Origin: Candidatus Poribacteria bacterium
Lineage (GTDB): Bacteria > Poribacteria > WGA-4E > PCPOR2b
Reading direction: 5' to 3'
Length of the DNA stretch: 64,000 nucleotides
Assembly: GCA_028819845.1 (NCBI GenBank)
Contig: JAPPKS010000027.1
Span: 186,001-250,000 of the forward strand
The notes below the pieces were generated by a model. That model was not told the DNA's origin. It did not search any database and saw nothing but the letters and a program-made list of their open reading frames with translations. The translations under genes were made by a program, and so were the position numbers. How positions within the stretch are numbered: the stretch's first letter is position 1; each line of letters begins with the position of its first letter. Positions 1-64,000 of the stretch are shown piece after piece.

Positions 1-640
1 GATTTACGACGATAAATTCGCCTCTCTTTACGACTTGGACAGGTCACAGACCGATCTGGTAAAATGCCTTGAAGGCGTGGATGTAAAAGCGGCGGATGTC
101 ACCAAAGTCATTCTCACACACATGCATTTCGACCACTCCGGCGGGAACTGTTTCAAGGATAGCAGCGGAGAACTGAAACCGACATTTTCCAACGCTGAAT
201 ATTACATCAATCGGGGCGAACTTGCATACGCCGAGCAGCCGGACCCGCGTAGCAAACCCAGTTATCTCCCGTACACTTGGGAGCCGCTCATAAAGCGCGG
301 GCAGGTGGTGCTTACGTCTCATGACCAAGAGATAGCGCCCGGCGTGTCAGTGCAGTCCGCGCCAGGCCACACGGAAAATCATCAGGTCGTGGTCGTGCGG
401 TCTGAAGGTAAAATTGCCTGTTTTCTTGCCGATCTAGTTCCCACGCCGTCGCACCTAAAAACTCACTATGTCATGGGTTACGATCTGTTTCCGATGACTA
501 CGATGGAGACCAAGGAACGAATGCTCAAGCAGGCCCGGCAGGAAAACTGGTTGCTTATCTTTGAACATTCAGCGGAGATTACGGCAGGCTATCTGACGCC
601 AGAGTTGACACTTGATTCGGTTGAATTTGCTTCACTCTAA
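1..640 (+). CDS. MBL-fold metallohydrolase (5' end outside window)
   Basis: The reading frame is open from the first bases of the window, so the N-terminus is missing; a TTG at 35 is unlikely to be the real start. The protein has the metallo-beta-lactamase motif H-M-H-F-D-H (about 115-137), then a second-shell His in A-P-G-H-T-E-N-H, an Asp in F-L-A-D-L and a late His in F-E-H-S. This is the usual order of ligands for a dinuclear metal site. The family includes lactonases, glyoxalase II and related hydrolases. The A-P-G-H-T spacing resembles lactonase-like members, but the substrate cannot be read from the sequence. It ends 83 bases before gltX and seems to belong to an upstream unit. Confidence 0.85.
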   Translation, partial: IYDDKFASLYDLDRSQTDLVKCLEGVDVKAADVTKVILTHMHFDHSGGNCFKDSSGELKPTFSNAEYYINRGELAYAEQPDPRSKPSYLPYTWEPLIKRGQVVLTSHDQEIAPGVSVQSAPGHTENHQVVVVRSEGKIACFLADLVPTPSHLKTHYVMGYDLFPMTTMETKERMLKQARQENWLLIFEHSAEITAGYLTPELTLDSVEFASL

Positions 641-723
641 ACTTGGCTAAAATACCCTAAAGTGTATCAAATTTCAATGCAATACACGTCGAGATTGTAT
701 TCAAAGCGGGGGTAAAAATTAGA

Positions 724-2202
724 ATGGTATCGGATAAACCGGTTAGAGTCCGCTTCGCACCGTCTCCAACCGGATCCCTCCACATCGGGGGAGCGCGCAC
801 CGCGCTATTTAACTGGCTTTTTGCAAGACATTTTGGCGGAAAATTTATCCTCCGAATTGACGATACTGATGAATCCAGATCTTCGGACGAATCCACGCGG
901 TCAATCTATGAGTTGTTAGAATGGCTGGGACTCACTTGGGACGAAGGTCCCATTGCGGGCGGGGATTGTGGGTCGTATATCCAATCCGAACGCCAAAACC
1001 TCTATCAAGAATACGTACATATGTTGCTTGACAGTGGTGATGCTTATTGTTGCTATTGCACCGCTGACGAATTGAAGCAGATGCGCGAAAACGCCTTCGC
1101 TGAAGGACGTCAGCCTCACTATGCTGGAATATGTAGACACTTGACAGAGCAGGATCGAAGCAGGCTAAACGCAGCTGGTCGAAAACCGACGGTTAGGCTA
1201 AAAATATCGGACAGCGCAATAATCGTGCGCGATTTGGTTCAAGGCGATGTTACATTTGAAGCCGATGCCCTCGATGACTTCATTATTGTCAAATCCAACG
1301 GTTATCCTTTGTATAATTTCACGTCGGCAATTGATGACCACGAGATGGGGATTTCCCATGTTATTCGCGGTAAAGATCACCTATCCAATACCCCGAAACA
1401 AATCTTAATCTGTCACGCCCTCGGATTTGAATTGCCGGTTTTTGCGCACTTGCCGCTGGTGCTTGGAAGCAGCAAAGGTGAAAAACTCAGTAAACGGCGC
1501 CACGGAGATTTGGTTGCTGTGGGAAAATACCGCGAAGATGGTTATTTGCCGGAGGCAATGATAAACTTCCTCGTTCGGCTGGGCTGGTCTTACGACGACA
1601 AATCGGAAATATTCTCTCTGGACGAACTGGTTGAGAAATTCAACGTCGAGCGAATCGGGAGAAGTGAGGGTGTCTTCGACATTAACAAACTCCAATGGCT
1701 GAATAAAACGTACATTATGAACCTTGACTTGACTGAGCGGACCAATGCGGTTCTCCCTTTTCTGCGGAAGAGCGGGTTGTTGGAAACCGACGTAACGAAA
1801 GATTGCCAAGCTCGGTTAGAGAAGATTGTCGAGTCGGTTGGGGATCGAATGACAACTTTGGCGGATATTGCCGACTACGGCTACTTCTTCACGGACAACT
1901 TTGACTATGACCCGCGGGCAATCAAGAAGTGGTGGAAAGGCGGCCCTGCCGCAATTCTGCAAGGTTTGCGTGAGGTCTTAAAGTCAATCGAAGTGTTTGA
2001 GATGGAAAACATCGAAACTGCAATGTGGTATTACCTTGACGAAAAGAAAATCAAACGAATTCGCGGGATGCAGCCGTTAAGAATCGCCCTCACCGGCGTT
2101 TCCGGCGGTCCGGGATTGTTTGACATTATCGCCCTGCTAGGCAGGGAGAAAGTGGTTGAAAGGTTGGATCGGGCAATCAACTATATTCAGACTGCCAACT
2201 GA
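724..2202 (+). CDS. gltX: glutamyl-tRNA synthetase
   Basis: This class I aminoacyl-tRNA synthetase charges tRNA with glutamate in the cytoplasm. At 492 residues it has the normal bacterial length. The HIGH motif appears as S-L-H-I-G-G near residue 20 after R-F-A-P-S-P-T-G, and the KMSKS motif as K-L-S-K-R-R-H-G near residue 255. A Cys-rich stretch (C-C-Y-C near residue 102, then H-Y-A-G-I-C) fits the zinc-binding insertion of some GluRS. The C-terminal third is the helical anticodon-binding domain, ending with the usual T-G-V-S-G-G-P-G-L-F segment. A purine-rich stretch precedes the ATG at 724. Only six bases separate it from the next gene, so the two are probably cotranscribed. Whether it also charges tRNA-Gln (the non-discriminating form) cannot be told here; no gatCAB lies in the window. 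Confidence 0.97.
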   Translation: MVSDKPVRVRFAPSPTGSLHIGGARTALFNWLFARHFGGKFILRIDDTDESRSSDESTRSIYELLEWLGLTWDEGPIAGGDCGSYIQSERQNLYQEYVHMLLDSGDAYCCYCTADELKQMRENAFAEGRQPHYAGICRHLTEQDRSRLNAAGRKPTVRLKISDSAIIVRDLVQGDVTFEADALDDFIIVKSNGYPLYNFTSAIDDHEMGISHVIRGKDHLSNTPKQILICHALGFELPVFAHLPLVLGSSKGEKLSKRRHGDLVAVGKYREDGYLPEAMINFLVRLGWSYDDKSEIFSLDELVEKFNVERIGRSEGVFDINKLQWLNKTYIMNLDLTERTNAVLPFLRKSGLLETDVTKDCQARLEKIVESVGDRMTTLADIADYGYFFTDNFDYDPRAIKKWWKGGPAAILQGLREVLKSIEVFEMENIETAMWYYLDEKKIKRIRGMQPLRIALTGVSGGPGLFDIIALLGREKVVERLDRAINYIQTAN

Positions 2203-2208
2203 CATAAT

Positions 2209-3327
2209 ATGACACGAAAATCAATCGGCGTTTTAATCATTGCACTCCTCTTCTTCAGTCTAATCGCACATGGGGACCCTGCGGAAACTCATGAGGCTCA
2301 CGGAATCGAAGGTTGGATTGAATCCAAGATTGGCAATCTCCACATCGTCTGGCTGTTTGTCATTATCGCAGTCACGCTTTATCTCCTTGGGAAAGGTGCA
2401 GATATGCTGGTGGCGCAAGCCGTCACCCTTTCAACGCGGTGGGGCGTCCCGCAAACGCTTATCGGTGCGACGATTGTCAGCCTTGGGACAACAACGCCTG
2501 AAGCTGCAGTTTCCGTATTCGCCGCTATTCAGGGCGATCCGGATATCGCGCTCGGGAACGCTGTCGGTTCAATCATTTGCGATACCGGACTCATTCTAGG
2601 CACTGCCGCACTGATTGCACCGCTGCCGCTCAATCGAAAAATTGTCAATCGTCAGGGTTGGATCCAATTAGGAGCAGGGTTTCTGCTGGTAATTGCCTGT
2701 CTCCCTTTTGGTTCATTGAATGAAACTTTTGACACCGGAGGCCGGCTTCCCCGGTTCATGGGATTTGTCTTTCTTGTGTTGCTCGTTGTGTACATGTGGC
2801 AGTCTATTCGCTGGTCACGCGATGCTGGCGGCGCACCGGAAGAACATCTCCACGAAGACAGTTCTGCCAATACCTTTCTGGTCGGCATTAAATTGTTGGT
2901 CGGCATCATATTGGTAGTTGGCGCGTCATCGGTGCTGATTCCGTCTGTCAAGATTGTCGCCGAAAGAGTAAATGTACCCGAAAGCATCATTGCCGCCACA
3001 TTGGTGGCGTTCGGCACCTCGCTTCCCGAGTTCGTTACCGCCGTCACCGCTGCACGCAGGGGACACGGAGGGCTCGCCGTTGGAAACGTCATCGGCGCCG
3101 ACATCCTCAACGTTCTTTTTGTCGCTGGCGCGGCTGCGGCAGTGACAAGCGGCGGATTAGAAGCACCGCCGCACTTCTTCAAACTCCTTTTCCCGCTAAT
3201 GTTGTTCATTTTGGTCGTTTTTCGGGTTGGGATATTTGCATCGGGAGACAAGTTGAAGCGGCCCTTCGGCGTCATCCTCATTGCCGCCTATATTCTTGTG
3301 ACCGCCTTGAGTTATCTTAAATTGTAA
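2209..3327 (+). CDS. sodium/calcium exchanger family membrane protein (CaCA, YrbG-like)
   Basis: This is a 372-residue polytopic inner-membrane cation antiporter. The CaCA family is built from two inverted repeats, and both signature motifs are visible: G-A-T-I-V-S-L-G-T-T-T-P-E near residue 90 and A-A-T-L-V-A-F-G-T-S-L-P-E-F near residue 265. Each is followed by a G-N-A/V-[VI]-G segment. The acidic residue in each P-E pair is the ion ligand in characterised exchangers. The N-terminus starts with a short signal-like hydrophobic stretch followed by a His/Glu-rich linker, which is longer than in typical YrbG proteins. It begins six bases after the gltX stop. The ions exchanged (Ca/Na, Ca/H or another cation) are not determined by the sequence. 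Confidence 0.9.
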   Translation: MTRKSIGVLIIALLFFSLIAHGDPAETHEAHGIEGWIESKIGNLHIVWLFVIIAVTLYLLGKGADMLVAQAVTLSTRWGVPQTLIGATIVSLGTTTPEAAVSVFAAIQGDPDIALGNAVGSIICDTGLILGTAALIAPLPLNRKIVNRQGWIQLGAGFLLVIACLPFGSLNETFDTGGRLPRFMGFVFLVLLVVYMWQSIRWSRDAGGAPEEHLHEDSSANTFLVGIKLLVGIILVVGASSVLIPSVKIVAERVNVPESIIAATLVAFGTSLPEFVTAVTAARRGHGGLAVGNVIGADILNVLFVAGAAAAVTSGGLEAPPHFFKLLFPLMLFILVVFRVGIFASGDKLKRPFGVILIAAYILVTALSYLKL

Positions 3328-3427
3328 TGAATGGCCGCATTGATCCGGGGCTATTCAATAAATACACCTTCCCAAAAATCCAAGCTATTGAGGCTTTATC
3401 AATAAAATAAAATGTTATGGAGAATAA

Positions 3428-4513
3428 ATGGACGCAAAAATTAGTGTGTTGCCCGGAGACGGAATCGGACAAGAGGTAACCACCGAAGCAGTTCGAGTGT
3501 TAAACGCAATTCAAGAGAAATATGGACATCGCTTTGAATACGAATACGCCCTAATCGGCGGTTGCGCTATTGATCAGATGGGGACGGCTTTGCCGCCCAA
3601 AACGTTGGATCTTTGCAAGTTGTCCGATGCAATCCTATTCGGCGCCGCGGGCGGGCCTAGTTGGGATGATGTGCCCAGTGAAGAACGCCCCGAACGAGCC
3701 GTAGCCGCCATTCGCAAAGAGCTGGATCTCTTTGTGAACCTCCGCCCGATTCGGGGTAGGCAAGCGCTCGCTCCCGTTTTACCCGTTAAGGCAGACCTTA
3801 TCGGCGAAGGCTTGGATTTTATCGTCATCCGCGAGTTGGCTGGCGGCATTTACTACGGCGAACCCAGAGGATTCGTGAAGGAAGCTGACGGCGAACGCGG
3901 GTTCAATACCATGTCTTACACTACCCGAGAAGTCGATCGTGTGGTTCGTGCAAGTTTTGAGCTGGCGAGAAAGCGATCTAAAAAGCTGACCTCCGTGACG
4001 AAAGAGAACATGCTTGAAAGTTCAAGGCTGTGGCGTGAGGTGGCAGCCAAAGTCAGCCTCGATTTTCCTGATGTGGAAATCGAGCATATACTAATTGACG
4101 CGTGCGCATATTTCATCATTCAAAATCCGAGTCAATTTGACGTTATCGTGACCGGGAACATATTCGGAGATATTCTCTCTGATGAAGCCGGCGCCTTGGT
4201 AGGTTCGCTGGGAATGTGTCCCTCGGCAAGCTACGGGCATACGAATCAGGGATTATATGAACCAATCCACGGCACGGCGCCGGACATCGCAGGTAATGGC
4301 ATCGCCAATCCAATCGCCGCCATCCTCAGCGCCGCGCTGTTACTTCGTCACACTTTCAATCTCAACAATGAGGCTGCGGAGGTTGAAAACGCCGTTGACC
4401 GTGCCATTGACAAGGGATTCCGCACTGTCGATATCCGGCAGCAGGGACTGAAGACTGTCGGCACAGTCGAAATGACAGATGCTATTGTTGCTGAGATTCA
4501 ACAGGACTCGTGA
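3428..4513 (+). CDS. leuB: 3-isopropylmalate dehydrogenase
   Basis: This enzyme oxidatively decarboxylates 3-isopropylmalate to 2-oxoisocaproate with NAD in leucine biosynthesis. The 361-residue length is typical. It begins with the family start V-L-P-G-D-G-I-G-Q-E-V. It has the substrate-binding arginines in F-V-N-L-R-P-I, the conserved R-E-L-A-G-G-I-Y-Y-G segment, the metal-binding aspartates around G-D-I-L-S-D-E, and E-P-I-H-G-T-A-P-D-I-A-G-N-G near the NAD site. GGAG six bases before the ATG is a good ribosome site. The stop codon overlaps the next start (GTGA), suggesting coupling. The other leucine genes are not in the window; ilvD lies 11 kb downstream. Confidence 0.97.
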   Translation: MDAKISVLPGDGIGQEVTTEAVRVLNAIQEKYGHRFEYEYALIGGCAIDQMGTALPPKTLDLCKLSDAILFGAAGGPSWDDVPSEERPERAVAAIRKELDLFVNLRPIRGRQALAPVLPVKADLIGEGLDFIVIRELAGGIYYGEPRGFVKEADGERGFNTMSYTTREVDRVVRASFELARKRSKKLTSVTKENMLESSRLWREVAAKVSLDFPDVEIEHILIDACAYFIIQNPSQFDVIVTGNIFGDILSDEAGALVGSLGMCPSASYGHTNQGLYEPIHGTAPDIAGNGIANPIAAILSAALLLRHTFNLNNEAAEVENAVDRAIDKGFRTVDIRQQGLKTVGTVEMTDAIVAEIQQDS

Positions 4514-5289
4514 ACCCTAGGAACCGCATGGAAAAAGTTGATTATGATCGGGAGCTTTACAAGAATTTTCAACGGGGACGTGCACTTTCCGATGAAACAA
4601 TCCGCCGTTGGATGGAGGCAATCGCAAAGTATCTTCCCAATCCGAGAAGGGTTACTGTGCTCGACCTCGGATCAGGTACCGGCCGATTTGCACCCCATTT
4701 GGCGAAATACTTTCATGCATGCGTCATTGGAGTCGAACCGTCGGACAAGATGCGGAGAATCGCTGAAGAAAGTAATACGGATCAAAGGGTTTCGTATATT
4801 AAGGGAAAGGCTGAACGCATTCCCGTGGACGATCAGCGGTGCGATTTCGCTTTCCTATCAATGGCAATCCACCACCTTGATGACATAGCACTCGGCTGCC
4901 GGGAGTTACATCGTGTGCTAAAACCGGACGGTCTCGTGTTTATCCGAAACGGATTTAGGGGTAGGCTGGTTAAAGCCAAATACCACGAATTTTTTCCGAG
5001 TGCTTGGGCAATAGATAACCGGAATTTGCCCAGTGTTGACAGGGTTGAAACGTCTTTCGCCGCCAACGGATTTGAAATGGTGGATCTGGTTCGCATTGAG
5101 CAGAAAATGAACGACAGCCTTCAGGCGTACTATGAACGTATCAAATCCAAATCAATGTCAACATTTGAATTCATTTCCGACGAGGAGTTTCAAACGGGGT
5201 TGCTTGCTATGAAAGCGGCTGCGGAAGATGAAATAGAGCCATCGCCGGTGGTCGAAGCGTTTGATCTGTTAGTATTTAAAAAGTGTTAG
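4510..5289 (+). CDS. class I SAM-dependent methyltransferase
   Basis: This 259-residue protein carries the Rossmann-like methyltransferase core: motif I V-L-D-L-G-S-G-T-G-R near residue 50, an acidic residue ending strand 2 (G-V-E-P-S-D-K), and motif III near A-I-H-H-L-D-D. It resembles the UbiE/Methyltransf_11 group. The substrate is unknown. The GTG at 4510 overlaps the leuB stop by four bases; an ATG at 4528 is an equally possible start. pdxH follows 22 bases after its stop, so it sits inside a leuB-methyltransferase-pdxH unit. Nothing in the neighbours points to a specific acceptor. Confidence 0.85.
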   Translation: MNPRNRMEKVDYDRELYKNFQRGRALSDETIRRWMEAIAKYLPNPRRVTVLDLGSGTGRFAPHLAKYFHACVIGVEPSDKMRRIAEESNTDQRVSYIKGKAERIPVDDQRCDFAFLSMAIHHLDDIALGCRELHRVLKPDGLVFIRNGFRGRLVKAKYHEFFPSAWAIDNRNLPSVDRVETSFAANGFEMVDLVRIEQKMNDSLQAYYERIKSKSMSTFEFISDEEFQTGLLAMKAAAEDEIEPSPVVEAFDLLVFKKC

Positions 5290-5311
5290 CCGCAAGGAAA
5301 TCTCTTAGGGC

Positions 5312-5944
5312 ATGTCTGAACTTCGCAGGGAATATACCAATGCCGGATTGGACGAGCGAGACATTGATGCGAATCCTTTTAATCAGTTCGAGGTGTGGTT
5401 TCAAGAGGCAATTGACGCAAAACTCGATTTGCCGGATGCAATGACTCTTGCGACGGCAACGAAAGACGGCGTACCTTCGGCAAGGACTGTGCTGCTTCGG
5501 GGCCGCGATGAACGGGGCTTTGTTTTTTATACGGACTACGGAAGCCAGAAAGGGAGGGAACTCGCGGAAAACCCGAATGCAGCGCTCGTTTTTCATTGGC
5601 GTGGACTGGATCGGCAGGTGCGTATCACTGGACGGGTTAGCAAGGTTTCTCGTGAAGCCTCCAACGAATATTTTCGGAACCGGCCTGTCGGAAGCCGGTT
5701 GGCTGCGTTAGCCTCAAGACAAAGCCAAATCATCCCCGGCCGTAACGTACTGGAAGAGCGGTTCCAACAGTTAGCCGAACAATTTCAGGGCAAGGAAATT
5801 CCGCTGCCGTCAAATTGGGGTGGCTACTGTTTGTCACCCAACATGATTGAGTTCTGGAGCGGCCGCCCGAACCGGCTGCACGACCGCCTTCGATACACCC
5901 GCCAACCGAATGGTGATTGGCGAATTGAACGAATGTCTCCGTAA
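5312..5944 (+). CDS. pdxH: pyridoxamine/pyridoxine 5'-phosphate oxidase
   Basis: This FMN enzyme oxidises pyridoxamine 5'-phosphate or pyridoxine 5'-phosphate to pyridoxal 5'-phosphate, the last step of the salvage and DXP routes. The 210-residue length fits. Visible family signatures are R-T-V-L-L-R-G followed by G-F-V-F-Y-T-D-Y-G-S-Q-K-G-R-E-L, which bind FMN phosphate. Next come A-L-V-F-H-W, R-Q-V-R-I-T-G and R-P-V-G-S-R-L-A-A-L-A-S. The protein ends in W-G-G-Y, E-F-W-S-G-R-P-N-R-L-H-D-R and W-R-I-E-R-M-S-P, the classic C-terminal substrate-binding signature. Its product is the cofactor of GlyA encoded 4 kb downstream, though the two genes are not in one unit. Confidence 0.96.
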   Translation: MSELRREYTNAGLDERDIDANPFNQFEVWFQEAIDAKLDLPDAMTLATATKDGVPSARTVLLRGRDERGFVFYTDYGSQKGRELAENPNAALVFHWRGLDRQVRITGRVSKVSREASNEYFRNRPVGSRLAALASRQSQIIPGRNVLEERFQQLAEQFQGKEIPLPSNWGGYCLSPNMIEFWSGRPNRLHDRLRYTRQPNGDWRIERMSP

Positions 5945-6119
5945 AAAGCGGTATATTAAGAAATGTCCTCAGTGTCCAAATAGGTAAGACATTTGGGGAG
6001 GAACACTGGCGTCCGAACGCAACCCCAAGCCTCATTCTAGATGTTAGCTGTCGCATGCTTCCTTTGAGTTAAGAAGATACATGCCAAACGGCATTGTGTT
6101 AAACTTTGCATGCTTCATG

Positions 6120-6500
6120 CTAAAGCGGTTGTCGTCCTGCCGCACCAGCCTCAAGATCGTGCCAGTAGCGAATTTCTTTCTCCCCTGACTTCCAGCAGAG
6201 GTAGACTTCCCTGCCCATCCGCAAGTGCGGAAAGTCAATTAAACCTTCATCTAAACCCTTTAACAAGCAGCCGTGCGAATGTATGCGTTCGACAATTTCG
6301 TGGAATTGGGAAACGGCTTGGATAAACTTCGGTGTTTTGGGATGTCCGCCGTTGTAGTGGACAATCTCAAACAGGGGAGTCAAAATTGCCCCAACCGCCT
6401 CTAGCTCCAGGCGAAGCGACTTTAGCGATCCGATGTATTGTTCTAACTTCGGAATCAGTTGGTTAGCTTCTTCTACGGTAAAATATCGCTTGCGCGGCAT
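6120..6500 (-). CDS. DUF2203 family protein
   Basis: This small soluble protein matches the DUF2203 pattern: K-R-Y-F-T-V-E-E-A-N at the N-terminus, a central helical stretch, and a C-terminal half with G-L-I-D-F-P, then V-Y-L-C-W-K-S-G-E and I-R-Y-W-H-D. The family function is unknown. An open frame extends to 6542, but the ATG at 6500 has a purine-rich ribosome site about eight bases upstream and gives the usual family N-terminus, so I prefer it. The gene is divergent from murJ, with about 90 bases between the starts, and convergent with pdxH. Confidence 0.85.
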   Translation of the reverse strand: MPRKRYFTVEEANQLIPKLEQYIGSLKSLRLELEAVGAILTPLFEIVHYNGGHPKTPKFIQAVSQFHEIVERIHSHGCLLKGLDEGLIDFPHLRMGREVYLCWKSGEKEIRYWHDLEAGAAGRQPL

Positions 6501-6587
6501 CGTCAATTCTCTCTTTTCCGGAAAATGAACCACTGTCGCCATAGAGGCATTGTCATATATTGAGAATTATGGTTCTAATCGCATAGA

Positions 6588-8258
6588 GTGTACCCCACAA
6601 TTGGCGAAATGACAAACGAAAACCATCATGAGTCTTCTCTGGACGGAGAGGATGATAAAAGCATAACGCGTTCGGCGGGAATCGTTAGCATCGCCGTGAT
6701 GGCGTCGCGCCTGCTAGGACTTGTGCGAGAGCAGGTGATTGCTTATTTTTTTGTTTCAGCGACCAGTGCCGACGCGTTCTACGCCGCTTTCCGCATCCCA
6801 AACCTAATGCGGGATCTGTTCGGCGAAGGCGTATTGAGCAAGGCATTTATTGCCGCGTTCACGGCGACTGAGGTAGAAGACGGACAAGAAGCCGCATGGC
6901 GGCTAGCCAGCCGAATTTTCAATATCACCGCAATTGTCCTCATGGCGATCACGCTGATTTGTGTGCTCGCCGCACCGCCTATTGTGGATTTACTGTTCGT
7001 CGGCAAGGGGTTTCAAGATGTGGATCTAGACCCTTCAGAACACGCCGGAATGAGCAGCAAACGAGATTTAACGGTTTATCTCGCTCGAATTATGTTCCCC
7101 TTCCTCATCTTGGTTTCACTCGCGGCGGTTGCCATGGGGTTACTTAACAGTATGGGGAAATTCGGCGTTCCCGCCTGCGCGTCGCTGTTCTTTAATCTCG
7201 GATCGATTGTAATAGGTGTTTGGGGGTATTATACACTCCCCCGCATGGGACTTCACCCTGTGACAGGCATGGCATTCGGTGTGCTCGTGGGCGGCGCGCT
7301 GCAATTCATAATTCAAGTTCCGTTAATGCGGCGGTGCGGGTTTCGTTATCGGCTTACCATCAGCTTTCGTGATGAGCGGGTGAAACAGGTAGTCCGATTG
7401 ATTTTGCCTATGATTCTGGGCGTTGCTGCGCTGCAGGTGAATCTGTTCGTAAACTCAATTTTCGCATCGGAAGGCAAAGGCTGGATGACGTGGATTATTC
7501 GAGCATTTCGACTGATGCACCTGCCAATCGGAATTTTTGGCGTAGCGATTTCTACCGCTGCGCTGCCGAACCTTTCCAAATTAATTGCGCGCGGCGAAGT
7601 AGAAAAATTCCGTGACTCTTTTTCTTACGCCCTGCGGCTAATATTGTTGTTGACGCTGCCGGCCTCGATTGGATTGATGGTGTTGAATGAGCCGATATGC
7701 CGCCTTGTATTTGAATGGGGAAAAACTGGTGCGATGGACACAAGCGAGACCGCCGGTGCACTGTTTTGCTATGCCTATGGATTGTGCGGTTTCTCAATAG
7801 TCAAGATTGCATCCGATGGCTTTTATGCCTTCAAGGACACACGCACGCCAGCCGTGGTGAGTCTTTGTGCCGTCGCACTCAATATTGTGCTGAACTATCT
7901 CCTTATTTTTCAGTTCCATTTCGGACACCGCTCCCTAGCGCTATCAACATCCTGCACAATCACTTTGAACTGCATGATTCTTCTCTTCGCCTTGCGTCGC
8001 AGAACCGGCGGATTGGAATTGCGCGGAATTTGGAGGATGCTTGTAAAAACCGTGGCGGCATCTGCAGCTATGGGTTTCATTAGCTGGAGGACGAATGTGT
8101 GGCTTGAGGAGTGGCTCGGGTTCGCGAACCTCTTCGCAAGGGCGTTCGGCGTGTTTGTACCAATTGGGATAGGTGTTGTTGTTTTCCTTTGTCTCGCAAA
8201 ACTCCTCAAAATTGGAGAATTGAACCAACTGATAAGTGCAATCGCCCGTCGCCGATAG
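6588..8258 (+). CDS. murJ: lipid II flippase MurJ
   Basis: MurJ is the MOP-superfamily inner-membrane protein that flips lipid II to the periplasm for peptidoglycan synthesis. The ~556-residue protein has about 14 hydrophobic segments and the MviN/MurJ N-terminal signature S-R-L-L-G-L-V-R-E-Q, followed by A-D-A-F-Y-A-A-F-R-I-P-N-L-M-R-D-L-F-G-E-G, including the conserved arginines of the central cavity. P-I-G-I-F-G-V-A-I-S-T-A-A-L-P is also typical. The start is uncertain: a GTG at 6588 or the ATG at 6609. Neither has a clear Shine-Dalgarno sequence. Confidence 0.95.
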   Translation: MYPTIGEMTNENHHESSLDGEDDKSITRSAGIVSIAVMASRLLGLVREQVIAYFFVSATSADAFYAAFRIPNLMRDLFGEGVLSKAFIAAFTATEVEDGQEAAWRLASRIFNITAIVLMAITLICVLAAPPIVDLLFVGKGFQDVDLDPSEHAGMSSKRDLTVYLARIMFPFLILVSLAAVAMGLLNSMGKFGVPACASLFFNLGSIVIGVWGYYTLPRMGLHPVTGMAFGVLVGGALQFIIQVPLMRRCGFRYRLTISFRDERVKQVVRLILPMILGVAALQVNLFVNSIFASEGKGWMTWIIRAFRLMHLPIGIFGVAISTAALPNLSKLIARGEVEKFRDSFSYALRLILLLTLPASIGLMVLNEPICRLVFEWGKTGAMDTSETAGALFCYAYGLCGFSIVKIASDGFYAFKDTRTPAVVSLCAVALNIVLNYLLIFQFHFGHRSLALSTSCTITLNCMILLFALRRRTGGLELRGIWRMLVKTVAASAAMGFISWRTNVWLEEWLGFANLFARAFGVFVPIGIGVVVFLCLAKLLKIGELNQLISAIARRR

Positions 8259-8283
8259 CCGCTGCTCTGAATAGATATTTCTC

Positions 8284-8312
8284 TTGAAACTGGCGGGTAT
8301 CTGTGTTACAAT
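8284..8312 (+). promoter_or_regulatory. sigma-70-type promoter for the protease gene
   Basis: TTGAAA, a 17-base spacer and TACAAT with an extended TGT in front of the -10. Transcription would begin near 8319, leaving a leader of about 60-70 bases. It is one of the best promoter matches in the window. Confidence 0.7.
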
Positions 8313-8375
8313 CTGACATTCGTAACATTACCAGCCATACGAATTCTTTAAATCATAACTATCAACTAACTGACG

Positions 8376-9632
8376 ATGATGGACACGATTATGAGAATTC
8401 CGAGATTAGCGTCCCTGCGTTTCGCAACTTTGGGGCTTCTTTCTTTCTGTCTTTTAGCTGCGTCAATTGCACAAGCCGAAGAGGAGATTGCCAAAAAAGC
8501 CATAGCTGCCACGGTGCATTTAAAGATGGACGATAGGAATGGCAGAACCCTCGCAACCGGCAGCGGCTTCTTCGTCGGAGAGAACCGCATCGCTACCAAC
8601 TTCCATGTTATTGAGGGAGTGGCGAGGGGCAGCGCAAAACAGGCCGGAACATACACGAGATACACCATCGAAGGCGTCTTTGCCGCCGACAAAAGCAACG
8701 ACCTCGCTCTCTTAAAGGTCACCGCATTTGGCGTCAATCCGCTTCAGCTCGGTGACAGCGATTCAGTCAAAATTGGCGAAACGGTTTATGTCGCGGGCAA
8801 CCCGAGCGGGCCGGAGGGCACGTTTTCAAATGGTATCATAAGCAACTTCAGTGAACGGTTTACCCAGAAACGGATTCAGATGACCGCACCGATTTCACCG
8901 GGTAGCAGCGGCGGTCCCGTCTTAAACACAAAGGGTGAAGTCATCGGTGTTTCTTTCATGACTATAGAAGGCGGGCAGAATCTGAATTTTGCCATTCCGT
9001 CAAACTATCTTAAAGCACTGATTGAGCAGTCTGAGCCTGCGAAACCTCTGCCGCGCGGATCCATTTCCGCTGAGACGTATTTTATTCGAGGCGATGTGTA
9101 CCACACGCTTGGAAACTATAGTGAAGCCATTGTTGCCTATACGGAGGCAATCCGACTGAATCCCGGTTATGCCGAGGCGTATAACAATCGGGGAATGGCT
9201 AAGGGTAGATTGGGAAAATTCTTCGCTGGCATCGCCGATTATAACACGGCAATCTTACTAAAACCTGATTACACCGAGGCATACCATAATCGAGGCGTTA
9301 CCAAGGGTAGATCGGGGAATCACGCCGCCGCCATTGTAGATTACGATATGGCAATCCGGCTGAAACCGAAATATGCCGAGGCATTCAACAGCAGGGGAAT
9401 TGCGAAATATAAATTAGGCAAACACTTCGCGGCTATTTCCGATTATGACGAGGCAATCAGGTTGAAACCCGACTATGCCGAGGCATACAACAATCGGGGC
9501 GCCGTAAAGGTCATAGTCGGCCGCACCTGGGCAGCCAAGCAAGATTTGAACACTGCGTTGGAACTTGTAGAACAGTCCGGCGATGAGAGCCTCAAAGCCA
9601 CCATAGAAAAAGCGCTCAAGCTAATTAATTAG
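8376..9632 (+). CDS. secreted trypsin-like serine protease with C-terminal TPR repeats
   Basis: An N-terminal signal peptide (hydrophobic core ending in A-S-I-A-Q-A) is followed by an S1C/DegP-like protease domain. The catalytic triad is visible: His in T-N-F-H-V-I-E-G (about residue 77), Asp in K-S-N-D-L-A-L-L (about 111) and Ser in S-P-G-S-S-G-G-P (about 178). Instead of the PDZ domain expected in DegP/DegQ proteins, residues from about 225 on are four clean TPR units (W/Y-A-E-A-Y-N-N-R-G type, each ending A-I-R-L-K-P) and a degenerate fifth. The TPRs probably bind a partner or substrate in the periplasm. Start codons at 8376 and 8391 are both possible; the later one gives the more compact signal peptide (M-R-I-P-R-L). 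Confidence 0.9.
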   Translation: MMDTIMRIPRLASLRFATLGLLSFCLLAASIAQAEEEIAKKAIAATVHLKMDDRNGRTLATGSGFFVGENRIATNFHVIEGVARGSAKQAGTYTRYTIEGVFAADKSNDLALLKVTAFGVNPLQLGDSDSVKIGETVYVAGNPSGPEGTFSNGIISNFSERFTQKRIQMTAPISPGSSGGPVLNTKGEVIGVSFMTIEGGQNLNFAIPSNYLKALIEQSEPAKPLPRGSISAETYFIRGDVYHTLGNYSEAIVAYTEAIRLNPGYAEAYNNRGMAKGRLGKFFAGIADYNTAILLKPDYTEAYHNRGVTKGRSGNHAAAIVDYDMAIRLKPKYAEAFNSRGIAKYKLGKHFAAISDYDEAIRLKPDYAEAYNNRGAVKVIVGRTWAAKQDLNTALELVEQSGDESLKATIEKALKLIN

Positions 9633-9726
9633 ACCGCACAGATTTCCAACCAACATGCCAGCGCCTATCCTTACCAACCGCACACGAGGTTGAAATCCCA
9701 ATCATTCCGTTGAGAATGCTTTCACA

Positions 9727-10989
9727 ATGAACAAACCACTAAGTGAATTCGATCCACAGATTGTTGATATCATGCGCCGGGATTTGCATCGTCAGCAAAA
9801 CTGCTTAACGCTGATTCCTTCGGAAAATTACGCCAGCCAAGCGGTTATGCAGATGCAGAGTAGTGTTCTTGCCAACAAGTATGCCGAAGGCTACCCCGGC
9901 GACCGATATTACAACGGCTGCGAGTTTATAGATCTGATTGAGACGCTCGCCATTGAACGCGCCAAGCGGCTATTTGGTGCGGCGCATGTAAATGTCCAAG
10001 CGCACGCAGGAACGCAAGCGAACATGGCAGTGTACCATGCGCTGCTTGAGCCGGGAGATACCATCCTGGCAATGAAACTCGATCACGGCGGCCACCTCAG
10101 TCACGGACTCCCGCAGAATTTCTCCGGTAGGTATTATAATGTTGTTCCTTATGGCGTTGATAAAGAGTCCGGGCGAATTAATATGAACGGTATTGCAGCG
10201 CTCGCAGAAAAACATCGTCCAAAGCTGATAATTGTGGGTGCGAGCGCCTATCCGCGATGGTTTGATTTTGCCCAATGGCAAGAAATCGCTGATTCCGTTG
10301 ATGCCTATCTTTTGGCAGATATTGCGCATATTGCTGGGCTAATCGCAGCCGATCTCCATCCGGATCCAGTTCCTTATTCCGACTTCATCACTACAACCAC
10401 TCACAAAACCTTGCGCGGCCCCCGCGGCGCAATCATCATGTGCCGCAATGAGTTTGCCGAAGCCATTGACCGTGCCGTAATGCCCGGTTTGCAGGGCGGT
10501 CCCTTCATGCATACAATCGCTGCTAAAGCCGTCGGCTTCAAGGAGGCCATGGAACCAGCATTCAAGGCGTACCAAAAACAAGTTGTAAAGAACGCGAAAG
10601 CGTTAGCTCAACGCCTCATTGAGAATGAGTTTCGCTTGGTGAGCGGTGGTACTGATAACCATTTGATGATAGTCGATCTAACTGCCACCTTTGAAAAACT
10701 GAGTGGTCGTCAAACCGCAAATCACCTTGAGGACGCGGGAATTGTCGTCAACAAAAATACAATACCGTTCGATAAACGCTCACCGGTCACCACTAGCGGT
10801 ATTCGCCTTGGTACCCCGATGGTGACGGTACGCGGAATGAAAGAGCCGGAAATGCAATTGATAGGCGATTTCATTGGCGAAGCACTTCGAGAACGGAAAA
10901 GCACCGCGGTTAAAAACCGCATTAGAGAAAAAGTCCGGGAATTGTGCGAGCAGTTTCCCATCTATGAAGACCTCAATTTATGGTCTTGA
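9727..10989 (+). CDS. glyA: serine hydroxymethyltransferase
   Basis: This PLP enzyme converts serine and tetrahydrofolate to glycine and methylene-tetrahydrofolate. The 420 residues include the family signatures S-E-N-Y-A-S near the N-terminus, [17 protein letters not shown], and the PLP lysine in [13 protein letters not shown] near residue 226. The ATG at 9727 has no obvious Shine-Dalgarno sequence. It is followed by folC about 160 bases downstream on the same strand, so the two folate genes sit together. The protein makes one-carbon units that feed the methyl cycle represented by metK and ahcY at the far end of the window. Confidence 0.97.
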
Positions 10990-11150
10990 ATCTTGCGCAA
11001 ACATCAACAGAATCATCAACCGGCTGAAAAAGGAGGGCGTTAGTCTTAACCCTAATGGATAGCCTATCGTGTTCGCTAGTCGGTTGATTGATCGGTAGTT
11101 TTACCCGCCGCTGAGGACTATTTCGTTCCTTATAACGTCGACTAAATTTA

Positions 11151-12515
11151 ATGCTGAATTATGAATCGGCTCTTGCCTATATTAACAGTTTCATAAACTA
11201 TGAGAAAAGTCCCGATTTCTCAAGGCAAGCGCGGCTTTATAACCTCAACCGCATCTCCCACCTGTTGAATCTGCTCGGAAATCCCCATCGCAAACTAAAG
11301 GTTATCCATATCGGCGGCAGTAAAGGGAAGGGGTCTACAGCGGCAATCATTGCGTCAATTCTCACCCATGCGGGATACAAAACCGGGGCATTTACGTCAC
11401 CCCACTTTATAACTCCCCGCGAGCGTTGTTGTGTAGACGCCAAGCTGATTTCAAAGGACGAGTTCGCTGATTACCTCAATAAAATGAAACCCGCAATCGA
11501 AGCTGTCGCGGGAATGAACGCAGTTGGGGCGGTTTCATTTTTTGAAATCTATACCGCACTTGCCTTCTGTTATTTTGCCGACAAGGCGGTTGATTTCTCG
11601 GTCGTTGAAGTTGGACTCGGTGGGCGCCTAGATGCGACGAACGTTTTGCAGCCGCTCGTTACAGTAATCACGCCCGTGAGCCTTGAACATACGGCAATAC
11701 TGGGCGATACGCTCGAAGCTATCGCCAAAGAAAAAGCCGAGATTATTAAACACGGTCGTCCGCTTGTTTTAGCGCCCCAAGAGCCTGAATCCGAAACCGT
11801 CTTTGAATCCGTTGCTGCGGCACGGTACGCGGGAATTGATCGGGTCGGACATGACATTAGTTTTAAGCGTCACTCTTGGAACATACGTGGTCAGACGTTA
11901 GAAGTAAATACGCCTACCGAGTCTTATCCAAATTTGTTTCTGCCGCTTCTTGGTAAGCACCAAGCGGAAAACGCTGCTACTGCGCTTGCCTGCGTTGAAC
12001 GAATCAAGAGTGAAGGGCATTTTGTTCCTAAAGGATGTGTCTACGATGGATTGGAAGCCGTTCGAGTGCCCGGGCGAGTGCAAGTTGTTTCGATCACACA
12101 AAACAAAGCTTCTGACGAAGCGCCGTTAATTCTGCTGGACGGTGCACATTCGCCGACTTCAGCCGCGGCGTTGTGCGAGACGATTCAGGAAGTAATTCGA
12201 TATGAACGTTTAATCCTTATCGCCGGTTTGATGAAAGATAAGGATATCCGCGCAATCGGAAGAATCTTATGCCCAATCGCGGACATCATCATCGCCACGC
12301 AGGCATTTGATAACCCCCGCGTAATGCCTGCTGGGGAAGTGGTTAAAGTATGGTCGGATTTTAATCCGGAGATTCGGTCTGAGAATTGTGTGGGCGAAGC
12401 CATTCAGTTTGCTCTATCAGTTTCAACCCCGTCAGATTTAATTTGCATCACGGGTTCGATTTATCTCGTTGGCGCAGCACTTTCGGAGCTTGGGATTGAT
12501 ATTCATGAATTGTGA
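11151..12515 (+). CDS. folC: bifunctional folylpolyglutamate synthase/dihydrofolate synthase
   Basis: This is a Mur-ligase-superfamily enzyme that adds glutamate to folates, using ATP. The 454-residue protein has the FolC P-loop G-S-K-G-K-G-S-T near residue 60 and then the folate-binding loop F-T-S-P-H-F-I-T-P-R-E-R. It also has V-E-V-G-L-G-G-R-L-D-A-T-N, a diagnostic FolC segment, and the C-terminal L-L-D-G-A-H-S-P. The presence of the full segment suggests both DHFS and FPGS activity, but sequence alone does not settle that. The gene lies between glyA and the pyrophosphatase gene. Confidence 0.95.
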   Translation: MLNYESALAYINSFINYEKSPDFSRQARLYNLNRISHLLNLLGNPHRKLKVIHIGGSKGKGSTAAIIASILTHAGYKTGAFTSPHFITPRERCCVDAKLISKDEFADYLNKMKPAIEAVAGMNAVGAVSFFEIYTALAFCYFADKAVDFSVVEVGLGGRLDATNVLQPLVTVITPVSLEHTAILGDTLEAIAKEKAEIIKHGRPLVLAPQEPESETVFESVAAARYAGIDRVGHDISFKRHSWNIRGQTLEVNTPTESYPNLFLPLLGKHQAENAATALACVERIKSEGHFVPKGCVYDGLEAVRVPGRVQVVSITQNKASDEAPLILLDGAHSPTSAAALCETIQEVIRYERLILIAGLMKDKDIRAIGRILCPIADIIIATQAFDNPRVMPAGEVVKVWSDFNPEIRSENCVGEAIQFALSVSTPSDLICITGSIYLVGAALSELGIDIHEL

Positions 12516-12656
12516 ATCAATTCGGCGTAAGATTTCTGAAGCAATAGCTCCAAAAGTTTACCGAAACAGACAAGAAAAGGAAAATAATGTCGTTGAACGT
12601 CGCGGCTTTTTGCAATTGACTGATGTATACTTTCAATTCTCATTAGGAGGAATTTT

Positions 12657-15008
12657 ATGACTAAAACAATTGATAATCGGCTCCGTAGGCGGAGTCGCGG
12701 ACATTTGATACTAATGGGTTTGTTGTTTGGCATTACAAATTCTGCTCTTGCCCAAACAGAATCGCTGCCAGCCGTGCCTTCCGCATGGTGGATCGCCCCA
12801 GTTGGCTCGCTGTTCGCTTTGGGGTTCGCTTATTTTTTCTACAAATCCGTCATGCGGCAGAACGAAGGCACGGATGTGATGCGTGATATTGCGCAAGCTG
12901 TTCGTGAAGGCGCAATGGCTTATTTGAGGCAGCAATACAAGGTCGTCGCCATTGTATTTGCCGTATTGTGCGCAATTTTTCTGTTCATGGCTTTTGTCCT
13001 CAAAGCGCAGAACCAGGTCATTCCCTTCGCGTTTCTGACAGGAGGCTTTTTCTCTGGACTTTGCGGATTTTTGGGTATGAAGACCGCAACCAACGCATCG
13101 GCTCGTACAACCAGCGCCGCAATGGAAGGGCTAAACGCGGGGCTGCGGATATCTTTTCGTGCGGGTGCAGTAATGGGGCTAGTGGTAGTTGGATTCGCAC
13201 TACTGGATATTGCTGGCTGGTTCCTGATTCTATACTATCTTTTTCCAAAGATTTTCCCAGGGTTTTTGGCTGAAAACCCGCTTCCCGAAATCACCGTAAT
13301 CATGTTGAGTTTCGGTATGGGCGCATCCACACAGGCGCTCTTTGCACGCGTTGGCGGCGGCATTTACACAAAGGCGGCTGATGTGGGCGCCGATCTGGTG
13401 GGGAAAGTTGAAGCGGGGATTCCCGAAGATGATCCCCGCAACCCGGCAGCTATCGCTGACAACGTCGGAGACAACGTAGGTGACGTTGCGGGCATGGGCG
13501 CCGATCTCTATGAATCTTACGCTGGTTCGATTCTAGCGACTGCCGCGCTCGGCGTCGCTGCTGTTGCCGCGAAAGACCATACCAACATTGCGTTGCAACT
13601 GAAATACCTCTCTGCGCCGATGATAATTGCGGGCATTGGTGTAATTCTCTCGATTTTAGGGATTTACATGGTGCGCACCCGAGAAGGCGCAACGATGAAG
13701 CAGTTGATGGGTTCGCTCAATCTCGGTATCAACGGGAGCGCGATTGGCATTGCAATTCTTTCGATTCCTGTGCTGCTATACCTCGACTTCCCGAACAAGT
13801 GGCAGATTTGGGGCGCAATTGTGGCAGGGCTGTTGGCTGGCCTAATTATTGGAAAAGTGACAGAGGTCTTCACGTCTCACGATTATAAACCGACGCGAGG
13901 CATAGCGGATCAAGCCCAGACCGGTCCGGCAACCGTTATCATTGAGGGTATCGCCGTTGGCATGCAGTCGACCGCCATCCCAGTGATCACAATTATCGCG
14001 GCTGTCGCCGTCAGTTTCTATCTGCCGGGAGGGGCAACCGATACGCTGATGGGACTCTATGGCGTTGGTATTGCCGCCGTGGGAATGCTCGCAACACTCG
14101 GCATAACGCTGGCGACGGATGCGTACGGACCGATTGCAGATAACGCCGGCGGCAATGCGGAGATGTCGGAGCTCGATCCGAGCGTTCGGCAACGTACAGA
14201 TCAGCTTGACTCCCTCGGCAACACGACCGCGGCAACTGGCAAGGGATTCGCGATCGGATCCGCCGCTTTGACCGCTCTCGCGCTGCTCGCCGCTTATCTT
14301 GAAGAGATTCGGTATGGGTTGATCCATCTTGCGGACAAGCATCAATTAGATATCCCTGGAGTGGGTATGGTTGATACGGCAAAGGTATCCATATCCCAGT
14401 TCATGTCTTATTATGATGTTACCCTAATGAATCCACAGGTCTTAATCGGATTGTTCATCGGTGCCGTGATGGCCTTCTTTTTCTGCGCGTTGACGATGAA
14501 AGCTGTCGGACGCGCTGCGGGGGCGATGGTGCAAGAGGTTCGACGTCAATTCCAAGAACGGCCCGGTATCATGAAACGCGAGGAAAAACCGGATTACGCC
14601 CGGTGTGTGGGAATCTCAACCGTTGGCGCACAGAGAGAAATGGTGCTTCCTTCGATGATAGCCATAATCGTTCCGGTGGCTGTTGGATTAATCTTCGGCG
14701 TAGCTGGCGTGCTTGGTTTGCTTGCTGGAGGACTGGCAACCGGCTTCGTGCTTGCCGTAATGATGGCAAATGCCGGCGGTGCTTGGGACAACGCGAAAAA
14801 GTACATCGAGCAGGGCGCACACGGCGGTAAGGGGTCCGAACCGCACAAAGCGACGGTCGTCGGGGATACGGTCGGCGATCCGTTCAAGGACACGTCAGGC
14901 CCGTCGCTCAACATCCTCATTAAGTTAATGTCCATGGTATCAGTGGTGTTCGCCGGGTTAATTGCGAAATACGGACATGTTATCGGCTCTTGGATCGGGA
15001 TGAAATAA
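12657..15008 (+). CDS. hppA: membrane-bound ion-pumping pyrophosphatase (K+-dependent type)
   Basis: This integral membrane enzyme hydrolyses pyrophosphate and pumps H+ or Na+ across the membrane. The 783 residues include about 16 hydrophobic segments and a signal-like N-terminal extension. Catalytic signatures are G-G-G-I-Y-T-K-A-A-D-V-G-A-D-L, V-E-A-G-I-P-E-D-D-P-R-N-P and D-N-V-G-D-N-V-G-D, with the C-terminal D-T-V-G-D-P-F-K-D-T. In the loop G-N-T-T-A-A-T-G-K-G the Ala/Gly pair replaces the Lys/Thr pair of K+-independent enzymes, so K+ dependence is predicted. The helix before G-G-G-I-Y-T-K lacks the glutamate I would expect in the commonest Na+-pumping type, so the pumped ion is left open. 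A strong AGGAGG lies eight bases before the ATG. Confidence 0.96.
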   Translation: MTKTIDNRLRRRSRGHLILMGLLFGITNSALAQTESLPAVPSAWWIAPVGSLFALGFAYFFYKSVMRQNEGTDVMRDIAQAVREGAMAYLRQQYKVVAIVFAVLCAIFLFMAFVLKAQNQVIPFAFLTGGFFSGLCGFLGMKTATNASARTTSAAMEGLNAGLRISFRAGAVMGLVVVGFALLDIAGWFLILYYLFPKIFPGFLAENPLPEITVIMLSFGMGASTQALFARVGGGIYTKAADVGADLVGKVEAGIPEDDPRNPAAIADNVGDNVGDVAGMGADLYESYAGSILATAALGVAAVAAKDHTNIALQLKYLSAPMIIAGIGVILSILGIYMVRTREGATMKQLMGSLNLGINGSAIGIAILSIPVLLYLDFPNKWQIWGAIVAGLLAGLIIGKVTEVFTSHDYKPTRGIADQAQTGPATVIIEGIAVGMQSTAIPVITIIAAVAVSFYLPGGATDTLMGLYGVGIAAVGMLATLGITLATDAYGPIADNAGGNAEMSELDPSVRQRTDQLDSLGNTTAATGKGFAIGSAALTALALLAAYLEEIRYGLIHLADKHQLDIPGVGMVDTAKVSISQFMSYYDVTLMNPQVLIGLFIGAVMAFFFCALTMKAVGRAAGAMVQEVRRQFQERPGIMKREEKPDYARCVGISTVGAQREMVLPSMIAIIVPVAVGLIFGVAGVLGLLAGGLATGFVLAVMMANAGGAWDNAKKYIEQGAHGGKGSEPHKATVVGDTVGDPFKDTSGPSLNILIKLMSMVSVVFAGLIAKYGHVIGSWIGMK

Positions 15009-15291
15009 ACCACGTGGTTTTCATTCAAAGTCCAAGCGTGCGGTATTTCATAGCGCTTAAGTGTGGAGCTTGCCGAGTGACATGGACGTGAAGCCATTGG
15101 CTCAAAATTCGCCGCAACACGCCGTGTTGCCTGCCAGTCTCATGCTACTAGGGACGCAAACCACTGGCGCCCGTGCGTTTAAGATTCATTGCAACTCAGA
15201 TATTATGTCAACGGACAGGAACGGTCAATGGGTCTAGGAAAATCGGCTGGTACCGTTGGTTATTGTCGATACAGGCAAATTTGTAAAGAAT
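15009..15291. other. intergenic region, nothing recognised
   Basis: About 280 bases between the pyrophosphatase gene and the ilvD promoter. I see no convincing reading frame, RNA gene or terminator here. A leader for branched-chain regulation was looked for and no T-box or attenuator hairpin with a U-run was found. Confidence 0.5.
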
Positions 15292-15300
15292 TGTTATGAT
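15292..15300 (+). promoter_or_regulatory. possible extended -10 element for ilvD
   Basis: TGTTATGAT matches the TGnTATAAT extended -10 form found before several genes in this window. No good -35 sits at the right distance. The start of transcription would be near 15307, about 33 bases before the preferred start codon. Confidence 0.4.
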
Positions 15301-15339
15301 TGATCGGCTTTTACAGTCAGTATGGAGGAATTTTTAGGC

Positions 15340-17019
15340 ATGGCAAACAAGCTTAAACCCCGAAGCTACGCCATCACAGATGGTCCAGATCGTGCGGCGG
15401 CTCGAGCGATGCTCATGTTTAGTGAAGGCGGACTATCGCTTGAGGATTTGGACCGGCCGCTTATCGGTGTCGCCAATACATGGATTGAAATCGGGCCGTG
15501 CAACTATCACCTCCGCCGGCTCGCGGCAAAAGTCAAAGCAGGGATTCGCGCAGCCGGTGGAACACCGCTTGAGTTCAATACGGTAAGTATTTCTGACGGA
15601 ATTACGATGGGAACTGAGGGGATGAAAACTTCGCTCATCAGCCGCGAAATTATTGCTGACTCAATTGAACTCGTCGCTCGGGGGAATATGTTCGACGCGG
15701 TGGTTGCCCTTTCGGGTTGCGACAAAACTGTTCCCGGTACAACCATGGCGCTCGCTCGTCTTGACATTCCGTCGCTGATGCTTTACGGCGGTTCAATCAT
15801 GCCGGGTCGGTTTCAGGACCGAGATGTCACCATCAAGGATGTCTTCGAGGCAGTCGGTACTTATGCAGTCGGCAAGATTACGATTGACGAACTCGATGAA
15901 CTTACGAGTAAAGGATGCCCAGGCCCCGGTGCATGCGGGGGGCAATACACCGCAAATACCATGGCAACAGCTATTGAGATTTTAGGTATGGCGCCGATGG
16001 GAAGCGGGAGTGTCCCGGCGGTAGATGCTAATAAAGATAAGGTCGCTTTTCAAGCAGGTCAGTTGGTGATGGAAATGTTAGCCAACGATATAAGGCCTAA
16101 TCAAATCATCACACGGCGGTCAATTGAAAACGCCATTGCCTCAATTGCGACGACAGGCGGATCCACCAATGGTGTTCTTCACTTACTCGCTATCGCGCAC
16201 GAAGCCAATATTCCATTATCGCTTGATGATTTTCAAGAGATAAATCTACGCACCCCGCTCTATGCAGATCTTCAGCCGGGCGGGCGTTTTGTCGCGGCGG
16301 ATCTCCATTTCGCCGGAGGTATCCAACTCGTAGCCAAACGGCTGCTCGATGCAGGACTCCTTCATGCGGACGAATTGACCGTGACTGGAAAAACCATCGG
16401 CGAAGAGGCGTCTACCGCAGATGAAGCTGCAGGACAGGAAGTTGTACGCCCTATTTCAGCGCCCATTAAGGCAACGGGAGGGCTTGTCGTGCTCAAGGGA
16501 AATTTAGCACCGGACGGGAGTGTCCTCAAAGTTGCGGGAAATGAGCGGCTGACGCACACAGGACCCGTGCGAGTGTTTGACTGCGAAGAAACTGCGTTTG
16601 CACAGATTAAGGGCGGCGAAATCAACCCGGGAGATGTAATAGTCATCCGCTACGAAGGCCCTGCAGGCGGACCTGGAATGCGGGAAATGCTCGGTGTGAC
16701 TGCGGCAATCGTTGGCGCCGGACTTGGCGATTCGGTTGCGCTCTTAACAGATGGAAGGTTTTCAGGAGCTACGCACGGTCTAATGATAGGACACGTTGCC
16801 CCAGAAGCCGCGCGCGGAGGACCCATTGCTGTGCTTTGCGACGGCGATGTCGTTTCTATTGATGTAGAAAGCCGCCGTCTCGATGTCGTACTCTCAGATG
16901 ACGAAATCCAAGAGCGGCTTAGCTCCTGGAACTTACCAACTTCACGCTATAACCGCGGCGTTATGGCAAAATACGCGAAACTCGTATCTTCAGCTTCAAA
17001 TGGAGCGGTGACCGGATAA
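15340..17019 (+). CDS. ilvD: dihydroxy-acid dehydratase
   Basis: This iron-sulfur enzyme dehydrates 2,3-dihydroxy-isovalerate (and the methylvalerate analogue) to the 2-oxo acid in valine and isoleucine synthesis. The protein has the three cysteines expected for the cluster: I-G-P-C-N near residue 55, S-G-C-D-K-T-V-P-G, and [16 protein letters not shown]. The late segment [11 protein letters not shown] is also diagnostic. An in-frame ATG at 15322 overlaps the ribosome site; GGAGG at 15324-15328 lies 11 bases before the ATG at 15340, which starts M-A-N-K-L-K-P and is the likely start. It is a single gene, not clustered with other ilv genes here. A sugar-acid dehydratase role is possible for the wider IlvD/Edd family but fits the motifs less well. 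Confidence 0.95.
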
Positions 17020-17140
17020 GGGTTTGGACCATTACGGTTTTACGCGATGCACAGAGGTAAATTACATTCCCATTTGTCGATGTCGCGCGAAAGCGTGCAG
17101 CATAAATAGGCGTGTCAAAAACCGCACTGCATTGGATGGT

Positions 17141-17839
17141 TCAAATCAATCCTTCCTCCTTTAGGCTAACGTAGCTGCCATCCCCGATGATTATATGATC
17201 CAGCACCGGGATCTGAATGCAATTCCCGGCTTCGATTAACTGTTTTGTCGCTCGAATGTCTTCTTTGCTTGGCGATGGATCGCCCGATGGATGATTGTGA
17301 ACAAGGATTATTGATGCGGATGCCTCCTCAATTGCGAAGCGAAACACTTCGCGAGGGTGAATGATGTTTACGTTTAAGCTGCCTTCAAAAATTTGACGTT
17401 GGTTGGTCACGTTGTTTTTCGTATCAAGACAGAGCACATGCAACACTTCTTGCTTGAGATCGCGTAGAGACGGCATTAAGATTCGTGCAACGTCTGCGGG
17501 AGCGGAAATTTGCGGCTTTTCTTCCAGATATTTAGCCAAACGCCTACCTAGTTCGAGTGCAGCGACAATGTGAGCGGCTTTAGTCTTTCCTAAACCTATG
17601 ATACCCTTTTTGATTTCTTCCACGTTAGCCATAGCCATGTCTTTCAGGTTGCCGTTGTACTTCTCCAGCAACTGTTCAGCAAGTTGAACTGCCGAAGCGT
17701 CATTTGTTCCTGTACGAATGATAAGCGCGATAAGTTGCGATGTTTTCAATACGTGCGGGTCATACTTATAAAGCTCGTCCAGCGGGTGTTCATCATCGGC
17801 GAAGTCCGTATTTCGACCCCCATCGTGTGTAGATTCCAT
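17141..17839 (-). CDS. radC: RadC family JAB-domain protein
   Basis: The C-terminal half has the JAMM/MPN metal-site signature, a Glu in A-I-E-E-A followed by H-N-H-P-S-G-D-P-S-P-S-K-E-D, typical of RadC (COG2003). The N-terminal half contains the helix-hairpin-helix-like segment G-I-I-G-L-G-K-T-K-A. Despite its name, a direct DNA-repair role of RadC has not been firmly shown. An open frame continues to 17935, but GGAG seven bases before the ATG at 17839 and a promoter at 17915-17943 show that the shorter form (232 residues, starting M-E-S-T-H-D-G) is right. It converges with ilvD. Confidence 0.93.
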   Translation of the reverse strand: MESTHDGGRNTDFADDEHPLDELYKYDPHVLKTSQLIALIIRTGTNDASAVQLAEQLLEKYNGNLKDMAMANVEEIKKGIIGLGKTKAAHIVAALELGRRLAKYLEEKPQISAPADVARILMPSLRDLKQEVLHVLCLDTKNNVTNQRQIFEGSLNVNIIHPREVFRFAIEEASASIILVHNHPSGDPSPSKEDIRATKQLIEAGNCIQIPVLDHIIIGDGSYVSLKEEGLI

Positions 17840-17914
17840 TTTTCGGCTCCAAATTAAGTAAGAAGTTGTGTTGTATTCTGCGATGAGTCCACTTTGTAAT
17901 AATGGATTTATCAG

Positions 17915-17943
17915 ATTATAACCAAAACGGAGCATTAAGGCAA
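17915..17943 (-). promoter_or_regulatory. promoter of radC
   Basis: Reading on the minus strand: TTGCCT, 17 bases, TATAAT. The predicted transcript starts near 17908, about 70 bases before the preferred ATG at 17839. Confidence 0.65.
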
Positions 17944-17986
17944 TTCATTTGTGGAAAATGTTGCTGAATTGCAATGGGAGATCTTT

Positions 17987-18154
17987 ATGGAAGACTTTGA
18001 TACAATTTACAGTGAAATAGGAAGAGAAAGTTGGTTCGCGGCAGTTACCTTGGTGCGGCTACCCGCATCCGCTAGAAGTAACAAATCAGACAGCGGTGAA
18101 AATGGGCTGTCAGGTTTTCTAATTATATGTGACTGCCCGCTAGGTACATTTTAA
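17987..18154 (+). pseudogene. short frame, possible remnant of an XdhC-like gene
   Basis: A 55-codon frame begins with ATG at 17987, six bases after a good GGGAG ribosome site. Its first ~30 residues (M-E-D-F-D-T-I-Y-S-E-I-G, then A-A-V-T-L-V-R-L-P-A-S-A) resemble the N-terminus of XdhC/CoxI-type accessory proteins, which usually read A-L-A-T-V-V-R-x-x-G-S-x-P. The similarity stops after that and the frame ends soon. I read it as a truncated remnant; an independent small protein is possible. Confidence 0.3.
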
Positions 18155-18176
18155 TTGGAAACCCGATACCTTATAT

Positions 18177-18204
18177 TTGCTTTTTTTTCAATATGTGTTA
18201 TAAT
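18177..18204 (+). promoter_or_regulatory. promoter of the LamG gene
   Basis: TTGCTT, 16 bases, then a perfect TATAAT preceded by the extended element TGT. Transcription would begin near 18211, with a leader of about 80 bases. Confidence 0.65.
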
Positions 18205-18290
18205 GATTGACAAATTCATCAAGACTGGTCTATATTGAAATTGCGCATTCAAATCTCACGGTTTACGGGCAAATGTGGAGACATATCGAA

Positions 18291-19109
18291 ATGAAAACAA
18301 CCTCGAAAGGATTCTGCGTATCTAGCATAATCTTCATGGGACTGATGTTCAGCGTTCTCTCGTATTCTCAGATTGCATTAGATGACGTTGTTTCTCGGTG
18401 GGATTTCGATCAGGGCGACGGCGCACAAGACTCCGTGGGCGGGCATAACGGTGAACTTAATGGCGACCCGAAATTGGTAGACGGCAAATTCAAAAAAGCC
18501 ATGAGTTTTGACGGCAAAAGTTTTATGAAAGTCGATCCCGAGCCGTTCAAATTCAATGATCCGCAAAATTTTTCCGTCTCCGTGTGGGTTAGGGTTAAAG
18601 TGCGGTCGGGATGGCAGCGAATCTATAATTGCTGGCGTTGGGGCGGATACTTTCTCGGCGAACTCGCAGGTAACGGAGGACTTGAATTGAGGATGGAGCG
18701 TAACGTCCCCAACTGCGATGTCAACCCCGCGGGATGTTTGTTAATCCCCGTTGATGATGTGCCGTTGGGCGATTGGATTCATGTCGCATTCTCCGTCGAC
18801 TGGAAGGACGAAGTAAGGCTTTACGCAAACGGTGAAGAAAAAGCGAGTTCAAAGATTGACGGCCCCTTCAAGTATTGGTCTAGATTGCATAATGAGAATA
18901 CAACGGTTGACACATTAGGTATCGGTGCTAGAATAGATAACGGTCCGACTGAATTCTTCAACGGCGACATTGACCAACTTGTGGTCTTTAGTGTCGCCTT
19001 AACTGCCGATGAAATCGAGACTATTTTTGAGAGCGGATTAGGCGATGTGCTTGCCGTTTCTCCGAATGGTAAACTCGCCGTAACATGGGGCACGCTCAAA
19101 GCAAAATGA
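18291..19109 (+). CDS. secreted LamG/concanavalin A-like domain protein
   Basis: A signal peptide (M-K-T-T-S-K, hydrophobic core, cleavage near S-Y-S-Q) is followed by one LamG-like jelly roll. The recognisable strands are V-V-S-R-W-D-F-D, D-S-V-G-G-H-N-G, G-K-F-K-K-A-M-S-F-D-G, F-S-V-S-V-W-V, W-I-H-V-A-F-S-V-D-W, V-R-L-Y-A-N-G and F-F-N-G-D-I-D-Q-L-V-V-F. Such domains bind glycans or proteins; no catalytic domain is attached. The frame is open further upstream, but GGAG ten bases before 18291 and the signal peptide fix this start. The C-terminus ends in K-L-A-V-T-W-G-T-L-K, nearly identical to the tail of the secreted protein at 49883-50551. Confidence 0.88.
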   Translation: MKTTSKGFCVSSIIFMGLMFSVLSYSQIALDDVVSRWDFDQGDGAQDSVGGHNGELNGDPKLVDGKFKKAMSFDGKSFMKVDPEPFKFNDPQNFSVSVWVRVKVRSGWQRIYNCWRWGGYFLGELAGNGGLELRMERNVPNCDVNPAGCLLIPVDDVPLGDWIHVAFSVDWKDEVRLYANGEEKASSKIDGPFKYWSRLHNENTTVDTLGIGARIDNGPTEFFNGDIDQLVVFSVALTADEIETIFESGLGDVLAVSPNGKLAVTWGTLKAK

Positions 19110-19194
19110 ACCGACAGCTAGGGCGTTTGCCCACGTCTTTTTTCCAGATACCGAATTTACGGTTTACATTTTTGTTAAATGTCGTTTATTTATA

Positions 19195-19203
19195 TGCTAC
19201 AAT
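19195..19203 (+). promoter_or_regulatory. possible extended -10 promoter for the TonB receptor gene
   Basis: TGCTACAAT is an extended -10. The closest -35-like hexamer (TTGTTA, 19172-19177) is spaced 20 bases away, so the extended element would have to do most of the work. The leader would be about 200 bases. A weak GGGC-GTTT-GCCC hairpin with a T-run (19121-19143) just after the LamG gene may separate the two genes. Confidence 0.4.
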
Positions 19204-19407
19204 TGTTGGTGATTCCAATGAGAAAAGTCCAAAATTTTTTGATTCGACTCTTGGATGAATACAATTGACCATATGGCATAGTTTTCTTATAATCCGCAGG
19301 AGAGTTTCGTCAACACTGATACGGATTACTCAAGGTCGCCGAGGTGGCGGCCGCATTTTCACTTAAACGGAAACACGCTTCTAAACGTAAGGAGGATTTC
19401 CCTTATC

Positions 19408-22104
19408 ATGAAACAAGAGCTGAGTTTTAGAACCTTTACCATAGCCTTAGGGATTGCGGCACTGCTTTTGGTGAGCGGATTACCGGTGTCCCTAGCACAG
19501 GAAGACTCAACTGAAGATGACATGTCATCAGATATGGAATCAGGCGCAGCGGTCATTGAGCTCGAAGAACAGGTAGTCGTCGGGTCAAGGGCGCGTCCCC
19601 GTTCCGTCATTGAATCTGCTGTACCGATTGACACCATTCGTGGCGATGATCTCGCTAAGCAAGGCATCACTGATTTACAAGACATGTTTAGAAACTTGGT
19701 GCCTTCATTCAACGTCAACATTCAACCGATTAGCGACGCAGGGACGGTGGTTCGGCCTGCGAATTTACGAGGATTGGCGCCCGACCACACCTTGGTGTTG
19801 GTCAACAATAAACGGCGTCATCGCGCGGCTGTGATTCACTGGTTAGGAAACGGGTTGGCCGATGGCGCGCAAGGACCTGACCTGTCTGCTATCCCGGCGA
19901 TTGCGCTGAGACAGGTAGAGGTACTTCGAGATGGCGCCTCCGCGCAATACGGATCCGATGCCATCGCAGGTGTGATGAATTTCCAACTCAAGGACAGCCA
20001 TCAGGGCGGTTCTTTTGAATTCAAGCCGGGCATTTATCGGTATGGGGATGGCCGCCAATACGCAGTCGCCGGCAATATCGGTCTGGGGAGCGAGGATACT
20101 TGGGCAAACCTCAGCTTAGAATATGGTGGTTCAGACCCGACTATCCGCTCGGTACAACGCGATGATGCCAAAGCACTTGTTTCTGCTGGTAATTTCAGCG
20201 TGAGGGATCCCGCCCAAATTTGGGGCCAACCCATAGTGGAGGATGATATCAAATTCTTCGCCAACTATGGAAGCACCCTTACGGATAACATCAAGTTCTA
20301 CGGGCACGCAAACTACGCCAGCAAAAGCGTGGAAGGCGGGTTCTATTTCCGAAATCCTAACACACGCAGTGGAGTGTTTGGCCGCAACGTCGACACAAAC
20401 GAGGACGGAGATCCGGACGAATTTTACTTGCTCGTTGCGAATTTGGAAGGTTTGCCGGAAGGAACGGCGAAAGAGGATGACGACATACTGTTAGCTCACC
20501 CTGAGACCGGTAAAACCGTTGCTACCAACGCAGAAGAGCGTACAGCAATTGCAAATGGCGTCCCGGCAGATCCAGCGCAGTGGCAAGAAGTCGTTGATGA
20601 CCCGAATTTGTTCTCGTACAGAGAGTGGTTTCCGGGAGGATTCACACCGAGATTCGGGGCAAATACAGTGGATAGTTCCGTTCTCGTCGGGGTTCAAGGC
20701 ACCGCGCTGGAGTCTGTGTTAAACTCAGGACTGGGTTGGGATTTGAGCGGCTACTTTGGACGGCATCATGCCGATTTCTTTATCTTCAATACCGTGAATG
20801 CCTCTCTCGGTCCGGCGACGCCCACGGAATTTGATCCGGGTGACTACATCCAGACCGACTATAACCTCAACTTCGATGTGACGCACGAACTCAGTGAGCG
20901 GCTGTTCCTCGCCTCCGGTTTAGAATATCGAAACGAAGGCTTTGAGATTGTAGAAGGTCAAAGAGAATCGTATCAAATCGGTCCTTTGACGGGCCAGGGT
21001 TACCAGCCCGCCACTAACGGGTTTTCCGGATTCAGCCAAATTGCCGCGGGCGAATGGGACCGCGCCAACTACGCCGCCTATCTGGAAAGCGAAGTCAGGC
21101 CGCATAAGCACTGGTTGGTCGGCCTTGCAGTGCGCGGTGAAGATTTTGAAGACTTTGGACAGACGCTCAATTACAAAGTTGCCACCAATATCGGCATTAC
21201 GGATTTCCTTGAAGACGCTGGTATGCTCGCCAATGACGAGATGGTTCTGAAATTCCGCGGCAGTTACAGCACCGGATTTAGGGCGCCGACGCCTGGGCAA
21301 CAGAACGCCTTCAACATTACGACCGAGTTTAATTTTGAAAAGAACGATTTGGTCAATAACGGCACTATCCCTTCAACCAACCCTGCTGTTGCAGTCGTAA
21401 CTGGGGAGGAAGATAACTCGCTTGATCCGGAAAAGTCAAAGAATTTCACCGGTGGTTTCACGTTTGAGGTTAGGGACATAAATCTCACCGTAGACCTGTT
21501 TGATATTCGGATGACGGATCGCCTAGCCTTGTCCAAAGATAACCTACTAACTGATGAACAAAGGGCACAGTTGCTCGCGGAAGGTGTAACTAGTGCAGCC
21601 GGGTTACAGGAGTTTCGGTTCTTTACCAATGACTTCGATACAACGACCAACGGTGTAGATGTTGTTCTCACGGTGCCAGTGGCAAAAGGTGATGTCACTG
21701 CCGTTTATAACCGAACAGTGACGGAGGTTACCAAATTCAACCCGAAGACGCTTGATGAGCTTCGGATAAAAGAACTGGAAGAGAACCTCCCCAAACAACG
21801 CGCAAGTCTTACTTTAACACAATCCGTAACCAGCCAATGGAGCGTGCTTGGCCGCGGCAGTTATTTTGGAGACTGGTATGATTCTGAAGATGATGAGACG
21901 TACACCGGCAAAGTGCTTTTCGACGTGGAATCAAGCTACATAGCAGCTTCCGGTTTAATCCTGACTATCGGTGTCCAGAACCTCCTCAACGAGTATCCCG
22001 ACGAAAATCCGAAATCCGGAAATATCGGTAACCAATACGGTCAATTCAGTCCGTTCGGATTCAACGGTGCGTATTGGTATGCCAAAGTCGGTTACAGTTT
22101 CTAA
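19408..22104 (+). CDS. TonB-dependent outer-membrane receptor
   Basis: At 898 residues this is a full-length receptor for active uptake across the outer membrane. An N-terminal signal peptide ends near V-S-L-A-Q. A TonB-box-like stretch E-E-Q-V-V-V-G-S-R follows an acidic linker. The plug domain has I-R-G-D-D-L, L-R-G-L-A-P-D-H-T-L-V-L-V-N and V-E-V-L-R-D-G-A-S-A-Q-Y-G-S-D-A-I-A-G-V. The rest is a beta-barrel ending in aromatic Y-W-Y-A-K-V-G-Y-S-F, the expected C-terminal Phe signal. AAGGAGG precedes the ATG by about 12 bases. No ligand-specific enzyme sits beside it; the neighbouring LamG gene is in the same direction but has its own promoter. The substrate is unknown. Confidence 0.94.
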   Translation: MKQELSFRTFTIALGIAALLLVSGLPVSLAQEDSTEDDMSSDMESGAAVIELEEQVVVGSRARPRSVIESAVPIDTIRGDDLAKQGITDLQDMFRNLVPSFNVNIQPISDAGTVVRPANLRGLAPDHTLVLVNNKRRHRAAVIHWLGNGLADGAQGPDLSAIPAIALRQVEVLRDGASAQYGSDAIAGVMNFQLKDSHQGGSFEFKPGIYRYGDGRQYAVAGNIGLGSEDTWANLSLEYGGSDPTIRSVQRDDAKALVSAGNFSVRDPAQIWGQPIVEDDIKFFANYGSTLTDNIKFYGHANYASKSVEGGFYFRNPNTRSGVFGRNVDTNEDGDPDEFYLLVANLEGLPEGTAKEDDDILLAHPETGKTVATNAEERTAIANGVPADPAQWQEVVDDPNLFSYREWFPGGFTPRFGANTVDSSVLVGVQGTALESVLNSGLGWDLSGYFGRHHADFFIFNTVNASLGPATPTEFDPGDYIQTDYNLNFDVTHELSERLFLASGLEYRNEGFEIVEGQRESYQIGPLTGQGYQPATNGFSGFSQIAAGEWDRANYAAYLESEVRPHKHWLVGLAVRGEDFEDFGQTLNYKVATNIGITDFLEDAGMLANDEMVLKFRGSYSTGFRAPTPGQQNAFNITTEFNFEKNDLVNNGTIPSTNPAVAVVTGEEDNSLDPEKSKNFTGGFTFEVRDINLTVDLFDIRMTDRLALSKDNLLTDEQRAQLLAEGVTSAAGLQEFRFFTNDFDTTTNGVDVVLTVPVAKGDVTAVYNRTVTEVTKFNPKTLDELRIKELEENLPKQRASLTLTQSVTSQWSVLGRGSYFGDWYDSEDDETYTGKVLFDVESSYIAASGLILTIGVQNLLNEYPDENPKSGNIGNQYGQFSPFGFNGAYWYAKVGYSF

Positions 22105-22153
22105 TGTAGTCTGTAATGTAGTTGGGCGTCACTTTATTGGTGGGCTTCAAGCG

Positions 22154-22208
22154 GAATCGAACCGCGAAATTCAACGGTGGCATGCGGTGTCTCTCGTCGG
22201 TTCGATTC
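22154..22208. repeat. perfect 11-bp inverted repeat with 33-base loop
   Basis: GAATCGAACCG at 22154-22164 pairs with CGGTTCGATTC at 22198-22208. The left arm lies in a GC-flanked context that looks like the T-arm of a tRNA on the minus strand (loop T-T-C-G-A-T-T), but no anticodon arm or matching acceptor strand was found. It lies just downstream of the TonB gene and is not followed by a T-run. Confidence 0.5.
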
Positions 22209-22350
22209 AACCCAATCTCGTTAAATAACTCCAATCTGATTTTCAACGTGCTTGGCGTTAACTCATTTAACGTGTGGCGGCTGCGACAATCGACAACCGC
22301 CTATGGTTCGATGTAGCATAATCTTTGACTACCGCTAGCGTGTTCATTGG

Positions 22351-22413
22351 GAGCACAGCGGAGTTGGTCTTAATCAATAAGGTAGACCTCCTCCTGCTGT
22401 GCTCTTTTTTTTT
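22351..22413 (+). terminator. rho-independent terminator after the TonB receptor region
   Basis: GAGCACAGC (22351-22359) pairs with GCTGTGCTC (22396-22404), with a second inner stem (GGTCT/AGACC), followed by a run of nine T. It separates the receptor gene from the EF-G-like gene. Confidence 0.85.
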
Positions 22414-22503
22414 GGCGCTTACGCCACAATTTCCCCCATGAATTCTCAACCGTAGCGAGTTATATTGGTGCTGCCGGATTGACCATAGAGCCGAGGTTTT
22501 TAC

Positions 22504-22532
22504 TTGCAATTATTATAGTCGTGTGCTAAAAT
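22504..22532 (+). promoter_or_regulatory. promoter of the EF-G-like gene
   Basis: TTGCAA, 17 bases and TAAAAT with an extended TGC element. Transcription would start near 22539, leaving a leader of about 29 bases before the ATG. Confidence 0.7.
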
Positions 22533-22567
22533 CCGTCGCTGTGAGGTTAATCCACTGATAAGGAGAT

Positions 22568-24649
22568 ATGTCCAAGAATATGAATGAATACAAAACAGAA
22601 CAGATTCGCAATATCGGGGTTATTTCGCACTCCGGCGCGGGGAAGACTTCCCTAATTGAAGCAATTCTTTATAACGGAGGCGCGGTTGAGCGAATGGGGC
22701 AAGTAGATGATGGAAATACAGTTGCCGATTACGCCCCGGACGAAATTGCACGCAAAACGACAATTAACTGTTCTGTGTGTATTGCCGAATGGAGAGGACA
22801 CAAATTCAATCTCTTTGATACCCCCGGTGCAGAAGATTTTTACGGCGATCTTAATAGTGTACTTCGGATCGTTGATGCCGTGGTCGTGGTGATCGATGCA
22901 ACTACCGGAGTCGAAGGTGGAACTGAGAAAGTATGGGAAATCGCGGACAAATACGAACTACCAAGGCTGGTTTTTGTCAATAAAATGGATAAGGAGAACG
23001 CGAGTTTTGAAAACGCCTTGGCGAGTACCGGCGAGGTACTTGAAGCCAACACGACTCCGCTCCAGGCGCCGATTGGCAAAGAAGATAACTTCACAGGTGT
23101 CGTGGATTTAGTTAAAATGGGGGCGTTCACAAAACCAGACGGGAACAAGATCGAATCCAAAGCCGAAATTCCGGAAGACCTACAAGGGCAAGCGGACGAG
23201 TCTCGCGAACAACTTGTTGAAGCCGCCGCGGAGAACGATGATGCGCTCATTGAAAAGTTCTTTGAAGGTGAGTTAACTGAAGAAGAAATTCGCGCAGGAT
23301 TGCGTACAGGAATTCGGGCTACTCAATTCATCCCGGTACTCTGCGGTTCCGCAATCAACAACATCGGTATACAACCGTTGATGGATACTTTGATAAACTG
23401 CTTCCCATCGCCAGTCGAGGCAAAACCGGTGGTAAGCATAGACGGAGAGATGGAACGTGAACCTTCCGTCGACTCGCCCATGTCGGTAGTAGTTTTCAAA
23501 ACACTGGCTGACCCATTTGCTGGACGTCTAAGCCTATTTCGAGTCTATTCCGGAGTTCTTAAGGGCGATTCTCAAGCATTCAACGTGGGACAAGACAAAA
23601 ACGAACGAATCGGAAAAATTTCATATATGAATGGGAAGGAGCTGACTAACACCGCACAAATTGGCGCAGGCGATTTCGGCGCCGTTCCAAAGCTCGCGCT
23701 GACGCAGACAGGCGACACGCTCTGCGAAGTCGGTCAAACAATTCAACTCCCCGGAATTGAATTTCCCAAATCTGTTATTTCTTTTGCTATCCATCCTGCA
23801 CGCGAAGGAGATGACGAGAAGTTAACAACTACACTCAACCGTATGTCAGAAGAAGATCCAGCGTTTCAAATTGAGAGGAATGAAACGACCAAACAGTTAC
23901 TAGTCTCTGGATTAGGGGAGGTACATATTAGTGTCATCCGCGCTCGAATGAAGGACAAATTCGGGCTTGAAACCACTGTAGATGTTCCCAAAGTCCCTTA
24001 TAAGGAGACAATTCGGAGCCGAGTAGCTAGTGTCCAGGGGCGTTACAAACGCCAGTCGGGCGGACGCGGGCAATTTGGAGATGTCTGGATAAATATCGCA
24101 CCGCTCGAACGAGGCGCCGGTTTTGAATTTGTCAACAACATCGTGGGGGGATCCATTCCGAGAAATTTTATTCCAGCGGTAGAAAAAGGCATACGCGAAT
24201 CCATGGCGCAGGGAATACTAGCGGGGTATCCCGTGGTTGACTTCCAGGTCGATCTCTTCGACGGGAAACACCATCCAGTTGATTCGTCAGACCTCGCCTT
24301 CCAAATCGCTGGATCGTTCGCGTTCAGAGAGGCAGCTAACCAAGCAAGGCCAGTGATGCTCGAACCAATCATGGACGTGACCATATCAGTTCCCGATCAA
24401 TTCATGGGGGATGTCATCGGCGATCTCAATAGTAAGCGCGGCCGCGTGATGGGCGTGGAGCAGTCGGGCAGGCGCCAGGTCATTCAGGCGCAAGTTCCCC
24501 TCGCGGAAATGTTCCGCTATTCCATCGATCTGAAATCCATAACGAGTGCACGGGGTAGCTTCACAATGGAATTTTCACGTTACGAAGAGACGCCCGACGA
24601 GATAGCCCAAAAGATCATAGACCAAGCCAAATCGGAGGCTGAAGAGTAG
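22568..24649 (+). CDS. elongation factor G-like GTPase (divergent EF-G paralogue)
   Basis: This 693-residue translational GTPase has the EF-G domain order. The P-loop is S-H-S-G-A-G-K-T-S, the G3 motif D-T-P-G-A-E-D-F and the G4 motif N-K-M-D. The switch I region reads D-Y-A-P-D-E-I-A-R-K-T-T-I rather than the E-R-G-I-T-I of canonical EF-G. The whole protein resembles Thermus EF-G-2 and other EF-G-like paralogues, including the segments R-Y-K-R-Q-S-G-G-R-G-Q-F-G-D-V-W and V-D-S-S-D-L-A-F-Q-I-A. It lies alone between two terminators, not in a str operon with rpsL/rpsG/tuf, which also argues against its being the main translocase. Its exact role (recycling, stress or specialised elongation) is unknown. 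AAGGAG is only two bases before the ATG at 22568; ATG 22580 is an alternative. Confidence 0.92.
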   Translation: MSKNMNEYKTEQIRNIGVISHSGAGKTSLIEAILYNGGAVERMGQVDDGNTVADYAPDEIARKTTINCSVCIAEWRGHKFNLFDTPGAEDFYGDLNSVLRIVDAVVVVIDATTGVEGGTEKVWEIADKYELPRLVFVNKMDKENASFENALASTGEVLEANTTPLQAPIGKEDNFTGVVDLVKMGAFTKPDGNKIESKAEIPEDLQGQADESREQLVEAAAENDDALIEKFFEGELTEEEIRAGLRTGIRATQFIPVLCGSAINNIGIQPLMDTLINCFPSPVEAKPVVSIDGEMEREPSVDSPMSVVVFKTLADPFAGRLSLFRVYSGVLKGDSQAFNVGQDKNERIGKISYMNGKELTNTAQIGAGDFGAVPKLALTQTGDTLCEVGQTIQLPGIEFPKSVISFAIHPAREGDDEKLTTTLNRMSEEDPAFQIERNETTKQLLVSGLGEVHISVIRARMKDKFGLETTVDVPKVPYKETIRSRVASVQGRYKRQSGGRGQFGDVWINIAPLERGAGFEFVNNIVGGSIPRNFIPAVEKGIRESMAQGILAGYPVVDFQVDLFDGKHHPVDSSDLAFQIAGSFAFREAANQARPVMLEPIMDVTISVPDQFMGDVIGDLNSKRGRVMGVEQSGRRQVIQAQVPLAEMFRYSIDLKSITSARGSFTMEFSRYEETPDEIAQKIIDQAKSEAEE

Positions 24650-24680
24650 GCTGTAGCGAGTCTAGACAGTAACAGTAGAA

Positions 24681-24728
24681 GGCACCCTAGGAAAATACTG
24701 TGATGTATTTCCAGGGTGCTTTTTTTTG
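24681..24728 (+). terminator. rho-independent terminator after the EF-G-like gene
   Basis: GCACCCTAGGAAAATAC pairs with GTATTTCCAGGGTGC around a short loop (with one bulged position) and is followed by eight T. It lies between convergent genes. Confidence 0.88.
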
Positions 24729-24820
24729 GTGAAAAATGATGTTTAAATCCAAAACCGTTGGAAGGAAGTTGCGGTGGGGACGACTCGGCGGGGCCGCTTA
24801 TTTCGACTGCTTAGGTTGTA

Positions 24821-25252
24821 TCACTCATCATTTAACAAAATGGGCGGACGTTTGTACCGCGCCCGAAATTTGTTGGCTGCGTTAAGCAACGCCGGACGCC
24901 CTATCAGTTTGCGCTCGACTCGTCGCTTGCGAGGAAAATCGCAGAGAATTACGCCGACTAGGATAGTGAGCAATCCTTGTCCTGGACCAATTAACATCAC
25001 AAATCCAATTAGCAGTGCAATTACGCCGAATATGTTTTTCAGTATTCGCAATAAGATCCGCAGAAATCGGTTTGATACGATGCTGACATGTTTTTCACGG
25101 GTAAAATAATCTGACGGCAGGTAAATGACTAAGGCCAAGATGCTGAGCATACTTAAAATCAGGGTTATTGCGGACAGAACAACAATCCCAATCAAATGGG
25201 CTTTGACCCAGAGCGCAATCGCCTGAATCCACGCATGTTCTTCAATATTCAT
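24821..25252 (-). CDS. small membrane protein, PGPGW-like
   Basis: This 143-residue protein has two or three hydrophobic segments. Near residue 87 it carries L-I-G-P-G-Q-G-L-L-T-I-L-V-G, a variant of the P-G-P-G-W motif of the PGPGW family of putative transmembrane proteins, followed by a basic C-terminal tail (R-K-R-R-V-E-R-K). The family has no established function. It lies just downstream of, and on the same strand as, the DUF3857 gene, with 39 bases between them, so cotranscription is likely. Confidence 0.7.
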   Translation of the reverse strand: MNIEEHAWIQAIALWVKAHLIGIVVLSAITLILSMLSILALVIYLPSDYFTREKHVSIVSNRFLRILLRILKNIFGVIALLIGFVMLIGPGQGLLTILVGVILCDFPRKRRVERKLIGRPALLNAANKFRARYKRPPILLNDE

Positions 25253-25291
25253 ACTGTTTTTTTAATTGAAATCAATGCCTTTCTCTCGCTT

Positions 25292-27595
25292 TTACGGTTG
25301 CACCAACACTAAATATTTCGTTCCCTTGTTCGAAGCGAGTCTGACGAGTTCTTTCAGTGCTGGCACCTGGTCGACTTCAACTTTCGGTTTTTGCAAGCGC
25401 AGAATTTGATTCATTGACAGTTTTCGCTTGGACTTTGTGTAGTTTATCTCCACGGATCCAATGCTGTTGTGAAACACTCGATTTTCTGGAACAGAATCTC
25501 CTACGAAGGGTGATGCTAAATTAACGGTTACTTCGTCCTCCAAGGTGAGTGTTCTTCCGATGACGACTGGATACGTGCGGCGCTCCTCACCCAGAAGGGA
25601 TTCGTAAGGGTTTTTGACAAGTGGTAGTTTTAGAAGAAATTGGCGTCCAATGGCAAATAGGTAATCCGTGCAGTGCCATGCTAGTGTAATCTTCAGTTGC
25701 TCATGCATCGCATCCAATTCAGAAATCTCAAAAGAGGTTAATGTGGCGCGGTTGTCAAGTTCCATATGTTCGTGCAAGAACTTCGCTCGCTCATCGGCGT
25801 GAAGATGTCTCAACTTATGTCGGAGTGTCGTGTTGAAATCCCCTGTTACAATGATTTCCTGTGTTGATTTTACCGAGAGATCGCTTTCGACGTGAATGTG
25901 AGTGACGGTACGCTTTAAATTCTGCTCTGGCGGAGGGGTTGGACTCTTTGCAAAACGAAATAAACGATTAGTCATCCCTTCATTCGTATCATGTTTTTCT
26001 TTCTTATGCTTGAAACTGCCCTGATTTACCTTGGCAAGTCGCTGTGACTGTGTAGAAGGGACTTTCATGAGGTAATCGGGATTAAGAATGAGTGCCCATC
26101 GGTCTTGATTGCTTGCAGGGAAATCACCAAATGCACATGTTTCCACAGTCGAGTCTAACCAGATGAAATCTGCGCCGTTTTTCTCCTCAACCGCGAGAAT
26201 CATGTGATTAAAGTAAGCGAGCGACGGAATCTCTCGCACGATACTGCGAGAGGCGCCAGCTGAAATCAACGCTGGATACGACCTAATCCCTGTAGCAGCC
26301 AACATAGTACTAAGCAATGTCGTTTTGTCTTTGCAATCGCCATATTTTTCTTTGAGAATCATGGGCGCCGGATGGGGTTTAATCGCCCAAATCCCAAGTT
26401 CGATTCCAACGTAATTGATGTTCGCGGTCACATATTCGTAAAGCCGCTTGATCTTTTCCTTTCGAGTCCAAGCCCCCTTTAGCAGTGCTTTTGTGGTCGC
26501 CTGAATTTCTGGCGAGATTAAATCTTGATCCTGGATGAGCGACGCATACCATTTGACCAATTCCTCCCACGATTCGATCGATGAGATGCTGATATTGTAT
26601 GCGACGTCTTCGATGGCTGGCATGAATTCCTCGCGACGTAACGCAGGCACATCGCGCACTTCAAATGTGAAAGTGCGCGTATAGTTGCCTTCCGTAATCA
26701 CCGGTTCAATTAACGGGCCGCTAGTCTGGTAATAGAACGGTTTATTTTTGGGCAGATTCACTGTGAAGCGGAAATACTGTACCGGTGCGGATGTTTGGTA
26801 ATAAATCTGGCGCCAGAATTCGCCTTGCATGATGTGGCCTAAGGTTTTGGATGAATAAGCGTAGTCAATGACGCAGCCATTGGACAATTCGGGAATTGTG
26901 AAGTGCATTAACCGAGCGTCAACAAACAACCCGCGTTCGACTGCACTTGGCGGAGGAATATCTTTAACAATTTTGCGCTGATCCAGTTCAGTCACCTGGC
27001 CGTCGGGCGTTATGCTTCGTGCATGATGAATGGTGATATTGTCATTTCCGCGCGTATAGGGGATACTAATCCCGCCGAATTTGAATCCTCCCTCGTTGTG
27101 AATCTTTACAACGCGGCGTGTGGAGTAAACAGAACTCGCATCGTCACAGATTTCCAATATCTCTGCTTCCCATAGGACGACCGCATTGGCATCGGGATAG
27201 CCGGGTATGGAAGCGGCATTGGAAACTAACTTCGCAATCTGCTTTTCATCTGAATTTGAAATAAAACCATAAGGGAGTGTTGATTTGGATTTAGGAGATA
27301 GGGTCGTACCGGGCAATTTTTCTTTGCGCGACTCATCTAACGTTTCAGTTCTAGTCGTAGATTGGGTTTCGTCGGAGACCGCGGGTAGTGCGACGAAATT
27401 GGACGGCGCGGAAAGATTTGTGTGCAATGAGCGTCGTATTTCGAATGTCGGCGATTGCGCGGGTAAGCTATCCGCCACTGTAACGATGTACTCTTTTAAG
27501 ACGGTATCCCCGAGAACCAGAGGATCGGCAAACCCGCCGCGAGCAGTGCACAAAATTGCAATCCATAAAGTACAGACAAAATGCGCTTTTGTCAT
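25292..27595 (-). CDS. secreted DUF3857 and transglutaminase-like protein
   Basis: A signal peptide (cleavage near G-G-F-A-D) leads a 767-residue exported protein. Residues about 150-330 fit the DUF3857 beta domain. A transglutaminase-like core follows with the catalytic Cys in K-Y-G-D-C-K-D-K (about 420), His in Y-F-N-H-M-I (about 463) and Asp in I-W-L-D-S-T (about 481), so the triad is intact. The C-terminal ~250 residues are a beta-rich domain usual for this architecture. Related proteins are periplasmic or surface-bound; the substrates are unknown. It shares a strand with the PGPGW-like gene downstream. Confidence 0.85.
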   Translation of the reverse strand: MTKAHFVCTLWIAILCTARGGFADPLVLGDTVLKEYIVTVADSLPAQSPTFEIRRSLHTNLSAPSNFVALPAVSDETQSTTRTETLDESRKEKLPGTTLSPKSKSTLPYGFISNSDEKQIAKLVSNAASIPGYPDANAVVLWEAEILEICDDASSVYSTRRVVKIHNEGGFKFGGISIPYTRGNDNITIHHARSITPDGQVTELDQRKIVKDIPPPSAVERGLFVDARLMHFTIPELSNGCVIDYAYSSKTLGHIMQGEFWRQIYYQTSAPVQYFRFTVNLPKNKPFYYQTSGPLIEPVITEGNYTRTFTFEVRDVPALRREEFMPAIEDVAYNISISSIESWEELVKWYASLIQDQDLISPEIQATTKALLKGAWTRKEKIKRLYEYVTANINYVGIELGIWAIKPHPAPMILKEKYGDCKDKTTLLSTMLAATGIRSYPALISAGASRSIVREIPSLAYFNHMILAVEEKNGADFIWLDSTVETCAFGDFPASNQDRWALILNPDYLMKVPSTQSQRLAKVNQGSFKHKKEKHDTNEGMTNRLFRFAKSPTPPPEQNLKRTVTHIHVESDLSVKSTQEIIVTGDFNTTLRHKLRHLHADERAKFLHEHMELDNRATLTSFEISELDAMHEQLKITLAWHCTDYLFAIGRQFLLKLPLVKNPYESLLGEERRTYPVVIGRTLTLEDEVTVNLASPFVGDSVPENRVFHNSIGSVEINYTKSKRKLSMNQILRLQKPKVEVDQVPALKELVRLASNKGTKYLVLVQP

Positions 27596-27790
27596 AGCAA
27601 AAAATAAACCTATCTCGAAGTAAGTGGGAATTTTTCGGGATTGTTCCTAGCTATTGGAATACGTCAGAAACGACATCCTAAAGCATCAGGTTCAAAGTTA
27701 AAGGATGAACCAGCATAATCATTCACATCCGTACTGGAAGCGTAAAATCGGAATGTTCCTTAAGGTTTAAACAGGTCGTATATGAGCCGT

Positions 27791-29212
27791 CTACGCGTCG
27801 CTCAAATGGAAGATTGCCATTTTCAGCTCGGTCATTTCTTCCACGGCGTACTTGGGTCCCTCTTTACCCATGCCGCTCTCTTTTAGCCCTCCATAAGGCA
27901 TCAAGTCGGCCCTCCACTGGGTTCCCCAATTAACCATCAGGTTACCCGACTCTACCTCTCGCACGAATTTCATCGCCCAGTCAATGTTTTGGGTGCAAAT
28001 CGCCGCACTCAACCCATAGTTCGTGTCGTTGGCTAACGCAATGGCATCATCGATGTTTTCTGCGGGGGTTACGCCAACAACCGGTCCAAAAATTTCATCG
28101 CAGGAAATTTTCATCTCCGGTTTAACGTTCGCGACGACTGTGGGATTATAAATTTGACCGTTCCTTCCCCCACCTGCAATCAGTTCAGCGCCGTCACCGA
28201 GAGCTTCCTCGACCCATTGATCCACTCGGATTGCATCGGACTCGCGAATCATCGGTCCCATCCGTGTAGGCTCATCAAGCGGATCTCCAGTAGTGATTTC
28301 CTCAACTGTCGTTTTAAAGGCATCCAGAAAGTCTCCGTAAATCTTCTCGTGAGCGATAACTCGCTGTGTCGAGATGCAGACCTGACCGGCATTTGAGAAT
28401 CCGGATGCCGCCGCCGCTTTGGCGACCTTCTCCGGATCCGCATCAGGCATAACAATGAGCGGCGAGTTTGAACCTAACTCCATTGTCACCCGCTTTAGCC
28501 CAGCAACGTGGCAAATATGTTCGCCAATATCACGGCTGCCAGTGAAGGTAATCTTTCGGACGCGTCGATCAGCGCATAACGCATCTCCAATATCTCCGCC
28601 CTGGCCTGTCAAACACTGAATCGCTTCTGGCGGTGCGCCAGCCTCCAATAGAATCTCAACTAGCTTAAGTGCCGACAGCGGTGTATCAGTAGCGGGTTTG
28701 ACGATAATAGCGTTTCCTGCTGCCAATGCAGGTCCGACTTTATGACAGACAAGGTGAAGCGGAAAGTTGAATGGACTTATACCTACAACGACGCCGCAAG
28801 GTACGCGCACAGTAAATCCGAACTTGCCGTGAGCACCCGGTGCACCTTCTAGCGGAACAACCTCACCGCCAAGCCGTTTAGCTTCTTCAGCCGAAAGTGC
28901 GATAATCTCCGCAGCACGGCTAGCTTCCATTCGCCCTTCACCGATAATCTTGCCTTCTTCTAATGTAATCGTACGGCCCAAATCTTCCGCGCGTTCCGCC
29001 ATCAGTTCTGAAGCTTTGTGAAGAATTTCGTATCGCTCGTAGCCGGTCAGCTTCGCCATGGCTTTTGCGCCGCGCACTGCAGTTTCAATCGCATTTTCAA
29101 CATCGTTGAGGTTTGATTTCGGAATCGTGTCGACAACCGAGTTGTCAAAAGGGTTCAACACATCTATCTTCTGTGGTCTATCAACCCACTCTCCGCCAAT
29201 GTGCATTCTCAT
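27791..29212 (-). CDS. NAD(P)-dependent aldehyde dehydrogenase
   Basis: This 473-residue ALDH has the cofactor segment S-P-F-N-F-P, the nucleotide loop F-T-G-S-R-D-I-G-E, general-base Glu in T-M-E-L-G-S-N (about 245) and nucleophile Cys in G-Q-V-C-I-S-T-Q-R (about 278). The G-Q-V-C-I-S-T-Q-R form is shared with lactaldehyde, glyceraldehyde-phosphate, sulfolactaldehyde and phosphonoacetaldehyde dehydrogenases, so the aldehyde is not fixed. Lactaldehyde would fit with the aldolase cluster at 44.5-50.5 kb, but the two loci are 15 kb apart. GGAGG nine bases before the ATG supports the start. Confidence 0.9.
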   Translation of the reverse strand: MRMHIGGEWVDRPQKIDVLNPFDNSVVDTIPKSNLNDVENAIETAVRGAKAMAKLTGYERYEILHKASELMAERAEDLGRTITLEEGKIIGEGRMEASRAAEIIALSAEEAKRLGGEVVPLEGAPGAHGKFGFTVRVPCGVVVGISPFNFPLHLVCHKVGPALAAGNAIIVKPATDTPLSALKLVEILLEAGAPPEAIQCLTGQGGDIGDALCADRRVRKITFTGSRDIGEHICHVAGLKRVTMELGSNSPLIVMPDADPEKVAKAAAASGFSNAGQVCISTQRVIAHEKIYGDFLDAFKTTVEEITTGDPLDEPTRMGPMIRESDAIRVDQWVEEALGDGAELIAGGGRNGQIYNPTVVANVKPEMKISCDEIFGPVVGVTPAENIDDAIALANDTNYGLSAAICTQNIDWAMKFVREVESGNLMVNWGTQWRADLMPYGGLKESGMGKEGPKYAVEEMTELKMAIFHLSDA

Positions 29213-29460
29213 CGTAAATTTCCTCCATATGGTTTTCTAAGTATAAGCCGTATATTCCAGAATGGAATTCAGAATTCTTGCTAACGGGTAACCCCTGTAA
29301 AAAAAATATTCAAGGCAGTCCTATTGGACATTATCTCACAATTCATGCCTGAAATGCAATCGATATTTGTGGTCGAAGAACCGGCTTCTTATGCAACTTG
29401 TTTGAAAAGTCCGAATCCGTCTTTGTGGGGGAATTTTTGGTGTAAAGAGTCCTCAATCTC

Positions 29461-29628
29461 CTATGATTTGGCTCCCAAGTGACCAAAAAATTTTTCGCCA
29501 TCAGCTTTTTTACAAGCTGTTAAGGCAAAGGAATAGAAGTGCGAAAGGTAAATTGAAGCGCCAATTGCCCATACATCAAAAGCCCCAATGTGGGATCGAG
29601 CGACCGAATAAGGAGCGCGATAGAAATT
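29461..29628 (-). pseudogene. remnant of a Ser/Thr protein kinase domain
   Basis: On the minus strand a 55-codon frame bounded by stop codons (TGA at 29629-29631, TAG at 29461-29463) reads F-Y-R-A-P, then an 11-residue spacer, then D-V-W-A-I-G-A-S-I-Y-L. In eukaryotic-type kinases subdomain VIII (W-Y-R-A-P-E) and subdomain IX (D-V-W-A-I-G-C) have this spacing. The Glu of A-P-E is replaced by Tyr. No ATP-binding loop or H-R-D motif was found upstream. I therefore call a decayed fragment, without a usable start codon or ribosome site. Confidence 0.5.
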
Positions 29629-30042
29629 TCACCGAATGTTACAATTCAAACGTCAAAATGTCGCCTCGTCGCCTATTATTCAATCATGCGCTAAGATATG
29701 CGATTTGTCATGCTACTAGATTTTTGCTCATTATACCATTTATCGGCAAGGAGAGAAGAACATCTCAAGTGAGACCGGCAGGTATTCAACTCAATTTGCA
29801 GGCAATTCTCTTCGCTTACGGTGTAAGGTAAATCAGGACGAATAATTGGAGGGAAAATGAAAAATGGTTAACGGCTTGTGAAATTGAAATAGGGAAGGGA
29901 AAATAGTTCGTGGATTAAAAATGGACAATGAGTAAAACCTGTGATAATGTTTTCGTCAGAATTTGCGCCATGCTTGTGCCCGTAACACTGTGTGAGCTTA
30001 CTTAAAGCAGTTGTACACCAACATTTGGTGATAACACAAAAC
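29629..30042. other. gene-free stretch downstream of the ABC ATPase gene
   Basis: About 400 bases with short, uncharacteristic frames on both strands. It may contain the rest of the decayed kinase gene, but I could not match any segment. No terminator hairpin with a T-run was seen after the six-gene operon. Confidence 0.4.
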
Positions 30043-30858
30043 CTACCCAACTTCCTGACCGTCCAGCCGACCGACCTGCAAATCAATTTCGTCGCGGGTC
30101 TCAATCTTCTCGACTTTTCCGTCAGCCATATAGAAAATGCGGTCCGATACATCAAGCATCTTTGTATCATGAGTAGCAGTAATGATTGTCACACCATTTT
30201 CTTCGTTCAACTGTTTCAGAAGGGCAATTATCTCTAGGCCCGTATGGGTATCAAGATTGCCTGTCGGCTCGTCCGCAAGCACAATTGCCGGATCGTTGGC
30301 AAGGGAGCGCGCAACGGCAACGCGTTGTTGCTGTCCACCGGAGAGTTCAAGTGGTTTATGCTGTATGCGATCGCCTAACCCCACAAGTGTAAGCAGGTCC
30401 GCTCCTTTTTGGCGGCTGTCATCGGCGGTCATACCGCCAAATATCATCGGTAGGGAGACATTTTCCAAGGCAGTCATCACAGGAATTAAATTGAACGATT
30501 GGAATATGTAACCGATCTTACGGCAGCGAAGCCATGCAAGCTCATATGCGTCTAACTGCGCAATATCCACCTCATCAATATACACCCTGCCTTCCGTCGG
30601 TTTATCCAGTCCCCCAATCATGTTAAAAAGCGTGGATTTGCCGCTACCAGAGGGGCCAATAATGGATATGTATTCGCCTCGGCGAATTTCGAAATTAACG
30701 CCTTGTAGTGCACCGACGATACTCGTACCCATCTCATATCTTTTAATTAAGTTCCTGACGCGCACGGTGTTTTCCTTCGGCAACTGCCGTGTTGCTCGCT
30801 CAGTAGTTTCCGCAGGAACATCACCACTATTTGCATCTATTGCTTGGGCTTCTGCCAT
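30043..30858 (-). CDS. ABC transporter ATP-binding protein (LolD/MacB type)
   Basis: A 271-residue ATPase with Walker [10 protein letters not shown], signature [14 protein letters not shown], Walker [12 protein letters not shown] and the switch His in A-T-H-D. The Q-Q-Q-R and D-E-P-T-G-N-L-D forms are characteristic of the LolD/MacB/FtsE group, whose permease partners are FtsX-type proteins. The only such permease here is the giant protein at 34684-42120, first gene of the same unit. The N-terminal ~30 residues are an acidic extension. The ATG follows the PqqD-like stop codon directly, so translation is coupled. It likely powers a mechanotransmission-type reaction rather than import. Confidence 0.95.
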
Positions 30859-31278
30859 CTATTTCTCCCCTCCTTTTGCTTTTTTGGAAACGGCAAATCC
30901 AATAATATTTCGTTTGCCCAACTGCCGCATAAACGTGAACAGCGACGTTTCCGCTTCTTTCCGTGTCATGCGGTATTGTGCACTAAGGTGTTTGGCAATT
31001 TGGCTAATCGAGTTATTCCCATCGCATAGACGCCATACAAATGACCCGACATCATCCAAAACAATTACACGTTTGTCAGGCAAGGAAAAAATCTTGGAAG
31101 CTATCCGAATCCATAGTTTCTGTTGCTGGGGAATAACAAGTGAAACCTCCTCTTTGTCATCAACTTCCCATTTGATTAACTGGTTTCGAAGCGGTAATGC
31201 GTTTAAGATACGCTCTCGGTCAAATTCCGAATCTGGACGTTTTTTTAATCTGAGTTTGTAAAGAATGGTATTAATCAT
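30859..31278 (-). CDS. PqqD-fold protein (RiPP recognition element-like)
   Basis: The 139-residue protein has the PqqD pattern in its C-terminal half: V-I-V-L-D-D-V-G-S-F-V-W, C-D-G-N-N-S-I-S-Q-I-A-K-H-L, then a helix with R-K-E-A-E-T-S and R-Q-L-G-K-R-N-I-I-G-F. PqqD-type winged-helix domains bind leader peptides in RiPP biosynthesis and also occur in proteins of unknown role. The ~60 N-terminal residues are not recognised. No radical SAM enzyme or precursor peptide gene is obvious nearby. It is immediately followed by the ABC ATPase gene and preceded, after 19 bases, by the two-repeat protein. Confidence 0.8.
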   Translation of the reverse strand: MINTILYKLRLKKRPDSEFDRERILNALPLRNQLIKWEVDDKEEVSLVIPQQQKLWIRIASKIFSLPDKRVIVLDDVGSFVWRLCDGNNSISQIAKHLSAQYRMTRKEAETSLFTFMRQLGKRNIIGFAVSKKAKGGEK

Positions 31279-31297
31279 TTGCGTTCAATACTATTCT

Positions 31298-32230
31298 CTA
31301 GTGACATCGAATGCTTGCTGCAACCCCCTCCACCGTCTTAGCTGCATCGCGCTTGGCGACCGCTTGTAAAACATAGATGCGATTGGACTTGTAGCAATGC
31401 CGAATGTGAGCGGCAAAGGTTTGCCGCCGCAATATTTTGTCAATAATCAATACAGGTGCAAAGGGTATGTGATCGGTCAGACGTGTACGTTCACCAATGC
31501 ACCTAAACCTCTCATCTCCATCGTCGGATTGTATAGATTCCATTTCGAAGCCATATCCTCGAATAGCCTTGGTATATTTGGCTCGAAACCAAGACTCCAA
31601 ATCGCTCTCTTTGAGAGTAATATCCGCTAGCCCATATCTTTCAATTGAAAGTTTGCGGCTGCCATCAACGAAAGACATTAATAGATATCCGGACAGGAAT
31701 TGATGTTTTTCGAGGCGGTATCGGCGTGGCACTTCAACGTTGAGTTGGTATGCGGTCCACAGGGGCGTCGGTCCAGCCGGATGATCGTGAAGCGAACTCA
31801 AGATACGTACGGATGTGGTGCGAAGATTTTCCTTTAGGTGTCCCATTACCTGGACAATTGTGATTCGTTTGCACGTGTGGCAGTGGCAGATTATACCATT
31901 TGCTCGGTAACTTCCCTTCCAACTAAAGAACACTGCCTCTTTACCGTCAAGGAAGGATTCATCTTTGATGAGATTGACATTCCGCTGGATATGAAGTTTA
32001 GCCTCTGTACGCCTAAAATTCTTGCGGATTAGTTTGAAATATTCGTCTAGGACGCGATGCAGATCCGGTTTCTTCTGCTTCGATTCAGACCACTTTAACT
32101 CTAGACGCGGCGTCGTTTCATCGTCTAACCGCAAGTACCCTTTTTTCTCGTCACCAGATAATCCACTCAACTCCCAGTTCGCTGGAATCTCTAAAGTGAT
32201 ACCCGCCCAACCAAAATTTGTCCATTCCAT
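31298..32230 (-). CDS. uncharacterised soluble protein made of two diverged repeats
   Basis: I do not recognise the family. The 310 residues seem to consist of two related halves. Half one has W-A-G-I-T-L-E-I-P-A-N-W-E-L, K-G-Y-L-R-L, L-D-E-Y-F-K-L-I-R-K and then C-H-C-H-T-C-K-R-I-T-I-V-Q-V-M-G. Half two has W-T-A-Y-Q-L-N-V-E-V-P-R-R-Y-R-L, S-G-Y-L-L-M-S-F, L-E-S-W-F-R-A-K-Y-T-K-A and H-I-R-H-C-Y-K-S-N-R-I-Y-V-L-Q-A-V-A. The order and spacing agree. The strand pattern recalls the Mog1/PsbP-like alpha-beta fold, which is an inference. Cys and His residues cluster at equivalent points of both halves and could bind metal. There is no signal peptide, so it is probably cytoplasmic, acting beside PqqD and the ATPase. 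Confidence 0.75.
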   Translation of the reverse strand: MEWTNFGWAGITLEIPANWELSGLSGDEKKGYLRLDDETTPRLELKWSESKQKKPDLHRVLDEYFKLIRKNFRRTEAKLHIQRNVNLIKDESFLDGKEAVFFSWKGSYRANGIICHCHTCKRITIVQVMGHLKENLRTTSVRILSSLHDHPAGPTPLWTAYQLNVEVPRRYRLEKHQFLSGYLLMSFVDGSRKLSIERYGLADITLKESDLESWFRAKYTKAIRGYGFEMESIQSDDGDERFRCIGERTRLTDHIPFAPVLIIDKILRRQTFAAHIRHCYKSNRIYVLQAVAKRDAAKTVEGVAASIRCH

Positions 32231-32343
32231 ACCGTCATACGCGCGGCGTGAAATCCCCGCCTGACATACCTACATTGCCCGTGGATTAGTTAAAAAATGT
32301 TAATCCGCACACCTGTCCTGTCTACTCACGCAGTCTCCGCCCA

Positions 32344-34332
32344 TCAGAACGGTTTAACAATGACTGCTTTGGAAACCAATGCGATAGCCACCGTTCCCAT
32401 TCCAATAAGGCCAACACCGCAGGTAAAACCGGCTGCCAAAACTGGATTAAACATAAACCACCGTTTCAACCCGAATCGCTTGATCATATAAAAGCGGCCT
32501 ATTATTGCCCCGATTAGCCGTGGAATCATCATCCCTGGGTCGGCGCCGATACCGCCCACGATGCCGTAAAACCACATACTAGGCATCTTTGCTAACCAGA
32601 GGAGGCCGTAGATAGCAAGCGAGCCGGTCAATCCGGTCGCAACGTAGTCGCCTCTGATGGCTTGCAACATCTGACTGCTTCCATCTCGAAGTGAGGTCTT
32701 CCACAGACATTCGTTGGTTGCGTAAATTGGCCACCAAGTTTGAGCGAAAGGATATTGCGCTGAAGGAATTGGCGCAATTTTCCAAATGAAATGCCATACC
32801 AGAATTCCGGAAATTAGTAGGATCGGCATAATCAATAGATGGGCTGCAATGTTACTTGTAAACGTAGTTCCCGTCAGTTCGCACACACGCCAACCTTGTG
32901 TGCCGCGGCCGTAGTCCTCATTTGGTAATTCAACGAACCAAATGTCGATTTCCTCGTAGCGGCTCAAGATAAAGGTAGTCTCGTGGATATAGGGGATTTC
33001 AAAGAGATCCCGCCCCAATACCCCAAATGTACGCGCAGTGACGTAGGAATTTAGCGGGGTGTATATAAAAGCAAAGCCGAGCAAAAATTTCATCGGAAAA
33101 TTCGGTACCATCCAATGCACCATCCACACAAAACCGATCATGCCGATAAGCCACAATCCCGCCATTAGCCAGAGCGGAAAATCTCCGCGTCCCGGTGGTG
33201 TTTGAAGCGACCCGCGCGTACCGGTAGTTTCCTGTCTAGCAGATCGAAATTTCATTAGCATGGGAACAGATGCAGCAAGTCCGACGATTGCGAAACTGAA
33301 AGCTTTACCCATATTGGCGCTAATCCAGAAATCCAAGCCATTGAACAAACCCACGCCGCGGACATCCAAACCCGCACGCCATTGATACAAAATTTCATGT
33401 TGGTAGAGTTGCGGATTCAGGAAAAACTGGGTAAACATTGCCGCGATGAATTCTGTCATCACGATTGGAAATGGCAGCACAAACCCAAAGAGAATTTGTC
33501 CAAAATCGGTGGAGAGCGCAAACACTCCTGTCGGCGCAAAACCTTCAATACTAGGCGTAAAATCAATAAATGGGATTTTTAGAATCTCAATCGGCTCTGA
33601 CATCATCACGCCAGTAAGTGAAGGAATACCGATATAGAGAAAACCCCACAGTAACCCCGCCATGGAACCGATAGAAAACACACGCCAACGCCACGTTTCC
33701 GCCCTGCCTGTGGTCTCTGCCAGAGCCGTCGCTCCTTGTGCTTCAATAGGCGCTAGTGGATACGGAAGTCGTTCTAGGTCAGCAGTGAGCCGGAACAAAA
33801 AATAACCTGCGCTGATATGTCGGATTGTCCCAAGCAGCCGCATGACCAAAAAGATCCAAATAGGCGTCCACCAATCCATGTGCAAAAGCGATCTTTCGGC
33901 AATAGCAATCGAATCCGGTGATGGCGTGACCCAAAAAGGAATCTTGTCGGCTATTTCATAGGACTCTGCTTGAGGCGTTTGCACAAAATAGGCGTACCAG
34001 ATGAAGCCGCGGTACTGAAGCCCCGAACCGACCGCCGCACCAGTAAGTCCAAGCAGTAAGAATAACTCCTGTCGTCTGGCGGTCGTAAATGAGCGGCGCG
34101 CCAATTCTGTAAATAGAATGACCGCTACCCACGGCGCGGCGCCCGCGCCCGTTTGGCCCGACACTAATTGCAGGTAGATTGAGCCCGGCATCATCAACAG
34201 CCCTACAAAAAGCGCCCCTAAAAAGACTTTGAGAGTTAATCCGGATTCAAAAGTCCGAATCCCGCCCTCCATGTCGTAACGCTGCGCCCAAGCCTGCCAC
34301 TCCTCGGCTTGCGATATTCTCTCTCTCGCCAA
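32344..34332 (-). CDS. OPT-like polytopic membrane transporter
   Basis: The 662-residue protein has about 14 hydrophobic segments. The N-terminal part (L-T-L-K-V-F-L-G-A-L, then Y-L-Q-L-V-S-G-Q-T-G-A-G-A-A-P-W) resembles the oligopeptide transporter (OPT) superfamily, and the C-terminal G-A-I-I-G-R-F-Y and N-P-V-L-A-A-G-F-T are OPT-like in character. The motif E-R-L-P-Y-P-L-A-P-I-E-A is shared in form with the membrane protein at 55622-57529. It starts at a TTG (34332) eight bases after AAAGGAG. It belongs to the same strand and run as the PqqD-like and ABC genes, which hints at a peptide-like or metal-chelate substrate, but that is inference. Confidence 0.75.
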   Translation of the reverse strand: MARERISQAEEWQAWAQRYDMEGGIRTFESGLTLKVFLGALFVGLLMMPGSIYLQLVSGQTGAGAAPWVAVILFTELARRSFTTARRQELFLLLGLTGAAVGSGLQYRGFIWYAYFVQTPQAESYEIADKIPFWVTPSPDSIAIAERSLLHMDWWTPIWIFLVMRLLGTIRHISAGYFLFRLTADLERLPYPLAPIEAQGATALAETTGRAETWRWRVFSIGSMAGLLWGFLYIGIPSLTGVMMSEPIEILKIPFIDFTPSIEGFAPTGVFALSTDFGQILFGFVLPFPIVMTEFIAAMFTQFFLNPQLYQHEILYQWRAGLDVRGVGLFNGLDFWISANMGKAFSFAIVGLAASVPMLMKFRSARQETTGTRGSLQTPPGRGDFPLWLMAGLWLIGMIGFVWMVHWMVPNFPMKFLLGFAFIYTPLNSYVTARTFGVLGRDLFEIPYIHETTFILSRYEEIDIWFVELPNEDYGRGTQGWRVCELTGTTFTSNIAAHLLIMPILLISGILVWHFIWKIAPIPSAQYPFAQTWWPIYATNECLWKTSLRDGSSQMLQAIRGDYVATGLTGSLAIYGLLWLAKMPSMWFYGIVGGIGADPGMMIPRLIGAIIGRFYMIKRFGLKRWFMFNPVLAAGFTCGVGLIGMGTVAIALVSKAVIVKPF

Positions 34333-34406
34333 ATTTAATTCTCCTTTCGTAGCACATGACGAAATGTGCGAAAGTCAAGAGTGCTACGCGTTCGTATTAC
34401 GCACGG

Positions 34407-34592
34407 TCATTTTTTTTGCTGAAAGAGTTCCTCCCAGATGTGGGCGATAAAGATGGCGACAACCAAAATTGCGGCCGAAAGCACCTGCGGCTGCCATCGC
34501 CCACCCAAAAAGAAGATAGATATGACCCAAAGAATTACGCCGATGATGATAAAAAAGCTTGCTAACTTTTCTCCAAAGTTTACCATGCGCAT
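34407..34592 (-). CDS. 61-residue membrane peptide
   Basis: A short frame with two hydrophobic segments (F-F-I-I-I-G-V-I-L-W-V-I-S-I-F and V-L-S-A-A-I-L-V-V-A-I-F-I-A) joined by a basic turn, and a charged tail ending E-E-L-F-Q-Q-K-K. AAGGGA precedes the ATG. Position between the giant permease gene and the OPT-like gene, with 70-90 base gaps and the same direction, suggests it is a real small subunit. No family is recognised. Confidence 0.65.
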   Translation of the reverse strand: MRMVNFGEKLASFFIIIGVILWVISIFFLGGRWQPQVLSAAILVVAIFIAHIWEELFQQKK

Positions 34593-34683
34593 TGTTTCCC
34601 TTCGCGTAATGTGCTAAATGCCGCAACTTTCTTGTTAAGGAATTCGCGGAATTCTACCGGTGCTTTTCCGATTCAACAATTCA

Positions 34684-37600
34684 TCAGTCCGCCGGCTGTG
34701 GTGCTAGTTCAAGGTTAGGAGCATCCGTGAATTGGCGATCGTGCCGACCGCGTTCATGGAATTCGCCGCGAACATCGGCGCTGAAGGTTCGCCAGACCAA
34801 CAGTTGCTTGCGAATTAGGTTCAAGAAACGCCGGTTGACGCGTTTCCAAGAGGCAATTTCGCCGCTTTCGCGGTGCACATCAAGGGTGATGTTGTAGAGA
34901 TCCTCTTCTTCGCCGCCAACCGGAGAAGTCACAAATCGAATGGATTGACCGACCCCTAAATCGTAAGGGGCTACCCATGCCATCATGCTTATCGCGTACG
35001 TTTCTTTTTCCCTGCCTTCAATCTCCTCGGTTGACCGGTTAAAAGAGATTTGGTCAGTATAGAAATCGCTCGCAGATTCGTCGGAGTGGGCTTCAAAATA
35101 GTCCCGCATAAATACGTTCAAACCAAGTGATTCCTCGGATAGAACAGTGAAGGGAAGGTCAAAGTGCCACTCGTCGCCTTCCGGTTCAGGTAATTTCCAC
35201 TTCCGTTCAATGTCGGGCACAGCCATCCGTCCGGCTTTTACAGCGGGGTAAAGTGTGCTGCTTATGACCACTAACATAACGATAATGGTTGCCACCACTG
35301 TGGACATTGATGAGTAATTGAGGGTCAATCCAGCAAGCCAGCCAAAATTCACTAGGAGAGTAGCCACGACTTGACCGAGTAAGTAACCCAACACTGCCCC
35401 CACAATCGCGTACACACACGCCTCTGCAAGAAACAGAAAAGCAATATGCACCGGCGCTAGCCCGACAGAGCTGTAAATACCAATTTCCCGAACTCTTTCA
35501 TACACGGCGCCGAGCATTGTGTTCAGTACGATTAGTGACGCGATAAGTATTGGCACAAATAAGTTCCCCATGCCGGAGAACGAAGTCATCCCAATTGAGC
35601 TGTAGAGGTAAGTATCTTTGTTCCGGCCGACGAAAAAGTCGAGTGCAATGCGGCTCATTAGGGGTGCCATTATTAAATCTAGTTTATCAACGCCGGTCAG
35701 GAACGGCGGATCGCCTTCTTGAGGGTTCATATTAACCGCGACCGATCGCAGTGTTCCGCCTTGATTAATTATTACCTCGTATGGCAAAACTGCGATGCTA
35801 TCCGGCGTAAGGTGGAGATACTTCTGTAACTCGCCCTCAAGCGTTTCTTCTCCCTCGCCCCCGCGCGATTGCTGCTGATGCATCAATTGATAATCAACAG
35901 GAGTGAGTTCTTCGCCGTCATTATCTGTCAAATCCTTAAACCCAATGCCCAACACACCGGTTACAGTGAATTTGGCACCATAAACTGAGATAGTGGCTTT
36001 CCCCATATCAGATTCGCTGATTTCCAAGAGATCCGCCATACCTTTCGGCAATACGCACACATACGGCCATTGGGTCGGCCATTCCGCTTCGTCTGCAGGG
36101 TCAAACCATTTGCCGTACTGGAGGTAACGGTCAATACCGGTGACACCCGGCTCATCAGGGCTCATTCCCACCAGCATGTTTGCCGCAAAACTTAGCGGTT
36201 CATCGGTCAATGGATCTTTCGGCGGCACAGGATCTTTGGAATTCTCAATACGCGTCAACTGCACGAACGATTGATCGCCGGTACCCGAAGACTGATACCA
36301 TGCCCGCGGCGCGACAACATTGTGCACCGTGATATACGCTTGATCCTTCAGCCCACTGGCCGCAGTCGAGGACCTGACCTCTGCCCCAGTACCATTATCC
36401 CCATCAATTTTAGCCGAGGCAAGCAGCGAATCAACTTCAGCGGGCGACTTCCCTTTCTTTTTCAACAGGAGTCGGAGTTCATTTTCGCCAATCCGCGTTT
36501 TACGCATATCGTTCGTTACGGACGTAATTACCGGTTCCTCCAATGGAATCCAGTATTGATCTCGAATCAGCATCCCCGTGTATTTGGGCGTTACAGAAGG
36601 CAAAGAGGTGCTGTTGGGTTGCATAAAGGTTCGAACCGATGTGAAGGAGATTACCGTGAATGTTAAAATTACCAGCGTGGCGCATGTAAGGAGAGTGCGG
36701 CCTTTCCGCTTGCGCATATTGGAGATGCCAAGGCTAAAGGCTGCGGCGGACGCGGCAAGGCGGCCAACATCCGCTTTATAAACCTTCGACCGTTCCTGCT
36801 TAATCTGTTCTAACTGCTCCTCAAATTTCCGGACGATGATACTTATCACGATCACAGTTAATGCTAACACAACGAAGGCAATTAGTATAATAACTGGCGT
36901 CGTGGTAATCTGGAAGGCTGGATGTGCTTGCGAGAGGAAAAAGAACACTACGAGAAAGATGGCAAACACACCGAGAATCTGTTTGTGAACATCCGGAAAT
37001 GCGAAAATTAGGCGTTCCATAAAGTACGCAAAGGGGATTAGCAGTGCGAGATAGAACATAACACCGTTAACCACATCGTTGCCGGTCTTTTTAACATCTG
37101 GATATGCACGCGATTCATAGCCCCATGCCCCGCGGGCCAGTTTCATCGCCATGGAATAGTCCTTTTTATCCAAAGCAACTTCTGCCTGTTCTAAATGTTC
37201 GTTCGAAAAAAGGTGTAGTTTGTCGAGGCGATCACTGCTAATACCGAACCGTTTGTAAAGGCTGGTGCGGTTTTCATCCAGCCACCACATGTCGCGCACG
37301 ACGACGTACGGAGTGAGGCGCACAGAGCCGTTTTCCTGCACGACGAACCCTTCTCCAGTGTAAAGGGTCGGGTTTTTGGCGCCGCTCTTGCCTGCTTTAA
37401 TCAGCAGCAGCCGCTTGCCAATTTGGCCGTATGCCATGCCGATTTTGATGCGGGAATTCGGTTCAGAATAGACCAAGGCAATCGGTTCTGTCGCCGAGAC
37501 CATCGGCTGTTGCCACGGCTTGGAAACGCCGTATTTCTCCGGAGGACTGTCGCTTCGCGCATCATAGACGTTCAATTCGCGAAGTGTCCGCAAATACCGC

Positions 37601-40600
37601 TGGTCGACCAAGTCGTAGATGGTGGTGGAAACGCACGGAAAAACCACAATGCGGCAACCGCGCCGGCGTGTGGTGATAGGCACCTTATTCGGTAGTAGTT
37701 CTGCGCCAAAGTTGCCCAAATCGGGTGCGTAGGAAATATCTCCCGAATCGGAATCAAGGATATACGCTTCGACCTCTTGCGTGCCGCCGCGCCGTTGAAT
37801 GGCGCGCCCTTCCATCGCCAATCCGACCACTTCGAACACGCCTTTGTTGTCTCCCATCGTAAAGAGATCGCCGCGAACACCCATCATTGTCTTGTTTTTA
37901 CGCCGCAGCGTAAGAATTGGATGCGGCACCGGTTTGTTCGGCAAAGCGCTTTCGCGTGCATCGTACTCTACAACGTCGCCAAACAGATTACAATAGAAGT
38001 TGCCTACGCGCGCCGCGGTCGGCATCTTCGGGTCCCGCATCGCCTGAATTAGAATTGCTGCGAGCGTTTTCGCCTGTCTGTGTAAATTACCGTCTTCCCT
38101 CAAATCCATTTTATCAATTGTATCTAACGGCGTGTCCGTGAGCACCCGCGCATCATCTATGGTGGCAAATGCAATCCCCGTTTTACCGACTAGCGTCGCG
38201 ACTTCGCTGTCAAATGCAATTTTGCCGGGGATATACGTTGTCCATGTTTTTCCGCCTGAAGCAGAAATAGCGTTAACGAAGTTGGTAGCCCCTCCTAACC
38301 CGACAATGTCTATAAGAGTCTTGATGTCATCAATTTCCTCCTCGGTCAAATCGGACGGTTTCACTTTCCGAAGGGCAAGCATTGCAGGCAGCCGATTGAA
38401 GAGGCGAATACTGTTTTTGCGTTCTTTTCGGGCTTCGCGCTGATCGTTTCGGATGAATCGCTCGACCTCCTTACGGATATAGTCCATATCCTTCAGCATA
38501 TCTTCAGACGGTTCGCCTCGGTCTCTCATCTGTTCAAACTGCATCTTCATTAAACGCGAAACGCCGGAAAGTTTGACTAACGTCGTGTAGTGTTCGTCAA
38601 TCAGCGTCTCCAACGATTTGCCCTCTATCGCCTGTTTGGACTCAATGCCAGATGCGATTTCCCATTGACTGTTCATCACCGCCTGCCGAATCTGATCGTC
38701 CGTAAACGTCCAAAGGTTGTTAATACGGACGCCAAAATCTACATCCTCGGCATACTCGGCGAGTTTGTTGCCGATGAAAGCAAATTCGCGCCGCAGCACA
38801 AATTCAGGTTGCTGGTCGTAGAACCAACCTTTGTTGAACACACCAAATTTGTCATTTTGGGTAGATAAGTCGATAGAAACAAACAACGAGGTATAGTAGC
38901 GGTTGAAAAGGTCTTGTAGGGCAATTGCCTGCTCGATGTTGGTAACTTTCCGGTCATATTCCGACTTGCTAATACGTGCAATCACCTGCACCCGTTTTTG
39001 GATGTTACGGAATCTGGCATTTCGCAGCGTTAGCATGTTATCGCGAAGCAGCGTCTTCATCTCTTCTGGAAGATCTCGGTCGAGTTCGTCTAAGCGGTTT
39101 AACATATTCTGAAGTTCTACAACATCGTTCTTCGCACGCTGTTTAACTAGCCGAAGCAGTCGTTGTTGCTCCAGTTGTGCGACAACCTGGGCGCGTACCT
39201 CTATCGCCGTGTCAACTTCGTCGGCTGGAAGGTAGTGGCTCAACACCAGTAATTCTTCCTCAAGATACGGTCGGTTCAACGACGCGTGGCGTTGCAATTC
39301 CAAAAGCGACTCAATTCGCTGCCGTTCAAGTCTTGCATTTCGCATGGCGGTTTCGAAGATGGCTTGTTTATCTTTAGTCAGTTCTTCAATGAAAATGGCA
39401 TGCGATTCTCGATCTACTGCGCCGGCATCGGCGGTCTCGATTTCCGCCAATTTTTGACGAAGCTGTTTTTGAATGGTCTTGAATCGGTCGAGACTGGATT
39501 CGCCAAGGAATGGACCGACAATCGTGTCTATATCATCCGGAGCATATGCAGCATCCCTTCGTAAACTGTTAATGGCGGTTTTGATGCGTGACGCCGAGTC
39601 TGAATCGGAAGGTATCTTTTGGAGCGTGCGGAATAAGACCTGTTCCTCTTCGGCAATGTACTCGCTTAAGGCTCTAGTCGCGCGATGTACAATTGTGCGG
39701 GCTTCTTTTATCTGTTCCAAGCCGTGAAAATCGAGATGCCGATCCAGGAGTTGTTCTTGAGCATATTGAAGCGCAAACTTTCGGCGGTCTTTGAGTTCCC
39801 AATCCTCTAAATGGCCGGAAAGCCGAATCACTGCTTCTGCCAAAGGCGTGCCAACCAAATCGGACGGTACCTGTAGGTGGTAATTTCCGTCTTCGTCCGC
39901 ATTCGGCTGAAGGTAGGAACTGTCAGCCGTTCGGTCGTAGTTGCCACCGATGTTTTTCGCCGCCAGATCGGCCTCTAGCTTGGTAATCGCCCACTCATCA
40001 AGCCGCGCCATCGGCAACGCGATATTCTCAATCAGATCCCGTTGCGCCTTTCGAGACTCTTCCAAGGCTTGAGAACGTAAATTATCCACACGTCTGACTA
40101 CAGATCGCAAAAATTGGGTAGTCTGTAACGCATCCTTTTTGTACTTAGCCAGGTTTATTTCAAGGCGGGAATGCTCCTCTTGGGTAAAACCCTGTTTTTC
40201 GCGTTTTTTAGTAGTTTCTAGTTTCTTCTTCTGTTTTTCTTTATAATCCCTTTGAGCGTCCCTTAACCATTCGACACGACCTCGAGTCCCTTCAAGATCG
40301 CCTAATGTAATTTGGAGTGAATCGAGGGCAGCGTCAAGTTGATGGACTTCGTAAAAGAAATTCGGAGGCAAATCCACCAATACGTTCCTATCTATAGACA
40401 GCAACAGCTTGCGGCCGAGTTCTTTAAATTCAAACAGGTCTGCTGCTAAACCCCGTCGCAGTCCGCGCATGGTTGGCGTTCCGGGTGAATCGGCTTCGCG
40501 CCCCACAACATCTTGGCCAATCCCCTCCATGAACGCTCGCATTCCTGCCAACCCCTGAAAATGTGCGTCCGCAGCAACGAACAGTATTGAACGCCCCGGC

Positions 40601-42120
40601 CGGAATTCTGCTTTGCTAAAAATGCGCGCTAATTCGAGAAGCGCAGCGATCCCACCGGTAGGATCAGCGCCTGGCGCAATCGCAGGAACAACCGACATGG
40701 AGTCATAATACGCCGTGATTACGACAAGTTCATCCTTGAGTGCTGGATCGCCTCCATCAAGAAAACCGCGGATATTCTGCCCAATTCGTCGTTCCCAAGT
40801 CATCGTTGCACTGAGACGGACAGTGACGTCCCTGGCCTCCTTATGTTGTTCGCCGCCGGATGAGGTAGGGTCGGAAGTTTCACCAAGCATCGTTAACAGT
40901 TTTTCAGCATCCGTCCGAGAAATCCAAAACCGCGGTATGTTGGCGGGAACAGTCAGGAACTTATTCTCTGCTTCACCGCGAATTGTGGTTTCCGGTTCAA
41001 TGAAAACTACCGCCTTCGCGCCGAGCATTGCTGCGTTAATCCATTTGGTACTGGAGTTGAAATCGATCAATACTACGCTGCCGCGAGGTATAAAGATGCT
41101 CGATTCGTAAGCAGCGATGAACTCGCCATCCTCGTCAATACGTCCGTCGTTGTTGTTGTCTATGCCGTCCGTCTCTCCGCCGGGTTGCTCATCAATAAAG
41201 CCGTCCGCGTCGTTATCAATGCCGTCTGTATCCCAATGCAAAATATCCGCGAGGAGTGGGATTTCCCCGTATTCATCGATTTGACCATTCTCGTTGTTAT
41301 CAATACCGTCCTCGGTTTTCTGAAGATGACCGTTTAGTACATCATCGGTGATGCTCCCGACGCCGACGCGAAAGCGATGGGCAATGTCTCGCAGGGTATC
41401 ACCCGGCTGAACCTCGTACCAAAAACCGCCGATGTCTTTTCCATTGAAGTCTACCAATTCGCCGCCGCCGCCGTAAAAAAGCGGCGCGGTTAATCCGCCG
41501 GTAGGTATAAATATCTTATTTCCGTCTATCAACGCGAATTCCCCGGGTTCATCGACCAATCCATCGCCGTTGTTGTCCCGCCCGTCGGTCGCCTGATCTT
41601 GGAGAAACTTATTGTGAGGGTCATCAAGAATGGATTGAATGTCAACGCGGTAGGATTGAGCAATTGCCTCTAAGGATTCTCCGCCTTCAACCAGATGTTT
41701 AATTCCTGTGGGAAGTAGTGAGGTTCGGACGAGGTTTGGCCAAACCGACCGCAAATCAATCGTCACGATCGCATTCTCGTGTTCATCAAGCACCGCAAGC
41801 GTTCCGTCGCCATGGTCCATCGGAACGGTGATTGGGAATTCGCGGCTTTCGACATTCTGCAAGCCTATCTCTGCAAACCGGTCGAAGATGTATTTGCTGG
41901 CGGAAGCCGCTTCGGGATAACCCGTCACGCGGCTCGATAGGCTAGAAAGCCGTGCGATGTCCTTTCGCATACTGCCGATATCCACCCGATCCCGAATCTC
42001 AACAGCAATTTCTGAAAGGCCGATGGATTGGTCTCCTTCGGATGCTAACAGCATCTGCGAGGAAATCAAGGTGAGCAGGAAAAATCCTATAACACAGACA
42101 AACGAGTTTCTCGCAGTCAT
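34684..42120 (-). CDS. giant multidomain FtsX/MacB-type permease with LysM, Ca-binding-like repeats and degenerate M28 domain
   Basis: About 2,478 residues. The ATG at 42120 has GGAG upstream and starts a signal peptide (M-T-A-R-N-S-F, core, A-S-E); the frame is open to 42264 but that overlaps the promoter. Domain order: a helical N-terminal part; LysM 1 (about 41705-41620) and LysM 2 (about 41425-41335); four D-G-x-D-N-x-x-x-G-x-x-D-E repeats resembling dockerin/thrombospondin-type calcium loops (41130-41600). Next a PA-like insert and an M28 peptidase fold in which the zinc ligands are altered (A-Y-Y-D-S for A-H-Y-D-S, and H-F before Q-G-L for E-E). Then ~650 residues of charged helices likely to form coiled coil, a beta-rich part, three membrane spans (about 36800-37070), and a MacB-like permease: N-R-M-type first span near 36680 and three spans at 35230-35560, with an extracytoplasmic domain between. 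Only the ABC ATPase encoded five genes downstream fits as its partner. Function unknown. Confidence 0.85.
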   Translation of the reverse strand: MTARNSFVCVIGFFLLTLISSQMLLASEGDQSIGLSEIAVEIRDRVDIGSMRKDIARLSSLSSRVTGYPEAASASKYIFDRFAEIGLQNVESREFPITVPMDHGDGTLAVLDEHENAIVTIDLRSVWPNLVRTSLLPTGIKHLVEGGESLEAIAQSYRVDIQSILDDPHNKFLQDQATDGRDNNGDGLVDEPGEFALIDGNKIFIPTGGLTAPLFYGGGGELVDFNGKDIGGFWYEVQPGDTLRDIAHRFRVGVGSITDDVLNGHLQKTEDGIDNNENGQIDEYGEIPLLADILHWDTDGIDNDADGFIDEQPGGETDGIDNNNDGRIDEDGEFIAAYESSIFIPRGSVVLIDFNSSTKWINAAMLGAKAVVFIEPETTIRGEAENKFLTVPANIPRFWISRTDAEKLLTMLGETSDPTSSGGEQHKEARDVTVRLSATMTWERRIGQNIRGFLDGGDPALKDELVVITAYYDSMSVVPAIAPGADPTGGIAALLELARIFSKAEFRPGRSILFVAADAHFQGLAGMRAFMEGIGQDVVGREADSPGTPTMRGLRRGLAADLFEFKELGRKLLLSIDRNVLVDLPPNFFYEVHQLDAALDSLQITLGDLEGTRGRVEWLRDAQRDYKEKQKKKLETTKKREKQGFTQEEHSRLEINLAKYKKDALQTTQFLRSVVRRVDNLRSQALEESRKAQRDLIENIALPMARLDEWAITKLEADLAAKNIGGNYDRTADSSYLQPNADEDGNYHLQVPSDLVGTPLAEAVIRLSGHLEDWELKDRRKFALQYAQEQLLDRHLDFHGLEQIKEARTIVHRATRALSEYIAEEEQVLFRTLQKIPSDSDSASRIKTAINSLRRDAAYAPDDIDTIVGPFLGESSLDRFKTIQKQLRQKLAEIETADAGAVDRESHAIFIEELTKDKQAIFETAMRNARLERQRIESLLELQRHASLNRPYLEEELLVLSHYLPADEVDTAIEVRAQVVAQLEQQRLLRLVKQRAKNDVVELQNMLNRLDELDRDLPEEMKTLLRDNMLTLRNARFRNIQKRVQVIARISKSEYDRKVTNIEQAIALQDLFNRYYTSLFVSIDLSTQNDKFGVFNKGWFYDQQPEFVLRREFAFIGNKLAEYAEDVDFGVRINNLWTFTDDQIRQAVMNSQWEIASGIESKQAIEGKSLETLIDEHYTTLVKLSGVSRLMKMQFEQMRDRGEPSEDMLKDMDYIRKEVERFIRNDQREARKERKNSIRLFNRLPAMLALRKVKPSDLTEEEIDDIKTLIDIVGLGGATNFVNAISASGGKTWTTYIPGKIAFDSEVATLVGKTGIAFATIDDARVLTDTPLDTIDKMDLREDGNLHRQAKTLAAILIQAMRDPKMPTAARVGNFYCNLFGDVVEYDARESALPNKPVPHPILTLRRKNKTMMGVRGDLFTMGDNKGVFEVVGLAMEGRAIQRRGGTQEVEAYILDSDSGDISYAPDLGNFGAELLPNKVPITTRRRGCRIVVFPCVSTTIYDLVDQRYLRTLRELNVYDARSDSPPEKYGVSKPWQQPMVSATEPIALVYSEPNSRIKIGMAYGQIGKRLLLIKAGKSGAKNPTLYTGEGFVVQENGSVRLTPYVVVRDMWWLDENRTSLYKRFGISSDRLDKLHLFSNEHLEQAEVALDKKDYSMAMKLARGAWGYESRAYPDVKKTGNDVVNGVMFYLALLIPFAYFMERLIFAFPDVHKQILGVFAIFLVVFFFLSQAHPAFQITTTPVIILIAFVVLALTVIVISIIVRKFEEQLEQIKQERSKVYKADVGRLAASAAAFSLGISNMRKRKGRTLLTCATLVILTFTVISFTSVRTFMQPNSTSLPSVTPKYTGMLIRDQYWIPLEEPVITSVTNDMRKTRIGENELRLLLKKKGKSPAEVDSLLASAKIDGDNGTGAEVRSSTAASGLKDQAYITVHNVVAPRAWYQSSGTGDQSFVQLTRIENSKDPVPPKDPLTDEPLSFAANMLVGMSPDEPGVTGIDRYLQYGKWFDPADEAEWPTQWPYVCVLPKGMADLLEISESDMGKATISVYGAKFTVTGVLGIGFKDLTDNDGEELTPVDYQLMHQQQSRGGEGEETLEGELQKYLHLTPDSIAVLPYEVIINQGGTLRSVAVNMNPQEGDPPFLTGVDKLDLIMAPLMSRIALDFFVGRNKDTYLYSSIGMTSFSGMGNLFVPILIASLIVLNTMLGAVYERVREIGIYSSVGLAPVHIAFLFLAEACVYAIVGAVLGYLLGQVVATLLVNFGWLAGLTLNYSSMSTVVATIIVMLVVISSTLYPAVKAGRMAVPDIERKWKLPEPEGDEWHFDLPFTVLSEESLGLNVFMRDYFEAHSDESASDFYTDQISFNRSTEEIEGREKETYAISMMAWVAPYDLGVGQSIRFVTSPVGGEEEDLYNITLDVHRESGEIASWKRVNRRFLNLIRKQLLVWRTFSADVRGEFHERGRHDRQFTDAPNLELAPQPAD

Positions 42121-42235
42121 GTTTTGTTCTCCGTTGATTGTCTCCTTGTTTGCACAAGGCGAAGATAGGTCGAATGATGAATTTGGGGATCGTACAATTT
42201 TGGGCAGTTTCTCGCACCTTACGAAAATCGTTGAG

Positions 42236-42264
42236 ATTCTATCACAGTCAAGAAATCTTGTCAA
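42236..42264 (-). promoter_or_regulatory. strong promoter of the six-gene permease operon
   Basis: On the minus strand: consensus TTGACA, 17 bases, TAGAAT with an extended TGA element. It lies about 115 bases upstream of the ATG at 42120, giving a leader of about 110 bases. Confidence 0.75.
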
Positions 42265-42540
42265 GACACAAAAACTAGCAATCTCATAAATCTCTTGCGG
42301 TATTGCATATTGAAATGGTATCTTTCTTGAGTGAATAATTCAGCTTTAGTAATTTGCGTTTTCGCAAGAAATTGAATGATTGATAACGGGCGCAAAGAAT
42401 GACGTACCGAATGTGTGTCATTTTGTAAAATTCGCAACGCATACTAAATTTTAACACTTTCAGTTTAGAGAGCGTCGATGCCACTTAAAGTTTTCAATTA
42501 AAATTTCTGCGAAATTCCGTACAACATGAGGAGGGGTGCT

Positions 42541-43290
42541 ATGAGCAAGTATAAAGTTGGTTGTCATTTCATAATCTACGGCGATCGCCCAAGCAACGAT
42601 CTCCCAGGCGTCCTCACCGAAATTTCCGCTGCCGGCTACGATGGTATAGAAACCGGAGACCCGACCGCAGGAGGACGGTCAATTGAGGAAGTAAATGGCC
42701 TGCTATCGTCCCACAATTTAGTGACAGCAGGCGTTCACACCGGTTACGGCAGCCCTGAGCATTTTGACGGCATGATTAAAGCCGCAGAGGCGGCGGGGTG
42801 TGGCTACCTCATGGTTTCCGGTGTTGGTGGAAACGACTCGCTTGATGACTATGAGCGCGCCGCTGAAGTCTTCAACGAGGTTGGACGACGTTGCAACAAT
42901 GCGGGAATAAAACTTTGCTACCACAATCACAATTGGGAATTTAAGGATTTTGGCGGGACCACCGGAATCGTGAAACTGTATGAATCGACAGATCCACAAT
43001 ATGTGCATGCTTGTGTCGACACGTATTGGGTAAAGAGCGGCGGTGACGACCCCGCGGAGTTTTTAATGCGGTATGCGCATCGAGTTGCCTATCTTCACTT
43101 CAAAGATATGAACCCTGACGGCTCTTTCGGAGAAGTTGGGCACGGAATTCTCGATTGGGAGGCAATTATGCGGGCAGTCGACGAAGTTGACGTGGAGTGG
43201 TTGATGGTCGAGCAGGATCGGACTGACAAAGCACCCAACGACAGTATCACCATGAGCTGTCGATTCATGCGTGATGTGCTCAATCTGTAA
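42541..43290 (+). CDS. sugar phosphate isomerase/epimerase-like TIM-barrel protein
   Basis: A 249-residue protein of the xylose isomerase-like (AP endonuclease 2) family. Recognisable strands include G-Y-D-G-I-E-T-G-D near the N-terminus, L-C-Y-H-N-H-N-W-E with the metal-ligand region, H-A-C-V-D-T-Y-W-V, and Y-L-H-F-K-D-M-N followed by the late acidic E-V-G-H-G-I-L-D-W. Members isomerise or epimerise sugars and inositol derivatives, or dehydrate inosose. GAGGAGGGG lies 5-13 bases before the ATG at 42541; an upstream ATG (42526) lies inside that ribosome site. The gene is divergent from the permease operon. The particular substrate is not evident. Confidence 0.88.
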   Translation: MSKYKVGCHFIIYGDRPSNDLPGVLTEISAAGYDGIETGDPTAGGRSIEEVNGLLSSHNLVTAGVHTGYGSPEHFDGMIKAAEAAGCGYLMVSGVGGNDSLDDYERAAEVFNEVGRRCNNAGIKLCYHNHNWEFKDFGGTTGIVKLYESTDPQYVHACVDTYWVKSGGDDPAEFLMRYAHRVAYLHFKDMNPDGSFGEVGHGILDWEAIMRAVDEVDVEWLMVEQDRTDKAPNDSITMSCRFMRDVLNL

Positions 43291-43472
43291 TCACCAGTAT
43301 TTTGCGCAAAGCCTTAACCTACTAGTAATGATGTCGCGAGTACCGGTAGGTGACGAATCGGAGTTTCGGTGGATGCGGAATGCGCCACTGCAACGAAGGT
43401 GGTAAATACTGCTTCGTTAGCAACGGCTGTATAAAAGTAATAATCTGCAAAATGAAAGCGAGCTTGAATTGT

Positions 43473-44174
43473 ATGACAAATACTCGCTGCAAAGTCAAAA
43501 TATGCGGTACAACCAATATTGTAGACGCGCAGATGGCAGCCGAGGCCGAGGCGGATTACACCGGGATAGTAGTTGAAGCGTCTGTTTCCGAGCGGTCTGT
43601 TTCTGTTTATCACGCTGCCGAAATTGCACGTTTTACCAAGATTTCAACGGTCGTGCTGATATATAATCGGCCGGTAGACTGGATTGAAAAAGCCGTGGGC
43701 AAGATAAATCCTTTTGCGCTTCAACTGCTTGGAGATGAAACGCCCGATGAAATCTTTAGATTGAAACGGGTGCTGTCGTGCGAAGTCTGGAAATCGCTTT
43801 TTTTGCCGTCAGATGCCGGGAGAGAATTTGATGCTCGTGCCATCAATGCAAAAGCAAAAACTTACGTCGACGCTGGGGCAGATGCCCTGTTGTTCGACAC
43901 AGTCGATTTCGGCGCGGGAAGAGCTCGATTTGGCGGTACCGGCAAGACTAGCGATTGGAAACTTGCAAGGCAACTAATAGGCGATTCAAAAATTCCCGCG
44001 TTCTTGGCGGGCGGAATTCGCCCTGAAAATGTCAAGGCGGCGATTGAAAACGTCCGTCCTTTTGGAATCGATCTCTGTTCCGGCGTTGAATCGGAGAAGG
44101 GTATACGAGATCGCCAGAGGTTGAATGTACTCATGCAACAAGTGCGTGTTGCATCCAATGCGAATTCAAGTTGA
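43473..44174 (+). CDS. phosphoribosylanthranilate isomerase-like protein
   Basis: The protein has TrpF hallmarks: V-K-I-C-G-T with the catalytic Cys near residue 11, an Asp in L-L-F-D-T-V-D, then F-G-G-T-G-K-T-S-D-W and A-G-G-I-R-P-E-N-V-K-A-A-I, and I-D-L-C-S-G-V-E-S-E-K-G at the phosphate site. TrpF rearranges phosphoribosylanthranilate in tryptophan synthesis. Here it stands away from any trp gene, 182 bases after a sugar isomerase-like gene, and the central part is diverged (V-L-I-Y-N-R replaces the usual V-G-V-F). The annotation as a true TrpF is therefore likely but not certain. The frame is open to 43350; the ATG at 43473 gives the family N-terminus, and 43452 is an alternative. Confidence 0.8.
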   Translation: MTNTRCKVKICGTTNIVDAQMAAEAEADYTGIVVEASVSERSVSVYHAAEIARFTKISTVVLIYNRPVDWIEKAVGKINPFALQLLGDETPDEIFRLKRVLSCEVWKSLFLPSDAGREFDARAINAKAKTYVDAGADALLFDTVDFGAGRARFGGTGKTSDWKLARQLIGDSKIPAFLAGGIRPENVKAAIENVRPFGIDLCSGVESEKGIRDRQRLNVLMQQVRVASNANSS

Positions 44175-44196
44175 ATTTATATGGAATAGCGTAAAA

Positions 44197-44400
44197 CTAA
44201 TCCAATTTCAACGACAGCACATCATGGATCAAAGCGGCGTCATAATAAATCACAGGACGATGCCCGTCCCAATGATACTTCCCGCCCTCGCTAACTACGC
44301 CCCAATCAATAAACCAAATTTTACCCGGTTAAATGTCAAGTTTGAACCGTTGTTGGTGCGTAAAAGATTTAACGCCTATAATGTTTATCTTACACGTCAT
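44197..44400 (-). pseudogene. protein-like remnant with an in-frame stop
   Basis: On the minus strand one frame reads 23 codons from ATG 44400 to a TAA at 44329-44331, then continues another 43 codons to TAG at 44197-44199. The second part (I-W-F-I-D-W-G-V-V-S-E-G-G, then H-W-D-G-H-R-P-V-I-Y-Y-D) has protein-like composition. The frame is also open for ~17 codons upstream of the ATG. I do not recognise a family. It fills most of the gap between the TrpF-like and amidohydrolase genes; chance openness cannot be excluded. Confidence 0.25.
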
Positions 44401-44545
44401 GTTGCGTCCATCAAATAACGGTTCTCCAATTGCGATTAGATGCAATCTTACTTAGACACCGTTATTACCATCCTGACTCGGCGATAAAAGCGTATAATTA
44501 CCGGACAGATCGTCTGTTGATGTAAGCGGTTATTTTGAGATTACC

Positions 44546-45469
44546 TCATCCCCCATACACCTGCATCGCCGTACCGCCGAGCACCATAGCTTGTTCGCCC
44601 GAGGATAGAAAATGCGTGTGCAGTTCGGCTAACTTCACGAGTTGCGGATAGGTCGCTTGTGATAATAGCCCCGGGACATCCGTACCCCACATCAGCTTTG
44701 ACGGGCCAATGCGGTCGATTGCTAAACGCATATACCGCTCCGCACTCGGGAACGGGTAGCCTTCATCCGCAAGGTAAGCCGGCACTGCGGAATTGTCAAA
44801 CCATACATTGGGTAACGTACCCAAATCTATCTGTTCCTGCCACAACCCCCAAAGTTCCGGGTCGGACTCAACTCGTGTGTTCGGCTGCCCCAAATGCGCA
44901 ATTACAATTCGAAGCTTGGGGTGCGATTCCGCAATTCCGCGCACCGCACTTGTCTGATAAGAACGGCTGCCTACCGCACCCAAATCGAAAACGAGTACCC
45001 AATCGCGGCGCTCAAGTTCATGCCAAATCCATATGATATCAGGCGCATCCAGCCTTCCCTCGGGGTGAATCCCGCACAGCCCTGAAGCTTCAGAACACTC
45101 CATTTTTACGGCGCGGAAACCCGATAACGCGGTAATTCTGTCCAATGCATCACGGCAATCCGACGCCCAAGGATCGAGGTAAGCAGCGCCCATAAAGCGG
45201 TCCGGATAACGATTCATGGCGTCCAGGACGTATTGGTCGCACTCACCGTAAAACGGACCCTGAAGCAGCATCGTCTTGTCAACTCCGCCCCAATCCATGT
45301 ATGCCAAAAGCATTTCGGGAGTGACTACGGTTTTCGCACCGTTGGGCGGAAATAGTTGAAGCGGTTGATCCCCAATCGTGACACGCCCGTAACCTAACCC
45401 GCGCGTGGGGCCCGCTGCATTCATCCCGTTCACTTCGGGGAAAATGTGCGCGTGTGCGTCAATCAGCAT
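44546..45469 (-). CDS. amidohydrolase family protein (amidohydrolase 2)
   Basis: The 307-residue TIM-barrel protein begins with the metal motif D-A-H-A-H-I-F. Further signatures are A-V-K-M-E-C, the barrel His in I-V-I-A-H-L-G and the late Asp in L-M-W-G-T-D-V-P. This group includes decarboxylases and sugar-lactone hydrolases such as fuconolactonase. GGGAGG nine bases before the ATG supports the start. It is followed at short distance on the same strand by none, and preceded by the HpcH/HpaI aldolase gene 28 bases upstream, so it is the last gene of the run 50551-44546. In that context lactone hydrolysis in a deoxysugar pathway is a reasonable guess. Confidence 0.87.
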   Translation of the reverse strand: MLIDAHAHIFPEVNGMNAAGPTRGLGYGRVTIGDQPLQLFPPNGAKTVVTPEMLLAYMDWGGVDKTMLLQGPFYGECDQYVLDAMNRYPDRFMGAAYLDPWASDCRDALDRITALSGFRAVKMECSEASGLCGIHPEGRLDAPDIIWIWHELERRDWVLVFDLGAVGSRSYQTSAVRGIAESHPKLRIVIAHLGQPNTRVESDPELWGLWQEQIDLGTLPNVWFDNSAVPAYLADEGYPFPSAERYMRLAIDRIGPSKLMWGTDVPGLLSQATYPQLVKLAELHTHFLSSGEQAMVLGGTAMQVYGG

Positions 45470-45497
45470 AGTGCTATACCTCCCGTGCCTATTTATC

Positions 45498-46280
45498 TTA
45501 TGCGTTCTCTATCCTGCTTCGCACTGACAAATTGAGTTCGTCCATGTAAGCGATTAGGTATCCAAAGTCGCCGCCTATCTGAAGCCATTGCACGCCGCGT
45601 TTCGCCATAATGTAAGCGTAGTCTGGGTCTGTTCCCATTCCCGCGCCGACAAACAGCCCGGCATCGCGCGCCTTCTTGACTATCGTTTCAATCGCGGCGA
45701 CGACTTTGGGATGTTCGACATCGCCGAGCAGTCCCAACGCCCCCGAAAGGTCCTGGGGACCAATGACTAAAGAATCTATTCCCGGTATGGCTACAATCTC
45801 GTCGATAGCTTCCAGCGCGCCCATAGTTTCAATCTGGACAGCAACGAAGATGTCTGCATTGGCGCGGTCAACGTATTCACTCCCGCCCTCACGGCCGTAA
45901 TTGGACGGCACTCGCGGACCGAAGCCGCGGGTGCCTAGCGGAGGATAGTGGCAATCGCGGATAACTTGCCGCACCTCTTCCGCAGTCTTAACCTGCGGCA
46001 CAACTATCCCGTCCGCGCCCGCATCCAGCACCGGCTTGATAAACGGTGTTGCGCTGCCGCTCACACGGACTAGAGAAGCGACTTCCCTAGCACGCGCCGA
46101 CAAGAGGTGCCCGTTGAGCGCTTCAGGGCTCATTAAACTATGTTCTAAGTCAATCCAAAAAAAATCTACCGAGTCGCCCAATGCATCGGTAACGAGTGGA
46201 TCCGTTAGCGTGATGCCCGGTCCGAGGCAGATTGTTCCTGACTTGAGTTTCTCTCGAAACTTGTTAATTGCTTGACCCAT
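45498..46280 (-). CDS. HpcH/HpaI family aldolase
   Basis: Class II metal-dependent aldolases of this family cleave 2-keto-3-deoxy acids to pyruvate plus an aldehyde (for example 2-keto-3-deoxy-L-rhamnonate to lactaldehyde). The 260-residue protein has W-I-D-L-E-H-S with the catalytic His, the R-V-S-G Arg, D-A-G-A-D-G-I-V-V-P-Q-V, the R-G-F-G-P-R segment, and metal ligands Glu in V-Q-I-E-T and Asp in G-P-Q-D-L-S. AGGAG precedes the ATG. Neighbouring genes (SDR, mutarotase, amidohydrolase) suggest a sugar-acid substrate. Confidence 0.93.
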   Translation of the reverse strand: MGQAINKFREKLKSGTICLGPGITLTDPLVTDALGDSVDFFWIDLEHSLMSPEALNGHLLSARAREVASLVRVSGSATPFIKPVLDAGADGIVVPQVKTAEEVRQVIRDCHYPPLGTRGFGPRVPSNYGREGGSEYVDRANADIFVAVQIETMGALEAIDEIVAIPGIDSLVIGPQDLSGALGLLGDVEHPKVVAAIETIVKKARDAGLFVGAGMGTDPDYAYIMAKRGVQWLQIGGDFGYLIAYMDELNLSVRSRIENA

Positions 46281-46491
46281 AAAAAAATTCTCCTAATTTC
46301 ATTTTGCCTCATGTTAAAGTCCATTTCATCCATTTTAAACATGATTCGGTAGGTGCGATATCTAACCGCATCTAGGGACTGGATAGTACCGTTTAGACTA
46401 GGAAACCGAACCACCGCAGTTTATTAACGATTTGTGCACTATCCTAAAAAAGCAGGTTGTTTCTAATTTAAAAATGCAAATATGACCCAAT

Positions 46492-47355
46492 TTACATCGG
46501 ATGAACGGGATCAGGATACTGTGATTTTACCAAATCCAACCCTATCTTCCACGGCGCTTTGACCCCGTACCCCAGTTCCGACCCACCGCTAATGACCAGG
46601 TCAATACCGGTGACATAACTTGCCCAATCGCTCGCTAGAAACAGGCAGACATAACCGGCTTCCTCATTTGAACCGCTGCGTCCCGCCCACTGCCAGCTAT
46701 CTACCAGCTTATCGAGTTCTTCAGGGTTCTCCGATTGAGCCACCCCCTCGACACGGCTGTTTGACAAGATGTTGCCCGGCAGCACCGCGTTGACGCGTAC
46801 GCCGTGCCGCGCTTCCTCAATAGCAAGCGCTTTGGTGAACGCACTGATGCCGCCCTTGGTCGCGCAATAGATAGTCGCCAACTGCTGCCCCATAGTTCCG
46901 ACCAAGCTTCCCATATTGATGATGCTGCCGCGAACCTCTCTCAGATGCGGCAGGGCGTACTTGGAGGCGGCAAAATAGCTGACCAAGTTCAGGTCCAACA
47001 ATTGCTTAAAATCTTCGACCGAAAATTCATCTATCGCTCTATGCGGTGGATGCATACCGGCGTTATTAATCAGACAGTCCAAGCGTCCATACTTGTCAAC
47101 AGTCCAGTCTATGACTCGATAAATGTCTTCTGGTACGGATACATCGCACTGCCGAAAATGGCATTCGCCCGATCCTTGAGAGTTTAGTTCTGCCGCCAAC
47201 GCCTCTCCGGCTTCTCTGCCTCTGGCGCAAATTACGACGGGGGCGCCGGCTTCGACAAAGACCCGCGCGCATCCGGACCCGATACCCTTGCTGCCGCCAG
47301 TGATTAGCGTCACCTTAGTAAAATCTTGCGGAATTGGCATTACGTTAGGAGCCAC
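46492..47355 (-). CDS. SDR family NAD(P)-dependent dehydrogenase
   Basis: A 287-residue short-chain dehydrogenase with the nucleotide motif T-G-G-S-K-G-I-G, N-N-A-G, the catalytic Ser in M-G-S-L-V and the Y-C-A-T-K pair. It would oxidise a sugar or alcohol; the final ~40 residues are longer than usual and probably shape the substrate pocket. The start is a GTG at 47355, seven bases after GGAGG. In this cluster it may be the sugar dehydrogenase or the keto-deoxy-acid dehydrogenase. Confidence 0.92.
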   Translation of the reverse strand: MAPNVMPIPQDFTKVTLITGGSKGIGSGCARVFVEAGAPVVICARGREAGEALAAELNSQGSGECHFRQCDVSVPEDIYRVIDWTVDKYGRLDCLINNAGMHPPHRAIDEFSVEDFKQLLDLNLVSYFAASKYALPHLREVRGSIINMGSLVGTMGQQLATIYCATKGGISAFTKALAIEEARHGVRVNAVLPGNILSNSRVEGVAQSENPEELDKLVDSWQWAGRSGSNEEAGYVCLFLASDWASYVTGIDLVISGGSELGYGVKAPWKIGLDLVKSQYPDPVHPM

Positions 47356-47428
47356 GTCGATACCTCCGGCTGTTTCGAAATTGCATCACTACGCGTAACC
47401 GACTCGCTTAGGAATTCTCAAGTTTCAG

Positions 47429-47782
47429 CTAAGACTGCGGAATGAGTTCGCCGTCATAGGCGAAAACCTCTTTCATCTCTACCCAAGTCGAACCTTCTGG
47501 CGCCCCCGGAACTGTCTCTTGAAAAGTGCGCATCAGCGTGTCCCATTCTCTAGCTCTAGGGTGCTCCATGTATTTTGGCATATCTCGTTCCATGTCGAAG
47601 TCGTCTTCAGTCTCCATGAACATAAAAAGTTGCCGTCCGTAACGGTAAATGAAAAGCCGCAATACGCCGCAGTTCTGGACGCCCTGTATTACCTCCGGAA
47701 ACGGATTGGCATGGTACTCTTCGTACTGCCTGATGATTTCCGTGTCATCCTTCAGCAGAACAGTCTGTGCATAGCGTTTCAT
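47429..47782 (-). CDS. L-rhamnose mutarotase-like protein
   Basis: A 117-residue protein of the RhaM/YiiL ferredoxin-like fold. M-K-R-Y-A-Q-T-V starts strand 1, the conserved His follows in Y-E-E-Y-H-A-N-P-F-P-E-V, then L-R-L-F-I-Y and M-F-M-E-T-E-D-D-F-D-M, and a C-terminal W-x-x-M-K-E-V-F. Such enzymes interconvert anomers of L-rhamnose or L-fucose-type sugars. The frame is open to 47908, but AGGAG eight bases before the ATG at 47782 and the family N-terminus mark this start. It sits between the SDR gene and two dioxygenase genes. Confidence 0.85.
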   Translation of the reverse strand: MKRYAQTVLLKDDTEIIRQYEEYHANPFPEVIQGVQNCGVLRLFIYRYGRQLFMFMETEDDFDMERDMPKYMEHPRAREWDTLMRTFQETVPGAPEGSTWVEMKEVFAYDGELIPQS

Positions 47783-48002
47783 TCGCATTTCTCCTATTTC
47801 CGTTTGCATTGACCATAAATCATAATTGGTTGCCGCCTTCTGCATCCTTCCCATTATCAACGGGGAGTTAGAGGGCGCAATAATCACAGTCGGAGCAACT
47901 CCATCCAAATGGCCAATCGTTTGGGTTGGGTTCCCTTACCGACAGTTCTCAACCGTATCTGTATAGTAGGGGTTCACTGCCCGCGGTTGGTCAAGGGAGG
48001 GA

Positions 48003-48791
48003 TCACCCCGCCAAATCATAACCGAAATCCCGCCCGGCAACGTGCACCTCCGGCTTAACCTTGTACATTTCCCACCCTTCGGATCGGCGGCATTTGCTCG
48101 ATGCGTAATGGTATTGTATCGAACGCCGACGCTCGGCGGTATTATTTGGCGGCGACCCGTGCAACAACTCGCCGTGAAAAATCAACGCACCGCCCGCCTT
48201 CAACGGAACTGCTACGGCTTCTTCAAAAGACGGCGTTTTTAGCGTGCCGTATTCATTCTTGAAGCCACCATGTTCCAGGATTCCGAGTGTGTGCGAACCG
48301 GGGAGAACATGCATGCAGCCGTTCTCGACTGTGGCATCATCGCAAGCAATCCAAAATCCGACAATATGGTTTGGATTGCGTCGAAAATAGGCGTTGTCTT
48401 GGTGCCAAACCTTGGCGCTGCCAATGCGCGGCGGTTTTAGCAACATGATGCTTTGAAGTAGAACAACGTCGGGCCCCAACAGTGCTGTAGCAATCGCTGC
48501 CATCTTTGGATGGAAGGCTAGCTTTCGGAAGAAGACGTTGTGTCGAACCACGTTGGAGAGTTTTCGAACCCTTAATTCAATCTCGTCAGGCGCATTTTCG
48601 CCGCTTTCAACTGACGGCTCAAATTCCACCAGCCCGTCAGGGCCATCCGGATAACACCGTACAATTTTGGTAATTTCGCTTCGCACGGATTCGACTTCGT
48701 CCGCCGTGAATAGCCCTCCAACGGTGATGTACCCTTGTTGCCGGTACTGTAAAATCTGTTGATCGCTGATGGGGATAACGTTATCTGTCAT
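48003..48791 (-). CDS. phytanoyl-CoA dioxygenase family protein (first copy)
   Basis: A 262-residue non-haem iron and 2-oxoglutarate-dependent oxygenase. Iron ligands are seen as H-x-D in W-H-Q-D-N-A-Y-F (about residue 128) and the distal His in L-L-H-G-S-P-P-N (about 209). The Arg that binds 2-oxoglutarate lies near A-E-R-R-R-S-I. The middle segment N-G-C-M-H-V-L-P-G-S-H is typical. The family hydroxylates very different small molecules, and members are strikingly numerous in Poribacteria-like genomes. The adjacent paralogue is only distantly similar, so the two do not look like a recent duplication. Confidence 0.92.
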   Translation of the reverse strand: MTDNVIPISDQQILQYRQQGYITVGGLFTADEVESVRSEITKIVRCYPDGPDGLVEFEPSVESGENAPDEIELRVRKLSNVVRHNVFFRKLAFHPKMAAIATALLGPDVVLLQSIMLLKPPRIGSAKVWHQDNAYFRRNPNHIVGFWIACDDATVENGCMHVLPGSHTLGILEHGGFKNEYGTLKTPSFEEAVAVPLKAGGALIFHGELLHGSPPNNTAERRRSIQYHYASSKCRRSEGWEMYKVKPEVHVAGRDFGYDLAG

Positions 48792-48819
48792 GTTGTAACA
48801 CTTTTTCCCGTTGACGCGC

Positions 48820-49629
48820 TCAATACCCTCGGCTGTGCATGAACTCGATTAGTGCTCTGCGGCGCGGTCCCGCCGACTTTACCAAGTGATCCGGAAACTG
48901 TGAATTCCTTTCGTTCGCGCAGCTATGCTTCCACTGTTCGCCGTGATGCTCCAGCCATTCGACCTGCCAATCCTCCGTTGGTTTCGCGCCGAACGTCAGC
49001 CCCAAGAACCGGCGCCCCGGCTTTCCGCCCCATGAGGAGTGTCCGAGTTTCTGATTGAAAAAGATGATGTCACCTGGGCGCGTGTTCGTGGCGATGGCGC
49101 CGGGAAGGTCCGTCGGCGGCACGCCCGCCGGCGTTAAAGCGTCTGCATCGCTCGGATTGCCCATCGTAATCAACCCGCGCAGCGCATCGCCGTAGCCCCT
49201 GCGGTGTGTTCCCGGGAGCAGCCAGAGACAACCCGGTCCCTCGCTGTGGTCGTCCAGATACATTATCACCTTGAGCATCAGGTATTCAGTCGGCTTACCG
49301 GCTTCCATCGGGATGACCGTGTCCTGGTGCCAACTCGAATTCCCGCCGTGGCGCTGCGCGTCTGACGCAATGAGTTGGAACCCGTCCCCCATTAAGTTTT
49401 CTAGCCTGTCCATAATGCGGGGGTCATCAAGGAAATGATCGCAGAAACCTGCGTGAATGCTCAATCCGGGGTAACCCATCTGACCAACGCCCGCGAACGG
49501 TCCGCACACCGCGTCGCACCCCTCGTCAAACCAGCGGGAAAACTGCTCCATCTCTTCCGAATTAAACAAGCTCCGCTTGATAATAAAGCCGAACGTGTCG
49601 AAGTGCACCTTCTCTTGTTCTGGGGTCAT
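48820..49629 (-). CDS. phytanoyl-CoA dioxygenase family protein (second copy)
   Basis: A 269-residue Fe(II)/2-oxoglutarate oxygenase with H-x-D in S-S-W-H-Q-D-T-V (about residue 99), G-C-L-W-L-L-P-G-T-H-R in the middle, a distal His in K-L-G-H-S-S-W-G-G (about 195) and an Arg in P-G-R-R-F-L (about 204). AAGGTG lies before the ATG. It ends 28 bases before the first-copy gene starts, so the two are one unit. The substrate could be a modified sugar, a taurine-like compound or an alkyl chain; the sequence does not decide. Confidence 0.92.
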   Translation of the reverse strand: MTPEQEKVHFDTFGFIIKRSLFNSEEMEQFSRWFDEGCDAVCGPFAGVGQMGYPGLSIHAGFCDHFLDDPRIMDRLENLMGDGFQLIASDAQRHGGNSSWHQDTVIPMEAGKPTEYLMLKVIMYLDDHSEGPGCLWLLPGTHRRGYGDALRGLITMGNPSDADALTPAGVPPTDLPGAIATNTRPGDIIFFNQKLGHSSWGGKPGRRFLGLTFGAKPTEDWQVEWLEHHGEQWKHSCANERNSQFPDHLVKSAGPRRRALIEFMHSRGY

Positions 49630-49882
49630 GATGATTCACCTTCTGTCATGATGTAGAAAATATGGTCATTACAACTACAAGTAATAGGTTTGCTCATTAA
49701 TTTGTGAGAGAGGCTTCCTCGTCTCGATTATTAGTCGGTCAATCCTTCCGTGTGTAAACATCACCCGCAAAGGCTCTACTTCGGTCTGTAGGAGAAGTTT
49801 CCGCCCCTCGACTTTCGCCCTTCAATCACGCCTCGTGTAATTATCAACAGAAACGACGATAACAACTCAATGGCGATGCAAA

Positions 49883-50551
49883 CTATCGACCGTATCGGGT
49901 TTTTAAGGTTCCCCATTTCGTTGCGAGCTTGTCTGCCGACGACACCGCCTTGGGTGGGATGGTCGGCTGAAATTCGCCACGGTAGAACCGAACGCCATCT
50001 ATCCAGTAATTCACTCTTGACCCTTCGGGCGCGTTGGTGATTTGCAGCGAACCCGCTAGGGCGGCGGGTATGCTGGTCACCCAGTATTCCTTCCATTCAG
50101 TGCCGACATCAAAAATCTTGTCCGGACCCATAGGCCACGGCTCGTTGATATGATCGATAAAGGTCAGTCTAAGCTGGCGGGGTTTTTCCGCCTTTAGAAA
50201 TGCGGAGAAAGTATGAATCTTTTTCTTCTCAAGGATAAAAACATCCACTTGTACAATATTGGGTTTCCATTTGTCAACCGGATCCAAGATAATATCAAAG
50301 ACGTAGAGGCTGGATTCCCCTACCGCGGCGTTCTTTTTGTCTAATTTCATGTTGCCCTGCGTCGCCGCCGCTTTCCATAGCCCCCACTGCGCCGTGTCGT
50401 CAGGCGTCTCGAAATCTCCGCATCGGGCGAGATTTTCAATTTCTTCTGCGCCGGCGCACACGCAATTGATAATAGTCCATGACAAAATTCCTATTACTAT
50501 CATTAGCAATCTTGTTTGCAAACTTTTGGTTACCTCAGATACGTGTGTCAT
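49883..50551 (-). CDS. secreted carbohydrate-binding-like protein with W-G-T-L-K tail
   Basis: A signal peptide (M-T-H-V-S-E, then a hydrophobic core ending near C-A-G-A) leads a single beta-sandwich domain of the CBM4/9-like type. It starts with N-L-A-R-C-G-D-F-E-T-P and W-G-L-W-K-A, has V-G-E-S-S-L-Y-V-F-D and ends in V-N-Y-W-I-D-G-V-R-F-Y. No catalytic domain is attached. The final residues K-L-A-T-K-W-G-T-L-K-T match the tail of the LamG protein at 18291-19109. The frame is open to 50689; ATG 50551 gives the compact signal peptide, with 50557 and 50578 as alternatives. It is upstream of the dioxygenase genes but 250 bases away. Confidence 0.75.
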   Translation of the reverse strand: MTHVSEVTKSLQTRLLMIVIGILSWTIINCVCAGAEEIENLARCGDFETPDDTAQWGLWKAAATQGNMKLDKKNAAVGESSLYVFDIILDPVDKWKPNIVQVDVFILEKKKIHTFSAFLKAEKPRQLRLTFIDHINEPWPMGPDKIFDVGTEWKEYWVTSIPAALAGSLQITNAPEGSRVNYWIDGVRFYRGEFQPTIPPKAVSSADKLATKWGTLKTRYGR

Positions 50552-51217
50552 ATACATACTTTTCAACGATGGCGCCATTTCTATAATTGCTAAGCTCGAA
50601 AAAAATATATCCCCTCGACGCAGCGCATCCCAGTTCTTCAGCCGATGCCTATCATAATTACCCGGTAAGCATAGTATAGCAAATCCCACCTAGACGGTCA
50701 ATCCATAATCCAAGAATTAGGTCGGTGTGCTTATATACGATAAAGATGCATCATGTCAGTGTTTGTAGGTTGGGTAGGCCGGAGAAAATGAAACATGTGC
50801 ATTCTGATAAATCGTCTTACCGGTAAATGCGTTCGATATTCGTTGAACGGAGCGAAACCCAACGGTGTTAAAACCTATGGACAACAAAAATGCGGCTTGA
50901 GGATTAAGTGATACCGAACATCAGATCTGTCTCTGGCCTGTAATTGCTATTTATTGTCCCAAATATTGTGCTGTTTGAATTGCCCGGTTTGTTTCCCTTA
51001 TGGTTCATCAGCGTTAGGCTTCGGAAACACTAGAGAAGACTATCGCAGCGGGTAGAAAATTATCGCCTTCGCTATCCGCTCAGTGGACCCTACTCGGTTA
51101 ATTGCTGTTCGCAACTTACCCGAACTGGCTTGCAGAGAAAATGTGTTTGGATTGAGAATCGTTAGGACCCACTAACACATCTCTTCAAAATCGAACGCAA
51201 AAAGAGGGCGATTTTCC
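50552..51217. other. intergenic region with a repeat element, otherwise empty
   Basis: No gene was recognised in this ~665-base gap. It contains one copy of an inverted-repeat element (listed separately). Reading frames are short on both strands. Confidence 0.5.
50764..50866 (+). repeat. MITE-like inverted-repeat element, copy 1
   Basis: The left end reads TGTAGGTTGGGTAG and the right end GAGCGAAACCCAAC; GTTGGGT (50769-50775) pairs with ACCCAAC (50857-50863). About 80 bases of A/T-rich sequence lie between. The end sequences match those of the element at 52709-52810 read in the opposite direction. Confidence 0.55.
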
Positions 51218-52282
51218 TTAATCCACCGGCATCGCGTGTGCAGGAATTGTATGGCCTTGTTCACTCCAAAATTGGTAGGCGCCTTGGTGGAGCGGTATTA
51301 CAAATGCTTTTGGGGCATTTTCAGGCGTCATATCCGCCGCAGCGCCTCCGGTGGCATCGCGCATTGCTTGCAATCCTTCTGAGGTATAAACCCGCTGGAG
51401 GATTGCATAAACTATTTCTGCTGACATATCTTTGTGAGCGATTAGCAATGTCGGCATCAATAGTGTGTTAACTGTCTCAACTTTGCCCCCGTAAGCATCC
51501 ACTGGAAGTGCTCCGGATAGGTAAAACGGGTACTGGTCGTAAAACCCAGATGCTTGCGCGGGTGCGTCCATGTCAAGCATTCTGATGTCGTTAGTTGCAG
51601 CGAGCTGCGCCATCGCATCGTTCGGCACGCTGACCAACATATGAAAAGCGTTGACTTCTCCGGTCCGGAGCGCTGTTGCACCTTCATCACTGCCCTTATG
51701 CACCACCACAAATTCGCCCCAGATGCCAGCCGATGTTGCCAAGCGCGCTATCGTTTGTGCCGAGCCGGATCCGATTCTACCGCTGGCTATTGTGTTGCCG
51801 ACCAAGTCTTCAAATTGATGAATATCGCTATCAGCCAGCACGGCAGTCTGGGAATACGCAATATAGAGTAGCGTCACGGCTCTGATGTTAGTTTTCGCAC
51901 CCTCTTCAGCGAATACTTCTTGCCCGTGGAAACCCAAATAGCTTTCCGATGAAAAGGCGATACCGAGGTAATCCTGATTTTCGTTTACACGGCGTGTATT
52001 CGCTACCGATCCCGGAGATGCCTCAACAGCTATTTCCAATTTCGATTGATTCTGCGTGGCGATGTTACTCACTGCGTGCGCAAATGGCGTAAAGCTGCCG
52101 CCCGGCGTGCCGCCCAGAATAGTAACGGTTGTGGTTTCGGAGGCTTCCGGGACGTCTTCCGTTATGAGAAGTTCCTGAATCATGTCGCAGCTACTAATGG
52201 TGATAACGAACAACACAGCTATAGTTATTGCTAAGCTAGCATGAGAGGAAAGTTGACTTAAACACGGGCGATTTTTCTGCAT
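51218..52282 (-). CDS. TAXI family TRAP transporter solute-binding lipoprotein
   Basis: A 354-residue periplasmic binding protein of the TAXI type: G-T-P-G-G-S-F near the N-terminus of the mature domain, A-S-P-G-S-V-A-N, G-R-I-G-S-G-S-A-Q-T-I and the C-terminal H-x-G-A-Y-Q-F. A lipoprotein signal ends at Cys32 (I-S-S-C). Asp at position +2 would, by the E. coli rule, retain it in the inner membrane. AGGAAGG precedes the ATG. The fused DctQM-type permease that normally accompanies TAXI proteins is not in the window. Ligands of characterised members include glutamate and other organic acids. Confidence 0.9.
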   Translation of the reverse strand: MQKNRPCLSQLSSHASLAITIAVLFVITISSCDMIQELLITEDVPEASETTTVTILGGTPGGSFTPFAHAVSNIATQNQSKLEIAVEASPGSVANTRRVNENQDYLGIAFSSESYLGFHGQEVFAEEGAKTNIRAVTLLYIAYSQTAVLADSDIHQFEDLVGNTIASGRIGSGSAQTIARLATSAGIWGEFVVVHKGSDEGATALRTGEVNAFHMLVSVPNDAMAQLAATNDIRMLDMDAPAQASGFYDQYPFYLSGALPVDAYGGKVETVNTLLMPTLLIAHKDMSAEIVYAILQRVYTSEGLQAMRDATGGAAADMTPENAPKAFVIPLHQGAYQFWSEQGHTIPAHAMPVD

Positions 52283-52329
52283 TATTGGGTATCCTTCCTA
52301 TGCGCGATAAAATAGTCATTTTTGTAGTT

Positions 52330-52358
52330 TTTATAGACATCAGGTGAACGATGAGCAA
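52330..52358 (-). promoter_or_regulatory. promoter of the TAXI protein gene
   Basis: On the minus strand: TTGCTC, 17 bases, TATAAA. Transcription would start near 52323, about 40 bases before the ATG. Confidence 0.6.
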
Positions 52359-53417
52359 CTAATCAAATGCGCGAACTGCAAGTATGATAGTCTTCCCCAG
52401 TCTCCCTCCCAACGAAAACCCTTCGTATGGATTGGAGATTTCTGAACACCGAACTCCTCCTTTGACTCTTGTTGATTTTAGTTGGATCGAAAGTCATGAC
52501 GTCAGAATAAAACGGTTGGTGGCTCGGAAGATTCAAATTGCGTTGAGTTTCGTAAAGTCTAGAGACCGCCAGAGAACCCTATCGCCCACCCAATCTAGTC
52601 GGTTGATTCCGCAGCACAAATTACAAAAAACTCATCGATCCCTTAAAATTTCAGTCAAATATTGGGACGTATGTCATTGCAGAAAGCAGGTTCGGATTTA
52701 GATAACGCGTCGGGTTACGCTACGTCATGGAGGTTTTGTAACATTATTCAGTTGCGGTGCCCCCACCTAATGATGGCGTTTTTCGTTAAACTGCTCAACC
52801 TAACCTACAGCTTCTGTACAGGTGTCATTTTTCTGGTTTTTTTGGAATTTAGGACTAAGATTGAGGCCGTGGCTAAGCCTATGACGGATTGAATCTCAAT
52901 ATACCACATTTTCCATATTGAATGAGGCTGGAAAATGGGATTGAAATAAACGGCGACGGTCCCAAGGACCCAGACCCAACCGGTTTTCTGTCGTTTCCAT
53001 GCCTCGGATGCGAGATATGCGAACGCCGGACAGCAGACTCACTTAAGCAAGGTTGAATGCGGATAAAATAGATCCCCAAAAAAAGGAGTGTACAATAGCA
53101 TCGCAATGACTATGGCTTGGGGAATCCAAATTGATTTCGTATCAATTTTCATGTATGGAGTTCTCAACGGGCTGTGTCTCGAAGATACGACGTTGTAAAC
53201 GTTGAAGTTGGCCCGCCCTAGAGTTGCGGCCAGCGCAGTTTCTGACCGCACCAGCGCACTGCATAAATACTGGTTCGGTAAGGAATTCGAATTTACCGCA
53301 GAATAAAACGATCATCTACTCTAGCTTTAGCTCCCGCTTGTCAAGGGGGAGGGATTTACGATTCGACGTGACGCACAGCCGATATATGCAGTGACCAATA
53401 GCTAGTGACTATGACGT
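52359..53417. other. long gene-poor region
   Basis: Over 1 kb without a gene I can support. Frames on the plus strand (52384-52701 and others) have no family features or ribosome site. A minus-strand frame at 53039-53251 has one hydrophobic stretch (A-I-V-I-A-M-L-L-Y-T-P-F-F-G), but no Shine-Dalgarno sequence. The region holds one repeat element, listed separately, and may be decayed sequence. Confidence 0.45.
52709..52810 (-). repeat. MITE-like inverted-repeat element, copy 2
   Basis: Read on the minus strand the element begins CTGTAGGTTAGGTTGAGC and ends CGTAGCGTAACCCGAC, the same terminal pattern as the copy at 50764-50866. The core contains GGTGGGGGCACC. The copies differ clearly inside, so both look old. 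Confidence 0.5.
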
Positions 53418-53891
53418 TTATATTTGATTTTCATTCGACCAGTGGGTCAGGGCTTTTTCGGGTGATGAGATTTCGGCGATTGATGTGTAATAGAAGCGTT
53501 CCCAGCCTTGCTGCGGCAGTCCTGTAAACAGCATGAGATTGAGCGGGTATTCGTCACTATCAGCGGCACGGCGAAAGTCGTCTCGAAATAGAAATATTGG
53601 TTTGCCCGCGGTTATCGCCATTCCAAGTTCGACCATGACGCCTTCGTCGGGTGGCACGCCGTTAACAACGGCAAAGATTGCGTCCGCCTCCATTAAATCC
53701 TGCATGTCCGCCTGCCCGACACGATAAGCCCAACCCGAAGACGAGGTGTCTTCGTTGTTCCGCGCAAACGGCTCCCACACTTCTAAGCCCAGCGCTTCGA
53801 GTGCCTGGACGAGCGCGGGCAACAGGACAGTCCGCTGTTGGTCCGAGAATCCGTAAGGGTTCGCGAGGTATACGGTTTTACGTCTCTTCAT
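53418..53891 (-). CDS. nucleoside 2-deoxyribosyltransferase-like protein
   Basis: A ~157-residue Rossmann-like protein with family features: T-V-Y-L-A-N-P-Y-G at the N-terminus, a D-L-M-E-A-D-A-I-F-A-V-V-N-G segment, the catalytic Glu in D-E-G-V-M-V-E-L-G-M-A, and K-P-I-F-L-F-R-D-D. Such proteins exchange bases between deoxynucleosides or hydrolyse nucleoside monophosphates. A GTG at 53894 is also in frame, but the ATG at 53891 has AAGGA at a good distance. It follows the semialdehyde dehydrogenase gene after about 20 bases, so cotranscription is likely, possibly linking pyrimidine base salvage to its breakdown. Confidence 0.82.
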   Translation of the reverse strand: MKRRKTVYLANPYGFSDQQRTVLLPALVQALEALGLEVWEPFARNNEDTSSSGWAYRVGQADMQDLMEADAIFAVVNGVPPDEGVMVELGMAITAGKPIFLFRDDFRRAADSDEYPLNLMLFTGLPQQGWERFYYTSIAEISSPEKALTHWSNENQI

Positions 53892-53912
53892 CACGATTCC
53901 TTGCTACCAGCG

Positions 53913-55367
53913 CTACCAACGTTCGACGACAACTTTCTTTTGAGTGAAGAACTCGACAGCGTCTTGACCCTGGCCGTGTAAATCCCCGAAGAAGCTATCC
54001 TTCCAGCCGCTGAAAGGGAAGAACGCCATCGGCGCCGCGACGCCGAGATTAATTCCGATATTGCCAATTTCCGCCTCGTATCGGAATTTTCGGGCGGCTG
54101 CGCCGCTGCTGGTATAGAGGCACGCCATGTTGCCGTAATTTCTGCTATTGACCAACGCGATAGCATCATCAATGGTATTGACGTGAATCAGGCTCAACAC
54201 TGGACCGAAAATCTCGGTTTGTGCGATTTCGCTGTCTGGATTCAAATCGTCGAGCAAGGTTGGACGAACGAAATATCCGTTGTCGTATCCTGAAATCTCG
54301 GTGTTGCGGCCGTCTACGAGGATTTTGGCGCCTTCGTCAGCGCCTTTTTGAATCAATCCTTCAATGCGAGTTTTGCTTTCGGGCGTGATTACGGGCCCCA
54401 TCTCGACATTAGGATGTAATCCGTTGCCGACTACTCGACTCGCGGCCGCGTCTACCATGATGTTCGTGAACCAATTTCGCGCCTCGCCAACAGTAATCGC
54501 AAGCGAACCCGCCAAACAGCGTTGTCCGGCACAGCCAAACGCGCTTTCAGGAACAGTGCGCTGTGTGAGCTCCATATCGGCATCGGGCAGGACGATGATG
54601 GGATTCTTGGCGCCGCCTTGGCACTGCGCCCGCTTGCCGTTCACCGTGGCTCGACCGTAGACAGACTTGGCGACAGCGGTCGAACCGACGAAACTAACGG
54701 CTTTAATCGTCGGGTGATCCAAGATGGCATCAACCGTCTCTTTCGTGCCGTTCACCAAATTAACGACGCCCTCCGGCAGGCCAATCTCTTCCAGCAAACC
54801 GAAGATTTTTTGCATGGTCAGCGGCACCTTCTCCGACGGTTTAACAATGAAGGTATTGCCGCAGGCTATAGCGTACGGAAGAAACCAGAAAACGATCATG
54901 CCGGGGAAGTTGAACGGGGCGATAGCGGCGCAGACCCCGACCGGTTGACGGATCATCATCTCGTCAATTCCGGCGGCGATATCTTCCAAATTATAGCCTT
55001 GCATCAGGGTAGGAATGCCGCAGGCGACTTCGACGTTCTCAACGGCTCGGCGCAGTTCCCCTCTCGATTCATCAAGCGTCTTGCCGCATTCTAAGGTTAT
55101 AGTGCGTGCAATAGCATCGAAGTGTTCCTCAAGCAGAATTTTCAGTTTGAATAGGAATTGCACTCTTTCGGTCGGCGGGGTGCGGCGCCACTCGACGAGC
55201 GCTTTAGAGGCAGTTTGCGCTGCTTGATCTACTTCTGCGGCGGGCGAGAGGGGAACGGCGCCGATGACTTCAGCCGTGGCGGGATTGTACACGTCTAGGT
55301 GCTCGAGTGCACTAGAATGGCGCCACTGGTTACCAATGTAGTTCGGAAGAATATTTCTCGTATTCAT
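53913..55367 (-). CDS. mmsA: CoA-acylating methylmalonate-semialdehyde dehydrogenase
   Basis: A 484-residue ALDH of the MMSDH group. It has [10 protein letters not shown], the nucleotide loop V-G-S-T, and nucleophile Cys in [10 protein letters not shown] (about residue 283), a form typical of MmsA/IolA. In place of the usual general-base Glu it has Q-C-Q-G-G-A-K-N, matching the Glu-less CoA-dependent members. It converts methylmalonate or malonate semialdehyde to propionyl-CoA or acetyl-CoA in valine, inositol, thymine or uracil breakdown. AGGAGG lies about 12 bases before the ATG. The deoxyribosyltransferase-like neighbour fits pyrimidine breakdown; the inositol genes are absent. Confidence 0.92.
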
Positions 55368-55621
55368 GGCGTTTCGGAGCCTCCTGAATTTGGCTGGCTT
55401 GGTAATTTAAAAGGATGTGGTAATTGTAATTAAGGATTGCAGATTACCTCAATTTCGATGGGAAAAGCTAAAGAAGACGAATACTATCGCACTTCCTAAT
55501 TGCTCGCTTGTTCTCTCCCTACCCGCTTAGCTGAGAGTTTAATCTCAACCGAAATGAAAAGCTATTATGGCATAACCCCGAAGAATTTACAACAAGCATT
55601 TTTTTAAACGGTAGGCACGGT

Positions 55622-57529
55622 TCATGGGAATAACGTGTAGACATTTGTGTTTAGCACAACGCCGATAAGGCTCCACAGACTGCCGGCAAGAAATTGCCCG
55701 AAAATCAGTCCTAGGAAGAAGGGCAATGCGCGGCGGTAGGATGTGACACCGCCAGCGGCAAAAAGGAGGCGTTTAAACAACCAGCCGAAGAAGATGGACA
55801 GCCACATCCAACCGATTGCCCAACCGTTTCCGACAGCATAGCCGACGGGGTATAGGGGCCACCACAGGAATCGTCTTTTCAGGACGGTAAGTGCCGCAGT
55901 GAAAAGGAAGCCAAACCCCATGTGTTGAATTGCGGGTACGTCGGTCGTTTGCGGAAACGCAATCCAACTGTGAAGACGGTGTGTTTCGCCAACGCCCCAG
56001 TGATGGAATTGGAATTTGTAGTAAAGCGCGACGTGCGCGCCAATCGCCATGATTGTACCGACGACCGATGCCACGATGAACGCCACGACCAGCCGATTTT
56101 CGCTGATTTTGAAATGCGATGCGATTTTGAATCCTTCCAACTGATGGGGCATGGGGTGGCATCGATAACCGTAAGCCAGCCACGACAAGAGTGTTGTATT
56201 CGTTAAATTTCCTGTGCCAATGGGACGGGTACCGATCAACCAAATCATAATTTGGTCCGGGTGGGCGCTGTGCAATTCGTGCGTCGGCGGACCCAACTCG
56301 GCACGCATGCGGGTCATTCCAATACAGAGCAGAAAGTAGATAACGAAGTATCCCGACGCCACCCAAAGCGACAGCCCAGCCTGAAACCAGAAGAATAGGA
56401 TGAATCCCATTCCGAAGATGATGCCTAAGACAGCGGTTCGATAAAGCGGGTCAGCGGCTTTGGAAAAAAAGACCCCGTTTACTACACGGGCGATGTGTTT
56501 TCGGCTGGTCCAAAGCGCCAGAATTCCAACGCCGAGCCATGCACCTGACCTTTGCTGCGCTTGCAAGCTGATTGCGGTTGTCCAGCCAATCGCATTGAAA
56601 AAGATTCGTTGTGCGGTCCAAAACAGATAGAAGAACCATAACGAAAAAGATAGGTCGAGCGGCATCAGAAATCCAAAACCGACGGCAAAAGGGTAGACAT
56701 ACATTGGAAATCCGCCGCTGCCTCCCCAACCGACCGAGTTCCACGGTTTTTCGACGAATTGAATTACGTACTTTGCATTGAGTGATGGAACAACTGGATA
56801 AAGATAGTTGATACCGGAGAGGATTTCGAGGCAGAAAGCGATACCGAATCCAATCCAGATGAGCCGGTTGGTGAATAATTTGGAGCTGCCGCCGATGACT
56901 TCCACCGGCATTACGGTCAGCGGATAGCTCAACTTCTCATGGTCGATCCACTGCTTTCTAACTATAATGTTGATGCAGAGCATGACGAACAAAATAACGA
57001 CGACGAAGGCCGTCCACGCGAGCATGGGTGTGAGCCACGCATCAATATACTCACGCCGCCAAAAGCTATCATCACCCTCAAAATACCCTTGTAAAACGCT
57101 TCGATCTTCAACCGCGAGCCATGACGGGATGAATCGAAAAAAGAGTGCTTCCCATTCGTTTTCGGGGGTTGCGAACCAGAAAGCGTTTGCCATCATGGGC
57201 ACCAACTGGCGGACAATGTCGTGACCTGCGAGCGCTGTCGCGACCGAAACCATGATATACACAATTGCTAACTCCGACTCGCTCAACGGCGCACGTTTAA
57301 AGAATCGCTTCAACAATAGGTTGACCAGTGCCGCGAGGAAGAGTGTAAACAGTACCGTGGGGAAAATTGAAAAGTCTGTCAATTCCCACACAACCCGATT
57401 TTCCGCGGATACAATCCAATAACAGTTGAGTATAATGAGAATTGAGCCGAAAATCAGGGCACGGATAATGAAACGCGTACGCAGTGTATGCACGTCGGAG
57501 ATTGTGCCGCTTTTTACGTCTCGTACCAC
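55622..57529 (-). CDS. DUF6785-type polytopic membrane protein
   Basis: A 635-residue protein with about 13-14 membrane spans. The N-terminal segment F-F-K-R-A-P-L-S-E-S-E-L-A-I-V-Y and the motif E-K-L-S-Y-P-L-T-V-M-P-V-E are typical of a family common in Poribacteria and Planctomycetes-like genomes, whose function is unknown. The position of the second motif and the overall topology resemble the OPT-like protein at 32344-34332 (E-R-L-P-Y-P-L-A-P-I-E), suggesting a distant transporter relationship. No other gene is clearly in its transcription unit. The ATG at 57529 lacks a good ribosome site; no better start is visible. Confidence 0.8.
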   Translation of the reverse strand: MVRDVKSGTISDVHTLRTRFIIRALIFGSILIILNCYWIVSAENRVVWELTDFSIFPTVLFTLFLAALVNLLLKRFFKRAPLSESELAIVYIMVSVATALAGHDIVRQLVPMMANAFWFATPENEWEALFFRFIPSWLAVEDRSVLQGYFEGDDSFWRREYIDAWLTPMLAWTAFVVVILFVMLCINIIVRKQWIDHEKLSYPLTVMPVEVIGGSSKLFTNRLIWIGFGIAFCLEILSGINYLYPVVPSLNAKYVIQFVEKPWNSVGWGGSGGFPMYVYPFAVGFGFLMPLDLSFSLWFFYLFWTAQRIFFNAIGWTTAISLQAQQRSGAWLGVGILALWTSRKHIARVVNGVFFSKAADPLYRTAVLGIIFGMGFILFFWFQAGLSLWVASGYFVIYFLLCIGMTRMRAELGPPTHELHSAHPDQIMIWLIGTRPIGTGNLTNTTLLSWLAYGYRCHPMPHQLEGFKIASHFKISENRLVVAFIVASVVGTIMAIGAHVALYYKFQFHHWGVGETHRLHSWIAFPQTTDVPAIQHMGFGFLFTAALTVLKRRFLWWPLYPVGYAVGNGWAIGWMWLSIFFGWLFKRLLFAAGGVTSYRRALPFFLGLIFGQFLAGSLWSLIGVVLNTNVYTLFP

Positions 57530-57884
57530 CTTTAGCTCCCATCAAAAACTTATGTTAGCACGGGGCGATGATACATGAGGCCCCCAAGGTTGTCAAGGCA
57601 TTTGCGTTTCCTGGCCTATGCCGCATAACCACCGGCAACCAATCAGAATTTCTGAGGTGGCACTGAAAAATGCGCCGATGATTTAGTGTTTTTTTAGACC
57701 AATAATTATTTGTGCAGGCAGTTCGCGAGGTTGCAGGCTTAATGGTATGCGGAGCACCCAAACTTGTGGAATGGCGCGCATCGAAATCGGACGGGGTTTA
57801 AAGACCGGACCGACCGAAACTTGTGAAAATGTGAAAGGAATTGACCATAATAAGGGGAAATTTTTAACAAATCAGGGAATGAAG

Positions 57885-57914
57885 TTGCGTCAATGCACTA
57901 ATTTGTGCTATACT
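57885..57914 (+). promoter_or_regulatory. promoter of rpsA
   Basis: TTGCGT, 18 bases and TATACT with an extended TGC element. Transcription would begin near 57921, giving a leader of about 118 bases that includes the short frame at 57987-58025. Confidence 0.65.
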
Positions 57915-57986
57915 ATGTCGGTAATTTTGAACCAATGTCTTAACCGTCCAAAAATTAGGAGGGTGACTTGGAAAAAGGAGGAACTG

Positions 57987-58025
57987 GTGGGTCAAGTCGA
58001 ACGCTGTTTTGCGTTTTGGGATTGA
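57987..58025 (+). promoter_or_regulatory. possible 12-codon leader frame before rpsA
   Basis: AAGGAGG (57975-57981), five bases and GTG start a frame of 12 sense codons (M-G-Q-V-E-R-C-F-A-F-W-D) ending with TGA at 58023-58025, 13 bases before the rpsA ATG. This is the only strong ribosome site in the leader, and it does not serve the S1 frame. It may couple or regulate rpsA translation; an assembly error that split the true start is the alternative. Confidence 0.4.
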
Positions 58026-58038
58026 ACCGAATATTCTG

Positions 58039-60057
58039 ATGAATGATGATTCAAAAAATGAGGTAGTGAATGCCGGTGAATTCGCAGTTGAAGCGGATGA
58101 GGCGGGCGCGACTGAAGTGGAGACGCAGTCTGAGTCCGAAGATAACTCAGGTTCTGCAGCTGCTACTAACCAAACGACCGAGCAAGAAACGATCCAGGCA
58201 AGCGAGGAAGCACCTGTAGAAGGCGATGCAGAGGTTGATGCTACGGGAAAAGTGGGTCAAATCGTAGCAGTTGCAGAAACTGATGATACGTCTTCAATCG
58301 AAGCCGCGGGTGCGGATGCAACCGGGGATTCAGGCGGGGAGTCATCAGGCGCCGATATCTCGGACATGGAGTCGCTTGAAGAGGCGTACGATAACTCTCT
58401 TAAAGCCTTCACGGAAGGCGAAGTTGTTAAAGGCACCGTTGTCGATGTCAATCGCGACGAAATCATGATTGATATCGGTTTTAAATCCGAGGGATATATT
58501 CCTACAGGAGAATTTGAGGTCGGGAAAGACGGGCTGCCGTCTGTGTCCGTTGGCGATGAGATTGATGTCTATATTGTACGCAGAGAAGACGCCGAAGGCC
58601 AAATTGTCTTGTCCAAACAATTTGCCGACCAAAAGATTGTTTGGGACGAAATCGCCAAAGCCCACGAAGATAAGCAACCCGTTCAAGGCAAAGTTGTAGA
58701 ACACATCAAAGGAGGACTTCGGGTTGAGGTTGGTAAATTACGCGCGTTTCTACCAGCTTCACAGATTGAATTGCGCCCTGTTCAAAATTTCGAGCGTTAC
58801 ATTGGTAAAACACTTGAGATGAAGGTAGTTAAAGTCAGCAGGCGTCGCCGAAACATTGTCTTGTCGCGCCGAATACTTCTCGAAGAAGAATTGGCGTCGC
58901 AAAAGGCGGAATTGCTCAGTGCACTTGAAGTTGGGCAGATTCGGTCCGGGGTGGTTAAGAATATTACTTCCTTCGGCGCATTTGTTGATCTCGGTGGCAT
59001 TGACGGGCTGCTCCACAAGACAGATATGTCGTGGAGTAGAGTGAATCACCCTTCAGAGATGATTTCGATTGGCGACGAAATTAATGTAAAAATTACTGAC
59101 ATTGACCACCAAAGCGAAAAAATTTCGCTCGGCTTGAAACAAAAAACCACAGATCCGTGGCTCACTGTTGAAGAAAAATTTCCGGTTGGATCCACGGTTC
59201 AAGGGCGTGTTGTCAATATTGTCAACTATGGCGCGTTCCTTGAACTTGAGGAAGGGGTTGAAGGACTCATTCATGTATCGGAAATGTCGTGGACAAAAAG
59301 AAATGTTGCACCTTCGAGAATCTTCAGTAAAGAGGACAAGGTTGAGGCAGTTGTCCTTGAGATTGATAGAGGGAGCAAAAGGATTTCCCTTGGGTTAAAA
59401 CAGCTCCAGCCCAATCCATGGGAACTATTGGAAACCAAGTATCCGATTGGTACAAAGATTGTTGGCCGCGTGAGAAACCTGACAGATTTTGGCGCCTTTG
59501 TTGAAATTGAAGATGAGGTGGATGGTCTGATACACACGACAGACCTTTCTTGGGTCAAGCGAGATGTACACCCGCGTGAGATTCTCAGGGAAGGCGATGA
59601 GGTTGAAGTCATGGTTTTAAGTATAGATCCCGCAGAGCAAAAGGTTTCCTTGGGCCTTAAGCAGATTGAACCCGATCCATGGTTGCAGGTTCCCGAGAAG
59701 TACAACATTGATTCAATTGTTCGCGGAGAAATTGTGAATTTGACTAATTTCGGCGCATTCGCAAAGCTTGAGGATGGCATTGAGGGACTCATTCACATTT
59801 CTGAACTTGCTAACCAACGTATTGATAAGCCTGAAGATGTTGTCTCAATTGGCGACGTGTTTGACCTAAAAGTGATTCATCTTGATGCGACGGAACGCCG
59901 CATCGGTTTGAGTCTGAAGGGAGCACGAACGGCGCAAGAACGTGCAACCGTAACGCAATATCAGGAACAGCAAGAAACGGAGGACCCCGAGGAGCCGACC
60001 ACTACATTGGGTGCCTTGCTTAGAGAAGAACTTGATAAATCCGCTTCTGAGGAGTGA
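58039..60057 (+). CDS. rpsA: 30S ribosomal protein S1 with acidic N-terminal extension
   Basis: Ribosomal protein S1 binds mRNA on the small subunit and helps initiation on messages with weak Shine-Dalgarno sites. About 672 residues: an acidic, low-complexity N-terminus of about 115 residues (rich in Glu, Asp, Ala, Thr), then six S1 domains. Domains three to six are the clearest, each with F-G-A-F-x-x-L/I and G-L-I/L-H-x-T/S-x-x-S-W. The first two are more diverged (G-T-V-V-D-V-N-R-D-E and G-K-V-V-E-H-I-K). The extension is longer than in E. coli S1. The ATG at 58039 has no ribosome site; a TTG at 58009 is in frame. E. coli rpsA also lacks a Shine-Dalgarno and is autoregulated, so this may be genuine. 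Confidence 0.93.
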   Translation: MNDDSKNEVVNAGEFAVEADEAGATEVETQSESEDNSGSAAATNQTTEQETIQASEEAPVEGDAEVDATGKVGQIVAVAETDDTSSIEAAGADATGDSGGESSGADISDMESLEEAYDNSLKAFTEGEVVKGTVVDVNRDEIMIDIGFKSEGYIPTGEFEVGKDGLPSVSVGDEIDVYIVRREDAEGQIVLSKQFADQKIVWDEIAKAHEDKQPVQGKVVEHIKGGLRVEVGKLRAFLPASQIELRPVQNFERYIGKTLEMKVVKVSRRRRNIVLSRRILLEEELASQKAELLSALEVGQIRSGVVKNITSFGAFVDLGGIDGLLHKTDMSWSRVNHPSEMISIGDEINVKITDIDHQSEKISLGLKQKTTDPWLTVEEKFPVGSTVQGRVVNIVNYGAFLELEEGVEGLIHVSEMSWTKRNVAPSRIFSKEDKVEAVVLEIDRGSKRISLGLKQLQPNPWELLETKYPIGTKIVGRVRNLTDFGAFVEIEDEVDGLIHTTDLSWVKRDVHPREILREGDEVEVMVLSIDPAEQKVSLGLKQIEPDPWLQVPEKYNIDSIVRGEIVNLTNFGAFAKLEDGIEGLIHISELANQRIDKPEDVVSIGDVFDLKVIHLDATERRIGLSLKGARTAQERATVTQYQEQQETEDPEEPTTTLGALLREELDKSASEE

Positions 60058-60653
60058 CAGAACCGGAATGATATGCAATCGCTGAATCTTTAAGTTCCGC
60101 CATTGAATGAATCTACTGCATGTCGTGCGGAAGAGTGGGTTGCCGTGCGGTTCGTGAGATTGATGCCGTAGAATACAAGGTTATTGTGTTGTGTGTTCTG
60201 TGATGGTATCACTGTTGAAAACTGCTTTTAATTCCTTTCCAAATAAAATCTTGCCGGTGACTTTCCCCCCTCCCTCTTTGACGTGGATTTAGGCAAATAT
60301 CAGACTCGTAATTTGTCCTCTTTCCTTATGCTAGATTGGGACCGTAGGCATCACTGTGTTTAGACGCAAATCCGGGCAGTGAACAACGGCGGCAGCGCAC
60401 CGGATATCCAAGGCGTCCGGATGACCTGAAATCGCTCAATCATTGAATGGTCTGCGGAGAGAATTGGTGAATAGGTTTATTGGGATCTCGACATCAAATT
60501 GAGTTGGTTTGAGTTGATTCAGGGAAGCCACGCGTATCTACCGCACGTGCTGTATTGAAGATTGGGCGGGGACAAACACGAGAAATATTGCGACGGTTTA
60601 TCGCTAAAACACGCAATATGCATCCACCTACAATTGAGGTTAGGAGCAATCAA
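60058..60653. other. leader region upstream of metK
   Basis: About 600 bases without a recognised gene. I looked for a SAM or SAH riboswitch before the metK-ahcY operon and did not find a convincing consensus. A GC-rich segment around 60375-60425 (CCGGGC, then GCGCACCGG and GTCCGG) could fold but matches no known class by eye. No T-run terminator was seen after rpsA. Confidence 0.4.
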
Positions 60654-61829
60654 TTGAGCCGAAATTTTTTATTTACATCAGAATCTGTAACTGAAGGTCA
60701 TCCTGACAAAATTGCAGATCAGATTTCTGACGCGGTACTTGATGCAATTATGAACGAAGATTCCAACGGACGCGTCGCATGCGAGACCTTGGTGACAACC
60801 GGGCTTGCCCTAATTGCAGGCGAAATCACCACGAACAGCAACATTGATATTCCCGCCATTGCCCGAAAAGTGATTCGACAGATAGGATACATCAATTGTG
60901 ATTTTGGATTTGACGCCGACCACTGTGCAGTGCTGACGACGATTGATAAACAGTCCCCCGATATTGCGATGGGTGTTGATCGCCTCGGCGCTGGCGATCA
61001 AGGCATGATGTTCGGCTATGCTTGCCGTGAAACTGACGAATTGATGCCGATGCCGATCATGCTGGCTCATCAACTGACGCGGCGTCTGGCAGAAGTGCGG
61101 CGAGAAGGTGTACTCAATTATCTGCGTCCTGATGGAAAGTCGCAGGTTACGGTTCAGTACATTGATGGGCAGCCTGCGTATGTCCATACGGTTGTAATTT
61201 CCACCCAGCACCACTCAGAAGTTGACACCGACGAGTTGAACGACGACATTACTAGAGAAGTTATCTGCCATGTGATCCCGCCGGAACTGCGGGGCACAGA
61301 CATGGTAATCCATGTTAACCCAACCGGAAGATTCGTCGTCGGCGGTCCACAGGGAGATGCAGGTTTAACTGGACGAAAGATAATTGCCGACACCTACGGC
61401 GGCATGGGACGGCACGGCGGCGGCGCGTTTTCCGGGAAAGATCCAACGAAGGTCGATCGAAGCGCTTGCTACGCTGCCCGGCATGCAGCGAAAAATATTG
61501 TGGCGGCAAAGCTGGCAGAACGGTGTGAAGTCCAAATCTCTTACGCCATTGGAGTGGTCGAACCAATATCAGTTATGGTTGATACATTTGGTACCGGAAG
61601 AACTATTGGAGGCGTGAGGCTTTCAGATGAAACTTTGACTAGTGTTGTGAAGTACGTTTTCGATTTAACACCCGCAGGAATCATCGAACGCTTGGATTTG
61701 CGTAGACCAATCTATCAAAAGACGGCGGCTTATGGACACTTCGGACGCGAAGAAGACGGTTTCACATGGGAATTGACCGATTATGTCGAACGCCTCAGAT
61801 CTGAGGCACAGCGCTACACAGGAGATTAA
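60654..61829 (+). CDS. metK: S-adenosylmethionine synthetase
   Basis: The enzyme makes S-adenosylmethionine from methionine and ATP. Family signatures are [13 protein letters not shown] at the N-terminus, [28 protein letters not shown] and the late Y-G-H-F-G-R. The frame is open to 60555, with an ATG at 60618, but TTG at 60654 lies seven bases after AGGAG and gives the usual N-terminus and a normal length of 391 residues. The stop codon directly abuts the ahcY start, so the pair is translationally coupled. Confidence 0.96.
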
Positions 61830-63092
61830 ATGGATTACGATATTAAAAGCGTAGATCTTGCAGTGGAAGGGAAGCAGAGGATTGATTGGGCGGAACGTTT
61901 TATGCCAGTGCTCAGCCTAATCCGTGAACGGTTTGCTGAAGAGCGTCCATTGGACGGGGTACGAATCTCTGCCTGTTTACACGTTACAACGGAGACCGCT
62001 AACCTTATGCGAGCTTTGAAGGCAGGCGGCGCGGAACTTGCCTTGTGCGCTTCAAATCCACTGAGCACCCAAGATGCTGTTGCTGCGTCCCTCGTGGCAC
62101 ATGAGGACATCTCTGTCTTTGCAATAAAAGGCGAGGACAATGACACCTACTACCAACACATTGATGCAGCTGTAAACTTTCAGCCGTTAATTACAATGGA
62201 TGACGGCGCCGACTTAGTTTCACAACTCCATTCTGAAAACACGAACCCCGCTCACGTCGAAAAGGTGCTCGCTGGGACAGAGGAGACGACAACTGGGGTG
62301 ATTCGGCTCAAAAGCATGGCTGCTGAAGGTGTTCTTCGGTACCCAATCATCGCCGTCAATGACGCCAAGACAAAGCACTTCTTCGACAATCGGTACGGTA
62401 CGGGGCAAAGTACATTGGACGGCATAATTCGTGCGACCAATTTGCTAATCGCCGGAACAACTGTTGTCGTTGTCGGTTACGGTTGGTGCGGCCGTGGATT
62501 TGCCAACAGGGTGCGAGGGTTAGGAGCGAACGTCATCGTCACTGAGGTTGACCCATTGAGTGCATTAGAAGCAGTGATGGATGGATTCCGGGTCATGCCG
62601 ATGATTGATGCGGCTGCGGAGGCGGATCTTGTTGTTACATTGACGGGGGATATTCATGTGTTGCGCCGCGAACATTTTGAGGTGATGAAGGACGGCGCAA
62701 TTATTTGTAACTCGGGACACTTTAACGTTGAGATTGATATCCCAGCGCTTAAAGATTTGAGCATTGATGTGAGAACAGCCCGCGAATATGTCGAGGAATA
62801 TACTTTGAAAGATGGGCGTAGACTTTGTTTGCTTGGTGAAGGGCGGTTAATCAATCTAGCCTCGGCTGAAGGCCATCCCGCAAGTGTCATGGATATGAGT
62901 TTTGCTAATCAGGCATTGTCCGCCGAGTACATCGTCCGGAACGAGTCGGAAATGGAAAACCGTGTTTACCTCGTACCGCCGGCACTTGATGCCTCCGTCG
63001 CCCAGCTAAAATTACAAGCACTCGGCGTTACTATTGATGAGTTGACTGAAGAACAGCATACTTACCTAAATTCCTGGACGATGGGCACTTAA
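61830..63092 (+). CDS. ahcY: adenosylhomocysteinase
   Basis: Hydrolyses S-adenosylhomocysteine to adenosine and homocysteine, with bound NAD. The 420 residues have [10 protein letters not shown], the substrate-site [18 protein letters not shown], the Rossmann motif [10 protein letters not shown], and [11 protein letters not shown]. The protein is the short form found in archaea and thermophilic bacteria: it ends in T-E-E-Q-H-T-Y-L and lacks the C-terminal K-Y-R-Y-type tail of the long eukaryote-like form. The ATG follows the metK stop codon without a gap. Confidence 0.97.
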
Positions 63093-63130
63093 GAATCAAG
63101 TCATGCGCGTATCTTGAGGATATCCGACTG

Positions 63131-63349
63131 ATGAAGAAATCGGAGCTATGGGAAAGTATAATATTGCTTTTTGCGGCGATTTTATTGTTGCCAATCTGGT
63201 TATTGCAGTCCGATCCTTCACGACTATCTGAAGGTATGTTTCGGCTCGGTCAAATTCTCCAAGGAGTTTTGTTGGTGACACTCGTCGTTATCTTGGTTCG
63301 CCGCGTTCGCCGCGTCGTGTATGCGCTGAGGAACAAAAATCGTCGATGA
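63131..63349 (+). CDS. small two-span membrane protein
   Basis: A 72-residue protein with two hydrophobic segments (I-I-L-L-F-A-A-I-L-L-L-P-I-W-L-L and G-V-L-L-V-T-L-V-V-I-L-V) and a basic C-terminus (R-R-V-R-R, K-N-R-R). GAGGAT lies 11 bases before the ATG. No family is recognised. It lies between ahcY and the PfkB kinase gene, with gaps of about 38 and 80 bases, and is probably part of the same transcript. Confidence 0.6.
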   Translation: MKKSELWESIILLFAAILLLPIWLLQSDPSRLSEGMFRLGQILQGVLLVTLVVILVRRVRRVVYALRNKNRR

Positions 63350-63430
63350 ACTTGCGTTCATAGGCTTTCGAAAGCTTCGAAATCTCGAAAGTTAAAACCA
63401 AAAGGGCGTGCCAATCTGAAAGGTTGATTG

Positions 63431-64000
63431 ATGAGTATTTTGGTTGTTGGATCGGTTGGACTGGATTCAGTGGAAACATCCGCCGGTAAAGTCGAGAACG
63501 CACTAGGTGGATCGGCAATCTATTTTTCGGTGGCAGCAAGTTTTTTTCACAATCCTATTCGCTTAATGGCTGTCATCGGCGATGATTTTCCTCAAGAACA
63601 CATTCACTTCCTTCAATCACGCGCAATTGATTTAACCGGGTTGGAGCTGATTCAAGGCGGCAAAACTTTTCGTTGGGGCGGGCGTTATACGGATGATCCG
63701 AACGCTGCGCTTACACTTTTCACTCATTTGAATGTCTATGGCGACTTTAATCCGAAGTTGCCCGCAAATCATAAAGATACACACTTCGTGTTTTTAGCGA
63801 ATATCAATCCTGAACTACAGTTGAGCGTCCTCCAGCAAACAACGGATGCAAAGTTAATTGTTTGCGATACAATGAATCTCTGGATTAATAATAGCCGGGA
63901 TGCACTCATCCGAACCTTGAGCAAGGTTGATATACTGATTATCAACGATAGCGAAGCCCGTCTTTTAACGGATGAAAGCAATCTTATACGCGCCGCGAAG
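63431..64000 (+). CDS. PfkB family carbohydrate/nucleoside kinase (3' end outside window)
   Basis: The frame is open from ATG 63431 to the window end (190 codons). The start S-I-L-V-V-G-S-V-G-L-D-S-V, then G-G-S-A-I-Y-F-S-V-A-A-S and V-I-G-D-D-F-P, are PfkB N-terminal signatures; the later D-I-L-I-I-N-D-S-E-A matches the middle of the fold. The C-terminal catalytic G-A-G-D motif would lie outside the window. GAAAGG precedes the ATG by seven bases. Members next to ahcY or methylthioadenosine genes are candidates for adenosine or related nucleoside kinases. An adenosine kinase would remove an AhcY product, which fits the context, but sugar kinases cannot be excluded. Confidence 0.88.
   Translation, partial: MSILVVGSVGLDSVETSAGKVENALGGSAIYFSVAASFFHNPIRLMAVIGDDFPQEHIHFLQSRAIDLTGLELIQGGKTFRWGGRYTDDPNAALTLFTHLNVYGDFNPKLPANHKDTHFVFLANINPELQLSVLQQTTDAKLIVCDTMNLWINNSRDALIRTLSKVDILIINDSEARLLTDESNLIRAAK

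Follow-up and report, generated by a model that had tools for sequence, protein, structure and literature searches.

An M28-like domain within a giant gene

When a protein domain carries the sequence pattern of an M28 peptidase and the residues expected to hold its zinc ions are replaced, does it still cut peptides, and what might it do if it does not? Such a domain lies in a genome of the Poribacteria, uncultured bacteria best known as sponge symbionts. The original prediction had recognized an M28 fold pattern at positions 40540-40740 of the stretch of DNA analyzed here (64,000 nt; hereafter the window). We find that this segment belongs to a single minus-strand open reading frame of 2,478 codons, P0001, counted from an ATG. 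A TTG at 42264 is listed as an alternative start, and we prefer the ATG because the signal peptide begins there. Residue numbers below count from this ATG and coordinates refer to the whole window. The gene and its recognizable parts are as follows.

34684..42120, minus strand: P0001, giant M28-like/FtsX permease (open reading frame and translation; homologues in 82 of 85 genomes)
42040..42120, minus strand: signal peptide, residues ~1-27 (hydrophobic N-terminus by hydropathy)
41821..41979, minus strand: N-terminal helices and strand of the M28 fold, residues ~48-100 (profile alignment with M28 proteins and 2ek8)
41347..41694, minus strand: two LysM motifs, residues 143-166 and 235-258 (Pfam PF01476, E = 1.3e-6)
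41131..41586, minus strand: four calcium-binding-type loops, DGxDNxxxGxxDE, at residues 179, 271, 299 and 318 (pattern match)
40897..41088, minus strand: PA-like domain, residues 345-408 (Pfam PF02225, 20.4 bits, below the cut-off of 23.9)
40501..40848, minus strand: first M28 half, residues 425-540 (Pfam PF04389 and PDB profile hits)
38896..40500, minus strand: helical, coiled-coil-like insertion, residues ~541-1075 (AlphaFold secondary structure, mostly good confidence)
38011..38313, minus strand: second M28 half, residues ~1270-1370 (profile alignment via insert-free homologues; wide alignment)
36817..37077, minus strand: three extra membrane helices, residues ~1682-1768 (hydropathy)
35221..36702, minus strand: FtsX core (Pfam PF02687; MacB and LolC chains; hydropathy)

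By sequence and profile comparison, the P0001 domain is a member of the M28 family. The Peptidase_M28 model PF04389 matches residues 450-532 well above threshold (E = 2.6e-8; 34.3 bits, cut-off 21.3), and PDB profile hits agree, so the fold had been recognized correctly. Only model positions 2-78 of 193 are covered by this match, which captures just the domain's first half. The remainder of the fold resumes about 535-550 residues further on, at ~38011-38313 plus one strand near 38870. In most homologues from other phyla the long helical insertion is missing, and one insert-free homologue, L137, matches PF04389 over model positions 1-187.

The loop after the H520-F521 helix is an insertion hot spot across the M28/FtsX family. 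In Poribacteria it is occupied by the ~535-residue helical insert. In L126 an F5/8 type C domain stands there, L138 has two hydrophobic stretches and L135 a further long stretch, and other homologues have about 30 residues. Because the inserts are so varied or absent, and because L137 matches the model over nearly its full length, this loop is an insertion point within a single M28 fold and not the end of a domain. An AlphaFold model of residues 415-1400 (33 sequences) gives a good coiled coil and an M28 core too unreliable for the geometry of the site to be read; a Foldseek search of the PDB with this model returned no match at E <= 0.001. The model of the C-terminal half is poor.

The order of parts has precedents among soluble enzymes. 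Both 2ek8 and Bacillus subtilis YwaD (6hc6) run from an N-terminal part of the M28 fold through a PA domain to the M28 core, as P0001 does, and a profile of insert-free homologues matches them with E = 9.6e-18 and E = 4.1e-14, respectively. However, these two enzymes have intact zinc ligands, whereas P0001 has three of them replaced and is fused to an FtsX permease.

Replacement of the zinc ligands

In the well-known Vibrio/Aeromonas aminopeptidase (AAP), the two zinc ions are bound by His97, Asp117, Glu152, Asp179 and His256, and Glu151 is the general base. Following AAP numbering, we mapped the site onto P0001 from profile alignments with PDB chains and from a profile-profile alignment with four M28 proteins of the same genome (99.7%, E = 1.5e-26, 375 columns). 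The corresponding residues are listed below.

40699..40713, minus strand: AYYDS, residues 470-474, with Y471 at the His97 position and an invariant D473 (profile alignments, column conservation)
40663..40665, minus strand: D486, near the position of the bridging Asp117, in a loop one residue shorter (profile alignment, column conservation)
40558..40563, minus strand: H520-F521, at Glu151 (base) and Glu152 (ligand) (profile alignments, column conservation)
38869..38871, minus strand: D1084 of a DLS motif, at the Asp179 position, kept (profile alignment, column conservation)
38134..38136, minus strand: D1329 of DTPLD, at the His256 position (profile alignments, column conservation)

Within the first M28 half, two substitutions had been proposed, namely the loss of the first zinc His in A-Y-Y-D-S and the replacement of the Glu pair by H-F, and both hold in these alignments. 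The AYYDS motif does lie where it was described, with its coordinates two bases away from the 40697-40711 first given. The second half of the domain, which lay beyond the original prediction, adds another loss, His256 to D1329. Altogether, of the five ligands His/Asp/Glu/Asp/His, three are replaced, the bridging Asp is variable and Asp179 is kept, and the general-base position holds H520 instead of a Glu. Elsewhere in this genome there are four full-length M28 matches above the cut-off, whose motifs are as expected apart from a single variant at the Glu-Glu pair. By this comparison, the ligand losses are specific to P0001 within its genome.

The His at the general-base position needs separate consideration. 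It is the same residue as in the E151H mutant of AAP, whose structure 2anp is the best-scoring AAP chain in our PDB profile search and whose sequence shows the His. Judging by the title of their 2005 report, as listed in PMC4320195 and PMC3426542, Bzymek et al. reportedly found this mutant to be functional. Therefore, as far as that title goes, a change of Glu151 to His is by itself no proof of inactivity. Nevertheless, 2anp retains its zinc ligands and the P0001 family does not. What speaks against a peptidase in our alignments is Tyr/Phe in place of His97, Phe in place of Glu152 and Asp in place of His256, and these changes make classical peptidase activity of the P0001 domain very unlikely.

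A rewritten site under selection

We compared the site across homologues. In a first alignment, all 66 distinct Poribacteria sequences carry [AG]YYD, HF, the Asp of DLS/DLT and DTP; the deep Poribacteria branches agree with the substitutions, with YFD in two. The ligand losses are common to every homologue that covers the site, namely the 66 Poribacteria sequences and members of at least three other phyla. Glu152 and His256 are absent from every such member and His97 from nearly all, and no family member with an intact M28 site was found among the site-covering homologues sampled. The loss of the ligands probably predates the family as sampled.

We then took 35 representatives, some from Poribacteria and some from other phyla, that share less than 80% identity. 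All 35 have D473, and H520, D1084 and D1329 are each present in 34. These four residues rank among the 32 most conserved of 460 well-filled columns. At the abandoned ligand positions, by contrast, the residue varies: residue 471 is Y, F, H or P, residue 486 is D, E, N, Q, S or G, and residue 521 is F, H, Y, G or R. The sole exception to the conserved set is L135, in which H520, D1084 and D1329 are lost together. Since these four residues are near-invariant over several phyla, the pocket would appear to have a function under selection, and we regard the site, on the pattern of its columns, as rewritten and not decayed. It is possibly a different metal site; the strict His/Asp/Asp conservation could reflect a new catalytic or metal site instead of plain binding.

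Three members (L177, L181 and L184) have a His at position 471, each together with a Tyr or His at 521, a pairing that suggests contact between the two positions. On a quick tree with long branches and no outgroup, His at 471 requires at least three changes.

The binding or scaffold role originally favored over proteolysis is thus partly supported: it fits in that the ligands are replaced throughout the family, and it needs amending in that the site has not decayed and in that Glu151 to His alone is no proof of inactivity. Two trivial explanations of the pattern were also set aside: chance resemblance is ruled out by its fixation in 66 distinct Poribacteria homologues, and a sequencing error or pseudogene by the conservation of the 2,478-codon open frame over 82 genomes.

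A type VII ABC permease in a conserved gene block

The C-terminal part of P0001 identifies the kind of machine to which the M28-like domain is attached. The FtsX-type permease model PF02687 matches residues 2189-2299 (46.2 bits against 25.5; E = 5.6e-12), and MacB and LolC chains are PDB profile matches of the FtsX part. This core comprises a first helix (1807-1829), a weak MacB-like periplasmic region (1981-2060) and the last three helices (2180-2297). For the periplasmic region, PF12704 scores 21.2 bits in P0001, below its cut-off of 27, and 32.7 bits in the homologue L126. P0001 is far from LolCDE itself, with 26.4 bits against 473 for PRK10814 and 13 against 362 for lolCE.

Five partner genes lie directly downstream of P0001 on the same strand.

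34407..34592, minus strand: 61-aa membrane protein (position conserved in most loci)
32344..34332, minus strand: P0002, 662-aa multi-pass membrane protein, weakly OPT-like (profile scores, conserved position)
31298..32230, minus strand: P0003, 310-aa protein of no known family (conserved position)
30859..31278, minus strand: PqqD-family protein, 139 aa (Pfam PF05402, E = 2.6e-12; conserved position)
30043..30858, minus strand: P0004, LolD-class ABC ATPase, 271 aa (NCBIfam LolD the best model; conserved position)

Based on their spacing and order, the six genes probably form a single transcription unit. The exact order (M28/FtsX, 61 aa, 662 aa, 310 aa, PqqD, ATPase) is found in 48 loci, and most of the remaining loci, including diverged families with enough flanking sequence, keep it as far as the contig end or without a detectable 61-aa gene. 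P0004 matches PF00005 with 118.9 bits, and its best NCBIfam model is LolD at 233.8 bits, under the equivalog cut-off of that model. The PqqD-family neighbor scores 47.3 bits against a PF05402 cut-off of 23.4 and reaches no equivalog cut-off. P0002 relatives adjoin the giant permease across phyla. Their likeness to the OPT family (PF03169) stays below its cut-off of 25.8 bits (18.9 for P0002, 15.6 for a homologue); P0002 alone reaches no Pfam or NCBIfam family, and its profile finds no match in the PDB. P0003 likewise matches nothing in Pfam or NCBIfam and is conserved within the block.

With an FtsX-type permease domain and a LolD/MacB/FtsE-class ATPase encoded in the same conserved block, P0001 has, by its sequence, the core features of a permease of a type VII (LolCDE/MacB-like) ABC system. 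A non-peptidase role still fits, but a scaffold takes on another meaning here, since the segment first seen is one piece of an ABC permease of 2,478 residues whose operon is conserved.

Three genes lie beyond the ends of the block. A secreted DUF3857/transglutaminase-like protein (25292-27595) and an aldehyde dehydrogenase (27791-29212) are not block members in relatives, and an open reading frame at 43350-44174 resembles, by eye only, phosphoribosylanthranilate isomerase (a TrpF-like TIM barrel).

In other phyla the block may run from M28/FtsX through 662 aa, (310 aa) and PqqD to a 220-aa mini-FtsX and the ATPase (L127-L129), and some homologues there lack some of the partner genes nearby. 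The Poribacteria genome also encodes a mini-FtsX (238 aa, ~44% identical), followed by its own LolD-class ATPase. The pair lies ~129 kb away, outside the window (contig C35, ~356.8-358.3 kb; L006), and a mini-FtsX is present in 27 of the 30 genomes searched.

Distribution

The giant gene is found in 82 of 85 Poribacteria genomes and 21 of 22 genera, and its records in the named genome collection are all from Poribacteria. Of the ~300 genomes sampled from other phyla, 10 contain long relatives (~1,460-1,950 aa) that match a profile built from the C-terminal half, and there is one further, short match. In three other small phyla the gene is present in all genomes searched (2/2, 16/16 and 5/5), and most of the 16 hold several copies. 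Two genomes have a second, stand-alone copy in a frame of ~2,560 aa with no block partners (L075 and L076; also L123 and L124).

Relation to known systems

LolCDE, MacAB-TolC and FtsEX-EnvC share with the P0001 system an FtsX-type permease core and a LolD-class ATPase, but they have no M28-like head, no such extra helices and no OPT-like or PqqD partners. The transferrin receptor and nicalin, which are among the profile hits of the M28 domain, are M28-like, membrane-bound non-peptidases with binding or assembly/structural roles. They are, however, eukaryotic and not ABC permeases, and we know of no conserved His/Asp/Asp set in either.

Another parallel is YbbAP-TesA, which, like the P0001 system, combines a type VII permease, extra membrane helices and a periplasmic hydrolase fold (PMC12646458). 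In type VII systems ATP moves periplasmic domains and a periplasmic partner protein, in one case a hydrolase, sets the job; YbbAP-TesA is proposed to hand molecules extracted from the membrane to its hydrolase (PMC12646458). The two systems differ in that TesA is a separate, active GDSL esterase, whereas the hydrolase fold of P0001 is fused to the permease and its site is rewritten. The P0001 system and its combination of genes are undescribed in the open-access literature that we searched, which leaves out most subscription journals.

A proposed role for the M28-like head

Based on these comparisons, we propose that the M28 domain lies outside the cytoplasm and is probably the non-peptidase head of a type VII (MacB/LolCDE/YbbAP-like) ABC machine. 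The role that fits best is that of an ectodomain acting as a receptor or clamp, which ATP would drive by mechanotransmission. In such a machine, ATP binding would move the stalk and the head, and the rewritten pocket would bind, without cutting, a peptide- or lipopeptide-like ligand of the envelope. The OPT-like and PqqD proteins hint at a peptide cargo; the nature of the cargo and the direction of its movement are what we infer, not what we observe. LysM motifs bind peptidoglycan, and in Poribacteria they, the calcium-type loops and the helical insertion may anchor or extend the head. The most economical arrangement would be a heterodimer of the giant FtsX and the mini-FtsX on LolD-like ATPases, a pairing that is a guess because the mini-FtsX lies outside the block in Poribacteria.

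The conservation of the pocket bears on three other explanations. In the first, which is the main rival, the two-zinc site became a single-metal site, formed by H520, D1084 and D1329 with His471 in some members, that supports another hydrolysis or metal-dependent binding. The near-invariance of these residues and of D473, the joint loss of three of them in L135 and the appearance of His471 always beside Tyr521 or His521, as if in contact, all speak for such a center, as does the functional AAP enzyme with His at Glu151 announced by the 2005 title. However, Glu151 of AAP is not a metal ligand and the same invariance also fits a hydrogen-bonded pocket, and we consider a single-metal site unlikely. 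In the second, the M28 domain is purely a structural spacer whose conserved residues stabilize the fold, and what matters is the FtsX core, the insertion and the LysM motifs. Non-peptidase M28-like domains do exist as binding or structural parts, as noted above for the transferrin receptor and nicalin, and the insertion point tolerates very different inserts. Yet a spacer would have no need of a His/Asp/Asp set, and the pocket positions rank among the most conserved columns while other ligand positions drift, which makes this explanation quite improbable. Finally, a still-active M28 aminopeptidase with unusual ligands is barely credible: the fold is kept, a His can serve at the base position of AAP if the 2005 title is taken at its word, and three members have a His at the first ligand position, but two ligands are gone from every member and a third from nearly all, and the bridging-Asp position varies. 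A peptidase with an intact site was rejected.

A fuller scenario than the non-peptidase head can be put forward as a speculation, one that would more readily fail than hold in all its parts. The P0001 system would be an undescribed type VII machine, core to several uncultured phyla, whose former two-zinc peptidase site had already become a single-metal His/Asp/Asp center, or a metal-free ligand pocket, when the copies sampled here diverged. Coupled to ATP hydrolysis, this center or pocket would sense or process a peptide-like substrate of the envelope. A rewritten M28 head on an FtsX-type ABC permease is an undescribed joining of two well-studied families. Its dead-looking site appears to be under strong selection and points to defined residues for testing, while small soluble constructs are available through the insert-free homologues.
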